Source: Prescottella sp. R16 (GTDB taxonomy: Bacteria; Actinomycetota; Actinomycetes; Mycobacteriales; Mycobacteriaceae). From it: a stretch of DNA of 64,000 nt. Within the stretch, counting starts at the first letter, position 1. The number at the start of each line of letters is the position of its first letter. Of the stretch, positions 1 through 64,000 are shown one piece after another. A program made the position numbers and the translations under genes. The notes beneath the pieces are model-generated. The model ran no database searches. It saw nothing but the letters and a program-made list of their open reading frames with translations, and was not told the DNA's origin. The stretch lies in assembly GCF_030656875.1 (NCBI RefSeq), contig NZ_CP130943.1, forward strand, positions 3,224,001 through 3,288,000, in the 5' to 3' direction.

Positions 1-1
1 G

Positions 2-196
2 GGTTCCCATTTCCGGACGGCCCGCGCACTCAATCTGCCACCGCAGTACCTGATGATCTTCCGGGTACTCCTGGGTTCGGTGGGTATCTGCGCGCAACTC
101 GACGCCGAAGCGCCCTACATGGGCATCCTCAGCGCCTGGCTGCCGGGCTTCACCGACGACGGCACCGTGGCCGAATGTCACACCGGTTCAGTCTGA
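2..196 (+). CDS. AarF/ABC1-family kinase-like protein, C-terminal end (partial)
   Basis: The window opens inside a reading frame that ends with TGA at 194-196 and has no start here, so only the last 64 codons are present. The visible tail contains LPPQYLMIFRVLLGS and ends a little after PYMGILSAWLPGF. This matches what I recall of the C-terminus of actinobacterial ABC1/AarF (UbiB-like) atypical kinases such as Rv3197, the gene that precedes whiB7 in M. tuberculosis. Position next to whiB7 supports the call. The catalytic part lies outside the window, so activity cannot be judged. It converges on whiB7. Confidence 0.7.
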   Translation, partial: GSHFRTARALNLPPQYLMIFRVLLGSVGICAQLDAEAPYMGILSAWLPGFTDDGTVAECHTGSV

Positions 197-232
197 CCGA
201 ACGCATGTGACATTCGGCCACAGCGGGTGCTG

Positions 233-574
233 TCAGGCACACACCAGGGCCGGGTCCTCCTGTGGCACGGGATGTTTCCGGGGCCGGCCGCGGGGCCTCT
301 TGCGGGCGATGACGGCGCCCTGTTCGAGGATCTCGCCGCCCCACACTCCCCACGGTTCCGCACGGTCGAGGGCTGCGGTGAGGCACCGGGTCCGGATCGG
401 GCAGCCCGCGCACAGCTGCTTGGCGCGTTCGAGGTCGGCGGGGGTGTCGGCGAACCACAGGTCGGGGTTGTTCCCGGTGCGGCAGGGCAGTTCCCGGCGT
501 GCCGAGCGGACGGCTCCCAGCCCGTTGGACACGGTGTGGTTCACGTTCTGTACTCGGCATGTCACGGTAGACAC
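233..574 (-). CDS. whiB7: WhiB7, Fe-S redox-sensing transcription factor for intrinsic drug resistance
   Basis: A 113-residue WhiB protein. The four iron-sulfur ligands are C31, C55, C58 and C64 (C-x2-C-x5-C after the first Cys), followed by the GVWGGE turn near residues 76-81 and an AT-hook KRPRGRPRK at 92-100, the feature that separates WhiB7 from other WhiB proteins. In the family the Fe-S protein binds the housekeeping sigma factor and an AT-rich site beside the -35 box to switch on efflux and ribosome-protection genes, and its own gene. I chose the GTG at 574 because GAGGAG lies 5-6 bases upstream; the longer in-frame version to 889 runs through the leader and has no ribosome site. It is preceded by an unusually long leader with an upstream ORF and attenuator. 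Confidence 0.95.
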   Translation of the reverse strand: MSTVTCRVQNVNHTVSNGLGAVRSARRELPCRTGNNPDLWFADTPADLERAKQLCAGCPIRTRCLTAALDRAEPWGVWGGEILEQGAVIARKRPRGRPRKHPVPQEDPALVCA

Positions 575-669
575 GTCTTCTCCTCTGTTTCGTTCTCGGC
601 GGGTGCCGGCTGTCGTGGGTTTCACGAACCGCGGATGGTGGCCGGGAGCGGTGAACGCTCGAAACACGA

Positions 670-762
670 AGGCCACGGTTCGCTGGGTGCGATCCGTGGC
701 CTGGGGAGGACGGGCGGAGTGTCTACCGAACGACGGTTCGGTGGCGGCTCCTGGCCACGGAT
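670..762 (-). promoter_or_regulatory. whiB7 leader attenuator with mutually exclusive hairpins
   Basis: In the direction of whiB7 transcription there are three arms. Arm A (753-762, inside the end of the upstream ORF) and arm C (670-678) share the sequence CCGTGGCC. Arm B (692-702) is complementary to both. A:B pairs over 10 bases and B:C over 9, so only one can form. B:C is followed by TTCGTGTTTC, which looks like a weak intrinsic terminator placed about 100 bases before the whiB7 start. A further 7-bp stem (725-731 with 736-742) covers the stop codon of the upstream ORF. The layout is that of translation-controlled transcription attenuation, as reported for mycobacterial whiB7; folding was done by eye. 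Confidence 0.75.
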
Positions 763-932
763 TCGCGGGCTGCTGCTGCAATGACTGCTGCTGCGCGCGG
801 ACGGAGTGCGTACGGTGCTGCTGCTGCGACGCTCGCGGCGGCCGTGTGGGCCGCGGGGAGGGCGCATGCGAATGCGGGCACCGATGCACGTGCCGCTGCT
901 GCGTTCACCACAGTCGCGTTCCAGTCGTTCAT
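723..932 (-). CDS. whiB7 upstream ORF: Ala-rich 69-residue leader peptide
   Basis: An ATG at 932 follows a strong ribosome site (GGGAGG, 7 bases before the start) and opens a 69-codon frame ending in TAG at 723-725. It lies between the predicted whiB7 promoter and the whiB7 start. The peptide is about 40 percent alanine and begins MNDWNATVVN; roughly 17 of its 27 Ala codons are GCA, unlike the GCC/GCG preference of neighbouring genes. The last codons contain arm A of the attenuator. I infer a sensing role: slowed ribosomes on this frame would free arm A and let whiB7 be transcribed. The peptide itself probably has no other function, though this is not proven. Confidence 0.7.
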   Translation of the reverse strand: MNDWNATVVNAAAARASVPAFACALPAAHTAAASVAAAAPYALRPRAAAVIAAAARESVARSRHRTVVR

Positions 933-1020
933 CGTTGCCACCTCCCTTTCATCTCGTCGTCGACAGGACATGCCGGCCGGGCCGGCTACCGCACACGAGT
1001 TTCCCCGTGGCATGCGATCC

Positions 1021-1057
1021 AGGTTATGGGACCTGATCGGACCGCACAAGTTATTTT
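1021..1057 (-). promoter_or_regulatory. whiB7 promoter with AT-rich WhiB7 element
   Basis: Read on the minus strand: an AT-rich stretch AAAATAA (1051-1057), one base later a -35 hexamer TTGTGC (1044-1049), a 17-base spacer, then a -10 hexamer TAACCT (1021-1026), which fits TANNNT. An AT-rich block immediately upstream of -35 is the known signature of WhiB7-activated promoters, so autoactivation is expected. Transcription would start near 1013, giving a leader of about 440 bases before whiB7. It sits in the gap between uvrD2 (ends 1129) and the upstream ORF (starts 932). Confidence 0.7.
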
Positions 1058-1128
1058 CTACCTGCGGTTTCTCCGCCGCACAGCCGCATCCGTCGCCCGG
1101 CCGCGTGCCGGATACGCACGACGGCAGC

Positions 1129-3261
1129 TCACGGCAGGTCGAGAGTCGCCGCCGTCCGCTCCCCCCGCACAACTGCCAGGACCTCGGCACCGTACTGTTC
1201 GAGCTTCTTCGCACCGATCCCGGAGATCCCGGTCAGGGCCCGCTCGTCCCGGGGCTGTTGTTCGGCGATGGCCTGCAGCGTGTTGTCGGTGAACACCACG
1301 TAGGCGGGAACCTTCGCCTCGCGGGCCTTGTCCCGGCGCCATTCCTTGAGCGCCTCGAACAGTCCGGCGTCGAGGTCCGACGGGCAGTCCCGGCAGCGAC
1401 CGAGGGTGGTCGAGGGGGCGTCCATGAGCGGTTTCCCGCACACCCGGCACCGGGCACGTTTCCGCGTCGACCGTTGCGGCTCCGCAATTTTCGACGCCGG
1501 GGAATCGTCGGGGATCAGGCCGTGCAGGAACCGGGAGCGGCGCCGCGACTTGCGTCCGCCCTCGTTGCGGGCCAGCGCCCACGACAGGGCGAGGTGTTCG
1601 CGGGCCCGGGTGACACCGACGTAGAGGAGGCGTCGCTCCTCCTCGATCCCGGCCTCGTCGCCGGGCGAGGTGGAGTCGCCGAGCACGTGCGCGATGGGCA
1701 GCGTGCCCTCGGTGAGCCCGACGAGGAACACCGCGTCCCATTCGAGGCCCTTCGCGGCGTGCAGCGACGCGAGCGTCACACCCTGCACGACGGGGGGATG
1801 CCGGGCCTCGGAGCGGGCGGCGAGTTCGGCGAGCAGCCCGCCGAGCGTCAGGTACTGGTCGTGGCCCAGCAGTTCCTCGGTGAGCGCGACGAGCGCGGTC
1901 AGCGAGGCCCACCGTTCCCGGGCCTGGGTGCCGGCCGGTTCCTCGTCGCCGAGGCCGAGCGGCGCCAGGACGGCCCGCACGAGCGTCACCAGGTTCTCGC
2001 CGGTGTCGGCACCGTCGGGGAGGTCGTCGCGGGCGGCGGCGCTGCGCAGCGCGGTGATCGCCTGCCGCACCTCCTGCCGGGTGAAGAAGCCCTCGCCGCC
2101 GCGCACCTGGTACGGGATACCGGCCTCGGTGAGCGCCTGCTCGTGCACCTCGGACTGGGCGTTGATGCGGTACAGGACCGCGATCTCGGCGGGGTCGACG
2201 CCACGGTCGATCAGTGCCCGGATCTGTTTCGCGACGGCCTTCGCCTCGGCCGGTTCGTCGTCGTACTCGGCGAACGTCGGTTCGGGGCCGGACGGGCGCT
2301 GCCCGATCAGTTTCAGGCGGGTGCCGGCGATGCGGCCGCGAGCGGCCCCGATGACCCGGTTGGCGAGCGACACCACCTCGGGCGTCGACCGGTAGTCGCG
2401 TTCGAGCCGGACGACGGAGGCGTCCGGGAAGCGCCGTGAGAAGTCGAGCAGATATTTCGGGGTGGCACCGGTGAACGAGTAGATGGTCTGGTTGGCGTCG
2501 CCGACGACGGTGAGGTCGTCGCGGTCCCCGAGCCACGCGTCGAGGACCCGCTGCTGCAGCGGCGTCACGTCCTGGTATTCGTCGACGACGAAGCAGCGGT
2601 AGCGGTCCCGGAACTCCTCGGCGACCGCCGGATGGTTCTCGAGGGACGCCGCGGTGTGCAGCAGCAGGTCGTCGAAGTCGAGGAGCATGCCGTCCGCACT
2701 GTTCTTCGCCTGCTCGTAGGCGGCGTAGACGGCAGCGACCTTCTCCGCGTCCGCCGGGACGTCGCGGCGGGTGCGGGCCGCGACGGCCGGATAGTCCTCG
2801 GGCGCCACGAGGGAGCCCTTGGCCCATTCGATCTCGCTCGCGAGGTCCCGGATGCTGTCGGTGGCGGTCGGCAGTCCGACCCGGCTCGCGGCCTGACCGA
2901 CGAGCGGGAACTTGCGGTCGAGCAGCCGCCACTCGATGTCCCCGACGACCTGCGGCCAGAAGTACTTGAGTTGACGCATCGACGCGGAGTGGAACGTGCG
3001 GGCCTGCACCTGCGGTCCGCCCCCACCGATCCCCAGCGCACGCAACCGGCCCCGCATCTCCCCCGCCGCGCGGGCGGTGAACGTGACCGCCAGCACCTGT
3101 CCCGCCGACACGTGGCCGTTCGCGACGAGGTGCGCGATGCGCCGGGTGATGGTGCGGGTCTTGCCGGTTCCGGCGCCCGCGAGCACACACACCGGTCCGC
3201 GGGGTGCGAGCACCGCCGCCGACTGTTCCGGATCCAGTCCCTCGTCCTGCCCACCTGACAT
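1129..3261 (-). CDS. uvrD2: ATP-dependent DNA helicase UvrD2
   Basis: A 710-residue superfamily 1 helicase. Walker A GAGTGKT is at 29-35, the Walker B region reads VDEYQD, and further helicase motifs such as [13 protein letters not shown] are clear. Near the C-terminus a four-cysteine cluster (CRVC ... CRDC) precedes an HRDC-like domain ending with [11 protein letters not shown], the domain layout of mycobacterial UvrD2, a 3'-5' helicase. I took the ATG at 3261, which has AGGA about 8 bases upstream; an in-frame ATG three codons earlier and longer starts are possible. It diverges from the mycoredoxin gene and is followed by the whiB7 promoter. Confidence 0.95.
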
Positions 3262-3365
3262 GCGGTCCATCCTGTCAGGCGCCACCGACAGCCGCCCGGT
3301 CGCGTTCGACCGCGATGGGAACATCGATGGGAACATCACAGCCCGGTCGTGGTGTTATTAGGCGC

Positions 3366-3617
3366 GTGACTACCGAAGCTCCCGCCCTGACCATGTACTC
3401 GACCACCTGGTGCGGCTACTGCCGACGCCTCAAGAAGCAGCTCGACGAGAACGGCATCACCTATGTCGTGGTCGACATCGAGGACGATCCGGCGGCCGCG
3501 GACTTCGTCGGCAGCGTCAACGGCGGCAACCACGTCGTTCCGACCGTGAAGTACGCCGACGGCAGCACCGCCACCAACCCGACCCTCTCCCAGGTCAAGC
3601 AGGCCCTCGGCCGATAG
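3366..3617 (+). CDS. mrx1: Mycoredoxin Mrx1-like glutaredoxin
   Basis: An 83-residue thioredoxin-fold protein with the active site CGYC at residues 16-19 and the later cis-proline segment NHVVPTVKYADG. This is the actinobacterial mycoredoxin type (Rv3198A), which uses mycothiol rather than glutathione to reduce protein-mycothiol mixed disulfides in the cytoplasm. Start is GTG at 3366; there is no convincing ribosome site, and the short distance to a TTATTA stretch hints at a leaderless or very short-leader transcript. Its stop codon directly abuts the stop of nudC on the other strand. Confidence 0.9.
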   Translation: MTTEAPALTMYSTTWCGYCRRLKKQLDENGITYVVVDIEDDPAAADFVGSVNGGNHVVPTVKYADGSTATNPTLSQVKQALGR

Positions 3618-4532
3618 TCAGCCGGCGCTCGCCCAGGACTCGACCATGATCCGCGCGATCGAGATCGAGCCGGGCAGCAGCAGTTCGGCGTCCGACGACT
3701 CCCGCGTCCCCGACGCCCAGTCGCCGGCGTCGAGCGCCGCCCGCACCTGATCGCGGGTGAACCAGTGGGCCTCGGCGATCTCGCCGTCCGCGAACTCCAG
3801 TGCGGCGGCGGGGTCGCCGACCGCCGCGAACCCCAGCATCACCGACCGCGGGAACGGCCACGGCTGACTGCCCAGGTAGCGGATGTCGGTGACGTCGACT
3901 CCGACTTCCTCCCGGATCTCCCGGGCCACGCACGCCTCGAGTGATTCCCCGGCCTCGACGAACCCGGCGAGTACCGAGAACATCCGCGGCGGCCACGACG
4001 GCTGCCGCGCCAACAGGACCCGGTCGCCGCCGTCGTGGACGAGGCAGATGATCGCCGGATCGGTGCGCGGGAACTCCTCGTGCCCGGTGCTCGAGGAGAT
4101 CCGGGACCACCCGGACATCGTCGGTTCGGTGGGGGCACCGTCCAGGGCACTGAACCCGGCGTGGTCGTGCCAGTTCAGCAGCGCGACGGCCGTCGTCAGC
4201 AGGCCGGCGCTCGCCTCGTCCAGCCGGTGCCCGATCATCCGCAGGTCCCCGAGTTCGCCGGTCAGTGCCGGAACCCGCACCGCCCACACGTGCAGCGGTC
4301 CGCGCACCCCCAGGAACACCGCCCCCGGCACCGGTGTGTCGCCCAGCTCCGTCGCCGGTTCGAGTACCAGGTCGCCGTCGGTGATCCGGACCTGACCGCG
4401 GCCGTTGACCCGCAACAGCACCGCGTCCGGCCACCCGGCGCGCAACGCGTCGGTGTCGGGGCGCAGATGTTCGGCCCGGTCGAGGGCGGCGCGGGACAGC
4501 AGGGGCAGGTCGGTCAGCACGAAATCGGTCAT
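3618..4532 (-). CDS. nudC: NADH pyrophosphatase NudC
   Basis: A 304-residue Nudix hydrolase that cleaves NAD(H) to NMN(H) and AMP, and in other bacteria removes NAD caps from RNA. The Nudix box starts at about residue 190 (GFVEAG, then REIREEVG) and the NADH-specific motif SQPWPFPRS is at 222-230. The zinc-binding cysteines of the E. coli enzyme are absent, as I recall for the mycobacterial protein. The residue before the WPFP motif is proline. ATG at 4532 lies 10 bases after the stop of the K+ channel gene, so the two are probably cotranscribed. Confidence 0.93.
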   Translation of the reverse strand: MTDFVLTDLPLLSRAALDRAEHLRPDTDALRAGWPDAVLLRVNGRGQVRITDGDLVLEPATELGDTPVPGAVFLGVRGPLHVWAVRVPALTGELGDLRMIGHRLDEASAGLLTTAVALLNWHDHAGFSALDGAPTEPTMSGWSRISSSTGHEEFPRTDPAIICLVHDGGDRVLLARQPSWPPRMFSVLAGFVEAGESLEACVAREIREEVGVDVTDIRYLGSQPWPFPRSVMLGFAAVGDPAAALEFADGEIAEAHWFTRDQVRAALDAGDWASGTRESSDAELLLPGSISIARIMVESWASAG

Positions 4533-4542
4533 GGCCGGCGGC

Positions 4543-5610
4543 TCAGTTGCCGACGCGTCGGATGTAGAGCAGCAGATCGTCGGCTTCGACGGCGTCGACC
4601 TCCGGGGAGCCGACCCGCAACAGCCGGCCGTCGCGGACGACACCGAGCACGATGTCCGCCAGGTGCCGCGGCGATCCGCCGACCTCCTCCGGTTCGACCT
4701 CGCGTTCGGCGATCGCGAACCCGGCCTCCGGTGTGAGCAGGTCCTCGATCATCTCCACGACGCTCGGTGTGGTGCGGGCGATACCGAGGAGCCGGCCCGC
4801 GGTGTCGGAGGAGACGACGACGGAGTCGGCGCCGGACTGTCGCAGCAGGTGCGCGTTGTCGGTCTCTCGGATCGCGGCCGCGATCTTGGCGTTCGGCGCG
4901 ATCTCTCGGGCGGTGAGCGTCACCAGGACGGCGGTGTCGTCGCGGTTCGCGGCGACGATGATCGAGGCCGCGTTCTGCACACCGGCCAGGCGCAGCACAT
5001 CGGATTTGGTGGCCGACCCGTGCACGGTGACCAGGCCCAGGCTCGCCGCGGTCTCGAGCACATTGGAGTCGGTGTCGACGACGACGATGTCCGACGGGCT
5101 GATGCCGTCGCCGAGCATGGCGTCGATGGCGGTGCGGCCCTTGGTGCCGAATCCGACGACGACGGTGTGGTTGCGCACGCGGTGCCTCCAGCGCTGGATC
5201 TTGAATGCCTGCCGGGAACTCTCGGTGAGTGCCGAGAGTGTCGTACCGACCAGGACGATGAGGAAGAAGATGCGGAGCGGTGTGATGACCAGGACGTTGA
5301 TCAACCGTGCTTCCGGGGTGATCGGGGTGACGTCGCCGTAGCCGGTGGTCGACAGCGACACCGTCGCGTAATAGATGCAGTCCAGCAGCGACAGCGGGTT
5401 GTCCTGCGCATCCTTGTAGCCGTCCCGGTCGATGTACACGACCACCACGGCCAGGGCGAGGGCCGCGATCGCGTACGACACCCGTCGCAGGATGGCCCGT
5501 GCCGGACTGGTCTGCAGTTCGGGAACCTTGAGGACGCCGACGAGCGCGAAGTCCGGGCGATCCGTCAGCGTGTCCGAATTCCGGAACCGCGCACTCAACC
5601 TACCGGGCAT
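4543..5610 (-). CDS. Two-TM potassium channel with RCK (TrkA-N) domain
   Basis: A 355-residue membrane protein: first membrane segment about 46-60, pore loop with the K+ selectivity filter TTGYGD at 88-93, second membrane segment about 104-126, then a cytoplasmic Rossmann RCK domain from about 148 (VVGFGTKG) and a TrkA-C-like end. This is the MthK-like or KtrA-linked single-subunit channel type, equivalent in position to Rv3200c. It likely forms a ligand-gated K+ channel in the plasma membrane. ATG at 5610 has GGGACGAG upstream. It follows adnB by 67 bases and precedes nudC by 10. Confidence 0.9.
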   Translation of the reverse strand: MPGRLSARFRNSDTLTDRPDFALVGVLKVPELQTSPARAILRRVSYAIAALALAVVVVYIDRDGYKDAQDNPLSLLDCIYYATVSLSTTGYGDVTPITPEARLINVLVITPLRIFFLIVLVGTTLSALTESSRQAFKIQRWRHRVRNHTVVVGFGTKGRTAIDAMLGDGISPSDIVVVDTDSNVLETAASLGLVTVHGSATKSDVLRLAGVQNAASIIVAANRDDTAVLVTLTAREIAPNAKIAAAIRETDNAHLLRQSGADSVVVSSDTAGRLLGIARTTPSVVEMIEDLLTPEAGFAIAEREVEPEEVGGSPRHLADIVLGVVRDGRLLRVGSPEVDAVEADDLLLYIRRVGN

Positions 5611-5677
5611 CCACTCGTCCCTGTCTTTTCGTCTCGCTACCGAACATCGGCTCGCAGCCTAACCGTGAATCCGGATT

Positions 5678-8600
5678 TCACGGAACGACACCCGCACCCC
5701 GGACGAGTGCCGCCAGCCGATCTCCGTCCGGCAGATCCGCGGGCGCGATGGTGCGTCCGGTCCGCACGTAGTGGAACGCGGCACGCACCCGGTCGAGTCG
5801 CGGCGCCGCCGGGCGTCCCGTGAGCTGTGTCTGCCGGGCTGCCACGAGTTCCGCCCACGCCAACCGGTAGGCCGCCAGCTGCATCACCACCGCCCGCTCG
5901 TTCTCGGCGGACGGTTCGGCACCGGTCTTCCAGTCGATGACGGTCCAGCCGCCGTCCGGGTCGGCGAACACCGCGTCGATCCGGCCGCGCAGCACCGTGC
6001 CCGCCACCGACGTCTCGAACGGCACCTCCACCTCCACCGGGTTCCGGTCCGCCCATGGGGACCGCAGGAACGCGTCCTGCAGCAGTGTCAGTTCCGGGTC
6101 GGCGCGCACGTCGGTGTCGGCGGCGCCGGGCAGCTCGTCGAAGTCGAGCAGCCGGGTGGCCCCGAACCGCTGCTCCACCCACGCGTGGAACGCGGTGCCG
6201 CGGCGCGCCAACGGGTTCGGCGGGTACGGCAGGGGCCGCCGCAGCCGTGCCGCCAGCGCGTCCGGGTCGGCGGCCAGGTCCACGAGCTGGCTCACCGACA
6301 TCTGCCCCGGCAGCTCCACCTCCAGGGTCGATTTCCGTGAATGCCGTTCGGCCAGCAGCGCGTCCACGTCGGTGGCCCAGTTGTCGGGGTCGTCGTCCTC
6401 CGGCTCGCCGTCGGCGGCGTCCCCGGTGTCCGCGCCCAGTGCCGCGAGCGCCTCCCGCACCAGCTCCGCGCCGTGCACGACGTCGGCGCGCCGCTGCCCC
6501 AGCGGGTCCCGCGGCCAGGTCTCCTCGCGCGGTTCCGCGGTCAGGGGGTTCTCGGTGCCGGGTTCGGGGGCGGGCGCCCACTCGTCGATCACACCGAGCG
6601 GCGGACCGTCCCACGTCTCGACCAGCTCGTGCAGTTCGGTCAGGAACGGGGACGGCCCCTTCGGCGTCGGCGCCGACTCGGTCCAGTGGTGCCCGGAGGC
6701 GAACAGGGCCCGTTCGGTGCGGGTGAGTGCGACGTAGAACAGGCGTCGGTCCTCGTCGAGGCGGCGGGCGCCGAGCGCATCCTTGTGCACGTCGATCGCG
6801 TTCTCGAGGTCCTTGCGGTCGCACACGGTCCCGACGTCGAGCACGGGGACGCCGTCGGCCTGCTCACCGGGCCAGGCGCGGTCGCCACGCAGGGACGGCG
6901 GCAGTTCGGACGTCGACCCCAGCCATGTCGCCGACGCCTGTGTGGACGGGAACACCCCCGCCGTCAGGTGCGGGATCGCGACCACGTCCCATTCGAGGCC
7001 CTTCGCGGAATGCACGGTGAGGACCTGCACCCGATCCTCGGCGACGTCGACTTCGCCGGGGGCCAGCCCGTTCTCGATGTGCTCGGCCGCCGACAGGAAC
7101 GCCAGCAGACCCGTCAGTGTCGCCGACGGCCGGCTCGCGTACCCGGAGACGACGTCGGCGAACGCGTCGAGGTGCTCGCGTCCGGCGACCCCGACATCGG
7201 ACGCGACGGTCCGCGCCTGCGCCTCGATGCCGATGCCGATGACCCGTTCGACCTCGAAGACGAGCTCGGTGAGCGGTTGACCGAGCCGTTCGCGCAGCGA
7301 GGCGAGTTCCGCCGCGAGCGCGTGGATCCGGACGTACCCGGATTCCGAATAGCGGTGGGCGGGGCCGGGATCGTGGAGGGCGTCGGCCAGGCCGGCCTGC
7401 TCGGCGTGCTCACCGGGCAGCGCACTGCCGAGGGCCTCGTCGAGGGCCGCCGGGTCGGTGACCGCCCCGGCGGTGCCGTACCCGGAGCGGATGCCGAGTT
7501 CACCGGCCCGCTGCCACAGGGCCCGCAGGTCGGCGGCACCGATCTGCCAGCGGGCGCCGGTGAGCACCCGGACCGCGGCGCTGCCGGCCATCGGGTCGGC
7601 GACCAGGCGCAGCATCGCGACCACGTCGGCGACCTCCGGGGTGTGCAGCAGGCCGCCGAGACCGACCACTTCGACGGGCAGGCCGCGGGATCGCAACTCC
7701 TCGGCGATGGGGGCGGCGTCGGCGTTGCGTCGCACGAGAACCGCTGCGGTGGGCGGTTTTCCGTCCTCGCCGCGTCTCGTCTCGTACTGTTCGGCGATCC
7801 GGTCGGCCACCCAGGCGCGTTCGGCGGCGACGGTGTCGAGCAGGGCGAGACGCACGTCGCCGGGCTCGGGGTCGGGGCGCGGCGCCAGCGTGCCGACCTC
7901 CACGCCCCGGTCGCGGAGCGGATCGGCCACCAGGTTCGCCAGCACCAGCGCCTCGGGGGGGTTGCGCCAGCTGGTGAGCAGTTCGAGGGTCGGGGCGGGC
8001 CGGCCGTCGGCCAGCGGGAAATCGGTGGCGAACCGCGGCAGGTTCGCAGCCGACGCACCACGCCACCCGTAGATCGACTGCATCGGATCGCCGACCGCGG
8101 TCACCGCGAGCCCGGCACCCGCGCTGTCGCCGCCGAACAGCGACGACAGCAGCACCCGCTGCGAATGCCCGGTGTCCTGGTATTCGTCGAGCAGCACCAC
8201 CCGGAACCGTTGCCGCTCACTGCGTCCCACCTCCGGATGTTCGGACGCGACGCGTGCCGCGAGCGACATCTGGCTGCCGTAGTCGAGGGCACCTTCGCGG
8301 TGCAGGGTGTCGGTGAGCCGCTGCACGAGCGGCAGCAGGTCGAGTCGTTCGTGCTGCGCCGCGACGATGTCGAGAAGTTTCTTGGGCGGGTCGGCCTTCT
8401 GCCGGGGGCCCGGCGGCAGGGTGTGGACGAGCTTCTCGAACTCGACGTGCGCGGACCGCAGATCGTCGGGGTCGACGAGGTGTTCGGCGAGCTGACCGGC
8501 CAGCGCCAGCACCGACTCGGTGAGCGACGCCGGGCTGCGGTCGGTGTCCAGGTCGCCGTCCCAGGCACTGACGACGCGGAACGCGAGCTGCCACAGTTCG

Positions 8601-9052
8601 GTCTCCGACAGCAGGGTCGCGGACGGTTCGATGGGCAGCAGCAGTCCGTGTTCGGTGAGGAGTCGTCCGGCGTACGCGTGGTACGTGCTCACCTCGGCGT
8701 CGCTGGAGAGGATCCGGGACCGCAGGCCGCCGCTCGGATCCAGGTCGTCGACCAGCGGGGATCCGGCCAGCGTCCGGAGCCGCTGCCGGATCCGTTTCGT
8801 CAGCTGCTGCGCGGCCTTGCGGGTGAACGTGAGGCCGAGGACCTGTTCCGGCTCGACGATGCCGTTCGCGACGAGCCACACGACCCGCGCCGCCATCGTC
8901 TCGGTCTTGCCGGCACCGGCACCGGCCACGACGAGCGTCGGAGCCATCGGGGCCTCGATGACCGCGGCCTGTTCGGGGGTCGGCGGATGCTGCCCGAGTG
9001 CACGCGCCAGTGTCACCGAGCCGACGACGGGACGTGACCGGGGTGCGCTCAT
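5678..9052 (-). CDS. adnB: AdnB subunit of the AdnAB helicase-nuclease
   Basis: A 1124-residue UvrD-like motor fused to a RecB-family nuclease. Walker A GAGAGKT is at 44-50, the DEAD-box-like motif reads LLDEYQDTGHSQ, motif with GDPMQSIYGWRGA follows, and the C-terminal nuclease carries GRIDAVF and VIDWKTG. With AdnA it forms the heterodimer that processes double-strand DNA ends for recombination in actinobacteria. ATG at 9052 overlaps the adnA stop as ATGA, which implies translational coupling and matched subunit amounts. Order adnA-adnB then channel and nudC is the same as Rv3202c-Rv3199c. Confidence 0.93.
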   Translation of the reverse strand: MSAPRSRPVVGSVTLARALGQHPPTPEQAAVIEAPMAPTLVVAGAGAGKTETMAARVVWLVANGIVEPEQVLGLTFTRKAAQQLTKRIRQRLRTLAGSPLVDDLDPSGGLRSRILSSDAEVSTYHAYAGRLLTEHGLLLPIEPSATLLSETELWQLAFRVVSAWDGDLDTDRSPASLTESVLALAGQLAEHLVDPDDLRSAHVEFEKLVHTLPPGPRQKADPPKKLLDIVAAQHERLDLLPLVQRLTDTLHREGALDYGSQMSLAARVASEHPEVGRSERQRFRVVLLDEYQDTGHSQRVLLSSLFGGDSAGAGLAVTAVGDPMQSIYGWRGASAANLPRFATDFPLADGRPAPTLELLTSWRNPPEALVLANLVADPLRDRGVEVGTLAPRPDPEPGDVRLALLDTVAAERAWVADRIAEQYETRRGEDGKPPTAAVLVRRNADAAPIAEELRSRGLPVEVVGLGGLLHTPEVADVVAMLRLVADPMAGSAAVRVLTGARWQIGAADLRALWQRAGELGIRSGYGTAGAVTDPAALDEALGSALPGEHAEQAGLADALHDPGPAHRYSESGYVRIHALAAELASLRERLGQPLTELVFEVERVIGIGIEAQARTVASDVGVAGREHLDAFADVVSGYASRPSATLTGLLAFLSAAEHIENGLAPGEVDVAEDRVQVLTVHSAKGLEWDVVAIPHLTAGVFPSTQASATWLGSTSELPPSLRGDRAWPGEQADGVPVLDVGTVCDRKDLENAIDVHKDALGARRLDEDRRLFYVALTRTERALFASGHHWTESAPTPKGPSPFLTELHELVETWDGPPLGVIDEWAPAPEPGTENPLTAEPREETWPRDPLGQRRADVVHGAELVREALAALGADTGDAADGEPEDDDPDNWATDVDALLAERHSRKSTLEVELPGQMSVSQLVDLAADPDALAARLRRPLPYPPNPLARRGTAFHAWVEQRFGATRLLDFDELPGAADTDVRADPELTLLQDAFLRSPWADRNPVEVEVPFETSVAGTVLRGRIDAVFADPDGGWTVIDWKTGAEPSAENERAVVMQLAAYRLAWAELVAARQTQLTGRPAAPRLDRVRAAFHYVRTGRTIAPADLPDGDRLAALVRGAGVVP

Positions 9053-12000
9053 CGGGACGTCACCTGCCGTCCCTCGTCGTGTGCCGGGCAGCTCGACAGC
9101 ACCGGGCAGTGCCGGCAGCTGTCGTTGATCCGGGCGGCGAACGTCGGGCCCTGTGTCGCGGCCGCGGCCGCGTGGATCGTCGTCTCCCACAGGTCCAGTC
9201 CCTCGTCGTCGAGGGCGAGTTGCTCACGTTGCGTCGCCCCGTCCTTGTTGTGCGGTCTTGCGACGAACACGAGCCGCGCCCCGCCCGGTTCGGTGGCGGG
9301 CTGCCCGTCGACGAGCCCGTGCGCGGCCGCCACCTGGTAGGCGGCGAGCTGCGCGTGCTGCTGCGCCTGGTCCTTGGTGACGGCGTTCCGTGCGGTCTTG
9401 ACGTCGATGATCACCGGACGGCCCTCGGCGTCACGTTCGAGCCGGTCGATACGGCCCTTGATGCGCACCGGCGGGTCGTTCTCGTCGCGGGGTTCGAGGA
9501 GGCCGTCGACGGTCACCTCGACCCCGATCTCGGTGAGTTCGGAGCGGCTGCGGCGCAGCCAGTTCGCGAATGCGTCGAGCATGCCGCGGGTGCGTTCGAG
9601 TTCGCGTCGCGCATACCAGTCCGAGCCGAGGTCGACGGCGTCCCACGCGGTTTCGAGGGCGTGGTTCACCCGGTCCGGCGGGATGTTCCCGGCGAGGGCC
9701 TGCACCAGTGTGTGCACGAGGGTGCCGGCGATCGCGTGGGTGTTGTCGCCGTCGCTGCCGCCGTGCCGTTCGAGCATCCAGCGCAGCGGGCAGTTGGTGA
9801 TCAGTTCGATCGTCGACGGCGACATCGGCACCGGGCCGTCCGCCGTCTCCCACAACGGTTCGGACGAACTCGGGTCCGCGAGGCCGTACCAGCTGTCCGG
9901 GTGGGCGCCACGGACACCGGCGTCGGCCAGTCGGGCGAGCTGGTGGGCGGCCCGGCGCTGCCGGTCCGGGTCGGTTGCCGCGATACCCGGATCGCACACG
10001 ACGCTGCGCAGTTCGGCGACCAGTGTCGGCATGGCCAGTACCCGCGGATCCGGTTGCAGTGCAGTGTCTTCCGTATCGTCGTCGGCGCCGTTGTCGGTAC
10101 CGAGCAGTTCGTCGACGAACCGGGACGGCATCAGTTCCTCGTCGCTGCCCGCCGCGTCGACGGCGGTGATCAGCAGCGACGACCGGGCCCGGCTGCACGC
10201 CACGTGGAACAGTCTCCGTTCCTCCGCGAGCAGTGGGGCCGTCCGGGACAGGTACGCGGTCGGCGACGCCGGATCCGGTTCCGCCGCACCGCTGGTGAGG
10301 TCGATCAGCGCCTCGACTCCCAGCAGGGTGCCACGCGCGCCGAGACTCGGCCACAGTCCTTCCTGCACGCCGGCGACCGCGACGACCTGCCACTGTCGTC
10401 CCGCGGCCGAGTGCGCGCTGAGGATCGTGACCGTGTCCTGCGGGGCGACCGTCCGGGCCCGCGGGCTGCCGGGGATCTCCTGTGAGACGAGGTAGTCGAC
10501 GAAACCGGCCAGTTGGGCGCGGGGCAGCCGGTCGACGTAGTCGGCGGCCTGGTCGAACAGCGCGACGACCGCGTCCAGGTCGCGGTCGGCCTGGGCGCCG
10601 ATCGGCCCGCCGAACGCGGATGCCGCGGCCCAGCGTTTCTCGAGGCCCGTCGCCTGCCACGCCGCCCACAGCACCTCTTCGATCCCGCGGCCGCGGTCCA
10701 GTGGGATCCGGGCCCGGCGCAGCACCTTCAGGACCCGGCGCAGCGACAGGGATTCGACGTCGGTGAGGCCCGGCAGCAGGTGCGCGAGGCCGTCCGCGTC
10801 GGGTCCGTCGACGATGATCGCGCGCAGCAGTTCGGCGGAGTCCCGGTCGCCGCCGGACGCCAGTTCGACGCGGCGCAGGCCGCGGCGCAGCCGGCGCAGG
10901 CTCACCGGTTCGGCGCCGCCGACAGGCCCCGACAGCAACGCGAGCGCGTCCTCTCCGGTGAACTCGCCGCCCGACAGTGCCTGCAGGACCGCGAGCAGCC
11001 CGGCGACGCCGTGCCGGCGGGCCAGCGGCAGTTCGCTCGCGGCGGTGGTGACGGGCACCCCGGCGGCGAGCAGTGCGCGGCGCAGGGGCGGCAGCACCCG
11101 CGGCACCGACCGCGCGACGATCGCCATCTGCGACCACGGCACGCCGTCGATCAGGTGCGCGCGGCGCAGGGTGTCGGCGATCAGGGCGGCCTCCTTGGCG
11201 GGGGTGGTCACCACCCGCACCGCGACCCGGCCGGGTGCGCCGTCGTCGGTGACCGGGGCGGCGAGCCCGCGGTGCGGCGGCCGGCCGGGCAGCAGCGACG
11301 CGATCTTCGCGGCGACGGCCGCCACATCGGGTGCCGACCGGTAGCCGGTGTCGAGGAGCACCTGCGCCGGGCTGTCCTTCTCCGCGAGATCGGTGAGGAA
11401 GCGGGGGTCGGCGCCGCGGAACGCGAAGATCGACTGGTCCGGGTCTCCTGCGACGGCGGTGGTGTCGGTGCCGGTGCCGATCAGCCGCACCAGTTGCGCG
11501 GCCTGCGGGTCGAGGTGCTGGGCGTCGTCGACGAGCAGGTGCCGGATCCGGTGGCGTTCCCGCTGCAACAGGCCGGAATCGGTGGCCAGCGCGGTGAGTG
11601 CCGCACTGATCAGCTCGGCGGCGTCGAGGGCCGGTGCGGTGGCCTCGGGTGCCTCGACACCGACCGAGCCGCGCAGCAGCATGCCCTGCTCGTAGGTGGT
11701 GGCGAAGCGACCGGCCGCCACCCATTCCGGGCGGTTGTGGCGCTCCCCGAGGTCGATCAGGTCTTCCGGCCCGAGTCCGCGTTCGGCCGCTCGGAGCATG
11801 AGGTTGCGCAGTTCCACCGCGAACCCGGTGGTGCCGAGGGCGGGGCGCAGTCGCGGCGGCCAGTACTCGGCGCCGTCCTCGATGTCGCCGCGCAGCAGTT
11901 CCCGCAGCACCGTGTCCTGTTCGGCACCGGTGATGAGCCGTGGCGGCGGGTTACCGTGGGTGGCGGCCTGCAGGCGCAGCACCGCGAACGCGTACGAGTG

Positions 12001-12375
12001 GACGGTGCGGACGAGCGGTTCCCGCGTCGCCCACGGACGCTCGTCCGACGCCGGGTCCGCGGCAGCCAGCAGGCCCTCCGTGATCTGTGCGCGGATCGCG
12101 GTGGACGCCCGCCGCGACTGGGTCAGCACGAGTACCGATTCGGGGTCGGTACCGGCGAGGATGCGGGCGACGGCGGCGTCGACGAGCAGCGACGTCTTCC
12201 CGGTGCCGGGGCCGCCGAGGATCTGCCACGGATGCCAGTCGCGCCCGGGTGGGGCGCCGGCGAGGACCCGCGCCGGACCGGCCGGCCACGTGCGGGACAC
12301 GGCCGGTGCCGCGACCCGGCCGACGAGCCGCGCCGACGGAACCGTCGTCCTGCTGGATGCCCCCGTCTCGGTCAT
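9049..12375 (-). CDS. adnA: AdnA subunit of the AdnAB helicase-nuclease
   Basis: About 1108 residues. An UvrD-like motor with Walker A GGPGTGKT at 54-61 is followed by a RecB/Cas4-type nuclease with GRIDRLER and IIDVKTA, and cysteines consistent with a structural 4Fe-4S cluster (TNCPLRW early, CRHCPVLSSC at the end). It pairs with AdnB. I chose the ATG at 12375 because GGTGAG lies about 9 bases upstream; ATG codons at 12384 and 12405 are in frame and cannot be excluded. It diverges from the LipV-like gene with less than 60 bases between starts, so a shared promoter region is expected. Confidence 0.9.
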   Translation of the reverse strand: MTETGASSRTTVPSARLVGRVAAPAVSRTWPAGPARVLAGAPPGRDWHPWQILGGPGTGKTSLLVDAAVARILAGTDPESVLVLTQSRRASTAIRAQITEGLLAAADPASDERPWATREPLVRTVHSYAFAVLRLQAATHGNPPPRLITGAEQDTVLRELLRGDIEDGAEYWPPRLRPALGTTGFAVELRNLMLRAAERGLGPEDLIDLGERHNRPEWVAAGRFATTYEQGMLLRGSVGVEAPEATAPALDAAELISAALTALATDSGLLQRERHRIRHLLVDDAQHLDPQAAQLVRLIGTGTDTTAVAGDPDQSIFAFRGADPRFLTDLAEKDSPAQVLLDTGYRSAPDVAAVAAKIASLLPGRPPHRGLAAPVTDDGAPGRVAVRVVTTPAKEAALIADTLRRAHLIDGVPWSQMAIVARSVPRVLPPLRRALLAAGVPVTTAASELPLARRHGVAGLLAVLQALSGGEFTGEDALALLSGPVGGAEPVSLRRLRRGLRRVELASGGDRDSAELLRAIIVDGPDADGLAHLLPGLTDVESLSLRRVLKVLRRARIPLDRGRGIEEVLWAAWQATGLEKRWAAASAFGGPIGAQADRDLDAVVALFDQAADYVDRLPRAQLAGFVDYLVSQEIPGSPRARTVAPQDTVTILSAHSAAGRQWQVVAVAGVQEGLWPSLGARGTLLGVEALIDLTSGAAEPDPASPTAYLSRTAPLLAEERRLFHVACSRARSSLLITAVDAAGSDEELMPSRFVDELLGTDNGADDDTEDTALQPDPRVLAMPTLVAELRSVVCDPGIAATDPDRQRRAAHQLARLADAGVRGAHPDSWYGLADPSSSEPLWETADGPVPMSPSTIELITNCPLRWMLERHGGSDGDNTHAIAGTLVHTLVQALAGNIPPDRVNHALETAWDAVDLGSDWYARRELERTRGMLDAFANWLRRSRSELTEIGVEVTVDGLLEPRDENDPPVRIKGRIDRLERDAEGRPVIIDVKTARNAVTKDQAQQHAQLAAYQVAAAHGLVDGQPATEPGGARLVFVARPHNKDGATQREQLALDDEGLDLWETTIHAAAAATQGPTFAARINDSCRHCPVLSSCPAHDEGRQVTSR

Positions 12376-12431
12376 GCCTGGCATCTCACCAGACGGGTCC
12401 GACATCGCGTGCGTCCGGCATCATGGACGGC

Positions 12432-13208
12432 ATGCGCGGTCTGCACACCCACCTGTTCGGCACTCCCGGGGGACCGGAGGTCCTCGCCCTGCACGGGCTC
12501 ACCGGGCACGGCCGGCGGTGGGAGGCGCTCGGCACCGATCAGCTGCGCGACGCCCGCATCATCGCCCCCGATCTGCGCGGGCACGGCCGGTCCCCGTGGA
12601 CGCCGCCGTGGGGGTTCGACACACACGTCGACGACCTGCTGCGGGTGCTCGACGAGCATGCGACGGGCCCGGTCGTGGTGGTGGCGCATTCGTTCGGTGG
12701 TGCGGTCGCCGTGCATCTCGCGCGCACCGCACCGGAGCGGGTCCGCGGGCTGGTGCTGCTCGATCCGGCGATCGGTCTCGAGCCGGAGCTGTCGGGCCGG
12801 ATCGCCGGGCTGGTGGCCGAGTACCCCGACTACACCGATGCCGCGGAGGCGCGAGCGGAGAAGGCGCACGGGTCGTGGGGCGACGTCCCGACGGAGGCCC
12901 TCGACGCCGACATCGCCGAACACCTGATCGCCCTGCCGAACGGGCGTGTCGGCTGGCGCATGTCGATTCCGGCGGTCGTGGCGTCGTGGGGTGAGATGGC
13001 GCGCGGGTTCGTGCTGCCGCCGACGGGGATGCCGACGGTGCTGGTGCAGGCGCTGCGGGTGCAGCCGCCGTACGTGACGCCGGTGTTCCGGGCCGCACTG
13101 TCCGAGCATCTGGGCCCGGATCTGACGATCGCCGACCTCGACTGCGACCACATGGTGCCGCACGCCGTCCCCGACGATGTCGCGGCGTTCGTCCGCAAGC
13201 TCCTGTAG
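12432..13208 (+). CDS. lipV: LipV-like alpha/beta hydrolase
   Basis: A 258-residue alpha/beta hydrolase. The oxyanion-hole motif HGLTGHG is at 21-27, the nucleophile sits in AHSFGG (Ser 87), and a late DCDHMVPH segment carries the probable catalytic histidine. The position after adnA matches Rv3203 (LipV), a lipase/esterase of mycobacteria, but substrate cannot be read from sequence. An in-frame ATG nine bases earlier (12423) is an equal start candidate. The alkyltransferase-like gene starts 8 bases after its stop, so they form an operon. Confidence 0.8.
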   Translation: MRGLHTHLFGTPGGPEVLALHGLTGHGRRWEALGTDQLRDARIIAPDLRGHGRSPWTPPWGFDTHVDDLLRVLDEHATGPVVVVAHSFGGAVAVHLARTAPERVRGLVLLDPAIGLEPELSGRIAGLVAEYPDYTDAAEARAEKAHGSWGDVPTEALDADIAEHLIALPNGRVGWRMSIPAVVASWGEMARGFVLPPTGMPTVLVQALRVQPPYVTPVFRAALSEHLGPDLTIADLDCDHMVPHAVPDDVAAFVRKLL

Positions 13209-13216
13209 GCGGTCAC

Positions 13217-13513
13217 GTGGCCGCCACCACCGACGAGCAGATCGAACGGGTCCGGGAACTCGTCGCCTCGGTCCCGGCCGGCCGGGTCGCCACGTACGGG
13301 GACATCGCCGAGGCCGCGGGGCTGTCGTCGCCGCGGACCGTGGGCTGGATCATGCGCACCGACGCCGCCGACCTGCCCTGGCATCGAGTGATCGGCGCGT
13401 CGGGCCGGCCCGCTCCGCACCTGCAACACCGGCAGCTCGCGAAACTCGAACTCGAGGGCGTCCCGATCCGCGGCGACCGCGTCGACCTGGCCCGGGCCCG
13501 GCACCGGTTCTGA
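13217..13513 (+). CDS. Alkyltransferase-like protein (MGMT fold without the active cysteine)
   Basis: A 98-residue protein with the DNA-binding fold of O6-alkylguanine alkyltransferase. Where the enzyme has PCHR, this protein has PWHR (residues 54-57), so the alkyl-accepting cysteine is replaced by tryptophan. That is the hallmark of ATL proteins, which bind O6-alkylguanine and hand it to nucleotide excision repair rather than repairing it. GTG start at 13217, 8 bases after lipV. Equivalent by place to Rv3204. Confidence 0.88.
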   Translation: MAATTDEQIERVRELVASVPAGRVATYGDIAEAAGLSSPRTVGWIMRTDAADLPWHRVIGASGRPAPHLQHRQLAKLELEGVPIRGDRVDLARARHRF

Positions 13514-13549
13514 CCACCGGGCCTCGGCCCGATACGGCACGATGGGGCG

Positions 13550-15304
13550 ATGCGTACTTTCGGTCCCCCTGTCGATGCGATCGTTCTGGCGGGTGGGCGC
13601 GCGCAGCGCATGGGTGGTGCCGACAAGCCGGCGCTGACGGTCGGCGGGCGGCGCATGCTGGACACGGTGCTGGCTGCGGTTGCCGGCTGCACGCACGTCG
13701 TGGTCGTCGGACCGCACCGCCCCGAGCTGCCCGAACATGTCCGGCAGACCCGGGAGGACCCGGCCGGGTCGGGTCCGGTCGCCGCGCTCGCGGCCGGGAT
13801 GCACGTCCTCCGGCAGTCCGAGGACCATCTCGTCGTGACCGTCGCGGCCGATCTGCCGACCCTCGACAGCCGCATCGTGGACGATCTGGTCGCGGCGCTC
13901 GTCGCCCGCCCGGACGCCGACGCCGTGTTCGCGGTGGACGAGGCGGGCCGCACCCAGTATCTCCTGGGTGTCTGGCGGCAACCTGCGCTGGCCGCGCAGC
14001 TCGGGGCGCTCCGCCGTCACGAGAATCAGCCGGTCAAGGCGCTCGTCCCCGACGCTGTCGTGACCGTCCCGGCCCTCGGGGTCACCGACTGCGACACCCC
14101 CGAGGACGTCGACCGCGCTCGCGCCGCTCATGTTCCGGAACCGATGGAGGTGGATGCGGCCCGTGACGCGGTCCGAAGGTCGGTGAAACCCCTTCCGATA
14201 CACGATCTTCCGATAGCCGATGCGCTCGGCGCCGCCCTCGCTGCCCCACTCGTCGCCGCGGACGCCCTGCCGCGCGTCGACACGTCCGCGATGGACGGCT
14301 ACGCGGTGGCCGGGCCGGGCCCGTGGCGGCTGCGTCCCGAGGTCCGCCGCGCCGGTGCGTCGTCGGACGTCCACCTGGCCACGGACGAGGCGGTGCGGAT
14401 CGCGACGGGCGCCCACGTCCCACCGGGATCGACGGCGGTGATCCGCGACGAGTTCGTCGACGCGACACCGGATTCCGAGACACTTCGTCGGCGCCCCGAC
14501 GCTCCGTCGCGCGACGACACCCGGCGGCGCGGCGAGGACTGGCAGCCCGGTCATCATCTCGCGGAGGCCGGGACGGCGGTGTCCCCGGCGGTGGTGTCGG
14601 CGGCGGCCAGCGGGGAGGTGACCGAGATCGCGGTGCGCGGCCCGGTCCGGGCGCATGTCGCCCTGACCGGGGACGAGATCCGCCGCGACGGCCCGCTCGC
14701 CGAGGGCCAGACGCGGGACTCGATCGGCCCGATCCTGCCGGAGATCCTGCGGCACTGCAGGGTTCGGGTCGCCGCCGACACCCACGTGCCGGACACCGTG
14801 GACGGCTTCGACGTCCTGCTGCGGGACGCGAACACCGCCGACGTGATCGTCGTGGTGGGGGCGACCGGCGGGGGTGCCGCGGACCAGTTGCGGGCGGCGC
14901 TGACACGGGCGGGCGCCCGGATCGTCGTCGGCCGGGTCCGGTGCCGGCCGGGCGGCTCGCAGGTGACGGCGATGCTGCCGGACGGGCGAATCGTGTTGGG
15001 GCTCCCGGGGAATCCGTTGGCGGCGGTGGCGACACTGCTGGTGATGCTGCCCGCGATCGTCGACGCGCTCACCGCCGGAACTCCGGCCGTTCCCGTCGTG
15101 GGTGTGGTGGCGAACGCGTCCGAGGCGGCGGCACCGGTGACCCGGATCGTGCCCGTCACACGTCTGGCGGACGGGACGTGGCGCGCGGACACCGTCGTGC
15201 GCACCGCGCACCTGGCGGGGCTGATCGGCCGGGACGCTCTCGCCCTGATCCCCTCGGATGCGGTCGACGGTCAGGTCGTCGAACTGGTCACGCTGCCACG
15301 CTGA
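13550..15304 (+). CDS. MobA-MoeA fusion, molybdenum cofactor biosynthesis
   Basis: A 584-residue two-domain protein. Residues 1 to about 190 are a MobA-type nucleotidyltransferase (LAGGRAQRMGGADKP) that would attach GMP to Mo-molybdopterin. From about 205 onward is MoeA, with SAMDGYAV near 246-253 and GATGGGAAD near 437-445, which inserts molybdate into adenylated molybdopterin. Having both steps in one chain suggests handing over of the cofactor. The likely client here is the bis-MGD nitrate reductase encoded 10 kb downstream. ATG at 13550; the gene stands alone, 36 bases after the ATL gene. Confidence 0.88.
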   Translation: MRTFGPPVDAIVLAGGRAQRMGGADKPALTVGGRRMLDTVLAAVAGCTHVVVVGPHRPELPEHVRQTREDPAGSGPVAALAAGMHVLRQSEDHLVVTVAADLPTLDSRIVDDLVAALVARPDADAVFAVDEAGRTQYLLGVWRQPALAAQLGALRRHENQPVKALVPDAVVTVPALGVTDCDTPEDVDRARAAHVPEPMEVDAARDAVRRSVKPLPIHDLPIADALGAALAAPLVAADALPRVDTSAMDGYAVAGPGPWRLRPEVRRAGASSDVHLATDEAVRIATGAHVPPGSTAVIRDEFVDATPDSETLRRRPDAPSRDDTRRRGEDWQPGHHLAEAGTAVSPAVVSAAASGEVTEIAVRGPVRAHVALTGDEIRRDGPLAEGQTRDSIGPILPEILRHCRVRVAADTHVPDTVDGFDVLLRDANTADVIVVVGATGGGAADQLRAALTRAGARIVVGRVRCRPGGSQVTAMLPDGRIVLGLPGNPLAAVATLLVMLPAIVDALTAGTPAVPVVGVVANASEAAAPVTRIVPVTRLADGTWRADTVVRTAHLAGLIGRDALALIPSDAVDGQVVELVTLPR

Positions 15305-15310
15305 TTCGCG

Positions 15311-15664
15311 TCAGCCCTCGGCCTGGTTCCGCTTCTGCTCGCGGGCGATGCGCCGCTGTTCCTCGGCGCGTTCGCGGCAGCGGCGCAGGAATTCCTCGTC
15401 GTCCGTGGACTGCTGCGCGACGTGCCGTCCGGGCCGATCGTATTCGGGGAACGTCGACCGTGCTGCGGGCCGGCGCGGGCCGGGGTATCCGCCGTCGGGC
15501 CGGCCGGCGACGAGCCACAGCAGCGACCCGAGCAGCGGCACGAACAGCACCACGAACACCCACGCCACCTTGGGCAGGTTCCGCACGGCGTGTTCCTCCG
15601 CGAGGATCACATCCACCAGACAGACGACCCACACGATCATCACGATCAAACCCAGATACGGCAC
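15311..15664 (-). CDS. Small membrane protein with PLDc_N-like domain
   Basis: A 117-residue protein with two membrane segments (about 3-22 and 33-54) joined by a short basic loop EEHAVRNLPK, then a charged cytoplasmic tail rich in Arg, Glu and Gln. This resembles the PLDc_N (phospholipase D N-terminal) family of small actinobacterial membrane proteins, whose role is unknown; no catalytic PLD part is present. GTG at 15664 is supported by GGGGAGGG about 9 bases upstream. It converges on mobA-moeA with 6 bases between stops and lies downstream of the coiled-repeat membrane protein. Confidence 0.75.
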   Translation of the reverse strand: MPYLGLIVMIVWVVCLVDVILAEEHAVRNLPKVAWVFVVLFVPLLGSLLWLVAGRPDGGYPGPRRPAARSTFPEYDRPGRHVAQQSTDDEEFLRRCRERAEEQRRIAREQKRNQAEG

Positions 15665-15754
15665 GGCTGCCGGCCCTCCCCTGTTTCCTCCCGAAGCACA
15701 CCGACCGATGCCGGGCGCCCGTAGATGGAACCAACCGGGAGGTAGGTAGTGCAA

Positions 15755-16792
15755 CTATTCGGCGACAGCCCCCTGGTCGGACGCTCGGCGCCCGAGCGCG
15801 AACGCACCCCAGACGAGAGCGCCGACGAGGGCCGCACCGCCACCCGCGACGGCGTACACCCAGGCGGGACGTCCCGACGAGTCCGTGGCCGACGCGGCCT
15901 GTGTGTCGGTGGTGTCGTCCGGGGTGGCCGGCTTACCCGAGGGCAGCGCCTTCGAGGCGGCGCTGACGCTCGACGACAGGCCGTCGACGACGCCCGAGAT
16001 GGGGCCGGTGCCGTCGACGAGCTGACCTGTTCCCGCGGCGAGGGCTTTACCGCCGTCGTCGAGGAGTCCGAGGCCCTCGGTGAGCTGGTCGGCGCCGTCG
16101 GCGATCTGGTTGACGCCACTGACGAACTGTGCGGACGGGTCGTTGAGTTCGAACGACAACTGGCGGGCGCCGTCCTTGAGGGTGGCGAGCTGGTTGAGGG
16201 TCTCGGGGCCGAGTCCTTCCGCGTCGAGACGGTCGGCGAGTCCGGTGAGACGTGCGACCGCCCCCTGCGACACCGGGTCCGGGGAGATCGCGAGGGTGCC
16301 GGCGACCTGGCGGAGCGACGCGGTCACGTCGGCCTGCATGCCACCGAAGCTCTCGAGCCGGTCGACGACCTGGTCGACGCCGCCGCTGACCTGACCGGCA
16401 CCGTCACCGAGAAGTCCGACACCACCGCTGAGCGCGGTCAGCCCGTCGGACAGTTGCTGGGCGCCGTCGCGGGCCTGACCGATGCCGGCGGAGAGCTGGT
16501 TGGCGCCGTCGTCGAGCTGGCGGCCGCCGTCGACGAGCTGGTCGACGCCGCCGCCGAGGAGTGACAGCGGCAGGCTGGCCTGTGACAGGTTGCTGCGGGC
16601 CTTCGCGAGCGCGGCCGCGTCGTCGTCCCCGGCGGACTGCTCGGTGGCCTGCTGGTCGGCGGCGGGCGCGGCATCGTCCTTGCCGAGGACGAGCCACAGG
16701 ACGACGCCGGTCACCGCGACGGCGGCGACGACGAACAGGGCGAGGATCTGCCGAGCGGACGGTCGGCGGCGGGGGATGTCGTGTGCGCTCAT
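15755..16792 (-). CDS. Bitopic membrane protein with YhgE/Pip-like repeats
   Basis: A 345-residue protein with a membrane segment near 17-37, an acidic linker, a long extracytoplasmic part, and a second membrane segment near 310-335. Residues about 70-150 and 230-285 are made of repeats of the type GVDQLVDGGRQL and GANQLSAG, with Gly-x-x-Gln-Leu spaced at seven or eleven residues. Such repeats occur in the extracellular part of YhgE/Pip and some MmpL-like proteins and predict a long helical rod. Function is unknown. ATG at 16792. It could act as an envelope scaffold; this is inference. Confidence 0.7.
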   Translation of the reverse strand: MSAHDIPRRRPSARQILALFVVAAVAVTGVVLWLVLGKDDAAPAADQQATEQSAGDDDAAALAKARSNLSQASLPLSLLGGGVDQLVDGGRQLDDGANQLSAGIGQARDGAQQLSDGLTALSGGVGLLGDGAGQVSGGVDQVVDRLESFGGMQADVTASLRQVAGTLAISPDPVSQGAVARLTGLADRLDAEGLGPETLNQLATLKDGARQLSFELNDPSAQFVSGVNQIADGADQLTEGLGLLDDGGKALAAGTGQLVDGTGPISGVVDGLSSSVSAASKALPSGKPATPDDTTDTQAASATDSSGRPAWVYAVAGGGAALVGALVWGAFALGRRASDQGAVAE

Positions 16793-16859
16793 AGGTCCGC
16801 GAAGGGTAGCAACGCGGATTAAGCACTCTCTGAGACGGAGCGCGGGAGGGAGATGCAGG

Positions 16860-17828
16860 TCACACCGGGCGGTCGGCGGCGACCTCCGCGAGCGCGGCCG
16901 CGTCCTCCGCACCGAACGTGTCCTCGAGGGTTTCCGGCGAGTAGTCGAGGTCGATTTCCTCGACGGGCCGACCCCGCGCGGATTCGATGGCGCCGAGTCG
17001 GCGCTGCGCTCGATCGGCGGCGTAGTCGAGGTAGTCCTGCGGTTCGATACCGAACGGTGGTTCCTCGAACTGGTCGTTGACCCACTGGATCATGTTCAGG
17101 GCGTGCGGCAGCAACTCGCCCATCCGCTGGGTGACAACGTCCCACAGGCTGTCGTCGGCGGCGACGTGCCGGCGGCACGTGAACGTGCCCCACGCCATGT
17201 GACGGCGTTCGTCGTCGCCGATACGGCGGACGAGCTCCTGCATGCCGGGCAGGATTCCCCGTTCGGTGCACACCCGCTGCCACGCGTAGTAGCCGGTGAG
17301 GGCGAGGCTGCCCTCGATGACGTGGTTGTAGGTGACCGACGCGCGAATCTGGTTGGCGGGACTCGGATCCGATTCCAGGATGCGCAGCGACCGCGGCAGC
17401 TCCTCGTAGAAGAGGGTGCGGTAGTGCGGGTTCTCCGCGACGAACGGGTGCAGGTCGCCGTCGAGGCCGACCGTGTCCATCCACCGGCGGAACACCTGGA
17501 CGTGCTTGGCCTCCTCGAAACAGAACTGCGTCAGGTACATCTCGTCACCGAAGCGGCCCTCGGTGGCCATCGCCTTCATGAACGGCTGGATGTCCTCGGT
17601 GACGGCTTCTTCACCGGCGATGAACTGCGCGCACAGGTAGGTGGAGCTGCGCCGTTCCTCGTCGCCCAGGCCCTGCCAGTCGATGGCGTCCTGCGTGAAG
17701 TCGATGTCCACCGGATTCCAGAACTTCGCGTTGCCCTTCACGAACAGGCGTAGCGGGAAGGCGTCCCAGTTGAGGCCACCCGCACGCAGCGAACTGAAAC
17801 CTTCACGGTCGACCGAGGTCGCGGTCAT
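16860..17828 (-). CDS. R2-like ligand-binding oxidase (Mn/Fe)
   Basis: A 322-residue ferritin-fold protein very close to the M. tuberculosis R2lox (Rv0233). Metal ligands expected in the family are all present: E73, E106, H109, E172, E207 and H210. The residues that form the Val-Tyr ether cross-link correspond to V76 and Y167. R2lox binds a long-chain fatty acid and activates oxygen at a mixed Mn/Fe site; its substrate in the cell is unknown. ATG at 17828 with GGGTGG upstream. It is divergent from a thioesterase-like gene, which fits a lipid-linked function. Often annotated as ribonucleotide reductase beta, which is misleading. Confidence 0.9.
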
Positions 17829-17908
17829 TCGAAGCCACCCACTTTCACGTCGGTACCCACACCTGTCTTCCACGGTAGTGCGTGAACGGCCTCGACGGGA
17901 GCACTTCT

Positions 17909-17924
17909 TGCACATCGATGTGCA
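17909..17924. promoter_or_regulatory. 16-bp perfect palindrome between R2lox and thioesterase genes
   Basis: TGCACATCGATGTGCA is a perfect inverted repeat lying in the 158-base gap between the divergent starts at 17828 and 17987. Its place and symmetry are typical of a dimeric repressor site that could control both genes. No regulator gene is adjacent, so the binding protein is unknown. Confidence 0.5.
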
Positions 17925-17986
17925 TGCCGTGGGTTCCGCCGATGCCATATGTTCCGGTGACCAATCAGACGAGGGGGTTTGTTCGG

Positions 17987-18787
17987 ATGGAGATCGGTTT
18001 CCTGCGCCACGACGGCGACGGGTTCGTGCCGCTCGAGTTGGGTATCAGCAAGTGGTCACCGGACATGATCAACGGGCCGGCGATCACCGGCGTCCTGGCG
18101 CGGGCGATCGAGAACGCGCACGGCGCCGAGGATTTCGTTCCTGCCCGATTGACGGTCGACCTGTTCCGGCCGGCCCGCGCACGACGGTTGCACGTGGCGA
18201 CTCGCAGTGTGCGGGAGGGTAACCGGATCCGGTTGGCGGACGCCGAGGTGGTGCAGGACGGGGAGACCGTGGCCCGGGCATCGGTGGTGTTCCTGCGCCG
18301 CGGCGTCCGACCGCCCGGGCAGACGTGGACGCGCCCGGACGTCCCGCAGCCGCCGCCCCTGTCGCTGTTGCAGCCGTTGCAGGGGCCGTCGCATCCGTGG
18401 ATCGGCAGCGACGGACACCCCGACGGATGGTCGCCGTCCCTCGTCGACCATCAGGGGTCGACCCGGAAACGGTTGTGGCAGTATCAGGTTCCCGTCGTCG
18501 CCGGGGAGGAACCGTCGCCGTTCGTGCGGGCCGCGACGGTCGGCGAGACCACGAGTCTCATGACCAACTGGGGCAGCGCCGGTGTCGGCTACATCAACGC
18601 CGATCTCACCCTCGCCCTGTCCCGGCTCCCGGACGGACCGGAGATCGGGCTCGAAGCCGACAACCACATCAGCGTCGACGGTGTCGCCGTCGGCTCCACC
18701 ACCATGTTCGACCGGAGCGGTCCGATCGGTACGTGCATCGTCACGGCACTGTCGAACGCCGAGCGGCAGGTGGGGTTCTCGAACTGA
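17987..18787 (+). CDS. Acyl-CoA thioesterase-like hotdog protein
   Basis: A 266-residue protein with the double-hotdog plan of TesB-like thioesterases: an N-terminal half containing [14 protein letters not shown] and [14 protein letters not shown], and a C-terminal half with [13 protein letters not shown] and [17 protein letters not shown]. The family hydrolyses acyl-CoA esters or acts as an acyl-binding protein; the specific substrate cannot be read. ATG at 17987 follows GGGGG by about 11 bases. It is divergent from R2lox and overlaps the convergent cbiX gene by 47 bases at the 3' end. Confidence 0.75.
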
Positions 18788-19469
18788 TCGCGGCACGCCG
18801 GTACCGCTGCGCCACGAGGTCGGCGATCGCGTCGTGCGCACCGAGCGGGGCAGCGATCCCGTCGGCCCCGGCGTCGGCGAGTCGGGTGTGGAAGTGGCCG
18901 GGCGCCAACAGGTACGACGCGACGAACACCCGCTCCTCCCCCGCGGCCCGCAGCGTCTGCACGGCATCGGCGACGGTCGGTGACCCGGTCGCGATGTAGC
19001 CGACCGGGACATCGCGGCGCACCCGCGCCGCCAGCATCGCGGCGGCCCGTCGCACATCGTGTCGGGCTCGTGGATCCGACGATCCCGCCGCTGCCAGTAC
19101 TACGGAATCTCCGGGGTACCATCCGGATTCGCGTAGCCGGTACTCGAGGATCCGGGCGAGGGCCGGGTCCGGACCGAGCGCGCGGGTGACCGTCACCCGC
19201 CGGTGCCCGGACGCCGCCACCTCGCGCGGCACATCGGTGTGTACGTGGTAGCCGGACGCCAGGAATGCCGGCACCAGCACCGCGGGCCCGGTGAGATCCG
19301 ACAGCACTTCGGCGGGCGACGGACCCAGCACGTCGACGAACGCGGTCCGTACCGCGCCCACCCGGGCGGCGACCGCGTCCGCGAGGGCCGCCACGGTGTC
19401 GACGCCGGCCCGGCTGCGGGTGCCGTGCGCGACGAGCACCGGAGCCGGGGACACCGCCGGCCCGGTCAT
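18741..19469 (-). CDS. CbiX/SirB-type sirohydrochlorin chelatase
   Basis: A 242-residue protein with two CbiX halves. The first begins VLVAHGTRSRAG with the metal-site histidine, and the second contains YLLAPGHFHTRL. This family inserts iron (siroheme) or cobalt into sirohydrochlorin. In an operon with nitrite reductase the iron reaction, giving siroheme for NirB, is the better guess. ATG at 19469 overlaps the stop of the hemD fusion gene as ATGA. Last gene of the nitrate operon; the same neighbour pair exists as Rv0259c-Rv0260c in M. tuberculosis. Confidence 0.85.
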   Translation of the reverse strand: MTGPAVSPAPVLVAHGTRSRAGVDTVAALADAVAARVGAVRTAFVDVLGPSPAEVLSDLTGPAVLVPAFLASGYHVHTDVPREVAASGHRRVTVTRALGPDPALARILEYRLRESGWYPGDSVVLAAAGSSDPRARHDVRRAAAMLAARVRRDVPVGYIATGSPTVADAVQTLRAAGEERVFVASYLLAPGHFHTRLADAGADGIAAPLGAHDAIADLVAQRYRRAAISSRTPPAARRSTVP

Positions 19470-20620
19470 CGGGCACCGACCGCGAGCAGCCGGTCGTAGT
19501 CGTCGGGGGCGATCGCCAGCCGGTACCCGCGTTTGACGACGGTCTGCACGGCGGCGGGGGCTCCGAGTGCGCTGCGCAGCCGGGCGATCGCGGTCTCCAC
19601 GGCGTGCGGGTCGTCGCTGCCGCCGGGCAGTGCCGCCAGCAGGTCCGCACGGGTCACCACCATGCCCGGCTGTTCGACGAGCCGGTTCAGCAGTGCCATG
19701 GTGGCGGGCGAGAGCGATTTCACGGCGCCGTCGACGACGACGCAGGTGCCGCGCACGCTCAGCTCGTGTTCCCCGGCCCGGATCGGCACCGCCCGCCGCG
19801 GCAACTCGTCCGCGATGTGCCGGGCCAACGCCCCCAGCCGGGACCGAGCGGGCATCGTGGTCGGTACGCCGAGGGCCGTCAACGGTGCAGCCGTCACCGC
19901 CCCCACGCACACGGCCGCGGCCCGCCCACCGAATCCGGCCAGCAGGTCGTCGAGCACACCGGTCTCGTCGGCGCGCTCCAGCATCGACGCCACCGCTGGT
20001 GCACTCGTGAACGCGACCGCGTCCAACCCTCCCGATCGGACGCCCGCGATCACCTGGTCGAGCGCGGCGGGGTCGTCGGGTCGTGTCCACCGGTACACCG
20101 GGACCGGCACGACGTCGGCGCCGGCGGCCCGCAGGACCGCGACCACGTCCGGGGTCGGTTCCCACCGCGTCGTCTCTCCGTGTAGTTGCACCGCGATACG
20201 CAGTCCCGAAACGCCTTCGGCGAGGAGACGGTCGAGCATTTCCGGTGACGACTCCGACTGCGGAGCCCAGTCCTCCCGCAGATCCGCGGCCCGCACCGCC
20301 CCCTTCGCCTTGGGGCCGCGGGCGACGATCCGGCTCGCGCCGAGCACCCCGAGCAACTGCTCGGCGCGTCCCCGTCCTTCCGCCGCACCGATCCAGCCAC
20401 GGAATCCGACGGCGGTCATCGCGACCGTGATGTCGGGCGGGTTCGCGATCACCTCGTCGGTGGCGCGGGCCAGGCCGGTGTCGTCGGCGAGCGGAACGAT
20501 ACGGATCGCCGGTGCGTGCAGCACGGTGGCGCCGCGCCGTTCGAGCAGCGTCGCGAACTCCTCCGCCCGCCGCGCCGCCGTCACCGCGACGGTGAACCCC
20601 AGCAGTTCCGATCCCGTCAC
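19466..20620 (-). CDS. Uroporphyrinogen-III synthase fused to OmpR-type winged-helix domain
   Basis: A 384-residue protein. About residues 1-265 have the two-lobed HemD fold (GFTVAVTAARRAEEFATLL; DAVAFTSAPAV), which closes hydroxymethylbilane to uroporphyrinogen III. Residues about 285-380 are an OmpR/PhoB-type DNA-binding domain (LSPATMALLNRL, then VETAIARLRSALG and VVKRGYRL). The same fusion exists as Rv0260c. It may be a regulator sensing a tetrapyrrole rather than, or as well as, an enzyme. GTG at 20620 overlaps the nirD stop as GTGA. Confidence 0.85.
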   Translation of the reverse strand: MTGSELLGFTVAVTAARRAEEFATLLERRGATVLHAPAIRIVPLADDTGLARATDEVIANPPDITVAMTAVGFRGWIGAAEGRGRAEQLLGVLGASRIVARGPKAKGAVRAADLREDWAPQSESSPEMLDRLLAEGVSGLRIAVQLHGETTRWEPTPDVVAVLRAAGADVVPVPVYRWTRPDDPAALDQVIAGVRSGGLDAVAFTSAPAVASMLERADETGVLDDLLAGFGGRAAAVCVGAVTAAPLTALGVPTTMPARSRLGALARHIADELPRRAVPIRAGEHELSVRGTCVVVDGAVKSLSPATMALLNRLVEQPGMVVTRADLLAALPGGSDDPHAVETAIARLRSALGAPAAVQTVVKRGYRLAIAPDDYDRLLAVGAR

Positions 20621-21030
20621 CCGCGGCCCCCGCGCCCCGTGCCGGCGAACGTGCGACTGTGCACCTGCACCACACCGGCCCACACCCGGACGTCGTACAC
20701 CGGCAGGCGCACCGATTCGTCGTCGAGGCAACGTCCGTCGACGAGCGAGAACACCTGCTTGAGCAGTGGTGACGCGACGGTCGGTTCGCCGCCACGGTCC
20801 CCGACCAGGCCGCGGGAGATCACCGCGGCCCGCGCGAACGGGTCGATGTTGCCGACGGCCCGCAACGATCCGTCGTCGAGCCGGAACAACGCCACCTGCT
20901 CGCCGCCCCGCAGCAGCACCGCCACACCGCATCCGGGGACGAGGCTGCTCAGCGGGCATGCGGACGTCCAGGCACTCCGGCCCTCCGGGGCGTCGTCGGT
21001 CGTCACGGTCGTGATCTCGAGAATGGTCAT
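20617..21030 (-). CDS. nirD: Nitrite reductase small subunit NirD
   Basis: A 137-residue Rieske-fold protein of the NirD type: WTSACPLSSLVPGCGVAVLL at the N-terminus, VASPLLKQVFSLVDGRCLDD near the middle, and no complete Cys-His/Cys-His cluster motif, as usual for NirD. It partners NirB in the NADH-dependent reduction of nitrite to ammonium in the cytoplasm. ATG at 21030 is preceded by GGGAGGA at good spacing. It lies 107 bases after nirB. Confidence 0.9.
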   Translation of the reverse strand: MTILEITTVTTDDAPEGRSAWTSACPLSSLVPGCGVAVLLRGGEQVALFRLDDGSLRAVGNIDPFARAAVISRGLVGDRGGEPTVASPLLKQVFSLVDGRCLDDESVRLPVYDVRVWAGVVQVHSRTFAGTGRGGRG

Positions 21031-21137
21031 CACGGTCCTCCCTGTGGCTGCAGCACGTCGCCGACTGCAGGACTCCATTTCTACGAAACGGGTGTTACTC
21101 CCGCGTTAAGGGCCGATTCCCGCGCGGTAAGGAGTCG

Positions 21138-23638
21138 TCACGAGGCCGGCACGGTGGGCATGCCCATCAGGACCGGCGTCTTGCGGGCACCCGTGTCGTC
21201 GAAGACGACCGTCGGGTCCGCGGTCTCCGGGGCGTTGACGAAGGACACGAACCGCGACAGTTTCTCCGGGTCGTCGAGGACCCCCGCCCATTCGTCCCGG
21301 TAGCCGTCGACGTGCCTGGCCATCGCCGCCTCGAGGTCGTCGGCGATACCGAGGGCGTCGTCGCACACGACGGCCTTCAGATGGTCGAGGCCACCGTCGA
21401 GGGCGTCGAGCCACGGCGCGGTGCGCTGCAACCGGTCGGCGGTGCGGATGTAGAACATGAGGAACCGGTCGATGTACCGCACCAGGGTCGCGTCGTCGAG
21501 GCCGCCGGCGAGCAGTTGCGCATGTTTGGGCGACTGTCCGCCGTTGCCGCACACGTACAGGTTCCAGCCGTTCTCGGTGGCGATGACGCCGACGTCCTTG
21601 CCTCGGGCCTCCGCGCATTCCCGTGCGCACCCGGACACCCCGAACTTGAGTTTGTGCGGCGACCGCAGGCCGCGATACCGCAGTTCGAGGGCGACGGCCG
21701 TGCCCACGGAGTCCTGCACCCCGTACCGGCACCACGTCGACCCGACGCAGCTCTTCACCGTCCGCAACGACTTGCCGTACGCCTGACCGGATTCCATGCC
21801 GGCGTCGACGAGCCGACGCCAGATCAGCGGCAACTGTTCGACGCGCGCCCCGAACAGGTCGATGCGCTGCCCACCGGTCATCTTCACGTACAGGCCGAAG
21901 TCGCGGGCCACCTCACCGATCACGATCAGCTGCTCGGGGTGCATTCGCCGCCGGGCATCCGCGGCACCACCGAGTACGTGCCGTTGCGCTGGATGTTCGC
22001 CAGGAAGTGGTCGTTGGTGTCCTGCAGTCCGGCCTGCTGCCGGTGCAGGATGTGGTCCGAGTCGGTGGACGCGAGGATCGACGCGACCACCGGTTTGCAG
22101 ATGTCGCAGCCGGAACCCGTGCCGTACTTGGTGATCAGTGCCGAGAACGTGCGGATCCCGGTGGCCTGGACCACCTGGAACAGTTCGGCCCGCGACTGGG
22201 AGAAGTGCTCGCACAGTGCCTTCGGCAGCTCCACCCCCGACGACGCGAGCAGTTGCTTCACTGTCGGCAGGCAGCCGCCGCACGTGGTGCCGGCACTGGT
22301 GCACGCCTTGACCGTGGCGATGTCGCACGCGCCGCCGGTGATGGCGTCGCAGATCTGCCCCTTGGTGACGGCGTTGCACGAGCACACCTGGGCGTCGTCG
22401 GGAAGTGTTCCGGCCCCGGGCTTCTCACCGGACGGGGAGATCAGGGCCGCCGGGTCGCCGGGCAGTTCACGTCCGACGAGGGGGCGCAGCGACCCGTACG
22501 CCGACGCGTCACCGACGAGGATGCCACCGAGCAGGGTGCGGGCGTCGTCGGAGACGACGAGTTTGGCGTAGGTGCCCTTCGCGGCGTCGGACAGCACCAC
22601 CTCGAGGGCGCCGGGCGTGGCCGCGTGGACGTCACCGAAACTCGCGACGTCCACGCCGAGGAGCTTGAGTTTGGTCGACAGGTCGGCACCGGGGAACACC
22701 GCGTCCCCGCCGAGGAGCCGGTCGGCGACCACCTCCGCGGTGGTGTAGCCGGGGGCGACGAGCCCGTAGCAGCGGCCCTCGACGGCGGCGCACTCGCCGA
22801 CCGCGAAAACGTCCGGATCCGAGGTGACACAGCCACTGTCGGTGAGGACGCCGCCGCGTTCGGCGATCTCGAGGCCCGCGGCGCGGGCCAGCGTGTCGCG
22901 GGGGCGCACCCCGGCCGAGAACACCAGCAGGGCCGCGTCGATCACCGCGCCGTCGGACAGTTCCACGCGCAGCCCGGCGGGCCCGTCGGTGATCGACGCG
23001 ACCCCCGCCCCGGTGTGCAGGTGCAGGCCGAGGTCGGTGACCAGCCGGGCGAGAACCCGACCGCCGCCCTCGTCGACCTGCAGTGGCATGAGCCGCTGGT
23101 TGTGTTCGACGACGTGCGGTGTCATACCCAACTGCCGCAACGCGTTCGCCGCCTCGAGGCCGAGGAGACCGCCACCGATCACGACACCGGCGGCGCCGGG
23201 GGCGGCGGATTCGGCGCCGGCCCGGATCCCGTCGAGGTCGCTCGGGGTGCGGTACACGAAACACCGGTCGTGGTCGTGACCGGGCACCGGCGGGACGAAC
23301 GGGTACGAGCCGGTCGCCAGGACCAGCGCGTCGTAGCCGAGGATCTCGCCGTCCGAGGTGGTGACGGTGCGGGCCGCGCGGTCGATCGACTCGGCCGCCG
23401 TCCCCACCCGCAGATCGACGGCGGTGTCACCGTCGAAGTCGTTGCCCGCCAACGCCAGTTCCGCCGCATCCCACGATCCGACGTACGACGACAGCGCCAC
23501 CCGGTCGTAGGCGGGCAGCGTTTCCTCGCACAGCACCGTCACCGCCCAGGTGCCGGCGTCGTCCCGTGCCCGCAGTGCCTCCACGAACCGGTGTCCCACC
23601 ATGCCGTGTCCGATGACGATCGCGGTCTTCGCGTTCAT
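21138..23638 (-). pseudogene. nirB: Nitrite reductase large subunit NirB, interrupted by a 1-base frameshift
   Basis: The protein is readable in two frames. Frame 1 starts at ATG 23638 and holds the FAD/NADH part (IVIGHGMVGHRFVEAL), the 2Fe-2S domain (CSCNAVTKGQICD, then CGGC) and the start of the siroheme part, then runs into TGA at 21926-21928 after MPGGECTP. Frame 2 continues with PEQLIVIGEVARDFG, siroheme/4Fe-4S cysteines CVGSTWC and CARECAEARG, and ends at 21138. The join needs one extra base in the ACCCCGAG stretch at about 21933-21940. Total length is then about 834 codons, normal for NirB. Either a sequencing or assembly error in a C-run or a true mutation; an ATG at 21944 could restart the second part (268 residues). 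Confidence 0.88.
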
Positions 23639-25140
23639 GCCGCACCTTCCTTCCGTTCCGGTCCTGTGTCCTGTTCGGTGTTCTCGTCGCCGGTGCTCCC
23701 GCTGTGGGGATCCGTCGTGCGCAGCCAGCCGCAGATCCCGTCGACCGCGGAGCCGCAGCCGCCGCACCCCGTCGTGGCGCGGGTCGCGGACGCGAGCGCC
23801 GCAACCGTGCGGGCACCGGCCCGCCAGGCCGTCGTCAGATCCGATTTGGTGACCGAGTTGCAGCGGCAGATCACCGCGCTGCCCGGCATACCCGCGGGGC
23901 TCACCGCGTCCGTCGCCGCCCCGGCCCGGCCGGTCAGCAACGTCATCCGGTCCCGCGGTACCGGCAGCCCGGCGTCGAACAACTGGGTGACGACGCCGAC
24001 GGTGTCGGGGCAGCCGAGCAGGACGGCCCCGACGATCCGGTCGCCGGCGACGACGAGTTTGCCGTAGCGGCCGCGCGCCGGGTCGGCGACGACGAGCACG
24101 TCACGGTCCGGGTCGTGCAGGTCCGCGTCGACCTCCCCCATCGACGCCAGATCGATGTCGTGCGCCTTCAGCCGGGTCAGGGCCGGGGTGCCCGGGTAGT
24201 CGGCGTCCGGGTCGGTGCCGGTGATGCGGTCGGCCACCACCGCGGCCTGCTCCCAGCCCGGCTGCACCAGGCCGTACACCTCGCCGCGATGCTGCGCGCA
24301 CTCCCCGATCGCCCACACGTGCGGGATGCTGGTGCGCAGGGCGTCGTCGACGACGATGCCGTGGTCGACGCCGATCCCCGCGGCCCGGGCCAGGGTGGTG
24401 TCGGGCCGGATGCCCGCCGCGAGCACCACCAGGTCGGCGGGCAGGACGGTGCCGTCTCCGAGGACCAGGGACCGTCCGGAGCCGCCACCGCGCACCGCCA
24501 CCGCGCGCCGCTCGAGCAGCATGCGCACCCCGAGTCCGGTGAGGGTGCGGGTGAGGATCCGGCCGGCACCGTCGTCGAGCTGGCGTTCCATCGGCACCGC
24601 CTTGGGGTGCACGACGGTGACGTCGGCGCCGCGCAGCAGCAGCCCGCGGGCCGCCTCGAGCCCCAGCAGGCCGCCGCCGAGGACCACGGCCCGGCATCCC
24701 GGCCCCGCCGCCGCGGCGATGCGGTCGCAGTCGTCGACCGTCCGGAACGCGACGGTCCGCGGATCGTCCGGGTCGGCGCCGTCGATCTGCGGCACGAACG
24801 GGGTACTGCCGGTGGCCAGCACCAGGTCGTCCCAGCCGAGGACGGTGCCGTCGTCGCAGTGCACGACACGGCCGGCGGTGTCGACGCCCGTCACCCGCAC
24901 CCCGGTCCGGACGTCGACGTGGTTCCGGGACCACCAGTCGTCGGGACGCAACCGGGTGTCGCGGGCGGTGATGCTGCCCGCCAGCACGTTCGACAGCAGG
25001 ATCCGGTTGTAGGCGGCCCGGGGTTCCGCCCCGACCACCGTCACCGCGAGCCGCCCCCGACTCGGCTCGCGGCGACGCAGTTCCTCGGCCAGGCGCGCCC
25101 CGGCCATCCCGTTGCCGACGATCACCACGCGGCGCGTCAC
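23635..25140 (-). CDS. NasB/NirB-like FAD oxidoreductase with BFD 2Fe-2S domain
   Basis: A 501-residue flavoprotein. FAD and NAD(P) Rossmann motifs (VVIVGNGMAGARLAEEL; VVLGGGLLGLEAARGL) occupy about 1-300, and the C-terminus has a BFD-type 2Fe-2S domain with CRCNSVTKSDL and TGCGGC. It is related to the N-terminal half of NirB but lacks the siroheme part. In an operon with nasA it is the likely electron carrier from NADH to nitrate reductase. GTG at 25140 overlaps the nasA stop (GTGA) and its own stop overlaps the nirB start (ATGA). Confidence 0.85.
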   Translation of the reverse strand: MTRRVVIVGNGMAGARLAEELRRREPSRGRLAVTVVGAEPRAAYNRILLSNVLAGSITARDTRLRPDDWWSRNHVDVRTGVRVTGVDTAGRVVHCDDGTVLGWDDLVLATGSTPFVPQIDGADPDDPRTVAFRTVDDCDRIAAAAGPGCRAVVLGGGLLGLEAARGLLLRGADVTVVHPKAVPMERQLDDGAGRILTRTLTGLGVRMLLERRAVAVRGGGSGRSLVLGDGTVLPADLVVLAAGIRPDTTLARAAGIGVDHGIVVDDALRTSIPHVWAIGECAQHRGEVYGLVQPGWEQAAVVADRITGTDPDADYPGTPALTRLKAHDIDLASMGEVDADLHDPDRDVLVVADPARGRYGKLVVAGDRIVGAVLLGCPDTVGVVTQLFDAGLPVPRDRMTLLTGRAGAATDAVSPAGMPGSAVICRCNSVTKSDLTTAWRAGARTVAALASATRATTGCGGCGSAVDGICGWLRTTDPHSGSTGDENTEQDTGPERKEGAA

Positions 25141-27266
25141 GACGGCATCCGATCTTCCGGCGCCGCCGGGGCCGGCTCCAGCCGGACCGCGCACACCTTG
25201 AACTCCGGCATCCGGCTCGTCGGGTCGAGTGCCGGGTTGGTGAGCAGGTTGGCCCGCGCGTCCCCGGGAAAGTGGAACGGCAGGAACACGGTGTCGAGCC
25301 GCATCGTGTCGTCGCAGCGGACCACGGCGGCGACCCGGCCGCGCCGGCCGATCACGGCGGCATCCTCGCCGTCGCGCACCCCGGCCCGGGCCGCGGTGTC
25401 GGGATGCACCTGCACGAACATCGGCCCGGCCGCGGACACCAACTCCGTGACGCGGCGGGTCTGCGCCCCCGACTGGTAGTGCGCCAGAACACGTCCCGTC
25501 GTCGCGACGAGCGGGAACTCGCTGTCGGCCGGCTCGGCGGGGCCACGATGCTCGACGGCCGTGAACCGGGCCCGGCCGTCGGCGGTGGCGAACCGGTCGA
25601 GGAACAGTCGCGGCGTGCCGGGGTGGCCGGTGTCGGGGCACGGCCAGTGCAGAGCCTCCCCCGCCTCGAGCCGGCCGTACGTGACGCCCGCGTAGTCGGC
25701 CTTTCCACCGGCCGACGCGCGCCGCAGTTCCTCGAACACCACCTCGGGTTCGGCCGGGAACCGCTCCGCCGGCTGCCCGAGACGAACAGCCAAGGCACGC
25801 AACACCTCCAGTTCGCTGCGCGGGCCGGCCGGCGGGTCGATCCCCCGGCGGCGGCGCAGGATCCGGCCCTCGAGGCTCGTCACCGTGCCCTCCTCCTCGG
25901 CCCACTGCAGCACCGGCAGCACCACGTCGGCCGCCGCGGCGGTCTCCGAGAGGACGAAGTCGCACACCACCAGCAGGTCCAGGGAACGCAGCCGCTCGAC
26001 GACGTGCCCGGCCCGCGGCGCCGACACCGCGAGGTTCGCGCCGTGCACCAGCAGGGCGCGCGGCCCGTCGGGGCGGCCGAGGGCGTCGAGCAGTTCGTAC
26101 GCGCTGCGGCCCGGGCCGGGAAGCTCGCCCGGGTCGATCCCCCACACCCGCGCAACATGTTCGCGGGCACCGGGATCGGTGATGCTGCGGTAGCCGGGCA
26201 GCTGGTCCGCCTTCTGCCCGTGCTCGCGTCCGCCCTGCCCGTTGCCCTGCCCGGTGACCGCGCCGTAACCGCTGCCGCGGCGTCCCGGCAGACCCAGGGT
26301 GAGGGCCAGCGCGATCCACGCGGAGACGGTGTCGGTGCCGGACGCGTGCTGCTCGGTGCCGCGCGCGGTGAGCACGTAGGCGCCGGTGTCGCGGCGCCGC
26401 GACCGGGACAGGGTCTCCACGGTCCGGCGCAGCGCGGCGACGGGCACGCCGGTGACCCGCTCGGTGCGTTCCGGCCACCACTGTGCGGCCGCGCACCAGA
26501 CGTCGTCGAAACCTGTTGTGCGCGAGTCGAGATACTCACGGTCGAGGTGGCCGTCGGTGACCGCGACGTGCAGCAGGCCGAGGGCGAGCGGCAGATCGGT
26601 GCCGGGGGCGAGTTGCAGGTGCAGGCCACCGCCCGCGAGTGCCCGCTCGGCGGTGGCGGTGCGGCGCGGGTCCACGACGATCAGCCCACCGGCGTCGACG
26701 GCGGACGCGAGATGCCCGAGCAGCGGCGGCATGGTCTCGGCGACGTTCCCGCCGGCCAGCAGGATCGCCTTCGCCGGCGACAGATCCGACACCGGGAACG
26801 GCAGCCCACGGTCGAGTCCGAAGGCCCGGTTGCCGGCCGCCGCGGCCGACGACATGCAGAACCGTCCGTTGTAGTCGATGTTCGACGTGCCGAGCGCGAC
26901 CCGCGCGAACTTCCCCAACTGGTAGGCCTTCTCGTTGGTGAGACCGCCGCCGCCGAACACCGCGACGGCGTCCCGACCGCCCACGGCCTGCGCGGCCCGG
27001 ATGTCGTCGGCGACGCGGTCGAGGGCGTCGTCCCACGATGCCGGACGCAGTCCCCCGGCCGTCCGGACCAGAGGTGCGGTGAGCCGGTCCGGGTGCCGCA
27101 GCAGTTCGGCGCTCGTCCAGCCCTTCTGGCACAGGCCGCCGCGGTTGGTGGGGAATCGGCGACCGGTGACGGTGACGGCGGCGGCCGATCGGGTCAGGGT
27201 CATCGCGCACTGCAGGCCGCAGTACGGGCAGTGCGTGTCGGTGGGAGCTGCGGTCGCTGCGGTCAC
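25137..27266 (-). CDS. nasA: Assimilatory nitrate reductase catalytic subunit NasA
   Basis: A 709-residue molybdopterin oxidoreductase. The N-terminal 4Fe-4S motif reads HCPYCGLQC and later GLCQKGW; the probable Mo-ligand cysteine lies in GRFCMSSAAA; the C-terminal molydopterin-dinucleotide-binding domain contains ATTGRVLAHYQSGAQTRR. This is the cytoplasmic bis-MGD enzyme that reduces nitrate to nitrite for assimilation; there is no Tat signal. GTG at 27266 overlaps the narK stop as GTGA. Cofactor supply would come from MobA-MoeA in the same region. Confidence 0.92.
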   Translation of the reverse strand: MTAATAAPTDTHCPYCGLQCAMTLTRSAAAVTVTGRRFPTNRGGLCQKGWTSAELLRHPDRLTAPLVRTAGGLRPASWDDALDRVADDIRAAQAVGGRDAVAVFGGGGLTNEKAYQLGKFARVALGTSNIDYNGRFCMSSAAAAGNRAFGLDRGLPFPVSDLSPAKAILLAGGNVAETMPPLLGHLASAVDAGGLIVVDPRRTATAERALAGGGLHLQLAPGTDLPLALGLLHVAVTDGHLDREYLDSRTTGFDDVWCAAAQWWPERTERVTGVPVAALRRTVETLSRSRRRDTGAYVLTARGTEQHASGTDTVSAWIALALTLGLPGRRGSGYGAVTGQGNGQGGREHGQKADQLPGYRSITDPGAREHVARVWGIDPGELPGPGRSAYELLDALGRPDGPRALLVHGANLAVSAPRAGHVVERLRSLDLLVVCDFVLSETAAAADVVLPVLQWAEEEGTVTSLEGRILRRRRGIDPPAGPRSELEVLRALAVRLGQPAERFPAEPEVVFEELRRASAGGKADYAGVTYGRLEAGEALHWPCPDTGHPGTPRLFLDRFATADGRARFTAVEHRGPAEPADSEFPLVATTGRVLAHYQSGAQTRRVTELVSAAGPMFVQVHPDTAARAGVRDGEDAAVIGRRGRVAAVVRCDDTMRLDTVFLPFHFPGDARANLLTNPALDPTSRMPEFKVCAVRLEPAPAAPEDRMPS

Positions 27267-28663
27267 AATGTCACCGGAACCGGTTCGGCGGCACTGTCGT
27301 TCGCGACGGGACGGCGCACGAACACCGCCCAGGTGAGAGCCCCGCACACGATGTAGAAGCCGAGGAACACCCAGAACGCGAGGGTCGCCGACGCGGCCGC
27401 ACCCCCGTACGACGCCCGCAGTACCAGGTTGATGCCGACGCCGCCGAGGCCACCGATGGCGCCCGCGAAGCCGATGAGTGCGCCGGACAGGTTCTGGGCG
27501 CGGGCGTCGAAGATAGACGGGATCAGCTTGTACACCGAGCCGTTGCCGAGACCGGACAGCACGAACAGGGCCACGAACCCGGCCACGAGCACGGCCAGGG
27601 TCGCACCGGACGCCGCACCGGGGGTGGCGTCGTCGATCGTGGACGCGGTGACCAGGACGGCTGCGGCCGCGGTCATGCCCGCGAACGTCCACAGGGTGAT
27701 CCGGCCGCCGCCGATCCGGTCGGCGAGCCGGCCGCCGATCGGGCGGGCGATCGACCCGAGCAGCGGGCCGACGAACGCGATCTGCGCGGCGTGCAGTGCG
27801 GCCTGCGCCGGGGTGTCGCCGCCGGCGAGGAAGTTGATCTGCAGGACCTGCCCGAACGCGAAGCTGAATCCGATGAACGAACCGAACGTGCCGATGTAGA
27901 GGAAGCTCACGATCCACGAGTCCCGCACCTTCAGTGCGTCGCGCATCGACCGCAGGTCGGCGGTCTGCCCGTCGAGGTTGTCCATGAACAGGGCCGCGCC
28001 GACCGCCGCGACCGCGATGAACACCAGGTAGATCGCGCACACCAGGTACGGCGCGGTGGTGCCGGCGGTCGCGATCACCAGCAGGCCCACCAGTTGGATC
28101 GCGGGTACCCCGATGTTGCCGCCGCCCGCGTTGAGCCCGAGCGCCCACCCCTTGAGCCGCTGCGGATAGAACGCATTGATGTTCGTCATCGACGACGCGA
28201 AATTGCCGCCACCGACACCGGCCGTGGCCGCCACCAGCAGCAACGTCGTGTACGACGCCCCCGGATGCGTCACGAACCACAACGCGAGCAGCGCCGGCAC
28301 CAGCAGCAGGACCGCACTGAACACTGTCCAGTTGCGGCCGCCGAAGCGGGCCGTCGCCACCGTGTACGGGATGCGGAGCAGCGACCCGACGAGAGTGGGC
28401 ACCGCGACGAGGAAGAACTTGCCGGCCGCGTCGATCCCGAACACGTCGGCCGGCATGAACAACACCATCACCGACCAGATCGACCAGATCGAGAACCCGA
28501 CGTGCTCGGCGATCACCGACCAGATCAGGTTGCGCCGCGCGATCTCCTTACCGCCTGCCTCCCAGGCGTCGACGTCCTCGGGATCCCAGTGCTCGATCCG
28601 GTGGCGTCGCACCACCGGTTGCTGCGGGGTCGATGTCTCGGACCGATCGGAAAGTGTGGTCAC
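27263..28663 (-). CDS. narK: NarK-family nitrate/nitrite transporter
   Basis: A 466-residue major facilitator protein with about 12 membrane segments. NarK signatures are visible: the Gly-rich segment TAGVGGGNFASSMTNINAFYP and a second glycine stretch GLGNGSVYKLIPSIF with GFAGAIGGLGGVGINL. It would import nitrate or export nitrite. GTG at 28663 follows GTAGGAGG. First gene of the nitrate operon, so the promoter should lie in 28664-28801; a -10-like TACCTT is visible there on the minus strand and an imperfect dyad TGTGACC-N4-GGTCA at about 28730-28745, but I could not fit a clean GlnR box. Confidence 0.9.
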   Translation of the reverse strand: MTTLSDRSETSTPQQPVVRRHRIEHWDPEDVDAWEAGGKEIARRNLIWSVIAEHVGFSIWSIWSVMVLFMPADVFGIDAAGKFFLVAVPTLVGSLLRIPYTVATARFGGRNWTVFSAVLLLVPALLALWFVTHPGASYTTLLLVAATAGVGGGNFASSMTNINAFYPQRLKGWALGLNAGGGNIGVPAIQLVGLLVIATAGTTAPYLVCAIYLVFIAVAAVGAALFMDNLDGQTADLRSMRDALKVRDSWIVSFLYIGTFGSFIGFSFAFGQVLQINFLAGGDTPAQAALHAAQIAFVGPLLGSIARPIGGRLADRIGGGRITLWTFAGMTAAAAVLVTASTIDDATPGAASGATLAVLVAGFVALFVLSGLGNGSVYKLIPSIFDARAQNLSGALIGFAGAIGGLGGVGINLVLRASYGGAAASATLAFWVFLGFYIVCGALTWAVFVRRPVANDSAAEPVPVTL

Positions 28664-28801
28664 CGGAGCCTCCTACCTGTGAGGGAAACCCCAAGGTAGA
28701 AGTCCGGTGTTGCGTCGGTGCTGCATCCTGTGACCCGCCGGTCAACACTCCCTCACCGGCATGATTCGACGTGGTGAGGGACGAGCAGCAGCGCCCGACG
28801 C

Positions 28802-29977
28802 TCACCCGGCCGGTCGTGCGGCGTCACCTGTCCCCGCGTCGAGAATGCCCTCGTCTCGGCGGGCCGCGAGGACCCAGCTGAGTTCGACGAGAGTGTTCGT
28901 CGACTCGAGCGAGCACGCGGTCAGTTCCTCGAAGCGGGCCAGACGATGGCGCAGGGTGTTCTGGTGGACGACGAGCGCCTGGGCCGTCGCGCGCACGACC
29001 CGATCGTGCTCGAGGTGGGTCCGGACGGTGTCGAGCAGGACCACACCGAAGTCACCCTCGGCGGCAAGCGGCTCGAGATAACGCCGCCGAAGCAACTGCG
29101 TGACCAGCGGCGTACCCGGGATGCCCAGGCGCCAGGACACCGTGCTCGGGTCGTGCAGGCCCGGCGTACCGCCGGGCACGAGTGCCAGGATGCGCTCGGC
29201 CACGGCGGCGGATGCGGCGAGATCGTCCAGCGGGGCGGACGGCCCCACTGCGAGCACGCCCCGGCCCGCGACTTCGCGTGGCACACGGGCCACCAGGGCC
29301 GCGGTGCGCCCGGAAACCTCGGCGACCAGGGCCGCGGCTCCGGGCATCGATCCGTATCTGGCCAGATCCGCGGCCCACCGCTCCCGGGTTCCCGACGTCG
29401 GGTGGCCCAGCACGATGTGGTGGTCTCGGGAGGGATCCACCCCCAGTGCCCGCACCCGGGGCAGCAGAGCCGGATCGGGTGGCGATCCGGCGACCAGGGT
29501 CCGCAGCACGTCGGCCTCCTCCACAGAGCGCCGGACCGCCTCCGGGACGGCGTGTGTGCGGTACTCCTTGACGACGTCGGCGACGAACCAGTCACCGACT
29601 TCCCACAGCAGGTTCGACCCGCGCAGGGTCAGTTCCGCCATCAGCGAATGCTCCCGTGCAATCTCGATGAAGCGGTCGTGGATGGCGTTGAGGCTGAGCC
29701 GATATGCCCGGATGATGTCCTCGATGGCCATGCCCTGCCGGATCCGCTGCCGGGTCGTCCGGCGCGCCTCACCGTCCGGGACGTCTCGCGGCGCCCGCCC
29801 CTCCTCGAGACTCAGCACGCCCCTGGCCACGTTCAGCCGGACGGAGTAGATGAGTTCGTCCCGTCCGACGCTCGCGTAGTCGGGCAGCTCCCGGTAGATG
29901 TCGTCCGCTGCTCGCTGGGCGATCTGCTCCGCCTCGTCGCGTAGCAGGGCTGCGGCAGACTCGAGATTCACGGCCAT
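28802..29977 (-). CDS. PucR/CdaR-type transcriptional regulator
   Basis: A 391-residue protein with a middle GGDEF-like region and a C-terminal HTH of the PucR type (RATAQALVVHQNTLRHRLARFEE). Such regulators sense small molecules and often control divergent catabolic genes. ATG at 29977 follows AGGAGG at 7 bases. It is divergent from the acyl-CoA ligase/transporter pair, starts 126 bases away, and very likely controls it. Effector unknown. Confidence 0.85.
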   Translation of the reverse strand: MAVNLESAAALLRDEAEQIAQRAADDIYRELPDYASVGRDELIYSVRLNVARGVLSLEEGRAPRDVPDGEARRTTRQRIRQGMAIEDIIRAYRLSLNAIHDRFIEIAREHSLMAELTLRGSNLLWEVGDWFVADVVKEYRTHAVPEAVRRSVEEADVLRTLVAGSPPDPALLPRVRALGVDPSRDHHIVLGHPTSGTRERWAADLARYGSMPGAAALVAEVSGRTAALVARVPREVAGRGVLAVGPSAPLDDLAASAAVAERILALVPGGTPGLHDPSTVSWRLGIPGTPLVTQLLRRRYLEPLAAEGDFGVVLLDTVRTHLEHDRVVRATAQALVVHQNTLRHRLARFEELTACSLESTNTLVELSWVLAARRDEGILDAGTGDAARPAG

Positions 29978-30103
29978 CGTCGGCCTCCTGTCCGGTCGGT
30001 GCGCGGACACCCGGCCTTCGTTGTAGTTTTCTCCGATCAGGGTATCGCGAGGTTGGGTGGCGCACCGTAGTAAAACCCTCGATGACCACCGAATATTGGA
30101 GAC

Positions 30104-31738
30104 ATGACATGGATCACAGATGGCGGACCGGCTTCTGTCGTAGTAGAGAAGGATGACGCCGAGAGTTCTCCCCTGGCTGGATCACCCGGCACCTTCGACG
30201 CCCTGTGGACAGTCGCCGTACGAGACCACGGCGCCGGGACCTTCCTCGTGTTCAAGGACGAGGACGGCGCCGTCACCCGGTGGACGTACGCGGAGTTCGA
30301 CGCAGTCGTCGCACGCACCGTTGCCGCCCTGCGCCGTCGCGGCGTCGTACCGGGCGACGGCATCCACCTGTGCCTGCGCAACAGTCCCGCCTTCGTAGCC
30401 CTCTGGCTCGCCGCTGCCCGGATGGGTGCCTGGATCGTGCCGGCGGACCCGAGCGCGTCCGGCCGGGACCTGAATCAGCAGATCGGCCGGACGTCCCCGC
30501 GGATCGGCTTCCACTCGTCGGCGCGCCGGGAGGCCTACCTCGTGGGCGCCGGCGCCCACGGTCTGAGCACGGTGGAGTTGACCGAAACCACCCGAGACGT
30601 CACGGATTCCGCCATCGGGCTGGTCTCCGACGAGTCCGTGACCGCCGAACGGTACACACCCGGTCCAGGCGATCGTCTGGCCGTCATGTTCACCTCCGGC
30701 ACCACGTCCCAGCCCAAGGGCGTCGTGCTGACCCAGGCCAACTACTCCAGAGTGGCCACCACGATGGCGGACGCCGCGGAGCTCCGGGCGGGCGACCGCT
30801 GGCTGGTGACCCTGCCGCTCTTCCACGGCAACGCGCAGTACTACTGTTTCGCGCCGGCCATCGCGGTGGGTGGCGGTGTGGGGCTGACCGCCACGTTCTC
30901 CGCCAGCGGATGGGTCGGTGACGCGATCGAGCTGGGTGCGACACACGCGAGCCTCTTCGCGGCTCCGATGCGGATGATCCTGGCTCGCACGCCCGCCGAC
31001 CAGCCGCCGGCACAGTTGCGGCACGTGTGGTTCGCCCAGAGCCTCGGCGCCGAGCACCACGCCGCCTTCGCCCGCCTGGCCGGATGCTTGCCGCGTCAGC
31101 TCTACGGCATGACCGAGACCGTGCCGGTGGTCAGCTACGATCGCAGCACACCGCCGGTGTCCGACCTGATCGGCACGCCCCTCGACGGGCGGGTCGCCCG
31201 GCTGGTCACACCCGGAACCCTGAACCCGGTATCCCCGGGAGAAACCGGGATGATCGCGGTCGCCGGTAGCCGCGGCGACACCCTGTTCCGGGAGTACCTC
31301 GACGATCCGGCCACCACGGAACGGTCCTTCCACACCGACAAGAACGGCACGGATTGGCTGCTCACCGGCGATCTCGCCGTCGAGACACCCCACGGGTGGC
31401 GTTTCGTGGGACGAGCCGACGACGTCATCAAGGTCGCCGGCGAGAACGTCTCCCTGACCGAGGTCGAGGCGACCGTCGCGCAGGCACCGGGTGTTCTCGA
31501 AGCGGCAGTGCTGGCCCGCCCGGACGAGATCCGCGATCACGTGCCCGTCGCGTACGTGGTGCCCCGCGACCCGTCGAATCCTCCGCATCCCGACGAGCTC
31601 GAGGAATGGGCCACCCGCAACCTCGCCAAGGCCGCTCGCCCCCACGTGTGGACCGTCATATCCGAACTACCGCGCACCAGTGTGGGCAAGATCCGCCGTT
31701 TCAAGCTGACCGACACCGAAGGAGCTGTCACGCGATGA
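30104..31738 (+). CDS. Class I adenylate-forming acyl-CoA ligase (CaiC-like)
   Basis: A 544-residue AMP-forming synthetase. The phosphate loop reads MFTSGTTSQPKGVVLT, the adenine motif LYGMTET, and the late motifs WLLTGDLA, GRADDVIKVAGENVS and the catalytic lysine segment RTSVGKIRRF are all present. It would activate a carboxylic acid as an acyl-AMP and then acyl-CoA; the nearest flavour I recall is crotonobetaine/carnitine-CoA ligase. Start ATG 30104 has GGAG 5 bases upstream. Its stop overlaps the transporter start as ATGA, so uptake and activation of one substrate are probably linked. Confidence 0.82.
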   Translation: MTWITDGGPASVVVEKDDAESSPLAGSPGTFDALWTVAVRDHGAGTFLVFKDEDGAVTRWTYAEFDAVVARTVAALRRRGVVPGDGIHLCLRNSPAFVALWLAAARMGAWIVPADPSASGRDLNQQIGRTSPRIGFHSSARREAYLVGAGAHGLSTVELTETTRDVTDSAIGLVSDESVTAERYTPGPGDRLAVMFTSGTTSQPKGVVLTQANYSRVATTMADAAELRAGDRWLVTLPLFHGNAQYYCFAPAIAVGGGVGLTATFSASGWVGDAIELGATHASLFAAPMRMILARTPADQPPAQLRHVWFAQSLGAEHHAAFARLAGCLPRQLYGMTETVPVVSYDRSTPPVSDLIGTPLDGRVARLVTPGTLNPVSPGETGMIAVAGSRGDTLFREYLDDPATTERSFHTDKNGTDWLLTGDLAVETPHGWRFVGRADDVIKVAGENVSLTEVEATVAQAPGVLEAAVLARPDEIRDHVPVAYVVPRDPSNPPHPDELEEWATRNLAKAARPHVWTVISELPRTSVGKIRRFKLTDTEGAVTR

Positions 31739-33105
31739 CAACTGCGACCACCATCTCCTCGACCCGGCGTAGACGCGCCTTCGTCGGCGCGGTCTCCGGC
31801 CACCTCATCGAATGGTTCGACTACGGCGTCTACGGTTTCCTCGCACTGACCATGGGGCAGTTGTTCTTCGCCTCGGAGTCGCCGGCCGTCAGCCTGCTCA
31901 GCAGCTTCGCCGTATTCGCGTTGAGTTTCTTCATCCGCCCGCTGGGCGGGATCTTCTTCGGACCGATGGCCGATCGGATCGGACGCAAGCAGACGCTACT
32001 CGTCGTCATGCTTCTCATGTCGGGATCCACCTGTCTCATCGGGCTTCTCCCGACGTACGCCAGCATCGGTATCGCCGCTCCGCTGCTGTTGATCCTGCTG
32101 CGCTGCATCCAGGGTTTCTCGGCGGGGGGCGAGATCGGCACCGTGACCAGCTTCGTCGCGGAATACGCGGGTCCTCGTCGTCGCGCCTTCTCGACCAGCT
32201 GGCTCATGGTCACCGCCGTGCTCGGACTGATGCTGGGCAGCCTCGTCGCGAACGGGCTCACCTCCCTCCTCGGCCAGGACGGGATGGCAGCCTGGGGCTG
32301 GCGCCTCCCCTTCCTCCTCGCCGGGCCTCTGGGGTTGGTCGCTGCCTATATCCGGCTCAAGCTCGAGGACAGTCCCGAGTTCCTGGCCCTGCACGCCGCG
32401 GGCGGGCACGAGAAGGCTCCGCTGCGCGAGGCGATGCGCTGGAAGCGCGCGCTCACGATCGTCTTCTTCGTCATCGTCCTGCACTCGTCGATCTTCTATC
32501 TGGTGCTCACCTTCGCATCGACGTTCATGACCAACACGCTCGGCTTCGGCAACTCGACCCGTTTCTGGTACGTCCTGCTCGCCTGCGGGCTGGCCGCGGC
32601 CGTCATGCCGCTCGGCGGTGCGTTCACGGACCGCTACGGGCGCAAGCCGTTCCTGATCGGAGCCGGGCTGATGGCGACCGGTTCGATGTTCTGGTTCTTC
32701 CAGGCCGCACCCGGTGCCACACCCGAGTCGTTCCTGCCGCCGCTGCTCGCGACGGCCGTGTCGTTCGGTCTCTACGTGTCGTCCACCTACGCGACCATGA
32801 CCGAACTGATCCCGACCCGGATCCGGTCCACCGGTATCTCGATCGCCTACAACGTTCCCGTTGCGGTGTTCGGCGGCTGCGCCCCCTTCGTCGCCTCGTG
32901 GCTCATCACCACCACCGGCGACATCACCTCCCCGTGGTACTTCTTCGTCGCGACCGGTCTCGTGTCCCTTGCCGCACTGCTGGTGCTGCACCCGAACGAC
33001 TTCCGTCGCGCCGCAGCCGCCTCGGTGCCCACCTCGTCCACTGGGGAGGCACCGCCGGCTGCCGACTCCCCGTCCGTGCGGCCGACAGCGGAGGCGACGG
33101 CGTGA
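31735..33105 (+). CDS. MHS-family MFS transporter for organic acid or betaine
   Basis: A 456-residue transporter with about 12 membrane segments. The N-terminal SGHLIEWFDYGVYGFLA and the loop RPLGGIFFGPMADRIGRK are typical of the metabolite:H+ symporter (MHS) family, which moves proline, betaine, alpha-ketoglutarate, citrate or shikimate. The start overlaps the ligase stop by 4 bases. Together with the ligase and PucR regulator it forms a small uptake-and-activation module; no downstream catabolic enzyme is present here. Confidence 0.85.
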   Translation: MTTATTISSTRRRRAFVGAVSGHLIEWFDYGVYGFLALTMGQLFFASESPAVSLLSSFAVFALSFFIRPLGGIFFGPMADRIGRKQTLLVVMLLMSGSTCLIGLLPTYASIGIAAPLLLILLRCIQGFSAGGEIGTVTSFVAEYAGPRRRAFSTSWLMVTAVLGLMLGSLVANGLTSLLGQDGMAAWGWRLPFLLAGPLGLVAAYIRLKLEDSPEFLALHAAGGHEKAPLREAMRWKRALTIVFFVIVLHSSIFYLVLTFASTFMTNTLGFGNSTRFWYVLLACGLAAAVMPLGGAFTDRYGRKPFLIGAGLMATGSMFWFFQAAPGATPESFLPPLLATAVSFGLYVSSTYATMTELIPTRIRSTGISIAYNVPVAVFGGCAPFVASWLITTTGDITSPWYFFVATGLVSLAALLVLHPNDFRRAAAASVPTSSTGEAPPAADSPSVRPTAEATA

Positions 33106-33139
33106 ATGCGAGCGTGCCCGGACACGGAGGCGAACGGGC

Positions 33140-34372
33140 TCAGTTCCAGCTGTCCTCGAGCATCCGCGGTTTGCAGGCGGCCCATGCCGAGATCAGGACG
33201 ACGACGACGGCGACACCGAGCAGGGCGAAGGGGGCGCCCCAGCCGCCGGTGGTTTCGTGGAGGACGCCGAACAGCAGGGGGCCGATGCAGGCGACGGTGT
33301 AGCCGAGTCCCTGCGTGAATCCGGAGAGGGCGGCCGATCCGGCGTGGGTGCGGGTGCGGAGGTTGATCAGGGTCAGCGACATCGGGAACGTGCTCGGGCC
33401 GAGGCCGATGACGATCACCCACAGGATCGGTGCCGCCATCGGCGCCACCAGCAGACCGGTGAATCCGATCGCGTACGCGATCGCGCAGCCGACCACGATG
33501 GGGAACGGATTGCGCATCCGCGCGCACACGTTGGGGGCTGCGAACGCCGCGATCAACCCCATGAACGAGAACAGGGCGACCATGCTGCCGCCGAACGATT
33601 CGCTCGCACCGGCCTCGGTGAGGATCGTCGGGATCCACGTGAACATCGAGTACGTGATGAGCGACGTCATCCCGAACATGCCGGCCATGCCCCAGCCGAC
33701 CGGCGACCGCCACGGACGCCCCGACGGATGTGCTTCGGTGGACCCGGACACAGCCGTCGCGGCGGTCGCACCCCGGCCGCGGGCCAGGATCATCAGCCAC
33801 GGCACGGCCGCCGCGAAACCGAGCAGCGACCACACACCGAGCGAGATACGCCAGTCGAACGCGTCCGCGAGCGGCACCGCGACCGTCGCCGGGAGGATCG
33901 TGCCGATCTGCACACCGGTGATGTAGATGGCGCTCACGAGCGCCAGCCGGTCCCCGAAGTATCGCTTGACCAGGGGCGGGATGACGACGTTGCCGATGCC
34001 CATACCGCCGAGGGCCAGTGCCGACAGGGCCAGCAGCGACCACGTGTCCGACATCATCGCACGCGTGAGCATGCCGATCCCGGCCATCATCATGCCGAGC
34101 AGGGCCGTCCACTCGAGACCGAGGCGACGGCCGATCGTGGGGGTGAGGAGACCGAACACCGCGAACAGTGCGGTGGGCAGCATGCCGAACACGCCGACGA
34201 CCGTCGACGAGAAACCGATCTCGTCGCTGATCTGGGAGGCGAGCGGTGTGAACGACGTGACCGCGAGCCGCAGTGTCAACGCCGACATCGCGATCGCGGC
34301 GAACACCAGCAGCCGGCCCTTCAGCAGGGGCTGCGGGCCGGTGGTCGCGGGCGGGGCTGCGGTCACGGTCAT
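33140..34372 (-). CDS. CynX/NimT-family MFS transporter
   Basis: A 410-residue protein with about 12 membrane segments of the CynX/NimT branch (LRLAVTSFTPLASQISDE; YITGVQIGTILPATVAVPL; GLGPSTFPMSLTLINLRTRT). Family members transport cyanate or 2-nitroimidazole; the substrate here is unknown. ATG at 34372 follows GAGGTAG at 8 bases. Divergent from a FadR-type regulator, the presumed controller. It converges on the MHS transporter. Confidence 0.82.
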   Translation of the reverse strand: MTVTAAPPATTGPQPLLKGRLLVFAAIAMSALTLRLAVTSFTPLASQISDEIGFSSTVVGVFGMLPTALFAVFGLLTPTIGRRLGLEWTALLGMMMAGIGMLTRAMMSDTWSLLALSALALGGMGIGNVVIPPLVKRYFGDRLALVSAIYITGVQIGTILPATVAVPLADAFDWRISLGVWSLLGFAAAVPWLMILARGRGATAATAVSGSTEAHPSGRPWRSPVGWGMAGMFGMTSLITYSMFTWIPTILTEAGASESFGGSMVALFSFMGLIAAFAAPNVCARMRNPFPIVVGCAIAYAIGFTGLLVAPMAAPILWVIVIGLGPSTFPMSLTLINLRTRTHAGSAALSGFTQGLGYTVACIGPLLFGVLHETTGGWGAPFALLGVAVVVVLISAWAACKPRMLEDSWN

Positions 34373-34382
34373 GTAGTACTAC
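34373..34382. promoter_or_regulatory. Short palindrome GTAGTACTAC at the transporter start
   Basis: A perfect 10-bp inverted repeat directly before the CynX-type gene start codon, overlapping its ribosome site, in the gap shared with the divergent FadR-type regulator. It could be the operator used by that regulator, but the half-sites are short and chance is possible. Confidence 0.3.
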
Positions 34383-34493
34383 CTCGGTTCGGGGCTGCGG
34401 CGAAAGAAGGGCCGCCAAAATCATAGGATGACCCGATGACTGTGGCAAAGCATTAAAGTGCGGACAGGCCCCGTCCCCACCACCAGGAGCACC

Positions 34494-35174
34494 GTGCAAC
34501 CCGTCCGCCGCAGCACCCTGATCACGCAGGTCACCGAACAACTCCGCGACGAGATCCGCTCCGGACGCTGGCCCGTGGGATCCCGCATCCCCACCGAACC
34601 CGAACTGGCCGAACGCACCGGCACCGGACGCAACACCGTCCGCGAGGCGGTACAGGCCCTCGTCTACTCGGGACTGCTCGAACGCCGGCAGGGATCGGGC
34701 ACGTACGTGCTCGCCGACACCGAGCACACCGCGTCGCTCGGCGCCTACTTCGCCGGCGCCCACCAGCGCGACGTCGTCGAACTACGCCAGTCCCTCGACG
34801 TGACCGCCGCCGGCCTGGCCGCGCAGCGACGCACCGACGACGACATCCGCACCCTACGGGCCCTGCTCGACGCACGGGCCGCGGCCTGGGACGGCACCGA
34901 TCTCCGCGCCGCGGTGGCCGCCGACATGGCCCTGCACCGCGGCATCGTCGCCGCGAGCCACAACCGCGTGTACCTCGAGTTCTACGACTCGCTGCTGCCG
35001 ACCATCGAGGCCACCGTCCTCGAACACGTCACGGCCACCGGCATCGGCTTCCACGACGAGCACACCGACCTGGTCGACGCGATCGTCGACGGCGACACCG
35101 ACCGGGCTCTCGCCACCGCACGCTGCTTCTTCGCCGAACTCCTCGCCGGCTACACGTCCACCGACGAGCGGTGA
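34494..35174 (+). CDS. FadR/GntR-family transcriptional regulator
   Basis: A 226-residue regulator: GntR winged helix at about 5-70 (LRDEIRSGRWPVGSRIPTE; RNTVREAVQALVYSGLL) and a C-terminal FCD effector domain with its histidine/aspartate metal-site pattern (DMALHRGIVAASHN; FHDEHTDLVDAI). GTG at 34494 has AGGAGC 6 bases upstream and is preferred over the GTG at 34458. It is divergent from the CynX-type transporter gene and probably represses it until the transported ligand is present. Confidence 0.85.
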   Translation: MQPVRRSTLITQVTEQLRDEIRSGRWPVGSRIPTEPELAERTGTGRNTVREAVQALVYSGLLERRQGSGTYVLADTEHTASLGAYFAGAHQRDVVELRQSLDVTAAGLAAQRRTDDDIRTLRALLDARAAAWDGTDLRAAVAADMALHRGIVAASHNRVYLEFYDSLLPTIEATVLEHVTATGIGFHDEHTDLVDAIVDGDTDRALATARCFFAELLAGYTSTDER

Positions 35175-35199
35175 GACCACACCTCGACCACAGGCCGGG

Positions 35200-35466
35200 T
35201 CAGGATCGGTGGTGGTGCTCGAGCGCCTCCTGGAGTTCGGCGATCCGCTTGCTCTCCTGAGTGTCCAGTTCCACCATGTCGGCGGCCGTCACGACGTGGG
35301 CGTCGGGTCCGGGGAACACCAGCGCCTCGTGCTCGTCGTGCAGCCATACGACCAGGTACGGCGGCCCACCTTCGGCTCCGCGCACGTCGCGGATCTGCCC
35401 GACCTCGTCGGGTGCCCCGACGGTCGTTCCCTTGACGATGAGCCAGTCTCCCGGTTCGGCGTTCAT
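35200..35466 (-). CDS. DUF1918 small protein
   Basis: An 88-residue protein of the SH3-like DUF1918 family common in actinobacteria (MNAEPGDWLIVKGTTVG; GGPPYLVVWLHDEHE). Function is not known. ATG at 35466 has a GAGG element about 7 bases upstream. It ends 25 bases after the convergent FadR-type gene and marks the right edge of the accessory segment. Confidence 0.8.
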   Translation of the reverse strand: MNAEPGDWLIVKGTTVGAPDEVGQIRDVRGAEGGPPYLVVWLHDEHEALVFPGPDAHVVTAADMVELDTQESKRIAELQEALEHHHRS

Positions 35467-35568
35467 GACGCCCTCCTCGATCGAGTTCGTTGGTGCCGGT
35501 CGAACCACGAATCCAGTATCACCGACACAGGTGCACGGTCAACAGTGGCCGATCCGCTCCGACTCCGA

Positions 35569-36423
35569 TCAGAGGATCAGCCGGATCATCTCGGCGGTAC
35601 GGATCAGCCCGGGCAGCGCCTCGGGTGTGGACCGCGGATGCAGCGTGTGCACCGACAGCCGGAACAGCAAGGCCCGCAACAACATCTGCGGCCACTCCGG
35701 CAGGTCCTCCCACCGTCCGATCAGGCCCTCGTCGGCGCCGCCCCACGACAGGGCGTCGACGACGACGACTCCGGCCGCCCACGCCGCCGGACGCCAGTAC
35801 GGGGTGATGTCGGTAACCCCGGGGGCCGTACTGCCGGTGAACAGGACCGTGCCGAACAGGTCGCCGTGGACGAGCTGATCGGGGGTCTGCACCGGCCTGC
35901 GCAGCGACGCCAGCTGCCCGATCAGTTCGACGCTGCGCTTCGCGTCGGCGGACAGGTCCTCGAGTGCACCGGCGGCGCGGGCGGTGCGCAGCGGCACCGT
36001 CTCCCACGCGGCCCGGTCGGCGGCGACGAACACGTCCACGTCGGCCCACGGTGCAACCGGCGGCTGCGCCAGGAACCGGGGGCGTTCGAGTTGCGCGGTC
36101 GCGGCGTGCAGACGCAGCGACAGCGACACGACCTCGTCGTGACGGGGTTCGGGGGTGCCGGTGAGGAACGTGTCGGCCCGCCACCCTGAGACGACGTAGC
36201 GGCCGTCGGTGGCGCGTACCGGGCGGGCCAGCCGCACCGCGTCCACCGCGAGGGTTTCCCGGACCTTCGCCGACCAGGCGGCCCGTGCGTGGTCGGCGAC
36301 CGGGGTCAGTACGACGTCGCCGAGACGCCAGCCGCCTTCCCAATCCGACCCCAACGCGACCGGCTCGACCTCGCGGAGACCGAAAGTGGAACAGACGTGC
36401 TGGGGTGGTTGTGCTGAGCTCAC
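35569..36423 (-). CDS. TIGR02569-like kinase-fold protein (Rv3205c-like)
   Basis: A 284-residue protein with the late segment QLVHGDLFGTVLF, which resembles the catalytic HGDxxxxN loop of aminoglycoside phosphotransferase-type kinases, although the usual Asn is not evident. The protein matches my memory of Rv3205c, an actinobacterial conserved protein of unknown function. GTG at 36423. It follows moeZ by 106 bases on the same strand. Kinase activity is doubtful given the altered loop. Confidence 0.75.
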   Translation of the reverse strand: MSSAQPPQHVCSTFGLREVEPVALGSDWEGGWRLGDVVLTPVADHARAAWSAKVRETLAVDAVRLARPVRATDGRYVVSGWRADTFLTGTPEPRHDEVVSLSLRLHAATAQLERPRFLAQPPVAPWADVDVFVAADRAAWETVPLRTARAAGALEDLSADAKRSVELIGQLASLRRPVQTPDQLVHGDLFGTVLFTGSTAPGVTDITPYWRPAAWAAGVVVVDALSWGGADEGLIGRWEDLPEWPQMLLRALLFRLSVHTLHPRSTPEALPGLIRTAEMIRLIL

Positions 36424-36529
36424 GGCGGTCAGGCTACCGTCGCGAGCGGTCGGTTCCGGTGAGGCACCCCGGCGAACCCGACAGCGTGACCAGGCTGTGA
36501 CCAGGGCTGCGCGGGCCGGTGCGCCGCGG

Positions 36530-37708
36530 TCAGTACACCGGCAGCGACGGATCCACCTGATGTGCCCACGCGATCACCCCGCCCTGCAGGTGCACGGCGT
36601 CGGCGAACCCGGCCCGCCGGACCGCGGCGAGGGCCTCCGCCGACCGGATCCCGGTCTTGCAGTGCAGCACGATCCGCTTGTCCTGGGGCAGCTCCGCGAG
36701 CGCGTCCCCGGACAGGATCCGGTCCTTGGGGATCAGCGTCGCCCCCGGCAGGTGCACGATGTCCCACTCCACCGGTTCGCGGACGTCGACGATCGCGATG
36801 TCGGCGCCGGACTCGATCAGTTCCCGCAGCTCGGACGGCGTGATCGTCCCGTCGGCCTGGACGTCGGTCTCGGGTACGACGCCGCAGAACGCGTCGTAGT
36901 CGATCAGTTCGGTGACCGGCACCCGGTCGGGGTCCCGGCTGAGCCGGACCTTGCGGCAGCTCATCGCGAGCGCGTCGTAGACCATCAGGCTGCCCAGCAG
37001 CGGCTCCCCGATGCCGGTGATCAGCTTGATCGCCTCGGTCGCCATGATCGAGCCGACGGTACCGGGCAGCACCCCGAGGACGCCGCCCTCGGCGCACGAC
37101 GGGACGGCGCCCGGCGGCGGCGCCTCCGGGTACAGGTCGCGCAGCGTGATCGAACGATCGCCGGGGGCGGCGTCCCAGAACACCGACACCTGCCCCTGGA
37201 AGCGGTAGATCGATCCCCACACGTACGGCCGGCCGGCCAGGACGGCGGCATCGTTGACGAGGTAGCGGGTCGCGAAATTGTCGGCGCCGTCGAGGATCAG
37301 GTCGTACTGCTCGAACAACGCCACCGCGTTGGCCGCCTCCAGCCGGAACTCGTGCAGGCGGACGTCGACGTACGGATTGATCTCGCGGACGGAGTCCCGC
37401 GCACTCCGAGCCTTGGACCGTCCGACGTCGGCGGTGCCGTGGATGACCTGACGCTGCAGGTTCGACTCGTCGACGACGTCGAAGTCGACGATGCCGATCG
37501 TGCCGACACCGGCCGCCGCCAGGTACAGCAGCGTCGGCGCGCCCAGACCGCCCGCACCGATCACCAGCACCCGGGCATTCTTGAGTCGACGCTGCCCGAC
37601 CGTGCCGACGTCCGGAACGATCAGGTGCCGGCTGTAGCGGGCCACCTCGTCACGACTCAGTTCGGACGCCGGCTCCACCAGCGCCGGAAGCGGATTCTTC
37701 GCGGACAC
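36530..37708 (-). CDS. moeZ: MoeZ, ThiF-like adenylyltransferase with rhodanese domain
   Basis: A 392-residue two-domain protein. The N-terminal E1-like part has VLVIGAGGLGAPTLLYLAA and VDESNLQRQVIHG; the C-terminal rhodanese domain has the sulfur-carrying Cys in HCKTGIRSAEAL. In M. tuberculosis MoeZ (Rv3206c) adenylates and thiocarboxylates small sulfur carriers such as MoaD2, CysO and the ThiS type, feeding molybdopterin, cysteine and thiamine synthesis. GTG at 37708 has AGGAG 6 bases upstream. Probably cotranscribed with the HAD gene 38 bases upstream. Confidence 0.93.
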   Translation of the reverse strand: MSAKNPLPALVEPASELSRDEVARYSRHLIVPDVGTVGQRRLKNARVLVIGAGGLGAPTLLYLAAAGVGTIGIVDFDVVDESNLQRQVIHGTADVGRSKARSARDSVREINPYVDVRLHEFRLEAANAVALFEQYDLILDGADNFATRYLVNDAAVLAGRPYVWGSIYRFQGQVSVFWDAAPGDRSITLRDLYPEAPPPGAVPSCAEGGVLGVLPGTVGSIMATEAIKLITGIGEPLLGSLMVYDALAMSCRKVRLSRDPDRVPVTELIDYDAFCGVVPETDVQADGTITPSELRELIESGADIAIVDVREPVEWDIVHLPGATLIPKDRILSGDALAELPQDKRIVLHCKTGIRSAEALAAVRRAGFADAVHLQGGVIAWAHQVDPSLPVY

Positions 37709-37746
37709 ACACGCTCCTGACCTCGACCGGAAAGCTCGCATCCAGC

Positions 37747-38502
37747 CTAGGCGCTGCCGAACTCCACCTCGAGGTCGCGCAGGTCCGAGACCACCACGTC
37801 GGCGCCCGCCGCCCGCAGCGCATCCGCGTGATGCGTGCGGTCGACACCGACGACCAGCCCGAACCCGCCCCGTCGGCCCGCCTGCACCCCGGCGAGGGCG
37901 TCCTCGAGCACGACGCACTCCCCCGCTGCCAGCCCCAGCCGGCGCGCGGCCTCGAGATACGTGTCGGGTGCCGGTTTCCCGGGCAGGGACAGCCGGTCGA
38001 CGTCGACGCCGTCGACCCGCGCATCGAACAGGTCCGTCAGCCCCGCCGCGTCCAGGACCCGGGTCGCGTTGCGGCTCGCGGTCACCAGCGCCACCGCCGT
38101 GCCCGCTTCCCGCAGCCGCCGGATCAGCGTGACGGTGCCGTCGAACACGACGACACCGTGCGCCTCGAGCTCACGGCGGAACAGGGCGTCCTTGCGGGCG
38201 GCCAACCCGCACACCGTGTCCGCCGTCGGCGGATCCGACGGGTCACCGTGGGGCAGGTCGATCGACCGGGACGCCAGGAACGACGCCACCCCGTCGACGC
38301 GGGGACGCCCGTCGACGTACCGGAGATAGTCGTCGGACGTGAACGGCGGCTCCCCCCTGCCACGGTCGGCGAGGACATCGTCGAACAGGCGTGTCCACGC
38401 CCGCTCGTGGACCCGGGCGGTATCGGTGACGACACCGTCCAGGTCGAACAGGAAACCCGAGCATCCGACGCCCCCGATCGACGCCGTGGGCGCAACGGTC
38501 AC
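37747..38502 (-). CDS. HAD-family phosphatase / beta-phosphoglucomutase-like
   Basis: A 251-residue HAD hydrolase with the catalytic motif FDLDGVVTDT (nucleophile Asp20, acid Asp22), a helical cap, the Thr/Ser motif VTASRN, the Lys motif GKPAPDTYLEAARRLG and the acidic motif VLEDALAGVQAG. The closest type is beta-phosphoglucomutase, as in Rv3400. GTG at 38502 follows AGGAGG by 6 bases. It lies between DUF3152 and moeZ, a place where M. tuberculosis has no such gene, so it is a local insertion. Confidence 0.8.
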   Translation of the reverse strand: MTVAPTASIGGVGCSGFLFDLDGVVTDTARVHERAWTRLFDDVLADRGRGEPPFTSDDYLRYVDGRPRVDGVASFLASRSIDLPHGDPSDPPTADTVCGLAARKDALFRRELEAHGVVVFDGTVTLIRRLREAGTAVALVTASRNATRVLDAAGLTDLFDARVDGVDVDRLSLPGKPAPDTYLEAARRLGLAAGECVVLEDALAGVQAGRRGGFGLVVGVDRTHHADALRAAGADVVVSDLRDLEVEFGSA

Positions 38503-38515
38503 GGCCGGCCTCCTG

Positions 38516-39562
38516 TCAGCCCCGCGGGTACGGCCACGGATTGAACCGGCACACCTTGCCGTCCATCGGGACCACACCCTCCGGGTCGAGCATCGCGATG
38601 TCGTTGTTCGCGGTGCCGAACGTCTGCTGCATCATCACCGGCGCCAGACCGCCGTCCACCTCGCACGGCTGATGCGTCTCGTACCCGATCGCGTGCCCCA
38701 CCTCGTGGTTGATCTGGTACTGCCGGTACGAGCCGATGTCGCCCTGGTAGGCGATCGCGCCACGCACCCAGCGGGCCTCGTTGAGCACCACCCGGTCGAT
38801 ACCCGGGTTGTAGCAGGACACCTCCAACTGGATGTCGTAGCCGCACGCCTCCCGGATCGTCATCGGCGACGTCAGCGAGATCCGGAAGTCCGGGCCGTCC
38901 CCGGCGAGCATCGGGTCACCCGCGTCGACCCGGCGGAATGCGAACCGGGGATCCTTCGTCCACCCCTTCGGGTTGGCGAGCGTCTGGTCGATCATCCGGC
39001 CGAACGACTCGTCACCACCGAACCCCGCGGTGTCGATACCGTCCTCGACCTCCACCGAATACGTGAACACCCGCTCCGTGCCCTGCCCCACCTGGCCGGT
39101 CGCACCCGGTACGACGTGCCACGTCTTTGCGCCGGCCTCCACGTACTGGCCACCGTCGGGCAGCGCACCGGACGGAACGGTGTCCGCGAAGTTGCCGTCG
39201 GCGACCGGCGGCACCCCCACGATGTTCGTGCTGTCCGAATGGCTCAGTTCCCCGAACCCCGGATTCCCGAGGTTCTCGTCCGCGGTGTCGCCGCCACCGC
39301 GGACGGCGTCGACCAGCACCAGCACCGTCACGACCAGCAGGATCGGAACGGCGTACGCCCGCCACCCGTACATGGTGACGAAACGGCCGAGCCGGCTCTG
39401 CTTCCGGGCGTCCCGTTCGGGGCGGGGCGTCCGGGGACGACCGATGTTGCGACGCGTCGGATCCCACAGTGCCCGCAGCGGCTCGTGCGGATCCGGCACC
39501 CGCTCGGCGTCGGACGTCTCGGGGGCCGGGCCCCGCAGTCGTGGTCCTCCTCGGTCAGTCAC
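38516..39562 (-). CDS. DUF3152 membrane-anchored metalloprotease-like protein
   Basis: A 348-residue protein: Arg-rich cytoplasmic start, one membrane anchor at about 70-88 (AVPILLVVTVLVLVDAV), then an extracytoplasmic domain that contains HEVGHAIGYETH, a metzincin-like HExxHxxxxxH zinc site, and CEVDGG. This is the DUF3152 family (Rv3207c). Its substrate is unknown; the zinc motif suggests peptidase activity. GTG at 39562. It is divergent from the TetR gene and heads a run with the HAD gene, moeZ and the kinase-fold gene. Confidence 0.82.
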   Translation of the reverse strand: MTDRGGPRLRGPAPETSDAERVPDPHEPLRALWDPTRRNIGRPRTPRPERDARKQSRLGRFVTMYGWRAYAVPILLVVTVLVLVDAVRGGGDTADENLGNPGFGELSHSDSTNIVGVPPVADGNFADTVPSGALPDGGQYVEAGAKTWHVVPGATGQVGQGTERVFTYSVEVEDGIDTAGFGGDESFGRMIDQTLANPKGWTKDPRFAFRRVDAGDPMLAGDGPDFRISLTSPMTIREACGYDIQLEVSCYNPGIDRVVLNEARWVRGAIAYQGDIGSYRQYQINHEVGHAIGYETHQPCEVDGGLAPVMMQQTFGTANNDIAMLDPEGVVPMDGKVCRFNPWPYPRG

Positions 39563-39593
39563 CCCGCCAGAATCTCACAGTCCCGGTCCCCCC

Positions 39594-39703
39594 TTCACCT
39601 GCCGCAGGTGAACGCGTGACCGGCCTCGCACACGTCGGCCCGGAGTGGGATGCTCGATGTGGGGACCCGGAAGATCGACCGGAGAACCGGGCAAGTTCTC
39701 CGG
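39594..39703. promoter_or_regulatory. Two dyads between DUF3152 and tetR genes
   Basis: The 263-base gap between the divergent starts holds a perfect 19-base dyad TTCACCTGC-C-GCAGGTGAA (39594-39612) and a second with 9-base arms CCGGAGAAC and GTTCTCCGG (39679-39687 and 39695-39703). The first has the size and symmetry of a TetR operator. A -10-like TACCTT at 39753-39758 lies downstream for tetR. Autoregulation by the neighbouring TetR is plausible, not shown. Confidence 0.45.
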
Positions 39704-39750
39704 GAGTTCACCGGTTACGAGCGGAAACCTTCCGGGTATCGTGCACATGA

Positions 39751-40497
<747 letters not shown>

Positions 40498-40533
40498 GCG
40501 ACCACTCGCCGACCACGCACACACCCCTCACGC

Positions 40534-40578
40534 AGAAGGGGCGTGTGGCCCGGAATCCCCGGACCACACGCCCCTTCT
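40534..40578. terminator. Bidirectional terminator between tetR and DUF3107 genes
   Basis: Arms of 15 bases (40534-40548 and 40564-40578) are perfectly complementary, each carrying AGAAGGGGCGTGTGG or its complement, around a 15-base loop. It sits between two convergent stops (40497 and 40591) and so can end both transcripts. There is no long U tract, as is usual in actinobacteria. Confidence 0.8.
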
Positions 40579-40590
40579 GTCGTCTCGGAA

Positions 40591-40824
40591 CTAGCTCGTC
40601 GTGGGAGCGAACCCGACCTTCCGGCCGTCCGCCGGGCCGATCTCCACGTAGGTGATCCGGCTCGACTGGACGAGGAACTTGCGCCCCTTCTCGTCGACGA
40701 GCGAGAGCACACCCTCCGCACCACCGAGTGCGTTCGTCACGAGCGCCTCGACCTCGTCGGCCGACTGCGCGCTGACGACGACGAGCTCACGCGGGCTGTC
40801 AGTTACACCGATCTTGACCTCCAC
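40591..40824 (-). CDS. DUF3107 protein, TB9.4-like
   Basis: A 77-residue protein (VEVKIGVTDSPRELVVVS; YVEIGPADGRKVGF) of the DUF3107 family, equal to the M. tuberculosis antigen TB9.4 (Rv3208A). Function is unknown; it is small, soluble and conserved in mycolic-acid actinobacteria. GTG at 40824 follows GGAGGT by 7 bases. Confidence 0.9.
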   Translation of the reverse strand: MEVKIGVTDSPRELVVVSAQSADEVEALVTNALGGAEGVLSLVDEKGRKFLVQSSRITYVEIGPADGRKVGFAPTTS

Positions 40825-40973
40825 GGTCAACCTCCGAACTCTCCGAGCGCTTCCAGCTGTCCCGGCCAGATTAATGCAGCCCCACCGTGGCAGGCCCGCC
40901 GTGACACTGCGCCGAGAGCGAACAGTGCCGAACCGGGGCCGCCGGAGAGACGCCGGAAGTCCGTCGGGGGTCG

Positions 40974-41654
40974 TCAGACCAGGCCCAGGACCGCCATCCG
41001 CTCGGCATGCTTGGCCTGCATGTTGTCGAACAGCGCGGCGACGCCGTTGAGGCTGCCGGTCGCGGCCATCACCAGATCGGTGAGATCCTCGCGCCGCGCG
41101 AGCACGAACTGGGCCTGCGTGATCGCCTCCCCGAGCAGGCGCCGGCCCCACAGCATGAGCCGATCCTTCTCCGTCTTGCTGCCGGTCACGACCGAGTGCA
41201 CCTCGTGGACCACGAACTCCGAGTGCCCGACCTGCGCGAGCACGTCGCTGACGATCCCCCCGACCTCGGCGGGCAGCGAGTGTGCGATCTCCCGGTAGAA
41301 GTCCGCGGCGATACCGTCACCGACGTACGCCTTCACGAGCGCCTCGAGCCACGTCGACGGGTCGGTGGACGCGTGGTAGTCGTCGAGGGCCCGCACGTAC
41401 GGTTCCATCGCCGGATAGACGTCGATGCCCCGGTCGGTCAACGCCGACCGCAGCACGTCGAAATGCGCCATCTCGGCGGCGGCCATGCTCGCGAGCGCGA
41501 CCCGGCCCTGCAGTGTGGGGGCCATCCGGGCATCGTCGGCCAGCCGGTAGAACGCGGAGATCTCACCGTAGGCGAGGACCGCGAACAGTTCGGCGACACC
41601 GGGATGGTCGGCTGCGATGGTCGGCACGGACGACAACGAGGTTTCGGCTCCCAT
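40974..41654 (-). CDS. Ferritin-like fold protein, MiaE-like (Rv3210c-like)
   Basis: A 226-residue helical protein with possible di-iron ligands in AYGEISAFYRLADD, AAAEMAHFDVL and QVGHSEFVVHEVHS. It resembles the ferritin-like tRNA-hydroxylase (MiaE-like) group in actinobacteria and corresponds by place to Rv3210c. Function is not established and tRNA modification is only a possibility. ATG at 41654. It is divergent from rhlE. Confidence 0.75.
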   Translation of the reverse strand: MGAETSLSSVPTIAADHPGVAELFAVLAYGEISAFYRLADDARMAPTLQGRVALASMAAAEMAHFDVLRSALTDRGIDVYPAMEPYVRALDDYHASTDPSTWLEALVKAYVGDGIAADFYREIAHSLPAEVGGIVSDVLAQVGHSEFVVHEVHSVVTGSKTEKDRLMLWGRRLLGEAITQAQFVLARREDLTDLVMAATGSLNGVAALFDNMQAKHAERMAVLGLV

Positions 41655-41758
41655 GCGGGCCAGCCTAGACCCGGCCACCGCGGTCGTCGGGCTCAGCGGT
41701 GATCGGCGAGAAACGTGACATACGCCATTGCCCTGTCGGGTTCGAACACCCCGACCGC

Positions 41759-42005
41759 TACAATTGCGGCGGGAGACCATTACTTCGCACCCGGCCACCA
41801 CGTCATTCGGGCACGTCGTTCGAGACGAACCGGGTCCGGCCTCCCGACGACAATGTGCGCGCACCTGATCGACGACGCCCACCGTTGCTCGCCGAAATCG
41901 ACACCGGTTTCCGTGCTGAAGCAGTGGCCGACATCCGGCCCGGTGGCACCGACGCAAGAGGGCACCGACATCGGCCGACTTACGGCCAGGCCCCTTACCT
42001 CGTGC
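41759..42005 (+). promoter_or_regulatory. Probable rhlE promoter -10 box and long 5' leader
   Basis: TACAAT at 41759-41764 is a near-consensus -10 hexamer in a GC-rich surrounding; no good -35 box is seen. Transcription starting near 41771 would leave 235-265 bases before the rhlE start. This stretch has an open frame in phase with rhlE from a GTG at 41715, but that start lies upstream of the predicted transcript and its residues look unconserved. Long leaders are common in DEAD-box helicase genes. No clear hairpin was found by eye. Confidence 0.45.
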
Positions 42006-43595
42006 GTGCGTGCCGATACGAGGAAGGCCAGTCCCCTGAGCGAGAGCACGATCGACATCACCCCCGACACCACCCCCGCGGTGCACACCGCCCCCTCCTT
42101 CGCCGAGCTCGGCGTCCGCGACGAGATCGTCCGGGCCCTCGCCGAGATCGGTATCGAACGCACCTTCGCGATCCAGGAGCTGACGCTCCCGCTGGCACTC
42201 GCCGGCGACGACCTCATCGGTCAGGCGCGCACCGGCATGGGCAAGACGTTCGGCTTCGGCATTCCGCTGCTGCACCGCGTGTCCACCGCGAATTCGGGTA
42301 CGACGCCGCTCGACGGCACCCCGCGTGCCCTCGTGATCGTCCCGACCCGCGAGCTGTGCATCCAGGTCACCCAGGACCTCGAGAACGCGTCGAAGTTCCT
42401 GCAGGCCGGCGACCGCAAACTCCAGGTCCTCTCGATCTACGGCGGCCGCCCCTACGAGCAGCAGATCGATGCGCTCCGCAAGGGCGTCGACGTCGTCGTC
42501 GGCACCCCGGGCCGTCTGCTCGACCTCGCCAACCAGGGTCACCTGATCCTCGGCAAGATCGGCGTCCTGGTCCTCGACGAGGCCGACGAGATGCTCGACC
42601 TCGGCTTCCTGCCCGACATCGAGCGCATTCTCGGCATGGTCCCGGACAAGCGTCAGACGATGCTGTTCTCGGCCACGATGCCCGGCCCGATCATCACCCT
42701 GGCCCGCACGTTCCTGACCCAGCCGACGCACATCCGTGCCGAGGAGCCGGAGTCGTCGGCCGTGCACGAGCGCACCAGCCAGCACATCTACCGCGCCCAC
42801 GCCCTCGACAAGGCCGAGATGGTCGCGCGGATCCTACAGGCCGAGGGCCGCGGCGCGACGATGATCTTCACCCGCACCAAGCGCACCGCGCAGAAGGTCG
42901 CCGACGACCTGAACGAGCGCGGCTTCAAGGTCGGCGCCGTGCACGGCGACCTCGGTCAGGTCGCCCGCGAGAAGTCCCTCGAGGCGTTCCGCAAGGGCAC
43001 CGTCGACGTCCTCGTCGCCACCGACGTCGCGGCCCGCGGCATCGACATCGACGACGTCACCCACGTCATCAACTACCAGTGTCCCGAGGACGAGAAGACC
43101 TACGTGCACCGTATCGGCCGCACCGGTCGCGCGGGCCGCACCGGCACCGCTGTCACCCTCGTCGACTGGGACGACGTGCCGCGCTGGCAGCTCATCGACA
43201 AGGCCCTCGAGCTCGGGGTCGCCGAGCCGGTGGAAACCTACTCGAGCTCGCCGCACCTGTTCGAGGAGCTCGGCATCCCCGCCGACGCGAAGGGCACGGT
43301 CCGCAAGCCGCGCGCCGAGCGTCCCGCGAAGGAGTCCGCCGAGAAGAGTGGCGCGAAGGCCGACGGAGACAAGCCGGCCCGCACCCGCACCCGCCGGCGT
43401 ACCCGCGGCGGCAAGACCACCGAGAACACCACTGCCACCGCCACCGAGACCGCGCCCACCGGCGGTCCCGCAGCGGATTCCGCGACCGGCGACCAGCCGG
43501 CGGCCCCGCGTCGCCGTCGTCGTCGCCGTCGTTCGGGCGCCGGTGCGGAGGCCGCGGCCACCGAGTCGGCGAGCGTGTCCGCAGCCTCCGAGTAA
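42006..43595 (+). CDS. rhlE: DEAD-box RNA helicase RhlE-type
   Basis: A DEAD-box helicase with all core motifs: AIQELTLPLAL (Q motif), QARTGMGKTFGFG (Walker A), PTRELC, GTPGRLLDL, VLDEADEMLDLGF, SATMPGPI, and in the second lobe TDVAARGIDID and HRIGRTGRAGRTG. The C-terminus is a basic RT-rich tail. It corresponds to Rv3211 and would unwind RNA in cold or in ribosome and mRNA turnover. The start is unclear: GTG 42006 (529 residues) has no ribosome site, whereas a CTG at 42036 lies 8 bases after AGGAAGG and would give 519 residues starting before SESTIDIT. Confidence 0.92.
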   Translation: MRADTRKASPLSESTIDITPDTTPAVHTAPSFAELGVRDEIVRALAEIGIERTFAIQELTLPLALAGDDLIGQARTGMGKTFGFGIPLLHRVSTANSGTTPLDGTPRALVIVPTRELCIQVTQDLENASKFLQAGDRKLQVLSIYGGRPYEQQIDALRKGVDVVVGTPGRLLDLANQGHLILGKIGVLVLDEADEMLDLGFLPDIERILGMVPDKRQTMLFSATMPGPIITLARTFLTQPTHIRAEEPESSAVHERTSQHIYRAHALDKAEMVARILQAEGRGATMIFTRTKRTAQKVADDLNERGFKVGAVHGDLGQVAREKSLEAFRKGTVDVLVATDVAARGIDIDDVTHVINYQCPEDEKTYVHRIGRTGRAGRTGTAVTLVDWDDVPRWQLIDKALELGVAEPVETYSSSPHLFEELGIPADAKGTVRKPRAERPAKESAEKSGAKADGDKPARTRTRRRTRGGKTTENTTATATETAPTGGPAADSATGDQPAAPRRRRRRRRSGAGAEAAATESASVSAASE

Positions 43596-43641
43596 CTCGG
43601 AGCAGAACCCTTCCGGATCGACGCCGGGTACCCTCGCCCCT

Positions 43642-44853
43642 GTGCCGGCACCCGAGCGTCGTACCCGTCTGGACGTGGCGGCCGCCGCGACGATCGCGAT
43701 CGTCGTGGCGGTCGCCACGACCGTTCTCTGGCTGCGCAGCGACGCCCGGGGAACCACGTCGATCACTGCGAGCACCCCTGCCTCGGAAGCACTTCCGGTA
43801 CTCACCCCACCGGAGACGCTGAGCGAGATCTGGCGTGCCACCAGCGGCGCGTCCTCCGCCCCGATCGCCGCGGACGGCGCGGTCGCCACCGCCGACGACG
43901 GCACCGTCACCGGACGGGACCGGCTCACCGGCGACGAACTGTGGCGATACCAGCGGGACATGCCGCTGTGCGGGACCATCGGCGCCTGGAACAGCGTCGT
44001 CGCGGTGTACCGGGACCAGCGCGGCTGCAGTCAGGTCACCCAGCTCGACGGCGCGAGCGGTGCCCGGGAGGCGCAGCGGTCCAGTGACGCCGACGACGAC
44101 GTGACCCTGTCCTACGACGGCACCTACATCGTCTCCCGCGGCCCGGAGCGGCTCGAATCGTGGCGGTCGGATCTGGTCCGCACCCTCGAGTTGGGCCGGG
44201 TCGACGCCCCGATCAACCCGCACAAGCAGCCGCATCCCGGCTGCGAGCTGATGTCCGCGGCGGCCGGCGGGACCCGGCTGTCGGTACTGATGCACTGTCC
44301 CGGTGAGGCCGGGGACCGGCTCAGTGTCCTCGACATCGCCCCGTCCGACAATCAGGAACCCCACGAGTTCGGCACCAGCCTCGTCGGTGCCGCCAACACG
44401 CCGGGCGCCCGCATCGTCGCAGCGTCCGGCGACCGGACCGCGGTGTACGTGCCGGCCGGTCCCGTCTCGGAGCAGCGGCTCGCGATCTTCGACGGCAGCG
44501 CGAACGAGATCGCGTCCCACCCGGTGCCGGGACCGGTCTCCGAGAACGCGACCGCGGCCCGCAACGGTGCGGTGTTCACGTGGTGGACCGGCAGCGAGCT
44601 GATCGCACTGTCCACCAGTGAACTCGCGCCGCGCTGGACGGCGGCGGCCGGCGCACTCGGCCCCGGCACGATCATGGCCGGCGCCCTGCTGGTCCCGATG
44701 CCCGACGGCACGGCTGTCGTCGACCCGAGGACCGGCACCGAGAATCGGCGCATCCCGATCGACCGGGACGACGTGTCCGGCCCGATCACGATGTCCGTTC
44801 TCGGTGACGTCGTCCTCGAGCAGCGCGGCGACGAGGTCGTCGCCCTGCGCTGA
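43642..44853 (+). CDS. Membrane-anchored PQQ-like beta-propeller protein (Rv3212-like)
   Basis: A 403-residue protein with a short cytoplasmic start, one membrane anchor (about 13-31, AAAATIAIVVAVATTVLWL) and an extracytoplasmic part of repeated beta motifs (DGTVTGRDRLTGDELWRYQ; GTAVVDPRTGTENRRIPID) typical of PQQ-like propellers. It corresponds by place to Rv3212. Function is unknown; the fold suggests a scaffold or binding protein at the cell surface. GTG at 43642, 46 bases after rhlE. Its stop is 3 bases from the convergent ParA stop. Confidence 0.75.
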   Translation: MPAPERRTRLDVAAAATIAIVVAVATTVLWLRSDARGTTSITASTPASEALPVLTPPETLSEIWRATSGASSAPIAADGAVATADDGTVTGRDRLTGDELWRYQRDMPLCGTIGAWNSVVAVYRDQRGCSQVTQLDGASGAREAQRSSDADDDVTLSYDGTYIVSRGPERLESWRSDLVRTLELGRVDAPINPHKQPHPGCELMSAAAGGTRLSVLMHCPGEAGDRLSVLDIAPSDNQEPHEFGTSLVGAANTPGARIVAASGDRTAVYVPAGPVSEQRLAIFDGSANEIASHPVPGPVSENATAARNGAVFTWWTGSELIALSTSELAPRWTAAAGALGPGTIMAGALLVPMPDGTAVVDPRTGTENRRIPIDRDDVSGPITMSVLGDVVLEQRGDEVVALR

Positions 44854-44856
44854 CCG

Positions 44857-45645
44857 CTACGGGACCGACTCGAACGTGACCAGTGCGGCCCCGTCGAACC
44901 AGTGGGCCGAAAGGCTCTGCGCCAGTTCGCGATACGCGTCGGCGCCCTTGTTCTTGCGACCCGACAGGACCGTCGCCCCGGACGCCGACGCCTCCGCGAA
45001 CCGCACGGTGCGCGGGATCGGCGGGGCCAGCACCGGCATGGCGTAGCGGTCGGAGACGTCGGCGAGGACGTCGCGGCTGTGAGTGGTCCGGGCGTCGTAC
45101 AGCGTGGGCAGCGCACCCAGCAGGACCAGGTCGGGGTTGGTGATCTGCTGCACCTCGGACACCGTCCGCAACAACTGCCCGACACCGCGGTGCGCGAGCG
45201 TCTCGCACTGCAACGGCACCAGCACCTGCTGCGCCGCGGTCAACCCGTTGAGGGTGAGCACCCCCAGCGACGGCGGGCAGTCGATCACGACGACGTCGAA
45301 CAGGTCCAGCAGCGGTGCGAGCGCCCGCTTCAGTGCGAATTCGCGGCCCGGCCGCATCAGCAGCAGTGCCTCGGCGCCGGCCAGATCGATCGTCGCGGGC
45401 AGCAGGGACACCCCGTCGCCGGTGTCGAGCAGGACCTCCTTCGCCGGGATGTCGCCGACGAGCACGTCGTGCACCGACCGCTCGAGCCGGTCGGGGTTGT
45501 GCCCCAACGAGAACGTCAGACATCCTTGCGGATCGAGGTCCACCACGAGTACCCGTCGACCGAGGCCCGCGAGCGCGGCCCCCAGCGACGCCACCGTCGT
45601 GGTCTTGGCCACCCCACCCTTTTGATTCGCTACAGCCAGCACCAT
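44857..45645 (-). CDS. ParA/Soj-family ATPase (Rv3213c-like)
   Basis: A 262-residue P-loop ATPase with the deviant Walker A KGGVAKTTT at 9-17, DLDPQG and VIDCPPSLG. ParA-type ATPases position DNA or protein cargo; this one has no parB next to it, as in Rv3213c, so it is a solitary relative and not the chromosome segregation ParA. ATG at 45645; GTG six bases upstream is possible. It diverges from the phosphatase gene. Confidence 0.88.
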   Translation of the reverse strand: MVLAVANQKGGVAKTTTVASLGAALAGLGRRVLVVDLDPQGCLTFSLGHNPDRLERSVHDVLVGDIPAKEVLLDTGDGVSLLPATIDLAGAEALLLMRPGREFALKRALAPLLDLFDVVVIDCPPSLGVLTLNGLTAAQQVLVPLQCETLAHRGVGQLLRTVSEVQQITNPDLVLLGALPTLYDARTTHSRDVLADVSDRYAMPVLAPPIPRTVRFAEASASGATVLSGRKNKGADAYRELAQSLSAHWFDGAALVTFESVP

Positions 45646-45717
45646 CGTCACGGCCTCGATCCTTGCGTACTCGCGGTCCGAACGCGAGAGCCTGCCCACA
45701 GCGGGCATGATGATCGA

Positions 45718-46320
45718 GTGACCACATCCGACCGCCGCCTCGTCCTGCTCCGACACGGCGAAACGGAGTGGGCTCGGCTCGGCCGGCACACCGGCGTCAC
45801 CGACGTCGACCTGACGGTGCGCGGTGTCGCACAGGCCCGGGCTGCCGGCCCCCTGCTCGCCGCACTGGGACTGCGCGATCCGCTCGTCCTCACCAGTCCG
45901 CGCCGACGGGCCCACCTCACCGCGGATTTGGCGGGCCTGTCCGGGGATCGACGCTGGGACGCGCTGGCCGAATGGAACTACGGGGACTACGAGGGCCGCA
46001 CGACCCCCGAGATCCGTGAGCAGATCCCGGACTGGACGGTGTGGACGCATCCGTGCCCGGGCGGCGAAACCCACGAGACGGTCGCGTCCCGCGCCGACAT
46101 GGTGCTCTCGACGTGCGAGGCGGCGCTGCCCGACCGGGACGTGGTCCTCGTCGGGCACGGTCACTTTTCCCGCGCACTGATCGCCCGCTGGATCGAACTG
46201 CCCGTGACCGAGGGCCGCCGTGTCGTGCTGTCCCCGGCCGGGCATACCGTGCTGAGTTACGAGCACGGTTTCCGCACCATCGTCACGCACAACGTGACGC
46301 CCGAGAAAGGTATCGAGTGA
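45718..46320 (+). CDS. Histidine acid phosphatase / phosphoglycerate mutase-like (Gpm2-like)
   Basis: A 200-residue histidine phosphatase: LVLLRHGETEW carries the phospho-accepting His, and VGHGHFSRALIARW the second His. It corresponds to Rv3214 (often called Gpm2 or EntD), which has acid phosphatase rather than mutase activity in reports I recall. GTG at 45718. The GNAT gene starts inside its stop (GTGA overlap), so the two are coupled. Rv3215 (EntC) that sits here in M. tuberculosis is missing. Confidence 0.87.
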   Translation: MTTSDRRLVLLRHGETEWARLGRHTGVTDVDLTVRGVAQARAAGPLLAALGLRDPLVLTSPRRRAHLTADLAGLSGDRRWDALAEWNYGDYEGRTTPEIREQIPDWTVWTHPCPGGETHETVASRADMVLSTCEAALPDRDVVLVGHGHFSRALIARWIELPVTEGRRVVLSPAGHTVLSYEHGFRTIVTHNVTPEKGIE

Positions 46321-46829
46321 TTTCCGCACCGTCCGCCGTCGTCCGCCGCGCCACCGAGGCCGATGTCGCCGCGATCACCGGCCTGATCTACGAACTGGCC
46401 GAGTACGAGAAGGCCCGGCACGAGTGCACGGTGACGCCCGAGCAGATCACGGCCGCCCTGTTCGAGCCGGCGCCGGCCGTGTTCGCGCACGTCGTCGAGG
46501 TCCCGACGGCCGACGGGCCGCAGGTGGTGGGGACGGCGGTGTGGTTCCGCAACTTCTCCACCTGGGACGGTGTCCACGGCATCTACCTCGAGGACCTGTA
46601 CGTGACGCCCGAGCATCGGGGCGCCGGATACGGCAAGGCCCTGCTGGCGACGCTCGCCGCCGAGTGTGTCGACAACGGCTACACGCGGCTGGCGTGGTCG
46701 GTGCTGAACTGGAACACCCCGTCGATCGGCTTCTACGAGTCGCTCGGCGCGGTCGCGCAGGACGAGTGGACGACGTACCGGCTCAGTGGAGCTCCGCTGG
46801 CCGCGTTGGCCTCCCACGCCCCGCGGTAG
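46317..46829 (+). CDS. GNAT N-acetyltransferase (Rv3216-like)
   Basis: A 170-residue GNAT protein. The acetyl-CoA binding segment reads LYVTPEHRGAGYGKALLATL with the usual Arg/Gln-x-x-Gly-x-Gly/Ala turn; the C-terminal part has WNTPSIGFYESLGA. The layout is that of diamine N-acetyltransferase-like proteins, yet the substrate is unknown. GTG at 46317 overlaps the phosphatase stop by 4 bases. Confidence 0.85.
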   Translation: MISAPSAVVRRATEADVAAITGLIYELAEYEKARHECTVTPEQITAALFEPAPAVFAHVVEVPTADGPQVVGTAVWFRNFSTWDGVHGIYLEDLYVTPEHRGAGYGKALLATLAAECVDNGYTRLAWSVLNWNTPSIGFYESLGAVAQDEWTTYRLSGAPLAALASHAPR

Positions 46830-46845
46830 GCCCGGTCGGGCCGGG

Positions 46846-47274
46846 TCAGTCGTCCTCGGACGGAGCGTCGGGTGCGGCGTATCCGGCGGCCATCCACCGG
46901 GACGTGCTCGCCGAGAACAGCAGCACGAGCGCCGAGAGCACCACGATGCCCAGCAGGATGCCCCACAGCATCTGGTGCGAGGTGAAGACGTACCACGTGA
47001 CGGGCAGTAGCAGCAGCTGCGCGAGCAGCGCGATCGTGCGGCCCCAGCGGTGGCCGAGGAGCAGGGCGATCCCGGACGCCAGGACGGCCCCACCGAGGAT
47101 CGCGAACCAGGCGGCGGTGCCGTAACCGCTGACGACGCTCTGGTCGGCACCGGCCAGCCCGCGCACCACGAGGACGATCACGAAGATCATCGCCACCGTG
47201 CCCTCGAGTGTGACGAGTGCACCGGCCCCGCGGACGGATCGAGGGACCGGGACGGGCGCAGACTGATTCGACAC
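46846..47274 (-). CDS. Integral membrane protein, 4 TM (Rv3217c-like)
   Basis: A 142-residue protein with four hydrophobic segments (about 18-40, 53-72, 78-97, 101-121) and a short acidic C-terminal tail. It corresponds by place to Rv3217c. No catalytic motif is seen. GTG at 47274. It converges on the GNAT gene and diverges from the lipid kinase gene with 45 bases between starts. Confidence 0.78.
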   Translation of the reverse strand: MSNQSAPVPVPRSVRGAGALVTLEGTVAMIFVIVLVVRGLAGADQSVVSGYGTAAWFAILGGAVLASGIALLLGHRWGRTIALLAQLLLLPVTWYVFTSHQMLWGILLGIVVLSALVLLFSASTSRWMAAGYAAPDAPSEDD

Positions 47275-47319
47275 GCGGTCAGCCTATACATCGAGGCGCC
47301 CCGGTTAAGCTGATCCCCC

Positions 47320-48312
47320 GTGCACGCCCTGCTGATCGTCAACCCCAATGCGACGTCGACCACACCGGCCGGCCGCGACCTGCTCGCGCACGCGTTGTCG
47401 AGTCGGGTCCGGTTGACGGTGACACACACGACGCACCGCGGTCACGCCGCCGAACTGGCCGCCCGCGCCCGCACCGACGGAGTCGCGCTGATCATCGTGC
47501 ACGGCGGTGACGGCACCGTGAACGAGGTCGTCAACGGACTGCTCGGGGCGCCGCACCCGGTGTCGATGCGGTCGGTGCCGGCCGGGCCGATCCCGCTCGT
47601 CGCGGTGGTGCCGGGTGGTTCGGCGAACGTGTTCGCCCGCTCCCTCGGGATCGCGCCCGATCCGGTGGATGCGACCAATCAGCTGATCGATCTGCTGGCG
47701 GCGCGGCGGCGGCGCACGATCGGACTCGGGCACTGCGACAACCGCTGGTTCACGTTCAATGCGGGCATGGGCCTGGACGCCCAGGTGTGCGAGGCCGTCG
47801 ATCACGGGCGCAGCGCCGGGCAGGCCGTCACCCCGGCGCGGTACGTGCGGCACGCGGTGCGGGCGTTCTTCCGTGCCAAGCGTGCGGAGCCGACGCTGAC
47901 GGTCGAGGTGCGCGGCAGTCGGCCCGAGCCGTTCGACGGCGGCGAGCCCGAACCGTTCGTCGCCGACGGCGTCCACTACGCCTTCGTGTCGAACTCGACG
48001 CCGTGGACGTATCTGAACAAGCGTGAGGTGCACACGAACCCGGGGACGAGCTTCGACGGCGGGCTGGGCCTGTTCGCGATGCGCACGACGCGTGTCTTTG
48101 CCAGCTTGCGCGTCGTACGTCAACTACTCAGCACCGGATTATCACCTAAATCACATTCATTGATTCGATTCGACGACGTTTCCGATATCCGAATCCGCGC
48201 GAGTACACCGATCGGCCTTCAACTGGACGGCGACTATATCGGCCTGCGCTCCGACGTGACATTCACCGCAGTTCCGGATGCACTCACGGTCGTCGCACCG
48301 GACGCCTCCTGA
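47320..48312 (+). CDS. Diacylglycerol kinase-family lipid kinase (Rv3218-like)
   Basis: A 330-residue kinase of the DAGK/YegS fold. The start MHALLIVNPNAT, the nucleotide loop HGGDGTVNEVVNGLLG and VVPGGSANVFARSLGI are the family hallmarks. It would phosphorylate a lipid such as diacylglycerol or a glycolipid at the membrane. GTG at 47320. The last 200 bases are much more AT-rich than the rest and contain a TTA codon at 48139 and several TCA, AAA and ATT codons, unlike neighbouring genes. Confidence 0.87.
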   Translation: MHALLIVNPNATSTTPAGRDLLAHALSSRVRLTVTHTTHRGHAAELAARARTDGVALIIVHGGDGTVNEVVNGLLGAPHPVSMRSVPAGPIPLVAVVPGGSANVFARSLGIAPDPVDATNQLIDLLAARRRRTIGLGHCDNRWFTFNAGMGLDAQVCEAVDHGRSAGQAVTPARYVRHAVRAFFRAKRAEPTLTVEVRGSRPEPFDGGEPEPFVADGVHYAFVSNSTPWTYLNKREVHTNPGTSFDGGLGLFAMRTTRVFASLRVVRQLLSTGLSPKSHSLIRFDDVSDIRIRASTPIGLQLDGDYIGLRSDVTFTAVPDALTVVAPDAS

Positions 48313-48482
48313 GCCGATCCGGGCGGTCAAGGGCTACCAGATCGGGTCCCGGCGCAGGAACCGCCCCCCTTCACCACGCGAAACCGCTGGTGAGCACCAC
48401 AGACCGGCCATTCTGGATAGGATGCCCTAACCAAGTGAGCTTCCCCACGCTGTCGCCGGAACCTATTGACTTCTCCCTCGAT

Positions 48483-48498
48483 CGTGAAAGCATTCACA
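48483..48498. promoter_or_regulatory. CRP-like binding site upstream of whiB1
   Basis: CGTGAAAGCATTCACA matches the CRP/FNR pattern GTGA-N6-TCAC exactly, centred about 96 bases before the whiB1 start. In M. tuberculosis whiB1 is controlled by the cAMP receptor protein Rv3676 through two sites. A second half-site TTGTGA at 48539-48544 lies closer to the gene but lacks its partner. TTGACT at 48466-48471 may be a -35 box. The rest of the 274-base gap (48313-48586) shows nothing else clear. Confidence 0.65.
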
Positions 48499-48586
48499 AG
48501 TAACCGCGCTGAAACATGCAAGTAAGCGCCCCCTGAACTTGTGAATGCATATCGGTGCCGCGTGCACCCTGTTAAGGAGTAGAAGG

Positions 48587-48841
48587 ATGGACTGGCGCCA
48601 CAACGCAATCTGCCGCGACGAGGATCCCGAACTGTTCTTCCCCGTGGGAAACAGTGGCCCGGCCCTCGCGCAGATCGCCGACGCCAAGGTCGTGTGCAAC
48701 CGCTGCCCCGTGACGGCCGAGTGCCTGTCCTGGGCCCTCGAGTCCGGCCAGGACGCCGGCGTGTGGGGCGGCATGAGCGAGGACGAGCGTCGCGCACTCA
48801 AGCGCCGCAACGCCCGCACCCGCGCACGTACCGCGGTCTAG
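48587..48841 (+). CDS. whiB1: WhiB1 Fe-S, NO-responsive transcription factor
   Basis: An 84-residue WhiB protein nearly identical to mycobacterial WhiB1 (MDWRHNAICRDEDPELFFPV). Cluster ligands are C9, C37, C40 and C46; GVWGGMSEDERRALKRRNAR follows as the turn and DNA-binding end. WhiB1 binds sigma A, is essential in mycobacteria and reacts with nitric oxide. ATG at 48587 follows AAGGAG by 7 bases. The upstream CRP-like site suggests cAMP control. A strong terminator follows. Confidence 0.96.
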   Translation: MDWRHNAICRDEDPELFFPVGNSGPALAQIADAKVVCNRCPVTAECLSWALESGQDAGVWGGMSEDERRALKRRNARTRARTAV

Positions 48842-48853
48842 TCTCCACGGACT

Positions 48854-48898
48854 ACACGACGAGGGCCCGGCACCGTTGGTGCCGGGCCCTCGTCGTGT
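48854..48898. terminator. Bidirectional terminator between whiB1 and pdtaS
   Basis: A perfect 21-bp stem (48854-48874 with 48878-48898) and a 3-base loop, one of the strongest hairpins in the window. It starts 12 bases after the whiB1 stop and 49 bases from the convergent pdtaS stop, and can end both transcripts. Confidence 0.88.
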
Positions 48899-48946
48899 CG
48901 GTACCGGACGGCTTCGGTCCCGGACTGCGCCGGTGCACGATTCACA

Positions 48947-50464
48947 TCAGACGCGGGACGCCCTGCGCCCCAAGGGGACTCGCAGGATCGCATCGGTTCC
49001 GCCGCCCGTCGACGGGTGCAGACTCAACGATCCACCGAGTTCGGCGTCGACGAGGGTCCGCACGATCTGCAGTCCCAGCCGATCGGACTTCTCGAGACTG
49101 AAACCGTCCGGCAGGCCGTGCCCGTCGTCGTGGACGACGACGTCGAGCCAGCGGGCCGAACGTTCCGCCCGCAGGAACACCACGCCCTCCTCACCGGGGT
49201 CGAAGGCATGCTCGATCGAGTTCTGGACCAGTTCGGTCAGCACCATCACCAGCGGGGTGGCGCGTTCGGCGGCGAAGACACCGAGGCTGCCCTCGCGCCG
49301 GATCTTGATCGGCATGTTCACCGAGGCGACGTCGGAGAGGATCGGGACCAGCCGGTCCACCACCTCGTCGAGATCGACTTCCTCGTCCACCGACATCGAC
49401 AGGGTTTCGTGGACGAGCGCGATCGACGTCACCCGCCGCACCGACTCGGACAACGCCTGCCGGGCCTCCTCGTTGCCGGTGCGCCGGGCCTGCAACCGCA
49501 GCAGGGCCGCGACGGTCTGCAGGTTGTTCTTCACCCGGTGGTGGATCTCCCGGATCGTGGCGTCCTTGCTGAGCAGTGCGCGGTCCCGGCGTTTGACCTC
49601 GGTGACGTCCCGGACGACGACGGCGGCACCGACGACCTCCCCGCGCGGCACCAGGACGAGGGCCCGTAGCAGCACCGTCGCACCGCGTGCCTCGATCTCC
49701 ATGCGATGGCCGAGCCGGCCGGCGACGGTCCCGGCGATGTAGTCGGCCACCTCCTGCGACTCGAACGTGTCGGTGATCAGGTCGCGGGTCGTGGAGGCCA
49801 GATCCCGGCCCACCAGGTCGGTGTTGAGGCCCATCCGGTGGTACGCGGATTTCGCATTGGGGCTGGCGTAGACGACGCGCCCGTCGGGGTCGAGGCGGAT
49901 GAAACCATCGCCCGCGCGGGGGCTGGAGTTGGTGTCCGAGCGGGACTCCGGGTTGGGGAACGTGCCCTCGCTGATCATCTGGCACAGGTCGGCGGCGCAG
50001 TCGAGATACGCGATCTCGAGAGGGCTCTGGGCCCGCTGCTGCGCCAGGTTGGTGTCGCGGCTCAGGACGGCGATCACCGCGCCCTCGTGCCGGACCGGGA
50101 CCGCTTCGCGGCGCAGGGGGGTGCCGTCGCGCCAGGCCGGGTCGACGGCGGTGACGATCTCACCCTCGAGGAGGGCTTCGAGAACGTGCGGATGCTCGGA
50201 TTCGGAGACGACCGTCCCGACGGCGTCCTCAGGGAAGGCCGTGGACGCCGTCGTCGGACGACACTGGGCGACGCACACGACGGTCACCGGATCGGATGCG
50301 GCGGCTCCCGCCTCGTCGTGATGCTCGGTCGGCACCCACAGCAGGACGTCGGCGAAGGACAGGTCCGCGAGGAGCTGCCATTCGCCCACCACCTGCTGCA
50401 GGTGGTCGACCGCGGCGCCGGGGAGGTCGGTGTGCTCGGCGAGCAGATCACTCAGTGTCGACAC
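48947..50464 (-). CDS. pdtaS: PdtaS-like cytosolic sensor histidine kinase
   Basis: A 505-residue soluble kinase: N-terminal GAF-like domain (to about 165), PAS domain (about 185-290), then a HisKA_2 dimerisation helix with IREIHHRVKNNLQTVAALL (His pair at 308-309) and an HATPase domain with LTELVQNSIEHAFDPG and VVHDDGHGLPDG. It corresponds to Rv3220c, partner of the RNA-binding ANTAR regulator PdtaR, which is encoded elsewhere. No membrane segment is present. GTG at 50464 follows GGAGG by 8 bases, 28 bases after the biotinyl protein gene. Confidence 0.92.
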   Translation of the reverse strand: MSTLSDLLAEHTDLPGAAVDHLQQVVGEWQLLADLSFADVLLWVPTEHHDEAGAAASDPVTVVCVAQCRPTTASTAFPEDAVGTVVSESEHPHVLEALLEGEIVTAVDPAWRDGTPLRREAVPVRHEGAVIAVLSRDTNLAQQRAQSPLEIAYLDCAADLCQMISEGTFPNPESRSDTNSSPRAGDGFIRLDPDGRVVYASPNAKSAYHRMGLNTDLVGRDLASTTRDLITDTFESQEVADYIAGTVAGRLGHRMEIEARGATVLLRALVLVPRGEVVGAAVVVRDVTEVKRRDRALLSKDATIREIHHRVKNNLQTVAALLRLQARRTGNEEARQALSESVRRVTSIALVHETLSMSVDEEVDLDEVVDRLVPILSDVASVNMPIKIRREGSLGVFAAERATPLVMVLTELVQNSIEHAFDPGEEGVVFLRAERSARWLDVVVHDDGHGLPDGFSLEKSDRLGLQIVRTLVDAELGGSLSLHPSTGGGTDAILRVPLGRRASRV

Positions 50465-50492
50465 GAACCGGCCTCCGCTCGTCGCCTCGAAT

Positions 50493-50708
50493 TCAGCTGA
50501 TGACGGCGATCAGGTCGCCCTGCTGGATGACGTCGCCGACCTTCACGTCCACGGTGGTGACCGTGCCCGCCGCCTCGGCCAGCACCGGAATCTCCATCTT
50601 CATCGACTCGAGGATCACCAGGGTGTCGCCCTCGTTCACCTCGTCACCGGCGTTCACAACCACCTGGTAGACGGTCGAAACCATTTCGGCGCGCACATCT
50701 TCTGCCAC
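50493..50708 (-). CDS. Biotinylated protein TB7.3-like
   Basis: A 71-residue biotinyl/lipoyl domain with the biotin lysine K37 in ESMKMEIPV and an end of VGDVIQQGDLIAVIS. It is the same as Rv3221c (TB7.3), a free-standing biotinyl domain. Such a domain serves as a carrier for a biotin-dependent carboxylase, but its partner here is unknown. GTG at 50708 has GAGG 6 bases upstream. Likely cotranscribed with pdtaS. Confidence 0.92.
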   Translation of the reverse strand: MAEDVRAEMVSTVYQVVVNAGDEVNEGDTLVILESMKMEIPVLAEAAGTVTTVDVKVGDVIQQGDLIAVIS

Positions 50709-50816
50709 AGGGAACCTCACTCTTCGCGGACGGTCGCGGACCAGCCAATGGAACCACAGCCAACCACACGTGAAACACTGGGACGAACCGAGTTCACACA
50801 CCGAAAGGAGCTACTC

Positions 50817-50891
50817 ATGGGTAAGCGTGGCCGTAAGAAGCGCAGTCGTAAGGGCAGTGCCGCCAACCACGGCAAGCGTCCCAACGCCTGA
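50817..50891 (+). CDS. 50S ribosomal protein bL37
   Basis: A 24-residue, very basic peptide MGKRGRKKRSRKGSAANHGK plus RPNA. It matches the mycobacterial ribosomal protein bL37 found in ribosome structures and is too short for most gene finders. ATG at 50817 follows AAAGGAG at about 7 bases. It diverges from the TB7.3 gene and is followed by a terminator. Confidence 0.85.
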   Translation: MGKRGRKKRSRKGSAANHGKRPNA

Positions 50892-50908
50892 GACGCCTGA
50901 CGTACGAA

Positions 50909-50945
50909 ACGGGGGCCGGTGAGCACAGCGCTCACCGGCCCCCGT
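50909..50945. terminator. Bidirectional terminator between bL37 and rshA
   Basis: A perfect 16-bp stem (50909-50924 and 50930-50945) with a 5-base loop, 17 bases after the bL37 stop and 30 bases from the convergent rshA stop. Confidence 0.85.
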
Positions 50946-50975
50946 CCGCGTTCCGGGCCGTCGACCGGTTGCCGG

Positions 50976-51251
50976 TCAGTCGTCGGTTTCGGCGAGGATG
51001 ACGGTGTGCCGGATCTGGATCGACAGCCGTTCCCGCAGCCCGTCCGGCGCATGCTCGCCACCACATTTGCGACCGATGAGACTCTTGACCTTCTCCTCGA
51101 TCCCGTACGCCGCGAAGCACGCCCCGCACGTGTCGAGATGATGCTGGATCCGGGCCCGTGAATGCTCGTCGCATTCCCGGTCGAGGAGCAGCCACACGTC
51201 CGCGATCACCGCCGAGCAGTCCAGTTGCTCGAATTCGTTCTCCCCGGTCAC
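50976..51251 (-). CDS. rshA: RshA, zinc-type redox-sensing anti-sigma factor of SigH
   Basis: A 91-residue ZAS anti-sigma protein. The motif HHLDTCGAC provides His38, Cys42 and Cys45 (H-x3-C-x2-C), and further cysteines at 12, 27 and 63 may take part in disulfide switching. In mycobacteria RshA holds SigH until oxidation or heat breaks the complex. GTG at 51251 overlaps the sigH stop as GTGA, so the two are made in fixed ratio. Confidence 0.9.
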
Positions 51252-51889
51252 CGGGTAACCTCCTGCTCCGCTGTTGCCCCGCGGTTGAATCCACGTTCCT
51301 TGGCGACGTCCGCGAGCAGGCCGCGCAACTGTTTGCGCCCGCGGTGCAGCCGCGACATGACCGTCCCGATGGGCGTGCCCATGATCTCGGCGATCTCCTT
51401 GTACGGGAAGCCCTCGACGTCGGCGTAGTACACCGCCATCCGGAACTCCTCGGGCAGCTCCTGCAGGGCCGCCTTGATGTCCTCGTCGGGCAGCGCGTCG
51501 AGCGCCTCGACCTCGGCCGACCGCAGACCGGTGGACGTGTGCTCGGCTGTCGCGGCGAGCTGCCAGTCGGTGATCTCGTCGGTCGGATACTGCGCGGGCT
51601 GCCGCTGCTTCTTGCGGTACGAGTTGATGTACGTGTTGGTGAGAATCCGGTACAGCCAGGCCTTGAGGTTGGTGCCCGCCTTGAAGGACCGGAACGCCGA
51701 ATACGCCTTGACGTACGTCTCCTGCACCAGATCCTCGGCGTCGGCCGGGTTCCGGGTCATCCGCAGCGCGGCCCCGTACAGCTGATCGAGCAGCGGCAGG
51801 GCGTCCCGCTCGAACCGCGCCGTCAACTGCTCGTCGGTCTCCGGCCTGTCGCCTGCGGGGTCCTCCCCAGGTTCGTGGTCGCCTCGCAC
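51248..51889 (-). CDS. sigH: ECF sigma factor SigH
   Basis: A 213-residue ECF sigma factor very close to Rv3223c. Region 2 contains [20 protein letters not shown] and region 4 ends with [24 protein letters not shown]. SigH directs the response to heat and thiol oxidation (thioredoxin, mycothiol genes). GTG at 51889 has GAAGGGA about 6 bases upstream. Its promoter upstream matches SigH sites, which implies autoactivation. Confidence 0.94.
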
Positions 51890-52018
51890 ACCGATCCCTT
51901 CGCTTGCCGTAGGGATCAAGGCTACCGCCGCCACCGGCTCGTCCACCGGACGAACACGTTCGGGACACAACACCGTCACGCCACCACTTCCCTTCACCAC
52001 AGGCCTGCGGCAGTGTTC

Positions 52019-52045
52019 AACAGCGCGCGGGCACGTCGTGTTCCC
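52019..52045 (-). promoter_or_regulatory. SigH-type autoregulatory promoter
   Basis: On the minus strand GGGAACA (52039-52045) is followed after 17 bases by GTT (52019-52021). This fits the known SigH promoter form GGAAC/T with GTT at -10. It lies 130 bases before sigH and 31 bases from the divergent ybaK start, so it may influence both. Confidence 0.75.
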
Positions 52046-52075
52046 GGCGGGCGGTCTCTCGTAGAGTTCCGGGTC

Positions 52076-52570
52076 ATGGCCGGAACCTCGACACCCGCGA
52101 CGAAACTGCTCGACAAGGAGAAGGTGGCACACCGTGTCCACTCCTACGATCACGATGCGCGGGCCGCGTCGTACGGCGGTGAGGCCGTCGACTCGCTGGC
52201 CGGGGTGCTCGGGGTGCAGCCGGCCCAGATCTTCAAGACCCTCGTGATCAAGACCGACACCGGCAAGCTCGCGGTCGCGGTGCTGCCGGTGCCGTCGAAA
52301 CTGTCCCTCAAGGCGGCCGCGGCGGCGGTCGGCGCGGGCAAGGCCGTCATGGCCGAGCAGGCCGACGCCGAACGCTCCACCGGCTACGTCCTCGGCGGCA
52401 TCTCCCCGCTCGGGCAACGCAAACGGCTGCCGACGGTGATCGACGCGTCCGCCCTGGAATGGGATCGGGTGCTGTGCAGCGCCGGCCGCCGCGGCCTCGA
52501 GATCGAGGTGGCGCCGCAGGACCTGGTGCGACTCACCGGCGGCATCGTCGCCGCCGTGACCGCCGGCTGA
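52076..52570 (+). CDS. ybaK: YbaK-type Cys-tRNA(Pro) deacylase
   Basis: A 164-residue editing-domain protein ([40 protein letters not shown]; the conserved lysine in [25 protein letters not shown]). YbaK removes cysteine wrongly attached to tRNA-Pro. ATG at 52076; ribosome site weak (CCGGG). The stop codon lies within the first copy of a 26-bp tandem repeat. Confidence 0.9.
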
Positions 52571-52649
52571 GCCGGCAATCGGACTCAGGCGGCTGAGCCG
52601 GCAATCGGACTCAGGCGGCTGAGCCGGCAATCGGACTCAGGCGGCTGAG
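52565..52649. repeat. 26-bp tandem repeat, 3.3 copies, over the ybaK stop codon
   Basis: The unit starts GGCTGAGCCGGCAATC and ends GGACTCAGGC; three identical copies lie at 52565-52590, 52591-52616 and 52617-52642, with a fourth partial one to 52649. The ybaK TGA is in the first copy. Each unit contains CTGAG and CTCAG, so each can form a small hairpin; the array may act in termination, and its perfect identity suggests recent expansion. Confidence 0.95.
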
Positions 52650-52720
52650 GGGAATCAGTAGCCGAGTACCGCTGTTGCCTCTCGGGAAGATCATTCGACG
52701 AACGAAAGACGGTGTCCGTC

Positions 52721-53737
52721 ATGCCCGGCCTCGCGCTGCCCCTGTCCATCCTCGATCTGGCGTACATCGGGTCGGGTGAGACGGTGGCCGACAGTTTCCG
52801 GTCGAGTGTGGAGATGGCGCGTAATGCGGAGCGGTGGGGATATCACCGGATCTGGTACGCAGAGCACCACAACATGCCGTCGATCGCGTCGTCGGCGACG
52901 AGTGTGCTGATCGCGCACGTCGCGGCGCACACGGAACGGATCCGGCTCGGGTCGGGCGGGATCATGCTGCCCAACCATTCACCGCTCACGATCGCCGAAC
53001 AGTTCGGCACGCTCGCCGAACTGCATCCGGGGCGCATCGATCTGGGTCTGGGCCGGGCGCCGGGCACCGATCAGCCGACGATGCGGGCCCTGCGCCGCGA
53101 CCCGAGTGCCGCCGACTCGTTCCCGCAGGACGTGCTCGAACTGCAGGGGTATCTGGCGGGGGCGTCCCGCATTCCCGGGGTCGCCGCGATTCCCGGTGCG
53201 GGTACGCACGTGCCGCTGTACGTGCTCGGTTCGTCACTGTTCGGGGCGCAACTGGCGGCGGCCCTCGGGTTGCCGTACGCGTTCGCCTCGCACTTCGCCC
53301 CGGATGCCCTGCACGACGCGATCGCCGTCTACCGGCGCGACTTCCGCCCGTCCGCGCAGCTCGCCGAGCCGTACGTGATCGCCGCGGTCAACGTCATCGC
53401 CGCCGATACCGCCGCCGAAGCACACCGGATCCTCGAACAGACCGAACGCACCCGCGTCGAACGGTTCCTGGGCCGCGGTCGCACCTTCACCGACGAGGAG
53501 ATCGACATGCTCCTCGAGGCGCCCGCCGGCCGCCAGGTGCTCGCCATGATGCGCTACACCGCCGTCGGCACCCCCGACACCGTCCACGACTACCTCGCCG
53601 CCTTCGCCGAACGCACCGGCGCCGACGAACTCATGATCGTGTCGTCCGCCTCCGAACGGAACGCCTGGATGCGGTCCCTCGAACTGGTGGCCGAGGTGGC
53701 CGGCCTCGGTGACCGTCCCACCGTCACAGCAGACTGA
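52721..53737 (+). CDS. LLM-class flavin-dependent oxidoreductase
   Basis: A 338-residue luciferase-like monooxygenase of the short YhbW-like group ([65 protein letters not shown]). These TIM-barrel enzymes use reduced FMN or F420; which one cannot be told. ATG 52721 has GGTG 8 bases upstream; the GTG at 52712 is an alternative. It overlaps the convergent SRAP gene by 14 bases. Confidence 0.87.
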
Positions 53738-54485
53738 TCTGCTCCCCGGCCCGTTCGCCGTCGTCGGGGGCCAGCAGGTCGGGCCCGTTGTTGCGGACGC
53801 TGTTCACTTTCGGGGAGACGCGTCGGATCTCGACGGCGGCGACCGCTTCGAGGCTGGGACGGATGAGATCCGGGTGTCCGAGGCTGTCCGGGTCGAGCCA
53901 CGCGTCCCACCGGTCGGGCGGCAGGATCAGCGGCATCCGCTCGTGCACGTTCGCCAACTGGTCCACCGAATCGGTCGTCAGGATCGTCGTCGACAGCAGC
54001 GGCGGATCGGTGGGCGCCTTCGGGTCGTGCCACACCGACCACAGTCCCGCCATGAAGATCCGCTGCCCGTCACCGCGGGACATGTAGTACGGCACCTTGA
54101 CGGCTCTACCGGCCGTGTCCCCGGGGGCCGGCTCGGTCTGCCACTCGTACCAGCCGTCCATCGGGACCAGGCAGCGTTTGTGCCGCAGCGACGTCCGGAA
54201 CGACGGTTTCGTGGCCACCGTCTCGGAACGCGCGTTGAACAACGGGGCACTCCTGCCGGGATCCTTCGCGTACGCCGGCACCAGCCCCCACCGCATCCGC
54301 CGGATCCGGCGCCGTACCGGGCTGTCGGCGTCGCCGTGGTCGTGGCGGGCGACCACGGTGAGGACACCCGTCGTCGGCGCCACGTTGTAGTTCGCCGATT
54401 CCACCGGCTCCCCCGTCTCGTTCACCGCGTCGAGTTCGACGGCGAGGGCCGCCGGGTCGGCCGTCGTCGCATACCTGCCGCACAT
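53724..54485 (-). CDS. SRAP/YedK-HMCES-like abasic-site protein (Rv3226c-like)
   Basis: A 253-residue SRAP protein beginning MCGRYATT. After removal of Met, Cys2 forms a covalent thiazolidine with abasic sites in single-stranded DNA. Other family residues are visible in [23 protein letters not shown] and HERMPLILP. It protects ssDNA at replication forks. ATG at 54485 has AGGGAG about 9 bases upstream. It is divergent from aroA. Confidence 0.92.
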
Positions 54486-54571
54486 GTCCGCCAGCTCCCT
54501 TCGCACCGGATGTCCCCTCCCATGCTGGCACGGTTGCCGCGGCCCGCTCACGCATAGGAGAAGATGGACGG

Positions 54572-55891
54572 GTGAGCCCTGACATCCTGTGGAGAGCGCC
54601 CCGAGCCGAACATCCCGTCGACGCGTCGGTGACGCTGCCCGGATCGAAGTCGATCACCAACCGAGCCCTCGTACTGGCGGCGCTCGCGTCCGGGCCGTCG
54701 ACGATCACCGGGACGCTGCGCAGCCGCGACACCGACCTCATGATCGACGGCCTGCGCGCGCTCGGCGCCACGATCACCGAGGTCGACGGCGACCCGACCA
54801 CCTTGCGGATCGCCCCCGCCCCCCTGCACGGCGGCACGATCGACTGTGGTCTCGCCGGCACCGTGATGCGGTTCCTGCCGCCCCTCGCCGCCCTCGCCGC
54901 CGGCACCGTCACCGTCGACGGCGACGAGCAGGCCCGCCACCGGCCGATGGGCACCATCCTCGAGGCGCTGCGCGGACTCGGTGCCGACATCGACGGCGAC
55001 ACCCTCCCCTTCACCGTCCACGGCCGCGGCGGGCTGCGCGGCGGCACCGTCACCGTCGACGCGTCCGGATCGTCGCAGTTCGTGTCCGGGCTGCTGCTGT
55101 CCGCGGCCCGCTTCGACGACGGGGTCACCGTCCGGCACCTCGGCGGGCCGCTGCCGTCGATGCCGCACATCGACATGACCGTCGAGATGCTCCGCGACGC
55201 CGGGGTCACGGTCCTCACCCCCGGCGAGAGCGGCGAGGCCGACACGTGGAAGGTGTTGCCGGGCAGTATTTCCCCCGTGGACTGGGCAATCGAGCCCGAC
55301 CTGTCGAACGCGACCCCGTTCCTCGCCGCGGCCGCCGTCACCGGCGGCACCGTGCGGGTGCCGCTGTGGCCATCGCGCACCACCCAGCCGGGCGACGCGA
55401 TCCGCGGCATCCTCACCGACATGGGCGCGACCGTCGACCTGGCCGACGGCGTCCTGACGGTGACCGGGCCGAAGACGTTGCGCGGCATCGACATCGACCT
55501 GCACGACGTCGGCGAGCTCACCCCCACCGTCGCGGCGCTCGCGGCGGTCGCGGACGGCCCGTCGGTGCTGCGCGGCATCGCACACCTGCGCGGCCACGAG
55601 ACCGACCGGCTCGCCGCGCTCGCCACCGAGATCGGCAAACTCGGCGGCGCGGTCACCGAAACCGACGACGGTCTGCACATCGAACCGCGTCCCCTCCACG
55701 GCGGGCAGTGGCACTCCTACGCCGACCACCGGATGGCGACCGCCGGCGCGATCCTCGGCCTCGCCGTCGACGGCGTCGACGTGCAGGACGTCGGCACCAC
55801 CGCCAAGACCCTGCCCGGTTTCGAGAACCTGTGGGCCGCGATGCTGAACGAGACGAGGACCGCGGCCACCGAGCAGGGGGCACGACCCTGA
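54572..55891 (+). CDS. aroA: 3-phosphoshikimate 1-carboxyvinyltransferase (EPSP synthase) AroA
   Basis: A 439-residue enzyme of the shikimate path joining shikimate-3-phosphate and PEP. Motifs: [18 protein letters not shown] near the start, [25 protein letters not shown] (PEP-binding arginines), [10 protein letters not shown], and [17 protein letters not shown] near the end. GTG at 54572, with AGGAG about 11 bases upstream. The next gene, rsgA, overlaps its stop. Confidence 0.95.
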
Positions 55892-56880
55892 GCCGCCGGC
55901 AGTACGACGAGTCCGACGTCCGGATCCGTCCGGGCAAGGGGTCGCGTCCGCGCACCAAGAACCGGCCCGAACACGCCGACGCCGCCGAGGCGATGGTGGT
56001 GTCGAAGGACCGCGGCCGTTGGGGCGTCGTCCTCGACGGCGACCCGGACCGGCCCGTCGTCACCATGCGGGCCCGTGAACTGGGCCGCACCCCCATCGTC
56101 GTGGGCGACACCGTGAGCGTCGTCGGTGACCTGTCCGGCAAGCCGGACACCCTCGCCCGGATCGTGCGGGTCGCCGACCGCACGACGGTGCTGCGCCGCA
56201 CCGCCGACGACACCGACCCGTTCGAGCGGATCGTGGTCGCCAACGCCGAGCAGCTGCTGATCGTGGTGGCGCTGGCCGATCCCCCACCGCGCACCGGGTT
56301 CGTCGAACGCGCCCTCGTCGCCGCGTACGTCGGCGGCCTGGAACCGATCCTGTGCCTGACCAAGAGCGACCTGGCGACACCCGACGAGTTCGCGGCGACG
56401 TTCGCCGGCCTCGACATCCCCGTCGTCGTCGCGGGCCGCGACGACCCCATCGAACCGGTCACCGAGATCCTCACCGGCCGGCTCACCGCCCTCATCGGGC
56501 ACTCCGGTGTCGGCAAGTCGACGATGGTCAATCGTCTCGTCCCCGAAGCGGATCGGGCCACCGGCGTGGTCTCCGGTGTCGGCAAGGGCCGGCACACGTC
56601 GACGCAGTCGGTGGCGCTGCCGCTGCCCGACGGCGGCTGGGTCGTCGACACCCCCGGCATCCGCTCGTTCGGGCTCGCACACATCTCCCCGGAGAATGTC
56701 GTCGACGCCTTCACCGACCTCGCGGCCGCCGCCGAGGACTGCCCGCGCGGCTGCACCCATCTGGGCCCGCCGGCCGACCCCGAATGTGCCCTCGACCGCC
56801 TCGAGGGCGAGTCCGCGGGACGCGTCGAAGCGGTGCGGCGCCTGCTGGTGGCGCTCATGTCCAACGAGTCCTGGAGCTGA
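55888..56880 (+). CDS. rsgA: Ribosome small-subunit GTPase RsgA
   Basis: A circularly permuted GTPase of about 330 residues: N-terminal OB part, then motifs G4 LCLTKSDL, G1 [15 protein letters not shown]3 [10 protein letters not shown], and a zinc end with [16 protein letters not shown]. It aids maturation of the 30S subunit. The conserved N-terminus ([19 protein letters not shown]) leaves no ATG, GTG or TTG at the right place. CTG at 55888 lies 7 bases after GGGGG and overlaps the aroA stop as CTGA, so a CTG start is likely; a GTG at 55828 is the only canonical alternative close by. Confidence 0.92.
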
Positions 56881-56965
56881 CCCGGGTATCCGCTACCCGC
56901 GGTACCGCCTTTCCGGTCGCGACAGCTAGGGTGTGTCCAGCGTCACCGAATCGGGGGAGGATCTC

Positions 56966-58972
56966 GTGCACACTCTGCTGCGTCGCACCGGCACCGCACT
57001 GGCCGTGGCCGCCGCACTGGTCGTCGGCACCACCACCGGCGTACCGGCCGCGGCCGCCGACCCGACCGGCGGTGCGGCCGGGCAGGACTGGACCGCCACC
57101 ACCGACGGCCCCGACCGGTACCCGGGCGTGGCCGTCGACCAGGACGTACCGATCCGCATGAGCGACGGAGTCGTGCTGCGGGCCAGCGTGTTCCGACCCG
57201 CGGACGCGTCCGGCGCCGCGATCGACGCAGCGCTGCCCACGATCGTCAACATCACCCCGTACACGCGGCTCGTCCCCGTCCTCGCCGACGGAGCCGAGCA
57301 GGATCCGATCCTCGGGCAGGCACTCGACCAGCTCGGGGCGGCCGACCTGTCCGGCACCCCGTTCGACGGCGTCACCGAACTGACCGGCGGGCTCGGCGGC
57401 GGCCTGCTGCGCACGTTCGGCGTCAACCGCGATCTCGTGCAGAACGGCTACGTCCAGGTGGTCGTCGACGTCCGCGGCACCGGCTACTCGCAGGGTGTGT
57501 GGGACGTCCTCGGGGAACGCGAACAGCAGGACAGCGTCGAGGTGTTCGACTGGGCCCGTACCCAGCCGTGGTCGAACGGCGAGTTCGGCATGGCCGGCGT
57601 CTCCTACTCGGCGATCAACAGCTTGCACGCCGCAGACAAGCGCCCCGAGGGCCTGAAGGCCATCTTCCCGGTCGAGCCGTCCGAGGACCTGGCCCGCGAG
57701 ATCGTCGCCACCGGAGGCGCCTTCGGCGCCGGCTTCATGCCGGCGTGGCTGGTGGCGGTCAACGCGCTCAAGTTCGCGCCGATCGACTCGCTGCTGCGCG
57801 GCGACGTCGACCCGCAGTGGCTCGCCGACCGCCTGGCCGATCCGGCGGTGATGTTCCCGCAGATGTTCGATGCGGTCCTGGGCGGTGACGGTGAGGCCGC
57901 GAACGACGGCGCGTTCTACGACGTCCGGGCCGCCGACATCGAACGAATCCAGGTGCCCACGTTCGTCACCGGCGGCTGGCACGACATCTTCGGCCGCGGC
58001 GAACCCCGTATCTTCGACCGACTGCAGCTCCCCGCCGGGCGGAAACAACTGCTCATGGGCAACGGGTATCACCTCAATCCCGGCCTGGGACAAGGTGATC
58101 CCGGGAACCCGCCGCGCCTGGACGTGCTCGAGCGCGCCTGGTTCGACAAGTGGATCAAGGGCATCGACAACGGTATCGACGGCTACGGTCCGGCCACGCT
58201 GTACCAGCAGGGCGGCGACTGGATCACCGCGTCGCAGTTCCCGCGGGCCGGCGCCGAGTACCGGCGCCTGTACCTCGACGGCGCCCCGTCCGGGTCGGCG
58301 CCGCACGCCCTGACCGACGGCTCGCTCACCACCTCCGCACCGACGGCGGCGAGCACCCTGTCGGTGACGCCGGGGCTGCGGGCGGCCTGCTCGCGGGACA
58401 CCGCGCAGGGCACCGCCGGCTTCGGCGCGATCCTCGGGTCTGCGTGCACCCAGGACGCCCGGTTCGCCGAGGCCGAGGCCCTGACGTTCACCACGGCACC
58501 GGTCACCGAGGCCACCGAGATCTCCGGATCCATTGCCGCACATCTGCGTACCACCACCGACGGCGCCGACGGTTTCTGGGCGGTGACCGTCACCGACGTC
58601 GCCCCCGACGGCCGCTCCACGGTCCTCACCAACGGGGCCCTGCTGTCGTCGCGCAGCGCACTGGACGAGCAGCAGAGCGAGAAGGACTCCTCGGGTGCGT
58701 ACACGGTGCCCGTCGCCGACCTGCACGCCGACACGAAACGGGCCGTCACCCCGGGCGCACCGCTGGTCCTCGACATCGGATTGAACGGCACCGAGGCGAG
58801 GATCGCTCCGGGACACCGACTGCGCATCGACATCGCGGCCGCGAGTTTCCCGCGCTACCTGCCGATGCTGCCGGACCTGCAGGCCAGCGGGCTGAAGCCG
58901 CAGCGGCTGCTGATCGACCCGGACGACCCCAGCTTCGTCAACATTCCGGTCGTCGGCACCGCCGGCTGGTGA
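56966..58972 (+). CDS. Secreted CocE/NonD-family (S15 peptidase-like) hydrolase
   Basis: A 668-residue protein with a signal peptide (Arg-Arg, hydrophobic core LAVAAALVVGTT, cleavage near AAAADP). The alpha/beta hydrolase part shows VVVDVRGTGYSQG, the nucleophile in GVSYSA and GGWHDIFGRGEP; the C-terminal half is a jelly-roll (X-Pro dipeptidyl-peptidase C-terminal type). Likely an exported esterase or acylpeptidase; substrate unknown. GTG at 56966 follows GGGGGAGG. A TAGGGT -10-like hexamer lies at about 56927-56932. The gene is an insertion between rsgA and the desA3 region compared with M. tuberculosis. Confidence 0.85.
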   Translation: MHTLLRRTGTALAVAAALVVGTTTGVPAAAADPTGGAAGQDWTATTDGPDRYPGVAVDQDVPIRMSDGVVLRASVFRPADASGAAIDAALPTIVNITPYTRLVPVLADGAEQDPILGQALDQLGAADLSGTPFDGVTELTGGLGGGLLRTFGVNRDLVQNGYVQVVVDVRGTGYSQGVWDVLGEREQQDSVEVFDWARTQPWSNGEFGMAGVSYSAINSLHAADKRPEGLKAIFPVEPSEDLAREIVATGGAFGAGFMPAWLVAVNALKFAPIDSLLRGDVDPQWLADRLADPAVMFPQMFDAVLGGDGEAANDGAFYDVRAADIERIQVPTFVTGGWHDIFGRGEPRIFDRLQLPAGRKQLLMGNGYHLNPGLGQGDPGNPPRLDVLERAWFDKWIKGIDNGIDGYGPATLYQQGGDWITASQFPRAGAEYRRLYLDGAPSGSAPHALTDGSLTTSAPTAASTLSVTPGLRAACSRDTAQGTAGFGAILGSACTQDARFAEAEALTFTTAPVTEATEISGSIAAHLRTTTDGADGFWAVTVTDVAPDGRSTVLTNGALLSSRSALDEQQSEKDSSGAYTVPVADLHADTKRAVTPGAPLVLDIGLNGTEARIAPGHRLRIDIAAASFPRYLPMLPDLQASGLKPQRLLIDPDDPSFVNIPVVGTAGW

Positions 58973-58992
58973 CCTGACCGGCCCGACGGGCG

Positions 58993-59027
58993 CCGATGCC
59001 CGCCCCGGTTTCCGGGGCGGGCATCGG
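58993..59027. terminator. Bidirectional terminator after CocE-type gene
   Basis: A perfect 16-bp stem (58993-59008 with 59012-59027) and a TTT loop between the stops of two convergent genes (58972 and 59044). Confidence 0.85.
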
Positions 59028-59043
59028 TGTCTGTCGCTGCGGA

Positions 59044-60330
59044 TCAGGCGGGCGTGATCGGGAGTTCCTTCGACCGGTCGGCGGTGAACCGGGTCGACTC
59101 GGCGGACCCCGCCGCGCCGTGTCGGCTGTCCGGATCGAGAACGCAGTGCGTGCGCCCGTACACGGTGTACATGCACTTGTTGTTGTGGTTGCAGCGCCCG
59201 GAAACCGTGTGGTCGGCCTTGATCCGGTTCACCAGGTCCGGTTCGCGCAGCAATGCGCGGCCCATGGCGACGAAGCCGAAGCCCTCGCGCATACCGGTCG
59301 CGATGTGGTCGTAGTTGTTGATGCCGCCCAACAGGATCAGTTGTGTGTTCGCCACGACCGGAACGAACTGGCGGGCCGATTCGAGCATGTACAGGTCCTC
59401 GTACGGGTAGGTGCCCAGCGCGCGCTTGCCGAACAGCCGGACACCGGTCTTGAACGGCTCTTTCATCACGGCCGCGAACTCGTCGACGGGAACGTCACCG
59501 CGGAAGAGGTACATCTGCTTGAAGAACGACGAGCCCTGGGTCAGTTCGATCGCGTCGAGGTTGTGGTCCCGGTCGAGGAGTTGCACGGTCCGCAGCGACT
59601 CGGACAGCCAGATGCTGCCGCGGATGCCGTCGTCCATGCTGATCTTCGCGGTCACCGCGATCCGGTCGCCGACGACCTCCCGGACCCGTTGCGCGATCTC
59701 CCGGACCAGCCGGGAGCGGTTGTCGATGGTGCCGCCGTACTCGTCCCGGCGGCGGTTGAGCAGCGGGCTCAGGAACGAGCTCGGCAGGTAGAGGTGTCCG
59801 AAGTGCAGTTCGACGGCATCGAATCCTGCCTCCTCGGCGATCTTCGCGGCCTCTCCGAACTGGTCGACGACTCGGCGGATCTCGGATGTGGTGATCTCCC
59901 GGCAGTACTCGAGCGACGACGGGTTGATCACGCGACTCGGCGACATCGCGGTCACTCCGGTGATCTTCTTCGACGCCACCACGCCGGCATGGCCGAGCTG
60001 GGCCGCGATGGCACCACCCGCGTCGTGGACCGCATCGGTCAGGCGGCGCAGGCCCGGCAGGGCCTTGCTGCTCATCAGGATCTGTCCGGGAGCGCTGGCC
60101 CCCTCGGGGGCGACACAGCAATACGCCACCGTGGTCATGCCCACTCCGCCGCGGACGTAGCCGAGATGGAAGTCGACGAGGTCGTCGGTGACGAGGCCGT
60201 CGGGGGAACGCCCCTCGGAGGTCGCCGCCTTGATGATGCGGTTGCGGAGTCGAACCGGCCCCAACGTCGCCGGGGCGAACGGATCCGGCGTCACCGGTGT
60301 CGAATCGGTGTGTTCAGCTGCGATGGTCAT
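59044..60330 (-). CDS. Old yellow enzyme-family NADH:flavin oxidoreductase
   Basis: A 428-residue FMN TIM-barrel oxidoreductase. Features: FAPATLGPVRLRNRIIKAAT near the start, AAQLGHAG, DAVELHFGHLYLPSSFLSP, NRRRDEYGG, LGGINNYDH, FVAMGRALLREPD, and a Cys-bearing C-terminal extension (RCNHNNKCMYTVYG) that is longer than in classic OYE. It reduces activated double bonds of enones or similar; natural substrate unknown. ATG at 60330 follows AGGGAAGGG by 6 bases. It stands alone between the terminator at 58993 and the large dyad at 60477. Confidence 0.87.
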   Translation of the reverse strand: MTIAAEHTDSTPVTPDPFAPATLGPVRLRNRIIKAATSEGRSPDGLVTDDLVDFHLGYVRGGVGMTTVAYCCVAPEGASAPGQILMSSKALPGLRRLTDAVHDAGGAIAAQLGHAGVVASKKITGVTAMSPSRVINPSSLEYCREITTSEIRRVVDQFGEAAKIAEEAGFDAVELHFGHLYLPSSFLSPLLNRRRDEYGGTIDNRSRLVREIAQRVREVVGDRIAVTAKISMDDGIRGSIWLSESLRTVQLLDRDHNLDAIELTQGSSFFKQMYLFRGDVPVDEFAAVMKEPFKTGVRLFGKRALGTYPYEDLYMLESARQFVPVVANTQLILLGGINNYDHIATGMREGFGFVAMGRALLREPDLVNRIKADHTVSGRCNHNNKCMYTVYGRTHCVLDPDSRHGAAGSAESTRFTADRSKELPITPA

Positions 60331-60476
60331 GGTCGCCCTTCCCTCGAATCCGATGTGGCCGAGACCACACTTCGCGAGGGCTACCCCATCGTCAATACCG
60401 TTTCCCTCCCAACGGACAACCGGCTTTCGAACACCGGCGTCTCCGCACAGCGCTCGGGACCGGACGTCGGGAGGCG

Positions 60477-60527
60477 GGTTTCCCGGTGTGGCACGTACCG
60501 AATCGGTATGTGCCACACCGGGAAACC
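60477..60527. terminator. 51-bp inverted repeat between desaturase and OYE genes
   Basis: Arms 60477-60501 and 60503-60527 pair over 25 bases with one G-T mismatch. It lies 14 bases after the stop of the first desaturase gene (60542) and 146 bases before the OYE start, both on the minus strand. As RNA it makes a long hairpin that would end the desaturase transcript. As DNA its near-perfect symmetry around TACCGAATCGGTA could also be an operator for the OYE gene. The rest of the 211-base gap shows nothing clear. Confidence 0.7.
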
Positions 60528-60541
60528 GGGTGTCAGCGGAA

Positions 60542-61780
60542 CTAGCGGGACAGCAGCGCGCGCAGGCCGCGACGCTTCTTCGATGCCGTGATCGCCGACA
60601 GCAGGCCCTGACGACGGCCGGTCACCGGATCGATCGTCGCAGTGGTGTTGCCACCGAACTTGCGCTCGGACGCCGTCTCGGGCGCATCGTCCGCGGTGTC
60701 GGTGAGGTACTTGTTCGGCAGCGACAGCTTCGCGATGGTCCGCCAGGCCTTGAGGTACTGCACCAGCAGCGGGCCGGTCGTGTACGGCAGGTCGTACTTG
60801 TCGCACAGCGCCCGCACCTTCACCGCGATCTCGGCGTACCGGTTGGACGGCAGATCCGGGTAGATGTGGTGCTCGATCTGGTAGCTGAGATTGCCGGTCA
60901 TGAAGTCCATGACCGGGCCGCCCGAGATGTTGGCACTGCCGAGCATCTGGCGCAGGTACCACTCGGCGTGCGTCTCCTTGTCGACGTCCGCCTTCGTGAA
61001 CTTCTCGGCACCGTCCGGGAAGTGACCGCAGAAGATCACCGCATTCGTCCACACGTTGCGGATCACGTTGGCGGTCAGATTCGCCGTCATCGTCGACTTC
61101 CACGCCTTGCCGGTCAGCGCCGGGTGGACGACGTAGTCCTTGACGATCTGCTTGCCGATCTTCTCGCCGACCTCGGCCAGCTTGCGCTTGGTCTCGGCGC
61201 GATCGTCCCGACCCTTGGCGACCTTGCCCAGTTCGAGATGCTGGATCGCGACACCGTACTGGAACGCCAGCGCCAGCAGCGTGTTGTAGGCGAGGTTGCC
61301 GTAGTTGAACGGCTTCCAGCGCTGGTCACGGGTCACCCGCAGCAGCCCGTATCCGACATCGTCGTCCATGCCGAGGATGTTCGTGTACTTGTGATGCAGG
61401 TAGTTGTGGGTCTGCTTCCAGTGCGCCGACGGATCGGCGTTGTCCCACTCCCAGTTCGCGGAGTGGACCTCCGGATCGTTCATCCAGTCCCACTGCCCGT
61501 GCATCACGTTGTGCCCGAGCTCCATGTTCTCGATGATCTTCGAGACGCCGAGCAGGCCGGCACCGAGCAGCCACAGCGGTCGCTTGCGGCTGCCGAACAG
61601 TACAGCCCGGCCACCGATCTCGAGGCCGCGCTGCAGCCGGATCGTGTTGCGGATGTACCGGGCGTCGCGTTCGCCACGGGACTCCTCGACATCCCGGCGG
61701 ATCGCATCGAGCTCGCGTCCGAGCGCCTCGACGTCGGCATCCGTCAGATGCGCGTACTCCTTGATGTCCGTAATCGCCAC
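60542..61780 (-). CDS. desA3: Membrane fatty-acid desaturase, DesA3-like (copy 1)
   Basis: A 412-residue membrane desaturase with the three histidine boxes HNVMHGQ, HNYLHHKY and QIEHHIYPDLP, plus membrane stretches around 65-85 and 150-175. It is the type of Rv3229c (DesA3), the acyl-CoA Delta9 desaturase that makes oleate. GTG at 61780; a short GTAGG lies close by. It follows the second desaturase gene by 70 bases, in a gap with two palindromes. The two copies keep their His boxes and look fully intact. Confidence 0.9.
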   Translation of the reverse strand: MAITDIKEYAHLTDADVEALGRELDAIRRDVEESRGERDARYIRNTIRLQRGLEIGGRAVLFGSRKRPLWLLGAGLLGVSKIIENMELGHNVMHGQWDWMNDPEVHSANWEWDNADPSAHWKQTHNYLHHKYTNILGMDDDVGYGLLRVTRDQRWKPFNYGNLAYNTLLALAFQYGVAIQHLELGKVAKGRDDRAETKRKLAEVGEKIGKQIVKDYVVHPALTGKAWKSTMTANLTANVIRNVWTNAVIFCGHFPDGAEKFTKADVDKETHAEWYLRQMLGSANISGGPVMDFMTGNLSYQIEHHIYPDLPSNRYAEIAVKVRALCDKYDLPYTTGPLLVQYLKAWRTIAKLSLPNKYLTDTADDAPETASERKFGGNTTATIDPVTGRRQGLLSAITASKKRRGLRALLSR

Positions 61781-61793
61781 GGGCCTACCGTAC

Positions 61794-61826
61794 CGTAAGT
61801 TACGACACCGTAGGTTACCGATCGGT
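61794..61826. promoter_or_regulatory. Two palindromes and -10-like boxes between the desaturase genes
   Basis: CGTAAGTTACG (61794-61804) and ACCGATCGGT (61817-61826) are perfect inverted repeats within the 70-base gap. On the minus strand TAACTT (61797-61802) and TAACCT (61812-61817) fit the -10 form TANNNT and overlap the palindromes. This suggests that desA3 copy 1 has its own repressible promoter. The binding protein is not encoded in the window. Confidence 0.5.
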
Positions 61827-61850
61827 GACTGTGTCGTGGATCACGATACG

Positions 61851-63110
61851 TCAGCCCCGGCGCAGGGCGCGACGCCGTCCCACCTGCGCCTCGGCATGCG
61901 CCCTCAGCGCCGACAACAGCCCGCGCCGGCGTCCGGTCTCCGCATCGACCCGCAACGCCTCCGCGATCTGCGATCCCGTCGACGCGAACTTGCGCTCCGA
62001 CGACGTCTCCGGGGCGTCGTCGGACGTCCGCGTGAGGAACCGGTCCGGCAACGCCAGCTTGTGGATCGTCCGCAACGCCAGCAGATACTGACGGCTCAAC
62101 GGCCCGGTCGTGTACGGCAGGTCGTACTTCGCGCACAGCGCCTGCACCCGCGCCGCGACCTCCGCATACCAGTTCGACGGCAGATCCGGGAACAGGTGGT
62201 GCTCGATCTGGTAACTCAGATTGCCGGTCAGGAACGCCATCACCGGACCGGCATCGATGTTGGCGCTGCCCAGCATCTGCCGCAGATACCACTGCGCACG
62301 CGTCTCGTTCTCGAACTGTTCGACCGTGAACTTCTCGGCGCCGTCCGGGAAGTGCCCGCAGAAGATCACCGCGTACGCCCACAGGTTGCGAACCAGGTTC
62401 GCCGTCGCGTTCGCGGCCAGCGTGTGCTTCCACGCCTTCCCCGTCAACGCCGGGAACAGCACGAAATCCTTGCCGACCTGTCGGACGATCTTGACCGCGA
62501 ACTGCCTGTTCGGCCCGGAGTTCAGCTGCATCGGGTCGACGCCCTCGAGCTTCTTCTGCGCCGAGAGGTCGTGCAGTGCGATACCCCACTCGAACCCGGC
62601 CGCGAGAACCACGTTCGCGATCGGCTGCAGCAGATTGATCGGACGCCACTTCTCGTCCCGCGTCATCCGCAGGATCCCGAATCCCACGTCCTCGTCCATG
62701 CCGACGATGTTCGTGTACGTGTGATGGGCGTAGTTGTGGGCGCGCTTCCAATGCTCCGACGGGCCCGTCATGTCCCACTCCCACGTCGTGGAGTGGATCT
62801 CCGGGTCGTTCATCCAATCCCACTGGCCGTGGGTGATGTTGTGCCCCAGCTCCATGTTCTCGATGATCTTCGCGAGCGACAACATGCCGGTCCCGAGCAC
62901 CCACAGCGGACGCCGCCGGCTGCCCAGCAGTACCACCCGCGCCCCCAGTTCGAGCGACCGCTGCGCCCGGATCACCCCACGGATGTAGCGAGCGTCACGC
63001 ACACCACGGGACGCCTCGACGTCACGGCGGATCGCGTCCAGCTCGGCACCGAGCAACTCGATGTCGGCGTCCGTGAGATGGGCGAACTCTTTGATGTCGG
63101 TGATGGCCAC
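61851..63110 (-). CDS. Membrane fatty-acid desaturase, DesA3-like (copy 2)
   Basis: A 419-residue paralogue of the next gene with the same start (VAITDIKEFAHLTDADIE) and His boxes HNITHGQ, HNYAHHTY and QIEHHLFPDLP. A middle stretch (about 185-235) differs most between copies, and could change chain-length or position preference. GTG at 63110 follows GGAGGATC. Upstream, in the 91-base gap, is an 11-base dyad ACCAC-A-GTGGT (63150-63160). It follows the reductase gene, its probable electron donor. Confidence 0.9.
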   Translation of the reverse strand: MAITDIKEFAHLTDADIELLGAELDAIRRDVEASRGVRDARYIRGVIRAQRSLELGARVVLLGSRRRPLWVLGTGMLSLAKIIENMELGHNITHGQWDWMNDPEIHSTTWEWDMTGPSEHWKRAHNYAHHTYTNIVGMDEDVGFGILRMTRDEKWRPINLLQPIANVVLAAGFEWGIALHDLSAQKKLEGVDPMQLNSGPNRQFAVKIVRQVGKDFVLFPALTGKAWKHTLAANATANLVRNLWAYAVIFCGHFPDGAEKFTVEQFENETRAQWYLRQMLGSANIDAGPVMAFLTGNLSYQIEHHLFPDLPSNWYAEVAARVQALCAKYDLPYTTGPLSRQYLLALRTIHKLALPDRFLTRTSDDAPETSSERKFASTGSQIAEALRVDAETGRRRGLLSALRAHAEAQVGRRRALRRG

Positions 63111-63201
63111 CGAGGATCCTCCGTCGGATAGATCAGGCACTGGGGATCAACCACAGTGGTCAGGTACCCGACGACACGCCGAACACCGAAACGCTCGAAA
63201 G

Positions 63202-64000
63202 TTACACGTCGAGCGTACAGTCGCCCGCCGCCGCGGAGATGCACGTCTGGATGCGCTCACCCTCGGCATGCTCCTTGCCGGTACGCAGGTCCACCGCATG
63301 ACCGGACGCCAGCGGGACCACACACGTCTGACAGATACCCATGCGGCAGCCGAACGGCATGAGCACCCCGGCCTTCTCACCCGCCTCGAGCAGCGTCGTC
63401 GCCCCGTCCACCTGCGCATTCTTGCCGGAACGGGCGAACGTCACCGCGCCGCCCTCCCCCGACAGATCGGCCCGCGACACCGCGAACCGTTCGAGGTGCA
63501 GATTCGGTTCGACGCCCTCGTGCTTCCACGTCTGCTCGATGTCGTCGAGCATGGCCTGCGGACCGCACGCCCACGTCTGCCGCTCCCGCCAGTCCGGGCA
63601 CACCTCGTCGAGCGATGCGAGCGCGAACTTGCCGGCGGTCCGGGTGTGCTGCACGTGGCAACGGAACGACGGATGTGCCGCCCCGAGCCGGGCGAGCTCA
63701 CCCGCGAACATCGTGTCGTCCGCGGTCGGCGCCGAATGCACGTGGACCACGTCGGGCAGGTCACCGCGACGGTCCATCGTCCGCAACATCGAGATGACCG
63801 GCGTGATACCGCTGCCCGCGGTGAGGAACAGGATCTTCTCCGGCGGCGGCGACGGCAACGCGAAATTCCCCGTCGGCGCGGCCAGGCGCACGATCGTGCC
63901 CGACGGCACCCCGGTGACCAGATGGCTCGACAGGAACCCCTCCGGCATCGCCTTCACGGTGATGGAGATCAGCTTGTGGTCGACGTCCGGCGCCGACGTG
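63202..64000 (-). CDS. Ferredoxin reductase-like oxidoreductase with C-terminal 2Fe-2S domain (partial)
   Basis: The frame stays open to the window edge, so the N-terminus (and true start) lies beyond 64000. Visible are an FNR-type FAD/NAD part ([34 protein letters not shown]) and a plant-type 2Fe-2S domain with CRMGICQTC and a later Cys in [10 protein letters not shown]. It corresponds to Rv3230c, the reductase that feeds electrons from NADPH to DesA3. Position directly upstream of two desaturase genes supports this role for both. Confidence 0.9.

Follow-up and report, generated by a model that had tools for sequence, protein, structure and literature searches.

The leader of whiB7 in a 64,000-nucleotide stretch of Prescottella sp. 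R16 DNA (the window) is probably a ribosome-dependent transcription attenuator of the whiB7/wblC type, with an alanine tract and an Arg-X-Arg motif in its upstream open reading frame (uORF) as possible stall features. The attenuator belongs to a known kind, and its likely inputs are more specific than a preliminary description of the locus had held. Leader anatomy, recurrence among relatives, some covariation of the RNA arms, a codon bias and the positions of both features were observed directly in the sequences compared.

The genome that carries the window is 4.57 Mb in two contigs. All leader coordinates are window positions on the minus strand, given in promoter-to-whiB7 order. The promoter, as read from the sequence (1057-1021), has an AT-rich element AAAAT (1057-1053), a -35 hexamer TTGTGC (1049-1044), and a -10 hexamer TAACCT (1026-1021). 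About 82 nt, counted from an assumed transcript start site, precede the uORF; near this presumed start, a small hairpin with a GAAA loop (CACGGG-GAAA-CUCGUG, 994-1009) can be read, which is present with changes in the 14 leaders of the genus (alignment, judged by eye). The uORF (932-723) has an ATG directly downstream of the ribosome site AAAGGGAGGTGG and 69 codons plus stop, of which 27 encode alanine, 17 as GCA. Promoter, AT-rich element, ribosome site, and alanine-rich uORF are as the preliminary description had them. Within the uORF lie Arg-Pro-Arg (codons 44 to 46, 795-803), a motif of the +X+ arrest type; the last alanine tracts (codons 47 to 49 and 52 to 55, 768-794), ending at modelled switch codon 54; and arm A (ATCCGTGGCC, 762-753), the antiterminator strand. 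Hairpin S (742-725), identified by folding and alignment, spans the last six uORF codons and the first base of the stop codon. Arm B (702-689 as the whole terminator strand, 701-692 where it pairs with A) and arm C (683-670) form a terminator-like hairpin by folding (702-670), behind which lies a weak U-tract (669-661).

The downstream gene (574-233, GTG start, 113 aa) is whiB7, with a Whib domain (Pfam Whib, E value 1.1e-14) and a best match in 14/14 genus genomes; RGRPRK in its product resembles an AT-hook. Upstream, on the same strand, a UvrD/PcrA-like helicase gene (1129-3339) matched the pcrA and uvrD models below their curated cut-offs, and a related helicase gene adjoins whiB7 in many of the loci compared. 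Nine bases past the whiB7 stop is a near-perfect palindrome (167-222; fold, -43.7 kcal/mol; z, -8.2), which may be a terminator or a REP-like element. By our count, its 40 matches in the genome represent 21 distinct places, because a palindrome matches on both strands.

Protein matches were found in 14/14 genus, 164/201 family, and 137/158 class genomes, and the best 80 matches were used for named loci. Of 198 loci, 161 supplied distinct leaders; the rest were second copies (11), lacked a usable match to whiB7 (14), or were duplicates (12). Three leaders of the window's genus have their last 400 bases identical to those of named loci (Rhodococcus spongiicola, R. hoagii, and Prescottella agglutinans). 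Groups are computed genus numbers (g1 is the window's genus), to which named loci were assigned manually, judged by the organism's name and the resemblance of the uORF; "Pseudonocardiales+" is our own label for 26 loci, including some MAGs and other families.

Terminator and antiterminator share strand B, and antiterminator strand A sits inside the uORF, as indicated by shuffles, folding, and covariation. The A/B/C score is 59, whereas none of 200 dinucleotide shuffles of the leader end exceeded 47, bearing out the earlier proposal that B pairs with either A or C. The limits then given for A (753-762) stand; B, formerly 692-702, and C, formerly 670-678, are redrawn as above. The B..C fold has -25.0 kcal/mol (z, -5.4), the A..B fold has -34.2 kcal/mol (z, -3.8), and the score lay above all 30 shuffles in 89/161 leaders. 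Chance hairpins without any attenuator are a very improbable explanation. They would fit a consensus scan of positions 150 to 1140 that returned no sigma-70-like and no terminator-like site and a search of Rfam that returned no match within positions 1 to 3000; against them stand the shuffles, the recurrence, and, as described below, the covariation and the terminator core. The tail past arm C (TTCGTGTTTC, from 670) makes a poor U-tract behind a strong hairpin, which, like the lack of a consensus terminator, counts against the attenuator. A recognisable terminator core occurs in 163/181 leaders, and in 160 of these 163 it is either A-T (117; CCACGG/CCGTGG) or G-C (43; CCGCGG/CCGCGG), with 3 of other form. 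The G-C cores come from outside the window's family in 41 cases and from Mycobacterium rows in 2.

Once C is complete, equilibrium folding keeps A:B at or below 0.06 and B:C near 0.9 wherever the ribosome stands, and constrained folds prefer B:C (-45.8 versus -36.3). Equilibrium folding was rejected as a switch model because B:C always wins, and folding just before C synthesis was used instead. The switch must therefore be kinetic: the earlier rule that a stall turns whiB7 on and fluent translation turns it off agrees with the attenuator layout and with some arm covariation, but it can hold only kinetically. By eye, the terminators of the genus retain an A.A mismatch involving a base that pairs in A:B; this would favour the antiterminator. 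We also considered whether GCCACGGG, at the 5' end, might be a fourth arm that binds arm A in the manner of a trp-type 1:2 hairpin. This helix was the best one in 10/14 genus leaders but was set aside: in only 2/14 did 5 or fewer of 100 shuffles reach it, and the remaining groups did not improve on this.

Covariation was examined in an alignment of 72 leaders from six groups, which is biased towards pairing because leaders were selected by recognisable arms. Cells changed on both sides numbered 17 for A:B (shuffles, 4.6), 35 for B:C (20.4), and 59 for S (26.3), and 0/500 shuffles reached the observed cells changed on both sides, cells paired, or covariation score for any of the three helices. 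The number of pairs with both-sided changes and the number of pair types showed no excess over shuffles (A:B, 1 and 5; B:C, 3 and 6; S, 5 and 16), these counts being reached by 497 and 497, 499 and 458, and 276 and 67 of 500 shuffles, respectively. Sliding the pairings lowered both the cells paired and the score. However, two shifted versions of A:B had more both-sided changes (21 and 27 cells) than A:B itself, and a shifted B:C came near the observed score (0.061 versus 0.069). Folding and covariation over whiB7 leaders, the check suggested in the preliminary description, thus finds that A, B, and C do covary, with support for A:B and B:C resting on few positions because most of their pairs hardly vary.

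The first base of arm A and its B partner were compared in the 80 leaders with that layout (A-T, 18; G-C, 59; other, 3). Every one of the 14 genus leaders has the A-T form, which reappears in g6 (3) and g14 (1), and the same B column also varies with C (C-G, 27; U-A, 17; other, 21). The arm-A core base (T/C) is weakly associated with the B core (70/10 versus 10/8; Fisher P, 0.004) in a comparison that leaves out 65/163 leaders (20 with both forms, 44 with none, and 1 with mismatched B/C).

Hairpin S, a covarying stop-codon hairpin that the preliminary description lacked, is the most variable of the three helices. Of 19 Mycobacterium rows, 14 have gaps in its 5' columns and the remaining 5 do not form it. 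Hairpin S accounts in part for the conservation of the uORF end, where Arg precedes the stop, and could serve to pause polymerase or to compact the RNA until an arriving ribosome melts it. Past arm A, the uORF end (723-752) is Arg-rich (RSRHR...R) in the window's genus and in Nocardia; [RK]x[RK] occurs past arm A in 14/14 genus and 8/8 Nocardia leaders and in 1/23 from Mycobacterium, in which this end is short. The Arg-rich end might hold a ribosome over arm A.

For the switch model, RNA downstream of a stalled ribosome was folded just before C is made, with a 13-nt lead. The modelled probability of A:B is 0.94 to 0.98 for stalls at codons 1 to 53, 0.80 at codon 54, 0.18 at codon 55, and 0 from codon 56, and a lead of 11 or 15 nt shifts this edge by about one codon. 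In the model, the end of the alanine tract coincides with the last stall position that still allows A:B, and 25/27 alanine codons lie at or before codon 54. Modelled switch codons were compared in 97 leaders; A:B was weak in another 32, A fell outside the uORF end in 28, and 4 never switched on. A first anchor for arm A, which picked the wrong codon pair in 6/14 genus leaders, was dropped, and other anchors were used for switch and motif counts. The modelled switch codon is alanine in g1 (13/14), Mycobacterium (15/19), g27 (11/11), g21 (6/6), and g6 (9/13); the counts are 4/12 in g23 and 0/10 in Pseudonocardiales+. A ribosome at the stop codon would leave arm A uncovered here (27 nt between), unlike in many Mycobacterium leaders, which is a point against the attenuator model.

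The alanine codons are also chosen unusually. GCA accounts for 200/347 alanine codons in the 14 genus uORFs versus 34/505 in the neighbouring helicase gene, and for 79/112 of the isolated alanine codons of these uORFs; the window background, from 27 long open reading frames taken as genes, is 115/1613. This bias (P < 0.001 versus the neighbouring gene) is present in nine of the ten non-Mycobacterium family groups with at least four leaders and is absent from g20 (9/54 versus 28/104), the two-leader group g24, Mycobacterium (21/522), and Pseudonocardiales+ (16/224). GCA shows the strongest enrichment of any codon in six of eight groups tested (g1, g23, g21, g27, g6, and g22, which is Nocardia). 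Among 52 tRNA matches in the genome, anticodons UGC, CGC, and GGC are each represented by one tRNA-Ala, and decoding of GCA requires UGC. Drain of tRNA-Ala-UGC through wobble reading of GCG might make GCA sensitive. Codon bias in attenuators, explained by selective charging, is described in the part of PMC1183508 available to us.

Two other readings bear on the codons. Enrichment is not confined to GCA: in the genus it extends to the minor codons AGG, AGC, ACT, and ACA, and in other groups to several more, so relaxed codon use contributes. This agrees with a generic attenuator in which any uORF stall counts, with alanine content, GCA, and the basic motif arising secondarily from relaxed coding and base composition, as does the response of whiB7 to many drugs and to the loss of many amino acids. 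We consider such an attenuator unlikely, since other fourfold codons of the same genus uORFs end in A in just 39/337 cases, and the frame and codons of the basic motif (below) argue the same way. Still less likely is that GCA is chosen at the RNA level, keeping the uORF unstructured and arm A available with no tRNA sensing. A third-position A in place of G or C would weaken pairing, and the tract adjoins arm A, but the same 39/337 indicates that other codons keep their third-position G or C, and Mycobacterium achieves the same with GCC and GCG.

The second feature just upstream of the modelled switch is a basic motif, [RK]x[RK], named as the main ketolide arrest site and one macrolide arrest site in the available part of PMC8298421. 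In windows chosen after the sequences had been seen, and in leaders that are related and non-independent, as the counts must be read, the motif ends 4 to 11 codons before arm A in 83/138 leaders (expected from residue shuffles, 9.0; a further 20 leaders taken from outside the family do not enter) and 0 to 8 codons upstream of the modelled switch codon in 66/82 (5.3 expected from residue shuffles). It lies between the modelled switch codon and arm A in 1/82. By group, the 4-to-11 window holds it in Mycobacterium (23/26), g27 (12/12), g6 (12/15), g1 (9/14), and Nocardia (7/8), with 0/5 in g30 and 2/23 (1.7 expected) in Pseudonocardiales+. The window's own Arg-Pro-Arg ends 8 codons before the modelled switch codon, at the edge, and 12 before arm A, so that it is counted in the former window and uncounted in the latter.

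Frame controls used 80 leaders from ten chosen groups. The motif is in frame in 68/80, and moving the counting window 12, 20, or 28 codons upstream reduced this to 3/79, 0/75, and 1/58, a drop at odds with the generic attenuator. The other frames of the same stretch also hold it (15 and 34/80 forward; 14, 52, and 22/80 reverse), so base composition contributes, which is a point for that same reading. The motif's Arg and Lys codons differ from group to group (AAG CAT CGC, CGT CTG CGC, and CGT CAC CGC), a difference that counts against the generic attenuator and points to the peptide. The preliminary description held that the uORF looked unlike a conserved peptide, so that structure rather than peptide might be conserved. 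Against this, related leaders repeatedly place the alanine tract at the modelled switch codon, code it with GCA, and carry a basic motif nearby; codon choice and peptide features are thus conserved as well, and the structure-only guess finds no support.

Upstream of the uORF, the pattern AAA[AT]-2..6-TTG-18..22-TA...T is present in 151/161 leaders. A stricter version had 3 matches in the entire own genome (reversed control, 0), and a looser one had 4 (control, 1). When WhiB7 targets were sought through this pattern, the two further sites inspected (L257 and L258) headed no listed open reading frame; an alanine feedback loop is unsupported here because the search revealed no WhiB7 targets. A second WhiB7-like gene is found in 8/14 genus genomes (L023 to L030) and is absent from the window's own genome. 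Its upstream region has no WhiB7 promoter pattern in 8/8 cases and no attenuator core in 7/8 (one loose match, L023), and shares a GATGA-TT ... GTC-GTA motif in 8/8 (by eye), perhaps an ECF-sigma promoter.

Ribosome-dependent attenuation of whiB7/wblC is in print (Lee 2022, Burian & Thompson 2018, and Poulton 2024, as represented by papers citing them), as are drug induction of the whiB7 attenuator and alanine starvation. The alanine link, which the preliminary description lacked, is published for mycobacteria, with a link to an alanine enzyme for Mtb, according to the portions of the literature available. The accessible text of PMC12121999 (2025) calls drug stalling in the whiB7 uORF untested; that of PMC13236596 (2026) says that stalling induces whiB7 and presents ribosome occupancy of the Mtb leader. 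Among the papers listed by full-text searches, judged by title and abstract opening, none dealt with GCA or alanine codons of the whiB7 uORF, a negative that does not extend to Lee 2022, Burian & Thompson 2018, and Poulton 2024, any of which may already report the codon bias, the basic motif, or hairpin S.

Like the whiB7/wblC attenuators of Mycobacterium and Streptomyces, this leader has a uORF, a putative terminator, and an antiterminator that shares uORF and terminator sequence, ahead of the same gene, and like the Mycobacterium whiB7 leaders compared, its uORF is alanine rich. Unlike the known examples, its alanine tract is GCA coded and its uORF extends farther past arm A, and unlike most of the 19 aligned Mycobacterium rows, it has a covarying stop-codon hairpin. 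Amino-acid attenuators (trp, his, and leu, PMC1183508; Mtb ilvB1, PMC13236596; both as far as their available text goes) similarly combine regulatory codons, alternative hairpins, and biased synonymous codons, with codons of one amino acid just upstream of the switch; here, however, the controlled gene is a transcription factor and alanine codons span most of the uORF. With macrolide-sensing leader peptides of the ErmDL type (PMC8298421, available part), the leader shares [RK]x[RK] upstream of a switch, in the form Arg-Leu-Arg for 8 of the 12 genus leaders whose 0-to-8 window holds it and Arg-Pro-Arg for the window's own; it differs in that the motif lies about 44 codons into the uORF, beside a terminator, and is a candidate arrest site.

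From these elements we infer how termination and read-through, and the stresses that stall ribosomes at each site, might be connected. RNA polymerase would transcribe the leader with a ribosome translating the uORF behind it. If that ribosome moved freely, it would cover A as B emerges, so that B:C would form and transcription would stop before whiB7; a stall at or before about codon 54 would leave A free to form A:B before C is made, and polymerase would read through. The GCA-rich alanine tract just upstream of the switch point could make stalling sensitive to charged tRNA-Ala-UGC, and the Arg-X-Arg motif, also just upstream, could make it sensitive to macrolides or ketolides. We tentatively propose, at somewhat less than even confidence, that the whiB7 uORF of the window's family is built as a two-input sensor, in which [RK]x[RK] would stop drug-bound ribosomes and the following alanine tract (reading, in Rhodococcus-like bacteria, one tRNA, Ala-UGC, via rare GCA) would respond to charging, both just upstream of one switch point, with the covarying stop-codon hairpin pausing polymerase or joining A and B and so timing the race.

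The site and the signal of ribosome stalling in the whiB7 leader thereby become a codon-level prediction. The leader is the switch behind much intrinsic drug tolerance in actinobacteria, and the prediction is that related bacteria would listen to different tRNAs through the same regulator.
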